Of a stretch of DNA of 32,444 nucleotides, positions 1-32,444 are shown piece after piece; the stretch's first letter is position 1; each line of letters starts with the position of its first letter. Source of the stretch: Candidatus Melainabacteria bacterium RIFCSPLOWO2_02_FULL_35_15 (GTDB lineage Bacteria > Cyanobacteriota > Vampirovibrionia > 2-02-FULL-35-15); the NCBI GenBank assembly GCA_001784585.1, contig MFRN01000006.1, positions 1,299 through 33,742 on the forward strand, written 5' to 3'. The position numbers and the translations under genes were made by a program. A model generated the notes under the pieces. That model made no database searches, had not been told where the DNA came from, and saw nothing but the letters and a program-made list of their open reading frames with translations.

Positions 1-310
<310 letters not shown>

Positions 311-321
311 TCATTAATAAT

Positions 322-399
322 AAATGTAAAACGACAAATGACGAATGTAGAATAAATTTACTCCACATTTTACATTCGTCATTCTACATTTGAATTGTC
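322..399. repeat. Opposed heptanucleotide arrays forming a hairpin beside 16S
   Basis: Heptamers ACAAATG, ACGAATG and TAGAATA run at 334-354 on the plus strand. On the minus strand TAGAATG, ACGAATG and TAAAATG run at 386-366. The two arrays face each other, so 340-353 can pair with 367-380 (14 bp, one wobble) around a 13-base loop. Because it lies 30-90 bases before the 16S 5' end, it would sit in the rRNA leader or at its promoter. The same heptamers recur inside the amidohydrolase gene at 24324-24351. Confidence 0.75.
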
Positions 400-590
400 T
401 CAAATTTTTGACAGGACTATATCTCAGTATAGAAAAGTCATTAGAAATTTTCTATCCAAAAATATTTAAAAAAGTTTTTCGTCTCTTGTATTATTTTTTC
501 AGAATCCTGCTCTACCAATTTTATGGCGAAAGTAAATAATAGCAGGCACCTTAACATATATCAATCCTCATCAACACAAAGTAAAAAGTA
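400..590. other. Divergent intergenic region between rRNA and rpsO
   Basis: AT-rich and without a plausible reading frame. The promoter of the rRNA operon should lie here on the minus strand, but I see only weak matches (for example TATACT on the minus strand near 430) and no convincing -35 partner. Nothing else is recognised. Confidence 0.5.
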
Positions 591-618
591 TTGATAATTT
601 GACATATCTAGCTATAAT
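591..618 (+). promoter_or_regulatory. Sigma70-type promoter of rpsO-pnp
   Basis: A -35 box TTGATA at 591-596 and a perfect -10 box TATAAT at 613-618 are separated by 16 bases, placing the start near 625. A perfect 12-base palindrome AATTAGCTAATT (624-635) covers the expected start. In the leader, CTATG (661-665) can pair with CATAG (682-686), which touches the ribosome binding site. That would suit translational feedback, but this is inference. Confidence 0.7.
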
Positions 619-701
619 AAGCCAATTAGCTAATTATCTGAATGTTAATAAGTGAGAAAACTATGGTAGATTATATTTGAACATAGAGGTAAGAATATTA
701 A

Positions 702-968
702 ATGGCAATTACAAAGGAAAAAAAGAAGGAGTTAGTTTCACAGTACCAGCAGAATAAAAAAGATACTGGTTCACCAGAAGTTCAAATATCAATTCTAACT
801 GAAAGAATTAAAGAGTTATCAGGTCACCTAACTAAGAATTCCAAAGACTATGCAAGCCAGTTAGGTTTATTGAAAATGGTTGGTAATAGGAAATCTCTTT
901 TAGCGTACTTAAAAAGAAAAAATCCGGAATCTTACAGAAAGCTAACCGATCAGTTAGCCATAAGATAA
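702..968 (+). CDS. rpsO: 30S ribosomal protein S15
   Basis: 88 residues, the usual S15 length. S15 is a primary 16S rRNA binding protein that nucleates the platform of the 30S subunit. The family hallmarks TGSPEVQISILTERIKELS, the HLTKNSKDY segment and LLKMVGNRKSLLAYLKRK are all present. A ribosome binding site GAGGT lies at 686-690, 11 bases before the ATG. pnp follows 99 bases downstream, the widely conserved rpsO-pnp order. In E. coli S15 represses its own translation through its leader; whether the small hairpin here does the same is unknown. Confidence 0.98.
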   Translation: MAITKEKKKELVSQYQQNKKDTGSPEVQISILTERIKELSGHLTKNSKDYASQLGLLKMVGNRKSLLAYLKRKNPESYRKLTDQLAIR

Positions 969-1067
969 TTTCTTTTTTAAATTACACAATTGCATAATTT
1001 AATACTCACTTACCTGACAAGAACGGGAAGAACATTATTTGGTTGGTGACTAACGAGGGAAAAAAAC

Positions 1068-3287
1068 ATGAGCAGTGTAAAAAATATAGAAAAAAAAGAA
1101 GAAGAAAAAGACACAAGGCAAACAAGTAGTAAAAGTAAAGAAGTAAGAGAAACAGTTGTAAATGTTACCGGCAAAGATATAACTATTCAGACCGGTAAGC
1201 TTGCAAAGCAAGCAAACGGATCGGTAACGATTCGGTGTGGTGATACTGTTTTGTTAGTCACTGCAGTAAAGTCTGATGAGCCCAGAAAAGATATTGATTT
1301 TTTTCCACTGCTCTGTGACTTTGAAGAAAGGTTTACTTCTGTCGGCAGGATTCCGGGAAGTTTTAACAGGCGGGAAAATAAACCACCTGACAAATCTACT
1401 TTAACGGCTCGTTTAATGGACAGGCCATTAAGGCCGTTATTTCCTGAAAATTATTACAATGATGTACAGGTAGTAGCTACAGCTTTAAGCATCGATCAGG
1501 TTAATCCGCCAGATGTTTTGGCAATGCTTGGTGCATCATTTGCTCTTTCAATTTCAGATATTCCTTTTAACGGTCCAATTGGTGCTGTAAGAGTCGGATT
1601 GATTCATAACAAATTTATTGCAAATCCGACTTTCGAAGAGCTTGAAAAGAGTGATTTAGATTTAATAGTTGCCGGAACAAGCGACTCAATTATGATGGTT
1701 GAAGCCGGAGCTAATCTTGTAACAGAAGATGTCATTTTAAATGCTCTCGCATTTGCACAAACAATTATCAAACAACAGGTAGAATCACAAAAACAATTTG
1801 CCAGTCAATATGGTTTAAAAAAAGTTGAGCTTGTTCCAGCAAAAGCTGATAAAGCACTTGTTGAACTCGTAGAAAAAAATGCAAAAGACTCTCTTCTGAA
1901 ATCAATGGACAATGTAAAAGATAAAAATGTTCACAAAAAATTCATAAAAGAAGCTATCGAAAAAGTTGTTTCAGCCATAGAAGAGCAAAAAGAAAAATCA
2001 AAGTTTCTTACTGACTTAAAAGATAAATCACAGGACGAAATTAAAAAAATTGCTAAGAGTCAGGTAAACATTCTTGAAGAAAAACTGATGCGGAAAAAAA
2101 TTCTTGAAGAAGGAGTTCGTGCCGATGGCAGAAAGTGTAATGAAATCAGGACAATTACCTGTGAAGTCGGGATATTAGAGAGAGTGCACGGTACAGGTTT
2201 ATTTACCAGGGGTACTACCCAGGTTCTGTCATCATGCACATTAGGTACAAGCGGTGATGCTCAAAAGCTTGACAGCATTGATCCGCAAACAGAAAGAAAA
2301 TATATTCACCACTATAACTTTCCGGGATATTCAGTCGGTGAAGTAAAACCAAGCAGAACTCCCGGGCGCAGGGAAATAGGACACGGAGCTTTGGCTGAAA
2401 GAGCATTAAGTCCGGTACTCCCTGACAAAGAACACTTCCCATACACTATTCGTGTAGTGTCAGAAGTTTTGGAATCAAACGGCTCTACAAGTATGGCAAG
2501 TACCTGTGGAAGCACTTTATGTCTAATGGATGCAGGAGTTCCCATAAAAGCACCTATTGCAGGAATAGCAATGGGACTTATAAAAGAAGGAGACAAGTTT
2601 GCAATTCTTACCGACATACAGGGTTTGGAGGATTTTCTTGGTGACATGGATTTTAAAGTAACCGGATCTAAAAAAGGTGTTTCTGCTCTTCAGATGGATA
2701 TAAAGATCGGCGGCATTACTTTAGAAATAATGAAAATTGCTCTTGAGCAGGCAAAAATCGGAAGACTTTACATTTTGGAAAAAATGCTCGAAGCAATTCC
2801 CAAACCGAGGACTGAACTTTCAAAGTGGGCTCCAAGAATATTGACAATGAAAGTTGATATGTCAGATATTGGTACTATAATCGGACCGGGTGGAAAAATG
2901 ATAAGAAGAATTACAGAAGAAACCGGTGCAAAAATAGATATCGAGGAAGACGGGACAGTATTAATAGCATCACCTGATAATGATAAAGCCTACAAAGCTA
3001 AAAAATGGGTACAGGGACTTGTAGAAAAAATTCAGCCTGGTGCAGTGTACTCCGGAAAAGTTTTAAGGACAGCACAAATCGGAGCATTTGTAGAAATACT
3101 TCCGAATAAAGAAGGCATGGTTCACATTTCACAACTTCAGGACAAAAGAACAGAGCGTGTAGAAGATGTAGTTAAAGTAGGAGACATCATTGCTGTCAGA
3201 GTTCGTGAAGTTGATGAAAGAGGCAGAATAAGCTTAACAATGAGAGGAATAACAAAAGAGGAACAAGATAAGGTTCTGGCACAGTAA
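1068..3287 (+). CDS. pnp: Polyribonucleotide nucleotidyltransferase (PNPase)
   Basis: 739 residues, slightly longer than the usual ~700 because of a charged N-terminal extension of about 30 residues (Lys/Glu-rich). PNPase is a trimeric phosphorolytic 3'-5' exoribonuclease. Visible domains in order: first RNase PH-like core (about 30-170), a lysine-rich helical linker (about 260-340), second RNase PH core (about 350-560) with the GDMDFKVTG and ALQMDIKI catalytic segment, a KH domain with the GPGG loop near residue 605, and a C-terminal S1 domain (about 655-727, GAVYSGKV to GRISLTMR). Ribosome binding site GAGGG at 1055-1059. It lies 99 bases after rpsO and 45 bases before hutH, with no clear promoter before hutH, so read-through into the hut genes is possible. 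Confidence 0.98.
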   Translation: MSSVKNIEKKEEEKDTRQTSSKSKEVRETVVNVTGKDITIQTGKLAKQANGSVTIRCGDTVLLVTAVKSDEPRKDIDFFPLLCDFEERFTSVGRIPGSFNRRENKPPDKSTLTARLMDRPLRPLFPENYYNDVQVVATALSIDQVNPPDVLAMLGASFALSISDIPFNGPIGAVRVGLIHNKFIANPTFEELEKSDLDLIVAGTSDSIMMVEAGANLVTEDVILNALAFAQTIIKQQVESQKQFASQYGLKKVELVPAKADKALVELVEKNAKDSLLKSMDNVKDKNVHKKFIKEAIEKVVSAIEEQKEKSKFLTDLKDKSQDEIKKIAKSQVNILEEKLMRKKILEEGVRADGRKCNEIRTITCEVGILERVHGTGLFTRGTTQVLSSCTLGTSGDAQKLDSIDPQTERKYIHHYNFPGYSVGEVKPSRTPGRREIGHGALAERALSPVLPDKEHFPYTIRVVSEVLESNGSTSMASTCGSTLCLMDAGVPIKAPIAGIAMGLIKEGDKFAILTDIQGLEDFLGDMDFKVTGSKKGVSALQMDIKIGGITLEIMKIALEQAKIGRLYILEKMLEAIPKPRTELSKWAPRILTMKVDMSDIGTIIGPGGKMIRRITEETGAKIDIEEDGTVLIASPDNDKAYKAKKWVQGLVEKIQPGAVYSGKVLRTAQIGAFVEILPNKEGMVHISQLQDKRTERVEDVVKVGDIIAVRVREVDERGRISLTMRGITKEEQDKVLAQ

Positions 3288-3301
3288 GAAAACGTCTGGA
3301 A

Positions 3302-3320
3302 GGGCTTATTAATTAAGCCC
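3302..3320 (+). promoter_or_regulatory. Dyad between pnp and hutH
   Basis: GGGCTTA (3302-3308) and TAAGCCC (3314-3320) form a perfect 7-bp stem with a 5-base loop, 12 bases before the hutH ATG. No T-run follows in the plus direction, so it is a poor intrinsic terminator. It could be an operator, an mRNA processing site or a structure limiting hutH translation. The 45-base gap shows no Shine-Dalgarno sequence for hutH. Confidence 0.4.
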
Positions 3321-3332
3321 ATACAAAAAAAT

Positions 3333-4880
3333 ATGAGCGTTATAACAAAAAATGTTGTAACAATTGATTCCAAAGCATTAACAATAAACGATGTTGTTAA
3401 TATTGCAAAACATAACTACAGTGTAATACTTTCAAAAAATGCTATTCAAAATATAAAACAAGGCAGAGAAGTTGTAGAAAAAGTTTTACTTGAAAATAAA
3501 ACAGTGTATGGAGTAAACACAGGGTTTGGTGCTTTTTGCAAAGAAACTATTTCCAAAGAAAACATCAGGCAACTTCAGAAAAATTTGTTATTAAGCCATG
3601 CAACCGGTGTTGATAAACCATTTGATGAAGAAACAGTAAGAGCAATAATGTTGCTTAGAGCAAATACTTTAGCCGGTGGAAACTGCGGGGTAAGGTTAGA
3701 ATTAGTTCAAACTTTATTAGACATGTTAAATGCTGGTATACATCCTTATATTCCTCAAAAAGGTTCAGTTGGTGCATCCGGCGATCTTGCTCCGTTAGCA
3801 CACATGGCATTGGTTTTAATCGGAGAAGGTCAAGCATACTACAGAGGGAATTTGGTACCCGGAAAAGAAGCCATGAAACTGGCAAATATAAAGACTCTTG
3901 AGCTTGAGGCAAAAGAAGGACTGTCACTAATCAACGGAACACAGGTTATGACAGGAGTTGCAGCATTAATTACACATAAAGCTGAAATCATTATGAAAAC
4001 TGCAGATATAATTTCTGCTTCCACTATAGATGTTTTAAAAGGCTCAGATGCAGCATTTAACAAAAGACTTCATGAACTTCGCCCTCATCCCGGACAATTA
4101 AAAAGTGCTGACAATATCTCACTGATTATGAAAAACAGTCAAATCCGGGAATCACACAGAGGCTGTGATCACGTACAGGACGCATATTCAATGCGATGCA
4201 CTCCTCAGGTACACGGAGCATCTCGCGATACGTTAGCTCATGTAAAAAAAGTTATTGAGATAGAAATAAACTCAGTCACAGATAACCCTATACTCTTTTT
4301 GGATACTGAAGAATTTTTATCAGGTGGAAATTTTCACGGACAACCTGTGGCTCTGGTAATGGATTATTTAGGTATTGCTCTTAGTGAAATTGCAAATATA
4401 TCTGAAAGAAGAACTGAACGGATGGTAAACAGTAAACTAAGTGAGCACTTACCTCCTTTCCTGGTAAAAGACGGCGGCATAAATTCTGGTTTTATGATTA
4501 CTCAATATACTGCTGCTTCACTGGTTTCTGAAAATAAAGTTTTAGCTCACCCTGCTTCTGTAGATTCTATTCCCACCTCAGCCAATCAGGAAGATCATGT
4601 AAGTATGGGAACTATTGCAGCCAGAAAAGCAAGAGAGATTTTATCAAACATAGAATATGTTTTAGCCATTGAACTGCTATGCGCCATGCAAGCTCTTGAT
4701 TTTATGAGAGAACTTAAGAGCGGAGACGGAGTAGAAATCATCTACAAATTAGTCAGAGAGAAAGTGCCGTATCTTGATAAAGACAGACCTTTATACACAG
4801 ATATTAATATCCTGAAAGACATGATAAGCAGTGGAGTTGTTTTAAAAAAAGTTGAAGAACAATCAGGTGAATTAGAGTGA
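3333..4880 (+). CDS. hutH: Histidine ammonia-lyase
   Basis: 515 residues, the usual length. HutH deaminates L-histidine to trans-urocanate, the first step of histidine degradation. The Ala-Ser-Gly triad that cyclises to the MIO electrophile is at residues 148-150 in GSVGASGDLAPLAH. YGVNTGFG (59-66), NGTQVMTG, QDAYSMRCTPQVHG and FHGQPVA are further family signatures. It opens a four-gene operon; its TGA overlaps the GTG start of the next gene by four bases (GTGA), so translation is probably coupled. There is no good Shine-Dalgarno before the ATG, only an A-rich stretch. Phenylalanine or tyrosine ammonia-lyases share the fold, but the neighbours settle the substrate. Confidence 0.97.
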   Translation: MSVITKNVVTIDSKALTINDVVNIAKHNYSVILSKNAIQNIKQGREVVEKVLLENKTVYGVNTGFGAFCKETISKENIRQLQKNLLLSHATGVDKPFDEETVRAIMLLRANTLAGGNCGVRLELVQTLLDMLNAGIHPYIPQKGSVGASGDLAPLAHMALVLIGEGQAYYRGNLVPGKEAMKLANIKTLELEAKEGLSLINGTQVMTGVAALITHKAEIIMKTADIISASTIDVLKGSDAAFNKRLHELRPHPGQLKSADNISLIMKNSQIRESHRGCDHVQDAYSMRCTPQVHGASRDTLAHVKKVIEIEINSVTDNPILFLDTEEFLSGGNFHGQPVALVMDYLGIALSEIANISERRTERMVNSKLSEHLPPFLVKDGGINSGFMITQYTAASLVSENKVLAHPASVDSIPTSANQEDHVSMGTIAARKAREILSNIEYVLAIELLCAMQALDFMRELKSGDGVEIIYKLVREKVPYLDKDRPLYTDINILKDMISSGVVLKKVEEQSGELE

Positions 4881-5728
4881 AAAGATTTTATCTGAGAATA
4901 ATTTCCGTTCCTTTTGATTATGGAGTAAAACTAATTAACGGAAGACCGGGCGCAAGATTTGGTCCAAAAAAGATTATTCGGGATTTTTATAAATTAACTA
5001 GAAACATAGAACTTAAAGACATCATCACTATTAAATATGAAACAGTAAGACCAATAGCAAAAAATGTAAAAAAAACTCACCAAAGAGTAACAAAGGCTGT
5101 CAGAAAAAGCATAAGGTCTGGTGAAATTTCTATCGTTATAGGTGGCGGACATGATATTTCATTTGGATCGGGAAGAGCAGTTTTCTTGGAATCTAAAAAA
5201 ATCGGACAAATAAATATTGATGCTCATTACGATGTAAGACCTGTAGTAAACGGTAAGATAACTTCCGGAACCCCGTTCAGAAGATTGCTTGAAGCAGGCT
5301 TTCTTAATGGAGAAAATTTTGTTGAACTTGGTGTCCACGCACCAAAAAATCTTAAAGAACACCATGACTATGTATTCCAAAAGAAAGGGGTCTTACTTAG
5401 GCTTGATTACATAAATAAAATTGGTATGAAAAATGCTCTGGATAAAGCATTTAAAATTGCCGCAAGAAAAACAAATGCAACAATATTTGACGTTGATATT
5501 GATAGTGTTCAAAAAAGATTCGCCCCGGGCTGCAGTGCTCCATGTACAAAAGGGTTCACAAAAAAACAAATACTGCTAGCTGCATTTATGGCAGGAAGAA
5601 ATAATAATATAAAACTTTTTAACTTAATGGAGGTTAACCCATTGTATGATGTAAATAATAAAACAGTAGAACTAGCAGCCAAATTAATTTTAAGCTTTAT
5701 TAAAGGAATAATCAAAAGAGAAAAATAA
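4877..5728 (+). CDS. hutG: Formimidoylglutamase (arginase/ureohydrolase family)
   Basis: 283 residues with a GTG start overlapping hutH. It is a member of the manganese ureohydrolase family. Metal ligands are intact: GGGHD (His92), DAHYD (Asp115, His117, Asp119) and FDVDID (Asp205, Asp207). APGCSAP and MEVNPLYD are the usual substrate-side motifs. Within the hut operon the likely reaction is N-formimidoyl-glutamate plus water to glutamate plus formamide, the last step of the pathway. Arginase or agmatinase activity would be the alternative on fold alone, but position between hutH and hutU argues for HutG. Its stop overlaps the hutU start (TAATG). The protein is unusually lysine-rich. Confidence 0.88.
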
Positions 5729-7446
5729 TGGTTGTTGAAAATAAAATCTTAAAAGCATCAACACGACCAATGTACTTTGAAAAAAAGCCTAAAGATGAAA
5801 TACATGCAGCCACAGGTACTGAATTAAGGTGCAAGAGCTGGGAAGCTGAAGCTGCTCTTAGAATGCTGGAAAATAATCTTGATCCGAAAGTTGCTTTAGT
5901 ACCGGATGAGTTAATAGTATATGGTGGTTCGGGAAGAGCAGCGAGAAACTGGCATGAGTACAATAAAATTGTTGAGGCATTGAAGAGTTTAGAATCTGAT
6001 GAAACGCTATTAATACAATCAGGAAAACCAGTTGGTATTTTTAAAACTTACAAAGATGCACCACGTGTATTAATAGCAAACTCTAATCTTGTCCCGAAAT
6101 GGAGCACACAAGAATATTTTGACAAACTGGATCAGCTTGGTTTAACAATGTACGGCCAAATGACTGCTGGAAGCTGGATATACATTGGAACACAAGGGAT
6201 ATTACAGGGAACTTATGAAACCTTAGCAGCAATTGCTAATAAACATTTTAATGGTAGCTTAGCTGGAAAGTTTGTGTTAACTGCTGGTTTAGGTGGTATG
6301 TCAGGTGCACAACCCATGGCAATTACTATGAACGATGGAGTCGGTTTAATAGTAGAAGTTTTTGAAGAAAGAGTTAAGCAAAAAGTAAAAGAAGGCTACT
6401 GTGACAAAATAGCATATAGTCTGGATGAAGCTCTGGAATCAGTATTTAAAGCTAAAGAATTAAAAAAACCTTTATCAGTCGGGCTTATAGGTAACATTGC
6501 TACTATTGCTCCTGAGTTAGTTAAAAGAAACATTATTCCTGATGTTGTAACTGATCAAACCTCAGCACATGATCTTTTATATTATTATCCCGAAGGAAAT
6601 TTAAAAGAAAAACTTGAGCTTAGAGAAAAAGCACCTGAAGAATTTAAGAGACAAGCATTTAGTTCAATTAAAAAACATGTACAAGCTATCTTAGATATGC
6701 AAAACGCAGGTGCAGTGTGCCTGGATTATGGGAATAATTTACGTGCACAGGCAGAATTAGCAGGATTAAAAGTAAGAAATGAAAAAGGTGAATTTTTATA
6801 TCCTGGATTTGTCGTGGCATATATTAGACCATTATTTTGTGAAGGAAAAGGACCTTTCAGATGGGCTGCTCTTTCAGGACTTCCAGAAGATATTCTTAGA
6901 ATAGACAGGGCTCTTTTAGAAACATTTCCAAACGATAAAACATTGCACAGGTGGATTAAAAAAGCACAAAAAGAAATTCCTTTTATAGGATTACCTGCAA
7001 GAATATGCTGGCTTGGCTATGACGATAGAGCAAAGTTTGGAAAAATTATAAATAATTTAGTAGCATCTGGCGAAGTAAAAGCACCTGTTGTTATTGGAAG
7101 AGATCATCTGGATTGTGGCAGTGTAGCTTCTCCAAATCGTGAAACAGAGGGGATGAAAGATGGCAGTGATGCCATAGCAGACTGGCCTTTATTAAATGCA
7201 CTGGGAAATACAGCCTGCAGAGCAGACTGGGTTTCAATCCATAATGGTGGTGGCGTAGGAATAGGAAACAGTACACATGCCGGAATGGTAATAGTAGCTA
7301 CTGGTACAAAAGAAAAAGAAGAACGATTAATGAAAGTACTAACTTTTGATCCTGGAATTGGAATAATGCGACATGCAGATGCTGGATATAAAGAAGCTGT
7401 TAATATTGCAAAAGTAAAAGGGGTAAAGATCCCTGGACTAAAATGA
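5728..7446 (+). CDS. hutU: Urocanate hydratase
   Basis: 572 residues, close to the usual ~555. HutU adds water to urocanate with a tightly bound NAD+ as electrophile, giving 4-imidazolone-5-propanoate. Signatures include [35 protein letters not shown], the NAD-binding [12 protein letters not shown] (about 187-198), the conserved Cys371 within [10 protein letters not shown], and the C-terminal [13 protein letters not shown]. One-base overlap with hutG (TAATG) and four-base overlap with hutI (ATGA) show tight coupling. No truncation or frameshift is seen. Confidence 0.97.
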
Positions 7447-8756
7447 ACGCTGATATTCTTATTACAAATGCATCAGAGCTTTTAACCTGCAAAGCTTCAA
7501 ATTTTAATAAGCCAAAATTTGGAAAAGAGCTTAGTGATTTAGGAATAATAAAAGATGGTGCGATCGCCACCAAAGATGGAAAAATCATTTTTGCTGGTAA
7601 AAGCAGCGAAGCTGATTTTAATGCAAAAAATATTATTAATGCAAAAGACAGAGTAGTAATGCCAGGATTTGTGGACTGTCATACTCATGCTGTTTTTGCT
7701 GGCAGCAGAGAGGATGAGTTTTTAAAAAAACAGCAAGGTATAGCTTTTTTGGATATTTTAAAACAAGGTGGCGGTATATTAAGCACGGTAGAAAAAACCA
7801 GATGTGCCAGCAAGGAAGAATTGTTTCAGGCATCGAAAAAACACTTAAAGAGAATGATTGAATATGGTACAACAACTATAGAAATAAAATCAGGCTATGG
7901 TTTAAATTTTGAAGATGAAAAAAAGATTTTAGAAGTTGCCTCTAATCTGCAAGAAAAACTACCAATAGACATTGTTAGAACATATCTTGGAGCACACACG
8001 GTACCTAAGAACATTAAAAGAGAAGACTATATTAAAGAAGTCTTATCATCGCTTGAAAGAATAAAACCTTATAGTGAATTCTGTGATGTATTTTGCGAAA
8101 AAGGAGTTTTTAGTGTAGAAGAAACGAGAGAAATTTTAATACATGCAAAAAAGCTTGGATTCAAATTAAAACTACACTCAGAGCAAAATAATCTATTACA
8201 CAGTGCAGAGCTAGCTGGCGAGTTAAATGCAACAAGCGCAGATCATCTGGAATATATTTCACCTCGTGGCATAGAAGCTTTAGTAAAAAATGGAGTTATC
8301 GGGGTTTTATTACCCGGAGTTCCGTTTTATTTGATGGAAGAAAAATATGCACCAGCCCGAGAACTGATAAATAAAGGAGTAGCAATAGCTATTGCATCTG
8401 ATTTTAATCCGGGCAGCTGTCCTAGTTTTAATATGCAGCTTATGATAAGTCTGGCATGTTTGAAGATGAATTTATTACCCGGTGAAGCTATTAATGCCTC
8501 TACAATAAATGCAGCTTTTGCTATAGATAGAGCACATGACGTGGGTAGTTTAGAAACAGGCAAGAAAGCAGATATCATTATCCTAGATATAGAAAACCAT
8601 AATCAATTACCTTATTATTTTGGGATAAATCTAGTAGAAAAAGTAATAAAAAGTGGAAAGGTGATTTTTAGTAAAGAGAAAACTCATTCATACAAGTATG
8701 CCAGCCAGAGGCTGGTCTGTCCTCTGGCAGAAAACCCGAACCAGAATAATACTTGA
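7443..8756 (+). CDS. hutI: Imidazolonepropionase
   Basis: 437 residues, about 20-25 longer than typical. This amidohydrolase opens the ring of imidazolone-propanoate to give formimidoyl-glutamate. The metal site HTH is at His80/His82 in [18 protein letters not shown], with TYLGAHT, KLHSEQN and the metal-site Asp in [12 protein letters not shown]. The family normally ends shortly after the [15 protein letters not shown] segment. Here residues from about 419 to 437 form an extra tail encoded by an inverted repeat (8701-8728), so the stop codon seems displaced by repeat insertion. It starts inside the hutU stop (ATGA). Confidence 0.96.
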
Positions 8757-8789
8757 CACACCAATGACATAGTCATATTGCTTTTTCAT
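8688..8789 (-). pseudogene. Possible 5' remnant of a gene, 33 codons with strong RBS
   Basis: On the minus strand a near-ideal Shine-Dalgarno AGGAGGT (8796-8802) sits 6 bases before an ATG (8787-8789) that opens a 33-residue frame beginning MKKQYDYVIG. It then runs antisense through the repeat that forms the hutI tail and stops at 8688. The beginning resembles the N terminus of FAD-binding oxidoreductases (YDYVIVG type) that loses the pattern after about 10 residues. A decapitated gene fragment seems more likely than a working peptide, but a small translated leader or peptide cannot be excluded. Confidence 0.3.
8701..8728. repeat. Inverted repeat making the hutI C-terminal tail
   Basis: CCAGCC-AGA-GGCTGG (8701-8715) is a perfect dyad, and GCCAGAGG (8704-8711) can also pair with CCTCTGGC (8721-8728). 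The segment is GC-rich against an AT-rich background and is translated as residues ~419-430 of HutI. Confidence 0.6.
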
Positions 8790-8807
8790 GAGCTAACCTC
8801 CTATAAT
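8778..8807 (+). promoter_or_regulatory. Promoter of the candidate structured RNA
   Basis: A perfect -10 TATAAT at 8802-8807 has a weak -35 TTGCTT at 8778-8783 (18-base spacer). Initiation about 8 bases downstream falls on G8815, exactly the first base of the closing stem of the RNA structure that follows. Confidence 0.5.
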
Positions 8808-8814
8808 ATTTACT

Positions 8815-8998
8815 GATAATGCAACAAACTTTTCATGAACAAAAACTCGTGAATACAGGCTTTATGCCTAGAGATACTGTTCTGTTTCAAAAAAGTGCTG
8901 GAGTTGGCTTAATCTTAAGCACAGTCTTAAAGACTAAAGTTAACAACAAGCTTACTAACTCCAGCGTTGCATTATCTATTCTAGTTTTAATAATGCAA
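8815..8998 (+). ncRNA. Candidate structured RNA, novel or unrecognised
   Basis: Nested perfect pairings: a closing stem GATAATGCAAC (8815-8825) with GTTGCATTATC (8966-8976), 11 bp. Within it are a hairpin TTCATGA/TCGTGAA (8832-8838/8847-8853, one wobble), a hairpin AGGC/GCCT (8857-8860/8866-8869), and a stem GCTGGAGTTGG/CTAACTCCAGC (8897-8907/8955-8965, one wobble) that stacks directly on the closing stem. That stem encloses TAAGC/GCTTA and an AGTCT/AGACT hairpin. The 3' strand of the closing stem can instead pair downstream (TTGCATTAT 8967-8975 with ATAATGCAA 8990-8998), giving two mutually exclusive folds. It does not look like 6S, SRP, tmRNA or RNase P RNA. A 64-codon frame at 8819-9013 lacks an RBS and is dismissed as coding. 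Confidence 0.5.
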
Positions 8999-9040
8999 TT
9001 GTTCAGTAATTAATATACGAGTTGACAGGAATGACTTTAT

Positions 9041-9074
9041 GGGCGGGCGAGGTCTCGCTCCACAAGTGGAGCGG
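9041..9074. repeat. GC-rich double palindrome upstream of toxin-antitoxin genes
   Basis: GGGCGAGGTCTCGCTCC (9045-9061) is a dyad around GAGGTCTC that resembles a degenerate member of the GTAGGGGC palindrome family seen elsewhere in the window. It overlaps a perfect 18-base palindrome CGCTCCACAAGTGGAGCG (9056-9073). Between this and the antitoxin promoter (9075-9129) nothing is recognised. Confidence 0.5.
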
Positions 9075-9129
9075 ATGAATGGGTTGGTTAGAATCCAAGA
9101 TAAAGGCTAAAAATAATGATTTAATTAAA

Positions 9130-9163
9130 ATTTAATCTAGTCAGACTAGTCTGTGGGTATAAT
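9130..9163 (+). promoter_or_regulatory. Promoter/operator of the toxin-antitoxin pair
   Basis: A perfect -10 TATAAT lies at 9158-9163, only 12 bases before the antitoxin ATG. Immediately upstream is a perfect palindrome AGACTAGTCT (9143-9152) within CTAGTCAGACTAGTC, well placed as an operator for antitoxin autorepression, which is usual in Phd/YefM systems. The -35 is poor. Confidence 0.55.
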
Positions 9164-9175
9164 GTGAATAAAACA

Positions 9176-9424
9176 ATGAGAACATGGCAATTACAAGATG
9201 CAAAAGCAAAGCTGAGTGAATTGGTAAAGCAAGTCATTAATTCTGGCCCACAGGGTATTTCTCTTAGAGGCATACTGGAAGTCATTTTAATTTCTAAAAC
9301 TGATTACGAAAAACTTACTAGAAAGAAGTCTAGTTTTATGGATTTTATGAGGAGCTCTCCACTGAAAGGATTAGAGTTAAATCTTGAAAGGAATAAATCA
9401 AAAAGTAGAGATATTGAGTTATGA
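9176..9424 (+). CDS. Phd/YefM-family antitoxin
   Basis: 82 residues from the ATG at 9176, starting MRTWQLQDAKAKLSELV, the classic Phd/YefM beginning. A GTG at 9164 would add four residues, but it abuts the -10 box, so ATG is preferred and the mRNA is nearly leaderless. The N-terminal half (DAKAKLSELV to ISKTDYEKL) is the DNA-binding and dimer domain. The C-terminal SFMDFMRSSPLKGLEL and the charged ending SRDIEL match the toxin-wrapping tail of antitoxins that partner FitB/VapC toxins. Its TGA overlaps the toxin ATG (ATGA), ensuring coupled translation. It neutralises the toxin and probably represses the operon. Confidence 0.9.
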   Translation: MRTWQLQDAKAKLSELVKQVINSGPQGISLRGILEVILISKTDYEKLTRKKSSFMDFMRSSPLKGLELNLERNKSKSRDIEL

Positions 9425-9831
9425 GTTATCTTCTTGACACAAATGTTATATCTGAAACTATAAAAAATAAGCCAAGTAAGAATTTGTATAAATGGTTAGA
9501 AAAGATTCCTGAAGAAAATTTATTTATTAGTGTTCTTACATTAGGAGAAATAAGAAGGGGCGTAGAATTATTAGATAATATAAAGAAAAAAAGTGCGTTA
9601 ATAGTGTGGTTAGAAAAAGATTTAAGAAATAGATTTGGGGATAGGATTTTAAAAATTGACAATATTATTGCTGACAGATGGGGATATTTATGTGCATATT
9701 CAGCTAAGACATTACCAGTGATTGACTCACTTATAGCTGCAACTGCACTTACATATAATTTAAAACTCGTCACAAGAAATACTAAAGACTTTTTACAGAT
9801 TCAAGATTTGGAATTAATTAACCCTTTTTAA
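9421..9831 (+). CDS. PIN-domain ribonuclease toxin (VapC/FitB-like)
   Basis: 136 residues covering one complete PIN domain. The acidic magnesium-binding residues are visible: Asp6 in LLDTNVISE, Glu in SVLTLGEIRRG, Asp in LPVIDSLIAATA and Asp in LVTRNTKDF. Toxins of this type cleave RNA (often tRNA) when the antitoxin is degraded. The SVLTLGEIRRGVELL and VIDSLIAATAL wording is closest to the FitB/VapC group that is paired with Phd/YefM-type antitoxins. It converges on mrdA with a 15-base gap and no evident terminator. Confidence 0.92.
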   Translation: MSYLLDTNVISETIKNKPSKNLYKWLEKIPEENLFISVLTLGEIRRGVELLDNIKKKSALIVWLEKDLRNRFGDRILKIDNIIADRWGYLCAYSAKTLPVIDSLIAATALTYNLKLVTRNTKDFLQIQDLELINPF

Positions 9832-9846
9832 GCAGCTTTCTTCAAA

Positions 9847-11601
9847 TCAATTAAAATATCCTTCAAGAATTTTTTTAACTATCGGCGCAGCCACTGTTCC
9901 CCCATGTCCAGCTTTTTCAGTTATTACTATTACAACCACTTCTGGCTTGTCTGCCGGTGCATAAGCTGCAAACCAACCGTGTGTTTTTCCTGTGCCGGGT
10001 ACTTCAGCTGAGCCTGTTTTTCCGGCTACTTTGATATTTTCTAATTTTGCTGCCTGCCCTGTTCCGGTTTCTATGCACATTTCAAGCCCTCTTTTTACTA
10101 CTTTTAATAAGTTCTGATCTATTTGAAACGTTTCTGATGCATGAAGATTTTTTTTGTGATTGTGGATTTTCTTAACTAACTGAAGTCTTGGTATTTTCGA
10201 TCCTGTAGCAATTCCACTGTACATTCTTGCAGCCTGTGTAGGTGTAACCAGTAAAAAACTTTGCCCGATTGCATAGTGCAGTGTATTTCCCGGATACCAC
10301 GATTCATGTAAGTTTTCTTTTTTCCATTTTTCATCCGGCACTATCCCTTTTTCTTCACCTAAAATTTCAATTCCTGTATTTCTTCCAGCACCAAGTTTTG
10401 TGCCCCATTTTTTAATTTGATCAGGTGTAAGCCTCCTGCCAATTTGGTAAAAAGCAGTATCGCGTGACCAGGCAAGAGACTCTTCCAGAGAATAAATTCC
10501 TTCTTTTGATGTCCAGTCTCCAAACCTTGTCATGCCTAAATAAAATGCTTCATTTACATGAAATCTTTCATTTGGTTTTACTGCCATTGCATCAAGTGCA
10601 GTAATTAATGTAACTGGTTTCCATATGCTTCCTGGTACGTATCCTAAGATTGCACGGTTTAAAAGCGCCCTTTGTGAAAGTAAGTTTCTCCAGGTGCTGA
10701 TCGGTAAAAGCCTTGTAAAAACATTTGGATCAAATGCAGGATAGCTGGCAAGCGCTAAAACTTCACCAGTATTTGGATTTACTACAACAGCTGCAGAGTT
10801 TGTACCAGTGCTTTTTAATGCTTCTTCAGTAGCCCTTTGTAACTTTACATCAAGTGTTAAATAAATATTTTTTCCAGGTACCGGTTCAATATGAATAAGG
10901 GCATGTTTATAACCTGGATCAATTGGTTTTCCCAGTCTGTCTACTTCTACAATTGTCTTTCCATCTTTTCCGCGTAAAATATCATCAAATAAATTTTCAA
11001 TTCCATATTTTCCTACAAGATCTCCTAATTTTCTATCTGGTCTTTTTGCCAGTTCATGTTTGTTTATCTGTGAAATGTATCCAATTACATGTGCTGCTAA
11101 AGAGCCATAAGGATAATAACGGACTGGCTCTTGCTGAATACTTATGCCTGGTAAAAGATGTTGTTTCTCTACTATTTGAATGGTTTCCTGAATACTTATA
11201 TTGCTCTGTAATCTGACTGGAAGTGGTGCATTTTCCGGAAGTCTAAGTAATGTTTTTTTTAATTTAGTGTTATTTGTTTTTAAGATCTTTATAAGATTAG
11301 TATAAACTTTAAGTTTTTCTTTTAGTGTTTTTAATTTGTCTGGATAAACTATTGCTGAAATTGATTGTTTATTTGTGGCGAGTATTGTTCCGTTTCTATC
11401 AAAGATAATCCCTCTTGGAGCTACCAGAATTGAGATTCTGGAGGTGGAATATTGTGCTCTCTGGATAATACTTTTATAATTAAAAATTTGAAGATAAAAT
11501 AAGCGAAAAATTAGTATAGAGATAAAGAAAAAAGTTATTCCTAAAAGAACTTTAACCTTAAAATTCTTGTTTCGTGATTCTTCTATTGGGTTTACTTCCA
11601 T
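9847..11601 (-). CDS. mrdA: Penicillin-binding protein 2 (elongation transpeptidase)
   Basis: 584 residues. It cross-links peptidoglycan during cell elongation as partner of RodA. One membrane anchor lies at about 17-40, followed by the PBP dimerisation domain with RGIIFDRNGTILA (63-75) and the transpeptidase domain. Active-site motifs are the nucleophile Ser325-x-x-Lys328 (GSIWKP), Ser379-Arg-Asp381 and Lys-Thr-Gly 528-530. The Ser-x-Asp second motif is characteristic of PBP2 rather than FtsI-type PBPs, which have Ser-x-Asn. No rodA or mreBCD is adjacent. No Shine-Dalgarno precedes the ATG; a TTGCGG-17-TATTAA pair on the minus strand would start transcription close to the ATG. Confidence 0.94.
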   Translation of the reverse strand: MEVNPIEESRNKNFKVKVLLGITFFFISILIFRLFYLQIFNYKSIIQRAQYSTSRISILVAPRGIIFDRNGTILATNKQSISAIVYPDKLKTLKEKLKVYTNLIKILKTNNTKLKKTLLRLPENAPLPVRLQSNISIQETIQIVEKQHLLPGISIQQEPVRYYPYGSLAAHVIGYISQINKHELAKRPDRKLGDLVGKYGIENLFDDILRGKDGKTIVEVDRLGKPIDPGYKHALIHIEPVPGKNIYLTLDVKLQRATEEALKSTGTNSAAVVVNPNTGEVLALASYPAFDPNVFTRLLPISTWRNLLSQRALLNRAILGYVPGSIWKPVTLITALDAMAVKPNERFHVNEAFYLGMTRFGDWTSKEGIYSLEESLAWSRDTAFYQIGRRLTPDQIKKWGTKLGAGRNTGIEILGEEKGIVPDEKWKKENLHESWYPGNTLHYAIGQSFLLVTPTQAARMYSGIATGSKIPRLQLVKKIHNHKKNLHASETFQIDQNLLKVVKRGLEMCIETGTGQAAKLENIKVAGKTGSAEVPGTGKTHGWFAAYAPADKPEVVVIVITEKAGHGGTVAAPIVKKILEGYFN

Positions 11602-11918
11602 ATTTTGTTAATAGATATTGATTTTTCCTACCGCAACACAATTTTCTAATAAAATTGTGTCGCTTTGCAAAGATTTCAGATATGTCCCTTATAACATCCT
11701 ACAGATTTTACCGAATGAATCGGATAAAATCTTACCTTAAATAAGTTGTTTGCTTGGGAACGTTATATCAGCCAGACAGTGATAGACATAGATTACACCT
11801 AATAAGTAAGACATTATGATTTTTCAAGCATTTGAAATTTTATGAAATAATATTTAGTAAGTGCAAAATGGTTTTGCACAAATTAAAAACATAAAAATTA
11901 ACAAAGGAGTTAAGAATT
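11602..11918. other. Divergent mrdA/gdhA intergenic region with three dyads
   Basis: No gene is seen. ACACAATTTT/AAAATTGTGT (11636-11645/11651-11660) is a perfect 10-bp stem with a 5-base loop. AGATTTTACCGA (11703-11714) pairs with TCGGATAAAATCT (11720-11732) with one extra base. GTGCAAAA-TGG-TTTTGCAC (11861-11879) is a perfect 8-bp dyad in front of gdhA. The region must hold both promoters; no high-quality -35/-10 pair stands out for gdhA (TTGAAA at 11832-11837 with AT-rich sequence downstream is possible). Confidence 0.6.
11861..11879 (+). promoter_or_regulatory. Perfect dyad upstream of gdhA
   Basis: Two 8-base arms GTGCAAAA and TTTTGCAC flank TGG, 39 bases before the gdhA ATG. The symmetry and position fit a repressor or activator operator, or a hairpin in the 5' leader. 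It does not match the NtcA consensus GTA-N8-TAC. The gdhA ribosome binding site AAAGGAG (11904-11910) lies between it and the ATG. Confidence 0.45.
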
Positions 11919-13202
11919 ATGCAAACAATGAGTTTACCAATACCAAAAATTGAAGGTCCGGTTTGTTTGGATGCAGAGAGTTGTTTTATGCTTTCTGTCG
12001 CACAAAAGGTGAGTTTAATAGATGAAAATCTATTAAAAGTTTTAAATAGTTTTAGAAGAGAAATTTGTATGGAAATTCCGTTAAGAAAAGATGACGGAAA
12101 ATTAATTACTGTAAGGGCTTACAGAGTCCAGCATAACAATGCCAGGGGACCTTACAAAGGTGGTTTTAGAATACATCAAAGAGTAGATCTTGATGAAGTA
12201 AGAATGCTTGCAAATTTAATGACCTGGAAAACTGCTGTAGTAAATGTACCATTTGGTGGTGCAAAAGGTGGTATTGCAATTGATCCGAGTACACTTACTA
12301 AGACAGAATTAGAAAGACTGGTGAGAGCTTATACGTATAATCTGGCAGATAATGTCGGTCCGCATACTGATATTCCTGCTCCTGATGTAAACACCGGTGC
12401 TCAGACTATGGGCTGGTTCTATGATGAATATGCAAAGTCTCATACTATTGATGCACTTGGTGTAGTTACTGGGAAGCCGCTTGCATTAGGTGGTTCAGAA
12501 GGAAGAGAAGAAGCTACAGGTCGTGGTGTAATGTATACCCTTCGTGAAATCGCGAAAGACCTCAAAATGGATCTATCAAAGGCAAGAACTTTAATTGAGG
12601 GATTTGGAAATGTAGGTTACTGGGCAGCAAAATTAATTAAAGATGAGCTGAACGGTAAGATTGTAGGTGTGTCTACTTCAAAAGGTGGTATCTATAATCC
12701 AAACGGAATTGATGTAGATGCAGCACATGCTTATTATTCTAAGAATCGCACCTTGAAAGGCTTCCCAAATGTAGATTTCATGACGTGTGATGAGTTTTTA
12801 ATAGCTGACTGTGATGTACTTATTCCATCGGCTCTTGAAGGTTCTATAGATAAAAGAGTTGCCAATAATACAAAAGCACAGGTAATTCTTGAAGGTGCTA
12901 ACGGTCCGATAACTGCTGAAGCCAATGAAATCCTGATAGGCAAACAAAGAGTAGTTGCTCCGGGAATTTTAGCTAATGCAGGCGGAGTCATAGTTTCCTA
13001 CTTTGAATGGGTTCAAAACTTACAACAGTTTTACTGGACTCGTGATGAAGTAAATAAGAAACTTGAAAGAATAATTGTTCCTGCTTATGAAAAAGTTAGA
13101 GATCTCTCACGTAAAAATAAGATTTCTCTAAGGCAGGCAGCATACACAATAGGCATGGAAAGAGTTGCTCAGGCTTGTGTTTTAAGAGGGACCGGGTTTT
13201 AA
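11919..13202 (+). CDS. gdhA: Glutamate dehydrogenase (Glu/Leu/Phe/Val family)
   Basis: 427 residues, the hexameric ~420-residue class. It interconverts glutamate and 2-oxoglutarate plus ammonia. The substrate lysines are Lys80 (GPYKGGFR), Lys104 (MTWKTA) and catalytic Lys116 (PFGGAKGG); the conserved Asp lies in DIPAPDVNTG; the dinucleotide-binding loop GFGNVG is at 228-233. The strong ribosome binding site AAAGGAG is at 11904-11910. With the hut operon 3 kb upstream, catabolic use of histidine-derived glutamate is plausible. Coenzyme preference cannot be settled by eye. Leucine dehydrogenase is unlikely given length and motifs. Confidence 0.94.
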   Translation: MQTMSLPIPKIEGPVCLDAESCFMLSVAQKVSLIDENLLKVLNSFRREICMEIPLRKDDGKLITVRAYRVQHNNARGPYKGGFRIHQRVDLDEVRMLANLMTWKTAVVNVPFGGAKGGIAIDPSTLTKTELERLVRAYTYNLADNVGPHTDIPAPDVNTGAQTMGWFYDEYAKSHTIDALGVVTGKPLALGGSEGREEATGRGVMYTLREIAKDLKMDLSKARTLIEGFGNVGYWAAKLIKDELNGKIVGVSTSKGGIYNPNGIDVDAAHAYYSKNRTLKGFPNVDFMTCDEFLIADCDVLIPSALEGSIDKRVANNTKAQVILEGANGPITAEANEILIGKQRVVAPGILANAGGVIVSYFEWVQNLQQFYWTRDEVNKKLERIIVPAYEKVRDLSRKNKISLRQAAYTIGMERVAQACVLRGTGF

Positions 13203-13210
13203 CCATAACT

Positions 13211-13238
13211 ATAGGGACGCAGCATGCTGCGTCCCTAT
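13211..13238. terminator. Perfect 28-base palindrome between gdhA and gatB
   Basis: Arms ATAGGGACGCAGCA and TGCTGCGTCCCTAT are perfect complements. TTTTATATAT follows on the plus strand, making this a credible intrinsic terminator for gdhA. The right arm also contains the TAG stop of gatB (13235-13237, minus), so the repeat has become part of the gene end. It belongs to the same family as 14732-14759 and others in this window. Confidence 0.8.
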
Positions 13239-14713
13239 TTTATATATTCATCAATTAGTTTATTTACCACAGCAGGACTGGCTTTGCCACCGGATTTTTT
13301 CATAATTTGCCCGACAAAAAATCCTTTTACTTTATCTTTTCCTTCTTTGAGTTGTTTTAACTGTTCAGGATTTGTTTCCAGGGCTTCTTTTACAAGTGAT
13401 TTTATTTCACCTTCATCTGTAATCTGAGCCAGACCTTTTTCTTTGATTATTTCTTCAGAATTGGTTCCTTTACTTAACAGCTCTTCAAGTATCTCTGCTT
13501 TTGCAATGTTATCGTTTATAATTCCTTTTTCAATAAAACCTAGGAGATCTGCAAGCTGTACTGGTGTCATGCAGCAATTAATAATATCTGTTTTATGTTC
13601 TTTTAGATGTGCTGTAACTGGTCCTATGAGCCAGTTTGCAGCCTTTTTAGGATTAGCACCCAGCCGTACTACTGCTTCATAGTATTCAGCCATATTCCTG
13701 TCATCAGTTAAAACCTTTGTATCATCAATACTTAAACTGTAATCTTTTGGATATCTTATTTTCTTATCGTGAGGGAGTTCCGGAATGGTTTCTTTTATTT
13801 CATTGATCCATGATTGTGAAATTTCAAGTGGTACTAAATCCGGTTCCGGGAAATATCTGTAATCATGAGCTTCTTCTTTACTTCTCATAGATATAGTTTT
13901 TCCGCTGGTTTCTTCAAAAAGTCTTGTCTCCTGAATGATTTTCCCGCCGCTGTCTAATATTTCAGATTGTCTTTCTGTTTCTGTCTCTATAGCTCTTGCC
14001 AGAGATTTAAAACTGTTTACATTTTTTATTTCGCATCTTGTTCCAAATGTTTTACTTCCAACAGGCATTAAACTTACATTTACATCACAACGCATAGAAC
14101 CTTCTTCAAGATTGCCATCGCAAACCTCCAGGTAACGAAGTATGCTTCGCAGGGTTTGTGCATAGTCTTTGGCTTCTTCCGCAGATCTCAGATCAGGCTT
14201 GCTTACTATTTCCAAAAGTGGTGTACCTGTGCGATTATAATCTACCAGGCTGTAATCTGATCCATGAAGCCTGTCAGAGCCGGCATGAACAAGCTTTCCT
14301 GCATCTTCTTCCATATGAATTCTTTCAATACCGATAACTTTTCCATTTACTTCAAGCTGTCCGCTTGTACAAATGGGCTGGTCATACTGGGATATCTGAT
14401 AATTTTTTGGAAGATCAGGGTAAAAATATTGCTTTCTGTCAAACTTACAGTGTTTGGAGATCTTACAACCCAGTGCTAATCCTGTTTTTACAGCGTATGC
14501 AACTACCTGTTTATTTAACACAGGGAGGACTCCTGGCATACCCAGACAAACAGGGCAGACATTTGTATTTGGATCAGCACCAAAGTCAACAGGACAGCCG
14601 CAAAAGATTTTGGTTTTTGTTTTTAACTGAGCATGGACTTCAAGACCAATTACAACTTCATATTTAGTTTTCGATTGTGTTGTATTTAGCACAATTACAT
14701 TTATAGCATACAT
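13235..14713 (-). CDS. gatB: Asp-tRNA(Asn)/Glu-tRNA(Gln) amidotransferase subunit B
   Basis: 492 residues from ATG 14713; an upstream in-frame ATG at 14746 would add 11 residues (MVRPYTDYQPI) that come from a palindromic repeat, so the internal start is preferred. GatB binds mischarged tRNA and phosphorylates the aspartyl or glutamyl group, which is then amidated using ammonia from GatA. YEVVIGLEVHAQL, the Cys cluster CGCPVDFG...NVCPVCLGMPG, and RKQYFYPDLPKNYQISQYD are diagnostic. The C terminus is a YqeY-like tRNA-binding region. gatA and gatC are not nearby. Its stop codon lies within the palindrome shared with the gdhA terminator. Confidence 0.95.
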   Translation of the reverse strand: MYAINVIVLNTTQSKTKYEVVIGLEVHAQLKTKTKIFCGCPVDFGADPNTNVCPVCLGMPGVLPVLNKQVVAYAVKTGLALGCKISKHCKFDRKQYFYPDLPKNYQISQYDQPICTSGQLEVNGKVIGIERIHMEEDAGKLVHAGSDRLHGSDYSLVDYNRTGTPLLEIVSKPDLRSAEEAKDYAQTLRSILRYLEVCDGNLEEGSMRCDVNVSLMPVGSKTFGTRCEIKNVNSFKSLARAIETETERQSEILDSGGKIIQETRLFEETSGKTISMRSKEEAHDYRYFPEPDLVPLEISQSWINEIKETIPELPHDKKIRYPKDYSLSIDDTKVLTDDRNMAEYYEAVVRLGANPKKAANWLIGPVTAHLKEHKTDIINCCMTPVQLADLLGFIEKGIINDNIAKAEILEELLSKGTNSEEIIKEKGLAQITDEGEIKSLVKEALETNPEQLKQLKEGKDKVKGFFVGQIMKKSGGKASPAVVNKLIDEYIK

Positions 14714-14731
14714 TATTGGTTGATAATCGGT

Positions 14732-14759
14732 GTAGGGGCGTACCATGATACGCCCCTAC
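14732..14759. repeat. 28-base palindrome at gatB/trpA
   Basis: Arms GTAGGGGCGTACCA and TGATACGCCCCTAC are complementary with one wobble. The repeat separates the divergent gatB and trpA and supplies a spurious upstream ATG for gatB. Followed on the plus strand by GTTTTATAATT, it doubles as the sequence just before the trpA -10 box. Confidence 0.8.
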
Positions 14760-14763
14760 GTTT

Positions 14764-14769
14764 TATAAT
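14764..14769 (+). promoter_or_regulatory. -10 box of trpA, probable leaderless start
   Basis: TATAAT lies 9 bases before the trpA ATG with no Shine-Dalgarno between. The -35 position falls in the palindrome and matches poorly. Initiation would be within about 3 bases of the ATG. Confidence 0.45.
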
Positions 14770-14778
14770 TATTATCCC

Positions 14779-15549
14779 ATGAATAAAAACCCTCTTCTAA
14801 TCCCCTATATAACAGCAGGTTTCCCCGCTAAAAAATTATTTTTACCGATCCTAAAAACACTGTCTGAAAATAGTGCAGATTTTATAGAGGTAGGCATGCC
14901 ACATTCAGATCCATTAGCAGATGGACATGTAATTCAACACTCATCAAAAGTAGCATTAGAAAATGGTGTTACATTGAAATGGATCATAGATACAAGTCGT
15001 GACTTGCACCTGCGAGAAATAAAACCATTAATTTTATTTTCATATTTAAATCCAGTACTACAATATGGATTTGAAAAATTATTAAAGGATTTACCTAAAC
15101 CTTTATTTTATGGATTGATCATTCCTGACTTGCCTCTGGAAGAGGCAGAAAAATATTTACCGTTATTCAAGAAACATAAATTACATTTAATTCCCTTGGT
15201 AGCACCGACTACAAATAAGGAAAAAATTAAAAAGATTGTAAGGGCGTATTGTAATATATCCCTATCAGACGGCTTTATTTACCTGGTCTCTGCAATTGGT
15301 GTAACCGGAGCAAGACAATATTTTTCCAAAGATTTAAAAAATAAAATTAAAGAAATAAAATCTTATACTACAAAGCCTGTAGTAGTAGGTTTTGGTATAA
15401 GTAATTTAAAACAGGCAAAAGAAGTTATTTCTTATGGGGCTGACGGAATTGTGATAGGAAGTGCTTTAATAAAGATTTTAATGGAAACCAAGAATAATAA
15501 AGCTATTCTAAAACTAAAGAAATTTATCAGAAGTTTTAAAAATAAATAA
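14779..15549 (+). CDS. trpA: Tryptophan synthase alpha subunit
   Basis: 256 residues, slightly short of the usual ~265. TrpA cleaves indole-3-glycerol phosphate to indole and glyceraldehyde 3-phosphate and channels indole to TrpB. The general acid/base residues are present: Glu37 in FIEVGMPHSDPLADG and Asp48 in the same motif (Glu49 and Asp60 in E. coli). GLIIPDLPLEE, YLVSAIGVTGAR and VGFGISN with GADGIVIGSA are phosphate-site signatures. No trpB or other trp gene lies next to it, which is unusual. It converges on murI with a 3-base gap and is very lysine- and AT-rich. Confidence 0.93.
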   Translation: MNKNPLLIPYITAGFPAKKLFLPILKTLSENSADFIEVGMPHSDPLADGHVIQHSSKVALENGVTLKWIIDTSRDLHLREIKPLILFSYLNPVLQYGFEKLLKDLPKPLFYGLIIPDLPLEEAEKYLPLFKKHKLHLIPLVAPTTNKEKIKKIVRAYCNISLSDGFIYLVSAIGVTGARQYFSKDLKNKIKEIKSYTTKPVVVGFGISNLKQAKEVISYGADGIVIGSALIKILMETKNNKAILKLKKFIRSFKNK

Positions 15550-15552
15550 TGC

Positions 15553-16389
15553 TTAAACTGAAACCATAGTTAAACTAGCTGAATTAACCTTGAGATTTTC
15601 CCGAAGATATAATTTTGCAAATCTTTCCAGTTTTTCTTTTTGTGCAGTTGCGTACAGTGAGATTTGTCGTTGATTAGGCATTGTGGCAGGGATGCAGTTA
15701 ACTGCGTCTCTGCGCGGAGGTAAACATTTTTTTAAATCGTTTATCAATGCATCTGCCGGATCAATTAATTCCAGGTCAGTTAATTTCTCAAGATCTTCTA
15801 AAATTAACGGATAATGAGTACATCCCAGTATAAGTGCATTTGAATCCCTGGAGGTTTGATTTAAATATTCATGTATAATCTTATTTCTTTCTTCCAGAGT
15901 AAAATTTAACCCTTCGATCATTGGAACCAACTTCTGGCATGTGATCTCCTCTATCTTCAGATCCGGATTGATTTCTTCTATCATTTTTTTATAAGCATTG
16001 TTTTCAACTACAAATTTTGTTGCCCAGACTGAAATTTTTTTGTGATTTATTCCTGAGACTTCCCTTGCGCAGCTTTCTATCATTCCATAAATTGGAACAT
16101 CTAGCTGGTGGCTGATGGCTGACAGCTCATGGCTTAGAAGAGCAGAGCTTGTATTGCATGCCATAATAATAGCTTTTGGTTCAAACTTAATTAACCATTC
16201 AAAAATCTCATTTACAATTTTTTTGATTTCACTTTTTGTCTTATCTCCAAAGGGTACCCTTTCAAGATCAGCTAAATAAATATAGTTTTCATCCGGAAAT
16301 TTATTAATAAGTTTTTTTAAAACGGTTAAACCGCCAATGCCGGAATCAAACAGGCATATAGGCTTATTTTGGTTTCTACTGTTTTGCAT
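15553..16389 (-). CDS. murI: Glutamate racemase
   Basis: 278 residues. It makes D-glutamate for peptidoglycan. Catalytic cysteines are Cys78 (MACNTSSA) and Cys190 (ILGCTHYP), with Asp15 in LFDSGIGGLTVLKK and the THYPLI segment following Cys190. Two repeat-derived insertions are visible. Residues ~85-97 (SHELSAISHQLDV) come from a heptamer array at 16102-16136. Residues 226-235 (RRDAVNCIPA) come from a palindrome at 15686-15713, placed before the conserved C-terminal ISLYATAQKEKLERFA segment. Both lie outside catalytic motifs. The start overlaps the amidase stop by 14 bases, so the two are co-transcribed; amidase-murI adjacency also occurs in cyanobacteria as I recall. Confidence 0.95.
   Translation of the reverse strand: MQNSRNQNKPICLFDSGIGGLTVLKKLINKFPDENYIYLADLERVPFGDKTKSEIKKIVNEIFEWLIKFEPKAIIMACNTSSALLSHELSAISHQLDVPIYGMIESCAREVSGINHKKISVWATKFVVENNAYKKMIEEINPDLKIEEITCQKLVPMIEGLNFTLEERNKIIHEYLNQTSRDSNALILGCTHYPLILEDLEKLTDLELIDPADALINDLKKCLPPRRDAVNCIPATMPNQRQISLYATAQKEKLERFAKLYLRENLKVNSASLTMVSV
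15686..15713. repeat. Palindrome inserted in frame within murI
   Basis: Arms GCAGGGATGCAGTT and AACTGCGTCTCTGC pair with two wobbles over 28 bases. The core resembles the GCAGCATGCTGC copy at 13211-13238 and cyanobacterial-type GTAGAGACGC repeats. It is translated as residues 226-235 of MurI without breaking the frame. Confidence 0.7.
16102..16136. repeat. Five tandem heptamers inside murI
   Basis: TAGCTGG, TGGCTGA, TGGCTGA, CAGCTCA and TGGCTTA follow one another with a 7-base period. The 35-base array encodes an in-frame stretch of MurI between the CNTSSA motif and the VPIYG strand, about three residues longer than the usual spacing. Confidence 0.7.
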
Positions 16390-17731
16390 TTTCTTTTTTC
16401 TGGACTCTGTCTTGTTCTATATCTAAAAACTTAAGTATAGCCTTTGTCAGTGCTTTTGCATATTCGTCTTGAGTGGTTGAATTTGTGAGCAATTTTCGAT
16501 CTTCATGATTACTTAAAAACCCCAATTCTGCTAAAACTGCCGGACATGAAGCATGGCGTATTACATAAAACTGTGCTTGTCTTATGTAATGATCCGGGAT
16601 TTTAACATAATTTAAAATACTTTTGTGGATGAAATATGCAAGCTTATGGCTTTGTGAAGTCCAGTAATATGTTTCTACACCTCTGATTACCCTTGAACTA
16701 ACAAGGGCATTTCCATGAATACTTATAAATACATCCGGTTTTATACTGTTTGTAATTTCTACTCTTTCAGCCAGTGACAGAAAGCTGTCTTCATCTCTTG
16801 TAAGGAATACTGTAATACCTACGTCTTCCAGAGATTTTTTTAACTTTTCAGAAATCACAAGATTAATATCTTTTTCTTCAAACCCGCCATAGCTGGCACC
16901 TGTATCATATCCTCCATGCCCCGGATCAATTACAACTTTTATTCCGGATTTTTTAACGACCTCCTGTTTCTCCCTGTTTATTTTAAATTTGATTTCTAAT
17001 TTATTTCCGAGCAAATTTGAATCAATTTTACAGTCCAGATCAGATCTTAAGAGATCAAAAACAATTCTTGTGGTTTCTACCCCGCTTGCAGCTCGTCCAA
17101 TCCTTATTCCAGCTATAAAAGGAGTTGGTTTAAATTTTAAGGCAGGAATATCAGGAGGAAGGATATTTAATAAATCAATTGCAAATCTGTCAGGATTTTT
17201 TAATATATAAGTATTATATTTCATTGATTTACTTGCTGAAACTATAACCTTTGTTTCACCCTCTTCATTCTCGATAATTAAATCCTTAAATTTTCCTGGC
17301 GGATGTGTTTCTTTCTCAGTTTCATCATTTTTCATTTCACCAGGAACTTCGGTTTCAATCCTTGCAATTCTTGTAATTAAGGTTCTGTCATTGTTTGAAA
17401 GGTAGGATTTGCGATTAATTGAAGCTTCGCCAATAAAAATTATTCTTACTTTATCGGGCGGTTGCTCGGTAATGGAAACATCTTCACTGGTTTCGCTTTT
17501 ATAATTTGCTAAAAGTTTTTTGTCCTGAAAAGAACAGTTTAAAATATCTATTATTAATCTGTCCGGATTTTTTAGCTTTGATTCAATATATGAAATTTTA
17601 TTTACAGTATTTATTATTAATGAATTATTTTCCCAGTTTGTTGATGTAATTTGATTTTCTACAGTCTGAGCAAATAAAAAATTATTGCAATAAAAAAACA
17701 GAACAATAAGTAAAACAATTTTTTTTCTCAT
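16376..17731 (-). CDS. N-acetylmuramoyl-L-alanine amidase with two AMIN domains
   Basis: 451 residues from ATG 17731; an upstream ATG at 17755 only adds a non-signal-like extension. A signal peptide MRKKIVLLIVLFF...FAQ directs export. Two AMIN-type domains follow (about 25-110 and 130-235, each with an NPDR(L/F)xIDxLN pattern), which target the enzyme to septal or wall sites. The C-terminal Amidase_3 domain has its zinc ligands His in DPGHGG, Glu in GFEEKDINL and His in SIHGN, and the catalytic Glu in AELGFLSN. It splits the lactyl-Ala bond during daughter-cell separation. Tandem AMIN domains are typical of cyanobacterial AmiC enzymes. Co-transcribed with murI. Confidence 0.93.
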   Translation of the reverse strand: MRKKIVLLIVLFFYCNNFLFAQTVENQITSTNWENNSLIINTVNKISYIESKLKNPDRLIIDILNCSFQDKKLLANYKSETSEDVSITEQPPDKVRIIFIGEASINRKSYLSNNDRTLITRIARIETEVPGEMKNDETEKETHPPGKFKDLIIENEEGETKVIVSASKSMKYNTYILKNPDRFAIDLLNILPPDIPALKFKPTPFIAGIRIGRAASGVETTRIVFDLLRSDLDCKIDSNLLGNKLEIKFKINREKQEVVKKSGIKVVIDPGHGGYDTGASYGGFEEKDINLVISEKLKKSLEDVGITVFLTRDEDSFLSLAERVEITNSIKPDVFISIHGNALVSSRVIRGVETYYWTSQSHKLAYFIHKSILNYVKIPDHYIRQAQFYVIRHASCPAVLAELGFLSNHEDRKLLTNSTTQDEYAKALTKAILKFLDIEQDRVQKKENAKQ

Positions 17732-17783
17732 CTTATTTATAATAACGCAAAACAACTTTACACCTCGATTATTACACTAACTT

Positions 17784-17820
17784 GAACCTAAAGGTTCTGT
17801 CCAATTTACTTGGCAGAACC
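17784..17820 (-). terminator. Terminator-like hairpin after tgt
   Basis: Reading on the minus strand, GGTTCTGCCAA (17820-17810) pairs with TTGGACAGAACC (17804-17793) with one bulged base, followed by TTTAGG. A second dyad GAACCTAAAGGTTC (17784-17797) overlaps. It begins 4 bases past the tgt stop. Confidence 0.55.
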
Positions 17821-17823
17821 GAT

Positions 17824-19020
<1,197 letters not shown>

Positions 19021-19088
19021 TCATATTCCTAAACTGTTAGTAGTTCAACAGCTAGTGCAGCATCAAGTAAATTATTCAGTGTTCCATT

Positions 19089-19222
19089 TACTGCGGGTGG
19101 CGCTATTTTTATAGCTCTTGCCGTGGACAAACTTTTTTGCTTGTTTTCGCAAGAGCTCAACAGCGCAAAAAAGTGTCCCCTCGGCTATAAAAATAGCTTC
19201 CATCATATATCCCCGCGTTTAG
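19089..19222. repeat. Long imperfect inverted repeat between tgt and pyrC
   Basis: GCTATTTTTATAGC (19102-19115) and GCTATAAAAATAGC (19184-19197) are complementary arms. Pairing continues inward with ACTTTTTTGC (19131-19140) and GCAAAAAAGT (19165-19174), and outward loosely (TGCGGG near 19092 with CCCCGCG near 19211). A competing dyad AGCTCTTGC/GCAAGAGCT (19113-19121/19149-19157) crosses the first set, so alternative folds exist. It could be a MITE-like relic or a conditional leader structure. No frame is seen in it. Confidence 0.6.
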
Positions 19223-19252
19223 TTTACACATCCCTTTGCATCCTGTTATGTT
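19223..19252 (+). promoter_or_regulatory. Likely pyrC promoter
   Basis: TTTACA (19223-19228) and TATGTT (19247-19252) are 18 bases apart, putting the start near 19259, about 12 bases before the ATG. No Shine-Dalgarno is visible before pyrC. Confidence 0.4.
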
Positions 19253-19270
19253 AATATTTTATATGATCGT

Positions 19271-20557
19271 ATGTCAAAGCTACTAATTAAAAATGGCAGA
19301 TACATAAATCCAAAGACAAATACAGATGAAATTCTGGATATATTAGTACAGAACGGAAAAATTACAGATTTAAAAAAAGAAATTAATTTAAACGGATCAA
19401 CAGAAATTATTAATGCAAAAGGACTATGGGTTTTACCGGGACTGATAGATATTCACTGTCACCTTAGAGATCCTGGTCAGCCTGAAAAAGAAACTATTGA
19501 AAGTGGCACCAAATCAGCAGCAAAAGGCGGCTTTACCAGCATCTGTCCCATGGCAAATACAAAACCACCTATTGATACAGCAGCACTTGTAGAGTATGTA
19601 AATAAGACAAATCAGAAACATGGAGCGGTAAATATTTTTCAGATTGCTGCAGTAAGTAAAGGACTTATGCAGGAAGAACTAACTCCTTTTGAAGAATTAA
19701 AAGCAGCTGGTGCAGTTGGTTTTTCTGACGACGGAAAGCCAATAGAAAATTTAAGCTTACTGAGACATGCTCTTGAATATGTGCAGATGTTTGATATGAA
19801 TATTATTTCTCATGCAGAAGATTCTAAACTCTGCTGTGGAGGAGCTGTTCATGAAGGACATTATTCACTAAAGCTTGGTATACCCGGTATTCCTTCGGCC
19901 AGTGAAACAGTCTGTGTAGCCAGAGAAATAGAGCTTGTAAGACAGACAAAAGGAAAAATTCACTTTGCACATGTGAGCACAAAAGAAGCAGTTAAACTAA
20001 TCCAAAGAGCACAGAATGAAGGACTTAGAGTTACAGCAGAAGTTACACCACATCATCTTGTTTTAACAGATGAAGACATCCAGGACTTTAGTACAAATAA
20101 AAAAATGAATCCTCCGCTTCGATCCCAGGAAGATCGAGATGCACTAATTAAAGGAGTCTTAGATGGCACAATTGGGGTTTTTGCTACTGATCATGCTCCT
20201 CATACATTCGAAGAAAAATCCAGATCTATTGTAGAAGCACCGTTTGGAATAATTGGTTTTGAAACAGCGCTGCCGATTTATCTGGAAGTTTTTTATCATA
20301 GTGAAAGGCTTTCTCCGTTAGATTTTGTAAAGAAGCTTACGGTTAGTCCTGCATCTGTTTTAAATATTCCAAGAGGCTCTATTTCACTTGGAGATATTGC
20401 AGATATTAGTGTTATTGATCCGGATGTTAATTGGACATATGATGTAAACGATACATTTTCTAAATCAAGAAATTCTCCCTTCCACACCAGAAAGCTTAAA
20501 GGAAAAGCTATTTATACAATAGTTAATGGAGAAGTGGTTTTTAAAGATAAAAATTAA
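19271..20557 (+). CDS. pyrC: Dihydroorotase
   Basis: 428 residues, the class I (long) dihydroorotase. It cyclises carbamoyl-aspartate to dihydroorotate in pyrimidine synthesis. Zinc-site motifs are DIHCHLRDPGQP near residue 60, GFSDDGKPI, ISHAED, HFAHVST and the catalytic Asp in FATDHAPH. NPPLR and the C-terminal FHTRKLKGKAIYTIVNGEVVF are further signatures. Its TAA overlaps the ATG of the next gene (TAATG), so the two are translationally coupled although functionally unrelated on present knowledge. Allantoinase shares the fold, but the RDPGQPEKE and DHAPH wording favour PyrC. Confidence 0.96.
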   Translation: MSKLLIKNGRYINPKTNTDEILDILVQNGKITDLKKEINLNGSTEIINAKGLWVLPGLIDIHCHLRDPGQPEKETIESGTKSAAKGGFTSICPMANTKPPIDTAALVEYVNKTNQKHGAVNIFQIAAVSKGLMQEELTPFEELKAAGAVGFSDDGKPIENLSLLRHALEYVQMFDMNIISHAEDSKLCCGGAVHEGHYSLKLGIPGIPSASETVCVAREIELVRQTKGKIHFAHVSTKEAVKLIQRAQNEGLRVTAEVTPHHLVLTDEDIQDFSTNKKMNPPLRSQEDRDALIKGVLDGTIGVFATDHAPHTFEEKSRSIVEAPFGIIGFETALPIYLEVFYHSERLSPLDFVKKLTVSPASVLNIPRGSISLGDIADISVIDPDVNWTYDVNDTFSKSRNSPFHTRKLKGKAIYTIVNGEVVFKDKN

Positions 20558-22035
20558 TGAAAAAAATCAGCTTTCTTTTTTTTTCTTTTATTTTTTGTCT
20601 GATTTTTTCTTCGTCAGGGCATACAAAAGGTCCAGCAATAATTACTAAAGTAGGGCTTCATCAGAGTAATAAAAGCTCCAGGGTTGAAATCAGATTTACT
20701 GAACTTCCGGATAAAGTCCCTGATTTAATGGCATCTCTGCAGACAGTTAGTTTTGATTTGAATGCAATTTTACCTGAGAAAAGAAGAAAACGTGTAAAAA
20801 AAAATAAATTAACAAATAAAGAATATGTTATTAATTCAACCAATTTTATAAATAAGGTCCAGTTATATCCGGGTGATGAAACAACAACTTTTGAAATAAA
20901 AAGACAATACTATAGTCCGGTTAATTTTTTAAGACAGGAGACTCCTCCTGCATTAATAGTAGAGCTTCCACGAAATTACTTTGAAAAAGAATCCGTCCAG
21001 TTAAAGCCTGGAATTATAAAACATTTAATTCGTACGGAAAATAATCGTGGACCAGTTGTTTTGCACATGCTGGAAGTGGATCCGTCAAATAAAAATATTT
21101 CTTTTAAGGTCGGAATGCCCGGCGTAAGGGCAGGTTTAAAACCTGCCTTGTACAAAATCAAAGGGAAAGAAACACTTGCACAAATTGTAAAAGGGCAAAT
21201 GGCATTTGCCGGGATAAATGCAAATTATTTTGATGTAAAGCTTGGAAATCCGATTGGCACACTGATTACAGATGGTACATGGATTACAGGCCCTGTTTAT
21301 GACAGGGTTGCAATCGGGTTTTCAGATGACAACAAAGTTTTCATTGATCAGGTAATGCTTGCAGGTAGTGTTACTACGCACAGAGGTTTTCGAAGAAAAC
21401 CCAGAGCTATGATTGAAATTGATGGTCTAAATACAGCATTGCATTTATATAACAAAACAGGTCTGTTTACCAGGAATTGGGATGAAAAGATGGATTTACC
21501 AAAAGGTAAAGTTGCACTGGTTATAAAAAACAATTCTGTAAAAAAAATTGAAAATGAAAATGTTGAAATTCCTGAAGACGGATACATTATATTAGGCAGT
21601 GAAAATTATTTATCTTCTGTAAAGAAGAGAGATCGCCTAAAAGTTGAATGGAAAAGTAATCCTGACTGGTCAGAGGTAAAAGAAGCTGTTAGTGGTGGTC
21701 CTTATCTTATTATGAATGGAGAAATATATGTAGACCACGAAAAACAAAAATTTAAATTTGCTGCGAAGGATACATTTGCACCTCGCAGTGCTATTGGACT
21801 TGATAAGAATGAAAAATTATTTCTTATTACTGTAGATGGACGAAAGCCAGGATATTCAGTAGGATTAACTTTAAAAGAATTAGCTGAGATTTTAAAAAAG
21901 CTTGATTTAAAAGAAGCTATTAATCTGGATGGTGGAGGATCTACTACTCTTGTTGCTGATGGTGGAATTATAAACACACTCAGTGAAAGACATGAAAGAA
22001 AGATTAGTAATGCGCTTTTAATTTTTTATAAGTGA
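20557..22035 (+). CDS. Secreted phosphodiester glycosidase (NAGPA/DUF2233 family)
   Basis: 492 residues. An N-terminal signal peptide (about 1-23, MKKISFLFFSFIFCL) indicates export. Residues ~25-145 form an AMIN-like beta-rich region. The C-terminal NAGPA domain (about 165-492) shows GINANYFD, GGPYLI, PRSAIG, VDGRKPGYSVGLTLKELAE and LDGGGSTT, the family hallmarks. Members cleave sugar-phosphodiester linkages in the cell envelope; the substrate here is unknown. Residues 190-199 (VRAGLKPALY) come from a palindromic repeat inserted in frame. Coupled to pyrC by TAATG. Confidence 0.88.
   Translation: MKKISFLFFSFIFCLIFSSSGHTKGPAIITKVGLHQSNKSSRVEIRFTELPDKVPDLMASLQTVSFDLNAILPEKRRKRVKKNKLTNKEYVINSTNFINKVQLYPGDETTTFEIKRQYYSPVNFLRQETPPALIVELPRNYFEKESVQLKPGIIKHLIRTENNRGPVVLHMLEVDPSNKNISFKVGMPGVRAGLKPALYKIKGKETLAQIVKGQMAFAGINANYFDVKLGNPIGTLITDGTWITGPVYDRVAIGFSDDNKVFIDQVMLAGSVTTHRGFRRKPRAMIEIDGLNTALHLYNKTGLFTRNWDEKMDLPKGKVALVIKNNSVKKIENENVEIPEDGYIILGSENYLSSVKKRDRLKVEWKSNPDWSEVKEAVSGGPYLIMNGEIYVDHEKQKFKFAAKDTFAPRSAIGLDKNEKLFLITVDGRKPGYSVGLTLKELAEILKKLDLKEAINLDGGGSTTLVADGGIINTLSERHERKISNALLIFYK
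21124..21153. repeat. Palindrome inserted in frame within the glycosidase gene
   Basis: Left arm GTAAGGGCAGGTTT and right arm AAACCTGCCTTGTAC pair with one mismatch and one extra base around a single A. Its outline matches the GTAGGGGC...GCCCCTAC family at 14732-14759. It is translated as residues 190-199 without frame disruption, in a loop before the conserved domain core. Confidence 0.7.
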
Positions 22036-22040
22036 CAGAA

Positions 22041-22080
22041 GGTTATGAATATTAAAAAAATTTTATTATTCCATGTAACC
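22041..22080 (+). terminator. Hairpin after the glycosidase gene
   Basis: GGTTA/TAACC (22041-22045/22076-22080) encloses AATATTAAAA/TTTTATTATT (22048-22057/22061-22070, 9 of 10 pairs). It starts 6 bases past the stop. No T-run follows, so termination is uncertain. Confidence 0.35.
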
Positions 22081-22119
22081 TACGGTATCAAAAATATATA
22101 GAATTTACAAATTATAAAC

Positions 22120-22149
22120 TTGATCTTTAGTAACAACACCGCTTAAAAT
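22120..22149 (+). promoter_or_regulatory. Promoter of the 73-residue protein, leaderless
   Basis: TTGATC (22120-22125) and TAAAAT (22144-22149) have an 18-base spacer. The ATG at 22157 is 7 bases past the -10 box, so transcription would start at or next to the A of the ATG. Confidence 0.45.
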
Positions 22150-22156
22150 TATTTCC

Positions 22157-22378
22157 ATGCTAAAAGAAATTGACAAGTACAGTGCAGAAATTTTTAAGAT
22201 AGCAGGATTTGCTTTAATGACTCCATTTGGGAGAGTTGTTATTCAACCAACAGTTGTATTTAACGAACTTGGTGCTGTAGCCTTTATCTTTTATATACCA
22301 CTTACACTTTTTATGTTTCTTGTGGGTTCATTTTTGCTTTTAAAAGGATATGATATATTAGACAAAGAATGGGACTAA
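22157..22378 (+). CDS. Small predicted membrane protein, unrecognised
   Basis: 73 residues. I do not recognise a family. A first amphipathic or weakly hydrophobic stretch (FKIAGFALMTPFG) leads to a clear membrane segment at about 41-63 (AVAFIFYIPLTLFMFLVGSFLLL), ending in an acidic tail LDKEWD. It has its own apparent promoter with no RBS, and is followed two bases later by another small hydrophobic ORF. Coding composition resembles the neighbours. The lineage-specific nature is a guess. Confidence 0.6.
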   Translation: MLKEIDKYSAEIFKIAGFALMTPFGRVVIQPTVVFNELGAVAFIFYIPLTLFMFLVGSFLLLKGYDILDKEWD

Positions 22379-22380
22379 AT

Positions 22381-22503
22381 ATGGAAATTAATTGGACTGA
22401 AATATTAGGATTAATAATTTTCCCATTTGTAGTTGTTATGGTTACTGTAGCAATTCTATATAATAAGCTTGGTCGTAATATTCCAAAAGATAAAAAAAGA
22501 TAA
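22381..22503 (+). CDS. Tiny predicted membrane protein, 40 residues
   Basis: ATG two bases after the stop of the 73-residue gene. The frame encodes a single membrane span (about 8-27, ILGLIIFPFVVVMVTVAILY) and a basic tail ending IPKDKKR. By the positive-inside rule the C terminus would be cytoplasmic. The paired arrangement and compositional sense (hydrophobic block plus charged ends) support translation, but there is no clear Shine-Dalgarno. Function unknown; the two small proteins may act together. Confidence 0.5.
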   Translation: MEINWTEILGLIIFPFVVVMVTVAILYNKLGRNIPKDKKR

Positions 22504-22519
22504 ATACAGCAAATAGAGT

Positions 22520-23539
22520 TTAAGTTTCCATCATCATCTTTACTGACTTATTTTTAAAACATTTATCTATTTCTTTTGGCAGCTCTTTCAGTGCGACTAC
22601 ATCGGTAATTAATTTTTTTAATTTTATTTTTTCAGTAATAATCATCTGATATGCTTCTTTTAAAGCTAATGGCGATGGAGAATAGCTTCCCATTATTGTA
22701 AGTTCACGATAGTAGATTTCATTGTTAAAAAACCCTTTTTCCTTTGGAATGCTTGAAAATACTACGATTTTTCCGCCTGATCTTATATAACTTAATGAAT
22801 CTGCCAGGCTTTTTTCATTCCCACTTGCAAGAAAAATTATATCAACACCCCGTCCTTCAGTTTTATTTAATATCCAGCTCTTCATTTCTTGAGAACTAGC
22901 TAAATAACCATCATGAATAGCTGACATTTCTTTTCCTAAGTTAATTCTTTCTTCCAAAATATCTATGCCAAATGTATGTGCTCCTTTTTCTATACAAAGT
23001 TTTCCAAGCATATTTCCTATGGAACCAAGCCCGCATATTAAAACTGAGTTGCTGGCACTAACTCCTGTTCTTTGAACTGCTCTGAGGCAACAAGCAAGCG
23101 GTTCAGTGAGAGCTATTTCATGATCAGATACAGTGCTCTTCGGGATTAGAAAAGCAGTCTGTTCAAGATGTGCTTTTGAGAGTTTTATGTATTCAGAAAA
23201 TCCTCCGGGGGAAATATTTGTACTTTTAAACTGCAAGCACATTGAAAAGTTTCCGCTTCTACAAAAATAACAATTTAAACAAGGTACATGATGAGCAACT
23301 ACTACTTTTTGTGAAGCTGACCATTTTTTTATCTGACTTCCTACCTCGATAATAGTCCCGACAACTTCATGTCCTAAAACAGTTCCTTCAGGTACAAGAT
23401 CATTTTTTATTTTTACCAGGTCCGAACCACATACACCGCAGACATCTACTTTGATCAGGGCCTCATCTTCTTTTATTTCCGGGATTGAAAGTTCTGTTAA
23501 CTTTAATTTTTGTTTTTTGTTATAGGCTACACTTAGCAT
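22520..23539 (-). CDS. Zinc-dependent medium-chain dehydrogenase
   Basis: 339 residues, MDR superfamily (threonine/sorbitol dehydrogenase-like). Catalytic zinc ligands Cys37 (CGVCGSD) and His57-Glu58 (GHE), plus a Glu in TEPLACCLRAV, are present. Structural zinc cysteines are 87, 90, 93 and 101. The Rossmann loop GLGSIG near 170 is followed by TFGIDI, where the acidic Asp suggests NAD+ over NADP+. It lies 5 bases after the amidohydrolase, so they form one operon with the 701-residue protein. The substrate is not evident; L-threonine, polyols or other alcohols are possible. Confidence 0.88.
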   Translation of the reverse strand: MLSVAYNKKQKLKLTELSIPEIKEDEALIKVDVCGVCGSDLVKIKNDLVPEGTVLGHEVVGTIIEVGSQIKKWSASQKVVVAHHVPCLNCYFCRSGNFSMCLQFKSTNISPGGFSEYIKLSKAHLEQTAFLIPKSTVSDHEIALTEPLACCLRAVQRTGVSASNSVLICGLGSIGNMLGKLCIEKGAHTFGIDILEERINLGKEMSAIHDGYLASSQEMKSWILNKTEGRGVDIIFLASGNEKSLADSLSYIRSGGKIVVFSSIPKEKGFFNNEIYYRELTIMGSYSPSPLALKEAYQMIITEKIKLKKLITDVVALKELPKEIDKCFKNKSVKMMMET

Positions 23540-23544
23540 GGTTA

Positions 23545-24849
23545 CTATATTCTATTTAATACAGGCGTTCTTAGCCATGCTTTTTGACCACTTATCCAGA
23601 CTTCTTTAAGATCTTTATTATTGTCTATATTAAAAATCATCAGACTATAAAGATCTTTATATGTAGAGGCAGGTTTATCTTTAATATCATAAACTAAAAA
23701 GTCAGTACAATAGCCTTCTTTAAGGTAACCCAGCTCATGCTCTTTTGAAATTATTTTTGCAGCAGTTGAGGTTATGGCTTCAAATACTTCTCTGGCAGAA
23801 AGATTGTAATTATAAACAATACTTTGCTCCTTAATGGCAAATCTGACTTCTTCTAACAGGTTCAAATTTCCATTACTTGCAATACTGTCAGTTCCAATTC
23901 CCCAGACAATACCCAGTTCATTCCAAAGTTTTAAGTTTGCAGTGCCGTTATTTAAATAATAATTGCTTCTTGGGCAGTGAACTAATTTAATATTTTTTTC
24001 TTTGAGTAATTTCAAATCTTCTTTACCTGCCTGACAAAGATGGGTCCCAATAATATTTTTATTTAATAAGTTGTTTTTGTTTAAAAAATCAATTCCTGAA
24101 TTATATTTTTTCCAAGATTTTAATTTTGATTCAAGCTTATTTATCTTTTTCCAAAAATTAATGGCACTGCCGGATTTATTTTGCCACCAGTTTTTTTCAT
24201 CTGGTGATTCCTCCAGATGAGTAAGGAGAGGTTTATTGTTTTCTTGTGACCATTGTAAAAGCCTTGTCCATAAGGATTTTGAGACATCATATGGTGCATG
24301 AGGAGAGAATGTGAGATCAAACGACGAATGATGAATGTGGGATGTAGAATGTTTATTAAAATTGTTTAAGGTATTTTTAAATACTTCGTCTGCTCTTTCT
24401 TCATCAGATCCAAATACTTCAATTCCAATCAATGCTTTAAGTGGACTTTTTGATAGTTCCTGAGCTGATAAAATACTCGGTGTGTTTTCGATGACAAATG
24501 TAGTCCCTGTAGATAATGCCTGATCAATCCCAAAATTAATTGAGCTTATGTAATCAGCTTCCTGCCAATCTTTTGTTTCTGTTATAAGCTTTTCAAGCCA
24601 TGGAAACAGTCCATCTGAACCATTTACCTGACCAAGCTTTGAATATAAAAGATGTGTATGCAGATTTATAAATCCGGGGCAAATAAGGGAATCTTCGTGA
24701 TCAATTACTTTATAGTTTGTTAAATTACCAAAGTCTTCTACTTTTCCAGCAGAAACTATTTTTGAATTATTAATTAATAAAGCACCATTAATAATAGGTT
24801 CACCGCTATTAGTGATTAGGAGCTTTGAGAGATGAAGGGTTTGTGTCAT
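23545..24849 (-). CDS. Amidohydrolase, nucleoside/base deaminase type (COG0402)
   Basis: 434 residues. Metal-site motifs are HTH in CPGFINLHTHLLYSKL (64-66), SPHAPYDVS, LLTHLEES, the His of IIGTHLC, HCPRSNYYLNNG and the catalytic Asp in GIGTDSIASNGNLNLLEEVRFA. This is the pattern of the S-adenosylhomocysteine/aminofutalosine/guanine deaminase group. The CPRSN wording resembles aminofutalosine deaminase of the alternative menaquinone pathway, but no other mqn gene is nearby, so that is only a suggestion. Residues 167-176 (HSTSHIHHSS) derive from a heptamer array. It starts in the stop of the upstream gene (TAATG). Confidence 0.85.
   Translation of the reverse strand: MTQTLHLSKLLITNSGEPIINGALLINNSKIVSAGKVEDFGNLTNYKVIDHEDSLICPGFINLHTHLLYSKLGQVNGSDGLFPWLEKLITETKDWQEADYISSINFGIDQALSTGTTFVIENTPSILSAQELSKSPLKALIGIEVFGSDEERADEVFKNTLNNFNKHSTSHIHHSSFDLTFSPHAPYDVSKSLWTRLLQWSQENNKPLLTHLEESPDEKNWWQNKSGSAINFWKKINKLESKLKSWKKYNSGIDFLNKNNLLNKNIIGTHLCQAGKEDLKLLKEKNIKLVHCPRSNYYLNNGTANLKLWNELGIVWGIGTDSIASNGNLNLLEEVRFAIKEQSIVYNYNLSAREVFEAITSTAAKIISKEHELGYLKEGYCTDFLVYDIKDKPASTYKDLYSLMIFNIDNNKDLKEVWISGQKAWLRTPVLNRI
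24324..24351. repeat. Four tandem heptamers inside the amidohydrolase gene
   Basis: ACGAATG, ATGAATG, TGGGATG and TAGAATG run on with a 7-base period. The first and last are identical to units in the arrays at 322-399. On the coding strand they give His/Ser-rich residues 167-176, in a spacer before the conserved SPHAPY motif. Confidence 0.7.
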
Positions 24850-26954
24850 TAAGCAACCAGCCTTGCAATCTTTGCCAATCCCTTACCAGCTGTTTGTACT
24901 GCATGGAAGTAAACCGGCTTCAGTTCACCTACATTACCGGCTCTATAATCTCCATTTCTAATAGAACATTCTTGCATTATTTTTTCATTTATTTCTTCTG
25001 GCAATCCTTCTTCATCACCCAGTTCAATCATGTTTACAAATTCTAATAAATTTAGTGGTGAAACGACAAACCGAGCCAATGTAGTATTAAGTTTGAATAC
25101 TTTTTTAATATCGTTGCAGTATCTAATCGGATGTAAAATCATATCAAAGAAACTTCTTGATTCTAACCTTGATTTTGTGGAACTTGATTCATTATCTGAA
25201 ACATTCTTATTATCAGCCTCTGAATATTTTCTAATTTCATTATCAATGATTATTTCCAGCTCTTGTTTAATTTTCGGATAAACTTTAGAAAAGAAAACCT
25301 CTTTATATTTTCTGTCCAACCTCATTGTCTCCAATAAATATTTCTCGAATCGTGCTCTGGAGTCATTTATTATATTTTCTCTTCTCTTCTCCAGAATTTG
25401 AGCCCATAAAATATTAGGAGGAATTTCTCCTGCTTTTTTAGTAACCTTAACTTCTTGATTTGTTTCCTTATCGATTACTTTGTATTCATGCTTTTTATTA
25501 ATACCTTCTTCCTTAAATAATTTTTCTCTTAAGGGCTTATAACATTCTTCATCAGCAAGTATCTTATATATGCTATCGTACATAGTCCTTTTGCCAACCA
25601 GCTTTTCTAATTTGTTGGCAGCAAAATCAGAGATGAATTTTATCCATCCCTTATTAGGATTAAATATACGATCTCTGATTTTGCTTGCACTGAAATACCT
25701 TGAATCTTTTGGATTTGTTACTCCCCTTAAATTGTTCAGCATCTTACAGCCGTAGAATGTCGAAGTAACTATTGTTTGCGGAAGCCTTACAAAAAGCCCA
25801 TACAAAGTAGTAAAGTAAAGGTGTCCTAAAAGTGCCCCGACATTTAATATTCGATCCAATGTTTTTACTGTTCCACCAAAAGGACCACTTAGATCTTTGG
25901 CTTCTTCATTGTTAAAGCCATGTTTAAAAAAGTGATCAAATACAGGAAACACTACAGATATCATTCCTATTGGAGATGCAATTGCTTGTGATATTTTTCC
26001 AAAATTCCTGCCTAGATGTAATATTTGTCCCCAAAAGCTGTTGCTGGCAGATTTTTTGTGCCAAGCTTCTTTCCCTTTAATTGCCAATTTAAAAATTTTA
26101 GAGTCTTGTGGAATTGCATTTCCCAATCTGTCAGTCATTTCTAAGGTTCTAATTACTGTATCAAATGACTTGCCAATAAAAATTGGTATCCAAAAAATTG
26201 AACTTACAAATGTACTAAGGAATGCATTAACCGGACCTTCTTTAAACTTTTCTTTTACCGAAGAAATATCACCTCTTAAAAGGTTAGAAATTATTTGCAC
26301 TCCGGTTGCAAACTGATGTGCCCCGGGTGTAACACCGGCATTATCGCTACCAATATCTCCAAGTTCGCTTAAGATTTTTCTTTCATTTTCATCTTTCATC
26401 TTTTCTTCATCAGACAAATTTTTAAACAAAAGCCTCAATGACTTTAAAAGGGTAAGAAACCTTCCTCCTGTATAAGAAAAGAAGGTGAAAACTATATGAG
26501 GCATATTTATTAATGTTGTAGTTAAATGCAATTTAGACTCAGCAGCTTTTTTTAAGGGATGAAATGCTGTCATAGGGGCAAAAGCAATACTTAAAATTGG
26601 ATAAACAATTTCAAGTAACCTGCTACCGTTTTTTTCTCCTAAGCCTCGTTCTTTATGTTCTTCATACTCACCATAAGCAAGTCCAATAGGTGTAAGAAAT
26701 GTTGCAGGAATAGCAAATAAGCTACTTAAAGTTTCTCCGAAATCCCCAATTTTTTTTAGTCCTTCATTTAATCCATCTCTAAACGCAAATCCAGCTCCCA
26801 CAAGAGAAGCAGCTCCAGCCCCAAGAATAACCTTTGCTGTTCTGGAATTTTCAGCAGCTTCTTGAAATTTAGTTTTTGTGCCGGAGACTCTGTCTGCCTG
26901 TGCGCCGCTTGCTTGCCGACGGCCAGCAGTAAGCACTCCTGATATTTCAGCCAT
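24849..26954 (-). CDS. Large membrane-associated protein of unknown function
   Basis: 701 residues; no family recognised. There is no signal peptide. Several long hydrophobic, Pro/Gly-containing stretches occur: about 40-58, 75-95, 110-130, 148-165, 238-262, 328-350 and 370-400. They are separated by helical charged segments. The C-terminal third (about 400-600) is basic and soluble-looking, with coiled-coil-like KRRENIINDSRARFEKYL. A conserved-looking SPIG/TPIG pattern recurs, hinting at internal repetition. No Shine-Dalgarno precedes the ATG. The first 25 codons (26880-26950) are markedly GC-rich (AGRRQASGAQADR). It heads an operon with the amidohydrolase and dehydrogenase. Confidence 0.75.
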   Translation of the reverse strand: MAEISGVLTAGRRQASGAQADRVSGTKTKFQEAAENSRTAKVILGAGAASLVGAGFAFRDGLNEGLKKIGDFGETLSSLFAIPATFLTPIGLAYGEYEEHKERGLGEKNGSRLLEIVYPILSIAFAPMTAFHPLKKAAESKLHLTTTLINMPHIVFTFFSYTGGRFLTLLKSLRLLFKNLSDEEKMKDENERKILSELGDIGSDNAGVTPGAHQFATGVQIISNLLRGDISSVKEKFKEGPVNAFLSTFVSSIFWIPIFIGKSFDTVIRTLEMTDRLGNAIPQDSKIFKLAIKGKEAWHKKSASNSFWGQILHLGRNFGKISQAIASPIGMISVVFPVFDHFFKHGFNNEEAKDLSGPFGGTVKTLDRILNVGALLGHLYFTTLYGLFVRLPQTIVTSTFYGCKMLNNLRGVTNPKDSRYFSASKIRDRIFNPNKGWIKFISDFAANKLEKLVGKRTMYDSIYKILADEECYKPLREKLFKEEGINKKHEYKVIDKETNQEVKVTKKAGEIPPNILWAQILEKRRENIINDSRARFEKYLLETMRLDRKYKEVFFSKVYPKIKQELEIIIDNEIRKYSEADNKNVSDNESSSTKSRLESRSFFDMILHPIRYCNDIKKVFKLNTTLARFVVSPLNLLEFVNMIELGDEEGLPEEINEKIMQECSIRNGDYRAGNVGELKPVYFHAVQTAGKGLAKIARLVA

Positions 26955-27276
26955 AATTTAAATTATGTAATAATATACTAATAAAACTGTCTAAAATAAA
27001 ACACTTTTGGTGTTATTTTTGCAACATAGAATTTTTTTCTATATAACATTTACAGCTTTTATACACATTTGTTTTGGAATGTGTATATAAGAATTGTATA
27101 AGAGTTAAGTGCTTGTGGCCTATAGGGGTTTATAAAGAAATAATAAAAATAGATTTTAATTAAAACCCTTAATCTATGTACAGGTAGAATCTATAATAAT
27201 TTTTTCTATTTTTCTTCTATAGGTTAAGAAAAACGATTATGATATTGAGGAGCTATTTAGCAGATAGCTGAATTTT
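26955..27276. other. Intergenic region before the tRNA cluster
   Basis: AT-rich with no plausible gene. A perfect dyad ATACACATT/AATGTGTAT (27061-27069/27078-27086) lies about 107 bases upstream of the 701-residue gene and may be an operator. TATAAT at 27192-27197 may be the -10 of the tRNA operon, with only a weak -35 (TTAATC at 27169-27174) and an 80-base leader. TAGATT/AATCTA (27150-27155/27171-27176) is a further dyad. Confidence 0.5.
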
Positions 27277-27349
27277 GCGCCCGTAGCTCAGTGGATAGAG
27301 CAACCGCCTTCTAAGCGGTTGGTCGGACGTTCGAATCGTCTCGGGCGCG
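27277..27349 (+). tRNA. tRNA-Arg (anticodon TCT)
   Basis: 73 bases. Acceptor GCGCCCG pairs with CGGGCGC; D-arm with GCTCAGTGGATAGAGC; anticodon loop CTTCTAA gives anticodon TCT, reading AGA, a frequent Arg codon in this AT-rich window; T-loop TTCGAAT. The CCA end is not encoded. First of three closely spaced tRNAs. Confidence 0.95.
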
Positions 27350-27356
27350 TTCTTCT

Positions 27357-27435
27357 GGGCGATTGGCGGAATGGCAGACGCGCATGACTTAGGATCATGT
27401 GGGTAACCGTAGAGGTTCAAGTCCTCTATCGCCCA
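27357..27435 (+). tRNA. tRNA-Leu (anticodon TAG)
   Basis: 79 bases. Acceptor GGGCGAT pairs with ATCGCCC; anticodon arm CATGA-CTTAGGA-TCATG gives TAG, reading CUN codons; an 11-base variable arm is short for a class II tRNA; T-arm AGAGG-TTCAAGT-CCTCT. CCA not encoded. Bases 27378-27424 are repeated exactly at 27645-27691. Confidence 0.93.
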
Positions 27436-27439
27436 GTAC

Positions 27440-27511
27440 GGGTCTTTAGCTCAACGGTAGAGCACACGCCTCTTAAGCGTTAGGTTGTGAGTTCGAATCT
27501 CACAAGACCCA
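27440..27511 (+). tRNA. tRNA-Lys (anticodon CTT)
   Basis: 72 bases. Acceptor GGGTCTT pairs with AAGACCC; D-arm GCTCAACGGTAGAGC; anticodon loop CTCTTAA gives CTT, reading AAG; T-arm TTGTGAGTTCGAATCTCACAA. One anticodon-stem pair (position 27-43) is mismatched. Only 4 bases separate it from tRNA-Leu. Confidence 0.9.
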
Positions 27512-27644
27512 AAATATTCTAAGCGAGGATTTTTTGAAAACAAAAATCCGAGCGTTGTGAAGCGAGAAAGCAAAAAAGCAAAATAATTTCCGGAGGCTAA
27601 AATTTTTTGGGCCGAAGGAAATTATGGAGCGCTATAGAAAAAGA
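27512..27644. repeat. Spacer with two inverted repeats between tRNA-Lys and the tRNA-Leu fragment
   Basis: GGATTTTT/AAAAATCC (27527-27534/27542-27549) and ATAATTTCC/GGAAATTAT (27583-27591/27617-27625) are perfect stems. GCGAG/AGCG motifs recur around them (27523, 27550, 27562). No gene is seen. The stretch looks like relics of small mobile repeats. Confidence 0.5.
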
Positions 27645-27702
27645 ACGCGCATGACTTAGGATCATGTGGGTAACCGTAGAGGTTCAAGTCCCTCATTGCC
27701 CA
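27645..27702 (+). pseudogene. Truncated tRNA-Leu copy
   Basis: 47 bases (27645-27691) match tRNA-Leu 27378-27424 exactly, from the end of the D-arm through the T-loop. The following CTCATTGCCCA differs from the intact gene. The acceptor 5' strand and D-arm are missing, so no working tRNA can form. A 3'-tRNA duplication like this is the usual scar of a site-specific integration, or of an unequal duplication. Confidence 0.8.
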
Positions 27703-27705
27703 AAT

Positions 27706-27807
27706 TCAATTCTCAAGCTCTTCAAATTCAGTTTCAATAAATAAGATTAAGGCTACTACTAATAAAACAGTAAGCAATATAAAAGTTAATTGGGTAATTA
27801 AAACCAT
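27706..27807 (-). CDS. Tiny predicted membrane protein, 33 residues
   Basis: A 33-codon frame encodes a single hydrophobic span (LTFILLTVLLVVALILFI) followed by an acidic tail with five Glu in nine residues (ETEFEELEN). It lies 58 bases downstream of murQ on the same strand and could be read from that operon. No strong Shine-Dalgarno (GGGAA is about 11 bases upstream). The amphipathic logic is reminiscent of small division or photosynthetic membrane peptides, but I recognise no family. Confidence 0.4.
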   Translation of the reverse strand: MVLITQLTFILLTVLLVVALILFIETEFEELEN

Positions 27808-27865
27808 ATTTTTTCTATTCCCGGCAAATTTGAAAATTATATAGAGATTGTTTTAGCCCTTAGTA

Positions 27866-28720
27866 CTAGCCGATTAAATTTCTTAAATTAAAGTTTGATT
27901 TTTCCAGAAGAAGTTTTGCTGTAGATAGACTGCATTTCTTATAGTGCATTACTATGGCTGCTTTTGTGTTTTCCTTTGCTTTAAAAAAAAGAAGTTTTGC
28001 TTTGTTAAGTGACAGTTTACAAATATGAGAGATAATCCCAATTGCTCTTTTAATAAGTTTTTTGTTTTTTGGCTGTACATCTATCATTAAGTTATCATAG
28101 ACCTTGCCACTTTGAATCATTGTAATTGAGCTAATCATATTTAAAATTATTTTTTGCGCTGTACCTGATGTGAGCCTGCTTGATCCGGCAATAATCTCAG
28201 ATTTAATTTCAGGTGTAATTTTATAATCAACGATTTTTGCCAGGCTTGAATCCGGATTTGAAGTAATTCCAAAAGTTAAAACCTTTCTTTTTTTTGCAAA
28301 TTTAATGGCTGATAGTGTATATGGAGTTTCACCACTAGCAGTAATTCCTATAATTACGTCATCTTGAGTAATCTTTATTTTTTTTAAATCTTTTATTGCG
28401 TTTTTTACATTGTCTTCTGAATCCTCCTTTGTGCTAAATATTGCATCCTTTCCTCCGGCAATTATTGCCTGAAAAATATCTGTGCTAAATGTAGGTTTAC
28501 ATTCTACAGCATCTAAAATTCCAAATCTTCCGCTTGTCCCGGCTCCTATATAAATCACCCTGCCGCCTTTTTTAATTTTTTGTAAAATTTTATTTATTGT
28601 TTTTATAAGATTTGATTTCTGTTTTTTAATCAGAAAAATTGTGTTTTGTTCTTCTTTTATAAAGAGTTCAACAAGATTTTTAGTACTCATCAAATCCAGA
28701 TTTTTAGTTTTTTTGTTCAT
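27866..28720 (-). CDS. murQ: N-acetylmuramic acid 6-phosphate etherase
   Basis: 284 residues, a little under the usual ~300. It removes the D-lactyl ether from MurNAc-6-phosphate, giving GlcNAc-6-phosphate, in wall recycling. The SIS-domain sugar-phosphate site VIYIGAGTSGRFGILDAVECKPTF (written in two parts: GAGTSGRFG and DAVECKPTF, with the catalytic Glu) is present, along with GITASGETPY, GSSRLTSGTAQK and KVYDNLMIDVQP. Most relatives have ASGRTPY. Its start overlaps the ftsI stop (TAATG), an uncommon location. No anmK, murP or nagA is nearby. Confidence 0.93.
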   Translation of the reverse strand: MNKKTKNLDLMSTKNLVELFIKEEQNTIFLIKKQKSNLIKTINKILQKIKKGGRVIYIGAGTSGRFGILDAVECKPTFSTDIFQAIIAGGKDAIFSTKEDSEDNVKNAIKDLKKIKITQDDVIIGITASGETPYTLSAIKFAKKRKVLTFGITSNPDSSLAKIVDYKITPEIKSEIIAGSSRLTSGTAQKIILNMISSITMIQSGKVYDNLMIDVQPKNKKLIKRAIGIISHICKLSLNKAKLLFFKAKENTKAAIVMHYKKCSLSTAKLLLEKSNFNLRNLIG

Positions 28721-30402
28721 TAAGGTTTTTTTAGTTTTTGCCTGCCATTCTCCTTTTTATTATGGACTTTTAATATGCGTTTTGCAGCAACTTTTCCCAC
28801 ATTGTTAAAAACCGGTCCACAGACGGTATTTCCCCAGCCTCCGCTGGTTTTTGGATCATCAATTACAACGAGTATAAGTATCTCAGGATCGTCCGCTGGC
28901 AGGTATCCTATAAATGATGCTACTGTATGACCTGCATAATATCCTTTTCCATCGGATCTTATTTTCTGGGCAGTGCCTGTTTTTCCGGCTATTTCATAAC
29001 CAGGAACATTTCCAGCTATATATGCCATCGCTTTTACATTTTCTTTTACACTTTGTTTTAACAGTCCGGAGACATAATCAGCAATCTCAGGAGAAATTAC
29101 CTGTTCATGTATGATATTACTCGGGGTTTCACTTATTAAATTATAGTTTGGATCCCAGATTCCTTTTAAAATATGAGGCTGTACCCATACTCCGTGATTT
29201 GCAATTGAACTTACTGCACAGGCAAGCTGTAGCGGAGTTACTGATACTGCTCCCTGACCAAATGCAGTAGTAGCAGAATCGATCAATCTCCATTTTTTAT
29301 AGTTTAATAATAATCCCTGGGATTCTCCGGGAAGATCTATATTTGTTTTTGATCCAATCATAAAGCGTTTTATAGAATTATAAAAATCTTCAGGTTTCAT
29401 AGACAAAGCTACCTGAGCGGCTGCTACATTGCTGGATTGTTTGAAGAGTTCGAGCAAATTTATATATTGAGGTTTAGTTTTATTGTGATTTTTGATAATA
29501 CGTTTTTCGACTTTCAGAAAACCAGGATCATAAAAAGTAGAAGTTTTTTCAATGGTCATATTTTCAAGTGCGCTTGAAACAGTTATTATTTTAAATGTAG
29601 AACCTGGTTCATAGATATCAGTGATTGACCAGTTTTTAATGGATTTTTCGTTGTAAAAAGTGTTTGGATTAAACCCCGGATAGACTGACCAGGCATAAAT
29701 TTCCCCGGTCTTTGGTGATAAAACAATTATGCTTCCCCTTGTAGCTCGTGATTTTTCTGCTGCGTTTTTAAGTTCTTCTTCAGCATATTCCTGCAGAGCA
29801 GAATCTATAGTTAGAGCAATATCTGTTCCTTTTGGATACAGCTGAGTTTGATTTATATATTCAGCTAACTTTGTTATGAGACTGTTGTAATAAAATTCAA
29901 CACCATGTTGTCCCTTCCCGTCATTATTTACATAACCTATTACATGAGCTGCCATTCTTTTATGCGGGTATGCTCTTATAGATTTTGGATAAGGATAAAT
30001 AAGACTTAAATATCCGTTTTTAATTTTGCTAACCTGGCTGTCACTTATACCCGAAAAAATTTTTACATTTTTTTTCTGACTTAAATTTTTGATTATTTCT
30101 TCAGTGCTGGTGTTAAGTATTTTAGCCAAACTTATAATTTTTTCTTTTGATATTTTTTCTATTTTATCTGCATTGTTATATAAATCATAAGTGATAATGT
30201 CTAATGCCAGAAGTTCTCCGTTCCTGTCTCTTATATCTCCTCTAAGCTTAATTTGTGGCTGATAAAACTGCTTTTTAGCTTCTGTAATCAATCCTTGTGA
30301 TTTAAGAATTTGTAAATTAAAGAGCTGTACCCAAATTAATATAAATATTAAAAGAAAAACAAATTGAAGAATAAATAATCTTTGGTTATAGGCTAGTTTC
30401 AT
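28720..30402 (-). CDS. ftsI: Septal transpeptidase, penicillin-binding protein 3
   Basis: 560 residues. It cross-links septal peptidoglycan with FtsW. One membrane anchor (about 9-29), a dimerisation domain with RGDIRDRNGELLA (54-66), and a transpeptidase domain with Ser268-x-x-Lys271 (GSTFK), Ser323-x-Asn325 (SSNVA) and Lys-Thr-Gly 474-476. The Ser-x-Asn motif separates it from the PBP2 encoded at 9847-11601. There are no C-terminal PASTA domains. Position after rsmH and an ftsL-like gene is the canonical division-cluster order; murE, normally next, is replaced by murQ. Confidence 0.95.
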   Translation of the reverse strand: MKLAYNQRLFILQFVFLLIFILIWVQLFNLQILKSQGLITEAKKQFYQPQIKLRGDIRDRNGELLALDIITYDLYNNADKIEKISKEKIISLAKILNTSTEEIIKNLSQKKNVKIFSGISDSQVSKIKNGYLSLIYPYPKSIRAYPHKRMAAHVIGYVNNDGKGQHGVEFYYNSLITKLAEYINQTQLYPKGTDIALTIDSALQEYAEEELKNAAEKSRATRGSIIVLSPKTGEIYAWSVYPGFNPNTFYNEKSIKNWSITDIYEPGSTFKIITVSSALENMTIEKTSTFYDPGFLKVEKRIIKNHNKTKPQYINLLELFKQSSNVAAAQVALSMKPEDFYNSIKRFMIGSKTNIDLPGESQGLLLNYKKWRLIDSATTAFGQGAVSVTPLQLACAVSSIANHGVWVQPHILKGIWDPNYNLISETPSNIIHEQVISPEIADYVSGLLKQSVKENVKAMAYIAGNVPGYEIAGKTGTAQKIRSDGKGYYAGHTVASFIGYLPADDPEILILVVIDDPKTSGGWGNTVCGPVFNNVGKVAAKRILKVHNKKENGRQKLKKP

Positions 30403-30422
30403 CTAGCTCTTGATTATAAAAC

Positions 30423-30914
30423 TTAAAACCCTGAAAACTCAATAGATGGATATCTTTTGAATGTAATTGATTTATTTGGCTTGTAAACAGACTGATTTTT
30501 TCTTATGTGGATTATTTCTTCTGAATCTTTTAGTGAAAGTGAATCTGCATTTGAAAATAATTTGTTGTAAGTAGTTGTTTCATTAAGCTTTGCCAGAAGA
30601 ATCAGTTTTTGGTTTGTAAGACTTTTTGCAGCACTGAATAACTGATTGTTCTGGTTTTGAACTGGCAAATAAACTCCAATTAAACAAAGGCTGGAGAATA
30701 ACATTAATAATGATATTGAGTAAGCGCCTTTAAATACTAATTTTATTAGCGAATATGAATCTATCCTTAGTCCAAATGGAAATGTAAGCAGTTTTGCAAT
30801 TCTTGGAGAAGTGGTAAATGAATCTACTTTATAAGGTGTATTAATAACTAAGGAACTCAGCTTCTGATTCTTCATCATGTACTCATTATTTATTGTTCTT
30901 GAATATGGCTTCAT
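30423..30914 (-). CDS. FtsL-like division protein
   Basis: 163 residues. A cytoplasmic N-terminal region of about 62 residues is followed by one membrane span (about 66-86, AYSISLLMLFSSLCLIGVYLPV) and a short helical stretch (QNQNNQLFSAAKSLTNQKLILLAKLNE), then a polar tail. Sequence similarity to FtsL is not evident by eye, but topology and the place between rsmH and ftsI fit FtsL, which bridges FtsI/FtsW with FtsB. The ATG follows the rsmH TAA directly (TAAATG); an internal Met at 13-14 is an alternative. Confidence 0.7.
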   Translation of the reverse strand: MKPYSRTINNEYMMKNQKLSSLVINTPYKVDSFTTSPRIAKLLTFPFGLRIDSYSLIKLVFKGAYSISLLMLFSSLCLIGVYLPVQNQNNQLFSAAKSLTNQKLILLAKLNETTTYNKLFSNADSLSLKDSEEIIHIRKNQSVYKPNKSITFKRYPSIEFSGF

Positions 30915-31793
30915 TTATATTTTTTCTGCAGCTCTTAATTTTGCACTTCTTGCCCTGGGATTGCTTTTTATTTCACTCGTAGAAGGAGTTACAGGTTTTT
31001 TGGTTAAAATGCTAAACTCTCTGTTGTTTTTTAGAAAGTTTTTTGTAATTCTATCTTCTAATGAATGAAAAGATATAACAGTTAGTCGGCTGTGGGGTAA
31101 AAGTAGTTCCGGAATAAAACAGAAAAATTTTTCAAGATTTTCTAACTCTTTGTTAACCTCTATTCTCAGCGCCTGAAATGTTTTTGTAGCCGGATGGGTC
31201 TTAAAATAGCTTTTATTTGTAATATAACGATAACAGTTGAATATTATGTTTGCCAGTTCAAGAGTGGTTTTGATAGGCTCTTTAGCCCTGTTCCGGATAA
31301 CTGCTTTTGCAATTTTCCTTGAATGCCTCTCTTCTCCAAGTTTATATATAAGATTTGCCAATTCAGGCTCTCTGTAGCTGTTTATTATTTTGTATGCAGT
31401 TAAAGATTGGTGACTGTCCATTCTCATGTCAAGTGGCCCGTTAGATTTAAAACTAAACCCCCTTTCAGGAATATCAAAGTGAATGGAATTCACTCCCAGA
31501 TCAAGAAGCACACCGCCGGATATTTTGTCTATTTTTAAAGTTTGTAATATTTCAGGTAGTTGTAAAAAATTAGCATGAAAAAGATAATAATTTTTAAAAT
31601 TTTTCAGATTTTTTTTGGCAGTTTCTAAGATAGCTTCATCATGTTCTATTCCAATCAATCTTCCTTTTCCGTTTAATCTGGTTAATATTTCAAGGCTGTG
31701 CCCGCCAAGACCTAAAGTACAATCCACATAGGTATTATTTTGATTTACATTTAAGAAATCAATGGCTTCATTTAGTAAAACTGGTTTATGCAT
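30915..31793 (-). CDS. rsmH: 16S rRNA (cytosine-1402-N4)-methyltransferase
   Basis: 292 residues, usual length. It methylates N4 of C1402 in the decoding centre of 16S rRNA using SAM. HKPVLLNEAIDFL at the N terminus, the SAM site DCTLGLGGHS (24-33) and IGIEHDE, LLDLGVNSIHFD, ERGFSFKSNGPLDMRMD, the FQALRIEVN segment and VISFHSLEDRI are diagnostic. Its start overlaps argF by 22 bases and it leads the division cluster rsmH-ftsL-ftsI. Confidence 0.97.
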   Translation of the reverse strand: MHKPVLLNEAIDFLNVNQNNTYVDCTLGLGGHSLEILTRLNGKGRLIGIEHDEAILETAKKNLKNFKNYYLFHANFLQLPEILQTLKIDKISGGVLLDLGVNSIHFDIPERGFSFKSNGPLDMRMDSHQSLTAYKIINSYREPELANLIYKLGEERHSRKIAKAVIRNRAKEPIKTTLELANIIFNCYRYITNKSYFKTHPATKTFQALRIEVNKELENLEKFFCFIPELLLPHSRLTVISFHSLEDRITKNFLKNNREFSILTKKPVTPSTSEIKSNPRARSAKLRAAEKI

Positions 31794-32444
31794 TTTTTAT
31801 TATCAATTAATTTCATCAATATTGCTTTTTGAGCGTGTAGGCGGTTTTCAGCCTGCTGGTAAATTATCTCTGAAAATCTTTCAAAGACTTTGCCTGAGAT
31901 TTCCTGATCTTTATGTGCTGGCAGACAGTGTAAGGTAATTGCTTTTTTATCTGCATATGATAGTAATTCATCGTTTATTTGATACAGTTTAAATATTTTA
32001 ACTCTCTTTCTCAGTTCTTTTTCCTGTCCCATGCTTACCCAGGCATCTGTATAAAGAATATTTGCACTTTTAGCTGCTAGTTTTGGATTGGTTGTAAGTT
32101 CGATTTTAATTTCCGGGTTTATTTTTTTTGCAGCTTCCACATAGTACTTATTTAGCAGGTAGCCTTTTGGAGAGGCTACTGAAATATCCATATTTGCAAG
32201 AGCACAGCCTAAAATAAGACTTTGAGCTACATTATTTCCATCTCCAATATAAGCCAGTTTTAATCCAGACAGCCCATTAAAAATTTCTTTTATGGTAAAT
32301 AAATCAGATATTATCTGGCAGGGGTGTTCTTCATTGCTTAGTGCATTGATTACCGGCACATGAGAAAATTTTCCAAGTTCTTCAATTTGTTTTTGTTCAA
32401 AAGTTCTAATGACTATTGCGCTGACATACTTGCTTAAAACATTC
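31772..32444 (-). CDS. argF: Ornithine carbamoyltransferase, C-terminal part (partial)
   Basis: The frame is open to the right edge, giving about 223 codons; the N-terminal carbamoyl-phosphate domain with the SxRT motif is outside the window. Visible are the VLSKYVSAIVIRTFEQ segment, VPVINALSNEEHPCQ, IGDGNNVAQS, the TDAWVSMGQE region and the HCLPAH catalytic motif (Cys-Leu-Pro), ending in QAENRLHAQKAIL. HCLPAH and HPCQ mark OTC rather than aspartate transcarbamylase. It makes citrulline from ornithine for arginine synthesis. It overlaps rsmH by 22 bases, an unusual pairing with the division cluster. Confidence 0.94.
   Translation of the reverse strand, partial: NVLSKYVSAIVIRTFEQKQIEELGKFSHVPVINALSNEEHPCQIISDLFTIKEIFNGLSGLKLAYIGDGNNVAQSLILGCALANMDISVASPKGYLLNKYYVEAAKKINPEIKIELTTNPKLAAKSANILYTDAWVSMGQEKELRKRVKIFKLYQINDELLSYADKKAITLHCLPAHKDQEISGKVFERFSEIIYQQAENRLHAQKAILMKLIDNKKCINQFY

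Follow-up and report, generated by a model that had tools for sequence, protein, structure and literature searches.

REP and REPIN sequences are dispersed, non-autonomous palindromic repeats of bacterial chromosomes that are moved by RAYT transposases. In mitochondrial DNA, double-hairpin and repetitive hairpin-forming elements (DHE and RHE) are short, dispersed and intergenic, contain at least one hairpin and are regarded as potentially mobile (PMC2800124, in excerpt). Islands collected by Islander are bracketed by a whole tRNA and a displaced 3' fragment, and this finder rejects candidates that are shorter than 2 kb or have no integrase (PMC4383910, in excerpt); island-derived tRNA fragments are well known (PMC9897764, in excerpt). 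Casposons, which are Cas1 transposons, are large elements with their own genes, some families of which target tRNA genes and others 3'-distal regions of protein genes, with duplication of a target of 14-15 bp (PMC6614799, in excerpt).

We analysed a stretch of 32,444 nt (hereafter the window) from a Candidatus Melainabacteria genome of 1.94 Mb in 45 contigs (G000), in which an intact tRNA and a displaced tRNA fragment flank an insert, the arrangement by which tRNA-integrating islands are recognised. Unlike islands, the inserts of this type are about 80-270 bp long and hold no integrase, and the elements directly adjoin tRNA 5' ends as well as start codons. These elements resemble REP/REPIN in being dispersed, non-autonomous palindromic repeats, and the mitochondrial elements in having dispersed copies and two hairpins kept by compensatory changes; in contrast to the latter they are bacterial, have a fixed A-rich 3' end at gene borders and come with gene-end duplications on both sides, a feature not met in the available excerpts of PMC2800124. 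With casposons, as far as the excerpts of PMC6614799 describe them, they share sites at tRNA genes and at protein-gene 3' ends and a duplicated target, whereas the repeats here measure 18 to about 80 bp, not 14-15 bp, and the element is tiny and has no genes. Because a defining feature failed for each, we did not file the element as an island, REPIN, casposon or retrotransposon; by its structure, as read from the sequence, we file it as a hairpin-forming dispersed repeat.

The tRNA cluster and the hairpin element

ARAGORN and Rfam called three tRNA genes in the cluster, tRNA-Arg(TCT), tRNA-Leu(TAG) and tRNA-Lys(CTT), and neither called a tRNA at 27645-27702. Sequence self-comparison confirmed the exact 47-bp duplication of tRNA-Leu reported in the first-pass annotation (27378-27424 and 27645-27691, 47/47 identical), which is part of a direct repeat of 58 nt (27378-27435 and 27645-27702, 54/58 or 93% identical, spacing 267) and is the only exact repeat of at least 30 nt in the window (18 overlapping 30-mers). 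The features of the locus are:

27276..27350, + strand: tRNA-Arg(TCT), first gene of the cluster (ARAGORN, Rfam)
27357..27435, + strand: tRNA-Leu(TAG), intact, with nt 22/23 to the 3' end forming the left copy of the repeat (ARAGORN, Rfam, self-comparison)
27440..27511, + strand: tRNA-Lys(CTT) of the AAGACCC acceptor type, between the left copy and the element (ARAGORN, Rfam, relatives)
27512..27644, + strand: double-hairpin element, A-rich at its 3' end, which directly adjoins the tRNA-Leu fragment (fold, related copies, covariation)
27518..27525, + strand: left arm of the closing stem (TCTAAGCG), pairing with about 27632-27640 (single-strand DNA fold)
27527..27549, + strand: hairpin 1 (GGATTTTT...AAAAATCC) (fold, covariation)
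27583..27625, + strand: hairpin 2 (ATAATTTCC...GGAAATTAT) (self-comparison, fold, covariation)
27645..27702, + strand: tRNA-Leu 3' fragment, the right copy, with its first 47 nt as in the gene and four differences in the last 11 (self-comparison)
27703..27815, + strand: flank homologous to the DNA that follows the tRNA cluster in two congeners, G001 and G002 (sequence comparison)

The fragment begins at tRNA-Leu nt 22-23, with the first 22 nt missing, and ends at the discriminator base, which is the mature 3' end. The different acceptor strand noted earlier (ATTGCCC) was found, but the change is wider, since the four differences lie in the 3' strand of the T-stem as well as in the acceptor strand, and from its sequence the T-stem of the fragment is unable to form (AGAGG against CCCTC). 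The right end of the fragment, CCCTCATTGCCC, is one base off CCCTCATCGCCC, the tRNA-Leu end of G001 and G002, and by these comparisons the fragment is chimeric, its left 47 nt being like the resident gene and its right end like the congeners. We looked for a second tRNA-Leu gene with an ATTGCCC end, which the first-pass annotation had proposed as a check, and none of the three other tRNA-Leu genes seen in G000 (CAA, CAG and GAG) ends in this way; a search of G000 with a 74-nt query (fragment plus flank) returned no places beyond the two copies.

The 209 bp between the copies consist of a whole tRNA-Lys and hairpins only and contain no integrase gene, in agreement with the initial description of this DNA as tRNA-Lys plus two inverted repeats, which turn out to be the two hairpins of a single element with pairing ends. 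This element (133 bp) folds as two hairpins within a closing stem when treated as single-strand DNA. The fold energy is only moderately better than that of shuffled sequences (z -1.8, this strand). Covariation supports the structure more strongly, as 12 of the 25 predicted pairs have compensatory changes in an alignment of 10 copies of this type from six genomes.

Related elements are dispersed through one Candidatus Melainabacteria family: using 17 exemplars as queries, we retrieved 143 distinct copies in 123 fetched family loci, of about 80-145 bp, with two hairpins and an A-rich 3' end (in the window, also closed by pairing ends). The tRNA-Arg locus of G001 used as a query gave 31 matches in G003, mostly to the element and some to tRNA. 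The earlier conclusion that any element had been lost is not supported, as the hairpin element is still in place, has dispersed relatives and occurs in a layout that recurs. A pattern search for TATAAAAA followed by a truncated tRNA gave at least one match in 84 of 240 class-wide genomes, a control pattern also matching in many genomes, and the tRNA fragments recognised lie in this family; matches outside it, judged by eye, mostly resemble coding or chance sequence, and several (e.g. in G103, G148, G165 and G238) hold tRNA-like text, so the fragments may not be restricted to the family.

Recurrence of the layout and position of the joints

To assess recurrence, we read the surroundings of all tRNA matches in G000 and G001 (92 loci scanned). 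A second copy of the neighbouring tRNA was present in 10 loci, nine of which have 3' parts preceded by a hairpin element; these fragments start at nt 22, 23, 27, 34 or 56, to be compared with island integration sites in the anticodon loop, the T loop or the T/acceptor junction, the crossover point itself not being visible. The tenth case (G001:C3:68400-71500) is a near-complete diverged copy of tRNA-His (92%) about 1.2 kb after tRNA-His; between the two lies a gene that looks like a fusion of a phosphoribosyltransferase and a winged helix. Further cases emerged when all fetched family loci (793 kb in total, with overlaps entering more than once) were compared with themselves: those at tRNA-Phe, tRNA-Ile and protein-gene ends and one, L062, in which a perfect 25-nt repeat flanks the element in non-coding DNA (no open frame of 40 codons). 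The layout of intact gene, element and gene-end copy was found at tRNA-Thr(TGT), tRNA-Thr(CGT), tRNA-Thr(GGT), tRNA-Arg, tRNA-Met, tRNA-Lys, tRNA-Phe and tRNA-Ile, at fusA in three genera (G003, G007 and G009) and at three other protein genes. Joints coincide between different genera at tRNA-Arg (G001/G009), tRNA-Lys (G004/G008) and fusA (G003/G009), and agree within one nt at tRNA-Met (G001/G006); at one locus (L272) the repeat extends 28 nt beyond the tRNA end. This recurrence looks like a repeated process, as judged from the sequences, and not like a single old scar. The layout was not found reported in the open-access literature with a limited set of search terms.

Flanking repeats with a score of at least 18 were present at 24 of the 140 element copies that have both flanks, against 1.6 expected from re-paired flanks, counting orthologous sites once per genome, in a sample enriched for tRNA sites (many loci were fetched for lying at tRNAs) and including one copy, L300, that looks like a tandem copy of element-bearing DNA with no gene end. 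Since the other 116 of 140 copies had no repeat at score 18, duplication is a non-obligate mark of the element. At a tRNA-Met of G001 (G001:C1:224964, loci L112/L044), a reversed element lies flush at the 3' end of the tRNA, with a weak 14-nt tRNA-Met-like remnant (13/14, P about 0.02) at its far side.

The 3' end of the element adjoins tRNA ends and start codons much more frequently than controls do. Of the 31 cases with a tRNA 5' end inside 150 nt, 22 had the element 3' end no more than 12 nt away from it; in the opposite orientation, a tRNA 3' end was this close in 24 of 26 cases, with 17 at -1 to +2. The 5' end followed a tRNA 3' end at a distance of 4-12 nt in 11 of 23 cases, and in none did it face a tRNA 5' end. 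In 36 of 140 copies, an open frame of at least 60 codons also starts no more than 12 nt from the 3' end (random positions: 215 of 2,860; control with start codons leading away from the element 5' end: 3 of 141). Part of this start-codon excess may reflect selection, because GGAG in the element end could act as a putative ribosome-binding site. In loci L309-L328 (G003 and G001), one hairpin sub-type lies just before the start codons of apparent housekeeping genes, which from reading the peptides we take to be purA, metK, rpmH, rpmE and groES; this sub-type is possibly a 5' leader.

Origin of the gene-end copies

We consider it probable that a non-autonomous mobile hairpin element, which enters at gene borders and leaves duplicated gene ends, inserted at tRNA-Leu, and that the same process acted at many genes of the family. 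The integration-scar reading of the first-pass annotation is supported in part: the comparisons favour a chimeric gene end, displaced or duplicated, where an inserted element joins it, but not the loss of the element, since one is still present.

An ordinary tRNA island would leave a similar scar: a tyrosine integrase would have used the whole tRNA as attL and the fragment as attR, the body would have been deleted later, and the hairpins would be unrelated intergenic repeats. Of 16 stretches read around integrase genes of about 370-390 aa in relatives, 12 have an intact tRNA gene beside the integrase, and 3' tRNA fragments are the usual mark of islands (PMC9897764 and PMC4383910, in excerpt). 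The one integrase-type tRNA scar read, at tRNA-Tyr in G006, has no hairpin element, and its fragment begins in the anticodon loop. Integrases, beside which the first-pass annotation proposed to look for the same attachment sequence in related genomes, are present at tRNA genes there, but there is none at this locus. We nevertheless hold this explanation to be unlikely, since the same type of hairpin element recurs at many independent loci, its 3' end directly abutting the fragment, and unrelated island deletions would not each leave a hairpin element. The G006 locus (L169, G006:C17, 2118-2369) consists of a tRNA-Tyr followed by two 84-bp units, each of 35 bp plus tRNA-Tyr nt 37-85, and from its sequence resembles an integrase-type scar that has been doubled; it has no hairpins and lies beside an integrase locus. 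In G002 (L164, G002:C39), an integrase frame of about 385 codons adjoins a tRNA-Pro that is cut at nt 49, with no restored copy in the stretch read.

Differences between the two copies were tabulated for 19 pairs, leaving out L272 (decayed right copy), L062 (non-coding), L359 (a hybrid tRNA-Leu(CAA) at a contig start) and L344 (the same gene end as L033, in G001). Six pairs are identical and 13 differ. In the latter, agreement lies next to the element and differences toward the gene end: leading identity sums to 276 nt against 70 nt trailing, the leading value being reached by 0 of 20,000 permutations (P=5e-5 for the mean relative position), with the left end of each pair being the alignment start, which favours polarity. 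The polarity persists when the first 8, 12 or 16 nt are dropped (P 0.002 at 16 nt). Protein genes alone gave 1 of 20,000 permutations (61 of 20,000 with 8 nt dropped), and tRNAs alone also 1 of 20,000, part of which may be contributed by the conserved anticodon arm. The G009 tRNA-Arg pair and the L107 pair differ almost from the joint onward, against a clean polarity.

The seven protein-gene pairs show 41 differences, of which 30 are synonymous (24 of 27 if L107, an old case, is omitted); these include 16 of 16 in fusA of three genera, where the peptide is unchanged. Set against an expectation of 40% for one working and one dead copy, which is our own estimate, the excess has P=2e-5 for all pairs and P=2e-7 without L107. 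Because of this excess and the polarity, the fragments did not merely drift in place and one end is foreign, so at several loci both ends would have evolved as working genes in different genomes before meeting; the acceptor types of the tRNA-Lys and G009 tRNA-Arg pairs also point to a foreign origin of one end. Target duplication followed by plain neutral drift of the fragment is contradicted by the polarity and by 30 synonymous against 11 other differences.

The same synonymous divergence, together with the different tRNA types on the two sides (tRNA-Arg in G009, tRNA-Lys in G004 and G008), would fit homology-assisted illegitimate recombination after DNA uptake, in which a foreign gene end and its downstream hairpin enter by homology on one side and by chance on the other, the hairpins being passive. 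We regard this as quite unlikely, as the joints repeat at the same position across genera (tRNA-Arg in G001/G009, fusA in G003/G009, tRNA-Lys in G004/G008) and always at the element 3' end, unlike what chance would give.

The order of genes at the locus was compared in 10 genomes of the same family, nine of which have Arg-Leu-Lys and one (G002) Arg-Lys-Leu. In G001 the DNA homologous to the flank downstream of the fragment follows tRNA-Lys at a distance of 117 nt, and in G002 it follows tRNA-Leu at 19 nt. This congener, with its tRNA-Leu after tRNA-Lys and next to the same flank, is what speaks for a tandem duplication or an ancestral second tRNA-Leu followed by decay of the 5' part. This reading, whose tandem-duplication form the first-pass annotation also disfavoured, is very improbable: none of the 10 relatives has two tRNA-Leu(TAG) genes in the stretch read, 47 identical nt with a chimeric end are unlike neutral decay, and the same layout occurs elsewhere with the same kind of element. 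An intact second tRNA-Leu in relatives, named earlier as the observation that would point to simple decay, was absent from the stretch read in all 10, the nearest case being the intact tRNA-Leu of G002 directly before the same downstream flank. In G004 and G008, tRNA-Lys is followed by a hairpin element and then by the 3' fragment of a tRNA-Lys whose acceptor is of the other type, the AAGACCC seen in G000 and G007. Across G000, G004, G007 and G008, two acceptor-stem types of tRNA-Lys(CTT) (GGGTCTT/AAGACCC and GGGTCAC- or GGGCCAC-type) alternate among close relatives, which suggests, on the sequences, replacement of an essential tRNA.

To a function of the 3' fragment itself, such as a small RNA or processing signal under selection, we give almost no credit: fragments are well preserved, and that of tRNA-Met matches its own gene in G001 (41/41) and G006 (42/42) though the genera differ, but they occur at unrelated tRNAs and protein-gene ends, most relatives have none at the same locus, and the T-stem of the window fragment cannot form.

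Proposed insertion process and search for a mobiliser

Under insertion of a mobile hairpin element, the 3' end of the element would have been joined to tRNA-Leu at nt 22/23. With the 3' part of the gene on both sides, the gene upstream would remain intact and a 3' fragment would follow the element; the insertion, or a later exchange at the joint, would import a foreign but working gene end at several loci. We infer the movement of the element, a recombinase acting in trans and the order of the steps. Two schemes agree with most of the observations. In scheme (a), of the attachment type, the mobile DNA would carry a gene end, as in tRNA islands, and recombine near the joint, its own end restoring the gene and the resident end being displaced; this would account for the polarity, the silent differences and the same joint in different genera. 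In scheme (b), a staggered cut would duplicate a long target of variable length, and the copies would later recombine with those of other strains; this would account for the identical pairs, L062 and the L272 repeat reaching past the tRNA end. We lean slightly towards attachment-type integration, in which the element may work like the attachment site of an island. Neither scheme explains all flush joints. In the window, scheme (a) would need an extra conversion because both copies have AGAGG and the fragment ends with CCCTC. The tRNA-Lys between the left copy and the element also requires an additional step: either it travelled with the element, or an exchange with a strain that has the other gene order brought it there afterwards.

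It is conceivable, if rather doubtful, that an undescribed insertion machinery reads gene borders, possibly as a folded single-stranded tRNA gene, that it joins the A-rich end of the element to tRNA 5' ends, 3' ends, loops and start codons, and that it thereby delivers working gene ends between species of the family.

If insertion of a mobile element is the right reading, the host can survive the entry of tiny gene-less elements into essential genes (tRNAs, fusA), since the gene end remains present either side of the element, and gene ends may be shuffled from one species to another in the process. The loci would then be a miniature counterpart of genomic islands, discarded by design in finders such as Islander, and their defined joints (tRNA ends, start codons and tRNA nt 22-56) could allow the target rule of the recombinase to be derived.

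A search of the family for candidate mobilisers among reverse transcriptases, tyrosine integrases and RAYT transposases brought up none that fits. Copying by a retrotransposon or target-primed reverse transcriptase was rejected, with no RVT_1 match in any of 11 family genomes. Integron attC cassettes were set aside, the neighbours being core genes. Tyrosine integrases are present in the family and show no linkage to the element. A REPIN/RAYT system was rejected as well: the element-rich genome G003 gave no RAYT (Y1) match at E<=0.01, and the flanks of RAYT-like genes elsewhere (L332-L334, L337 and L339) carry a separate palindrome family, GTAACC...GGTTAC.

A second related element is present in the window at about 17792-17878, with 75% identity to the element beside the G009 tRNA-Arg; it ends in CATATAAAAAA and overlaps the 3' end of a minus-strand frame (17824-19017).
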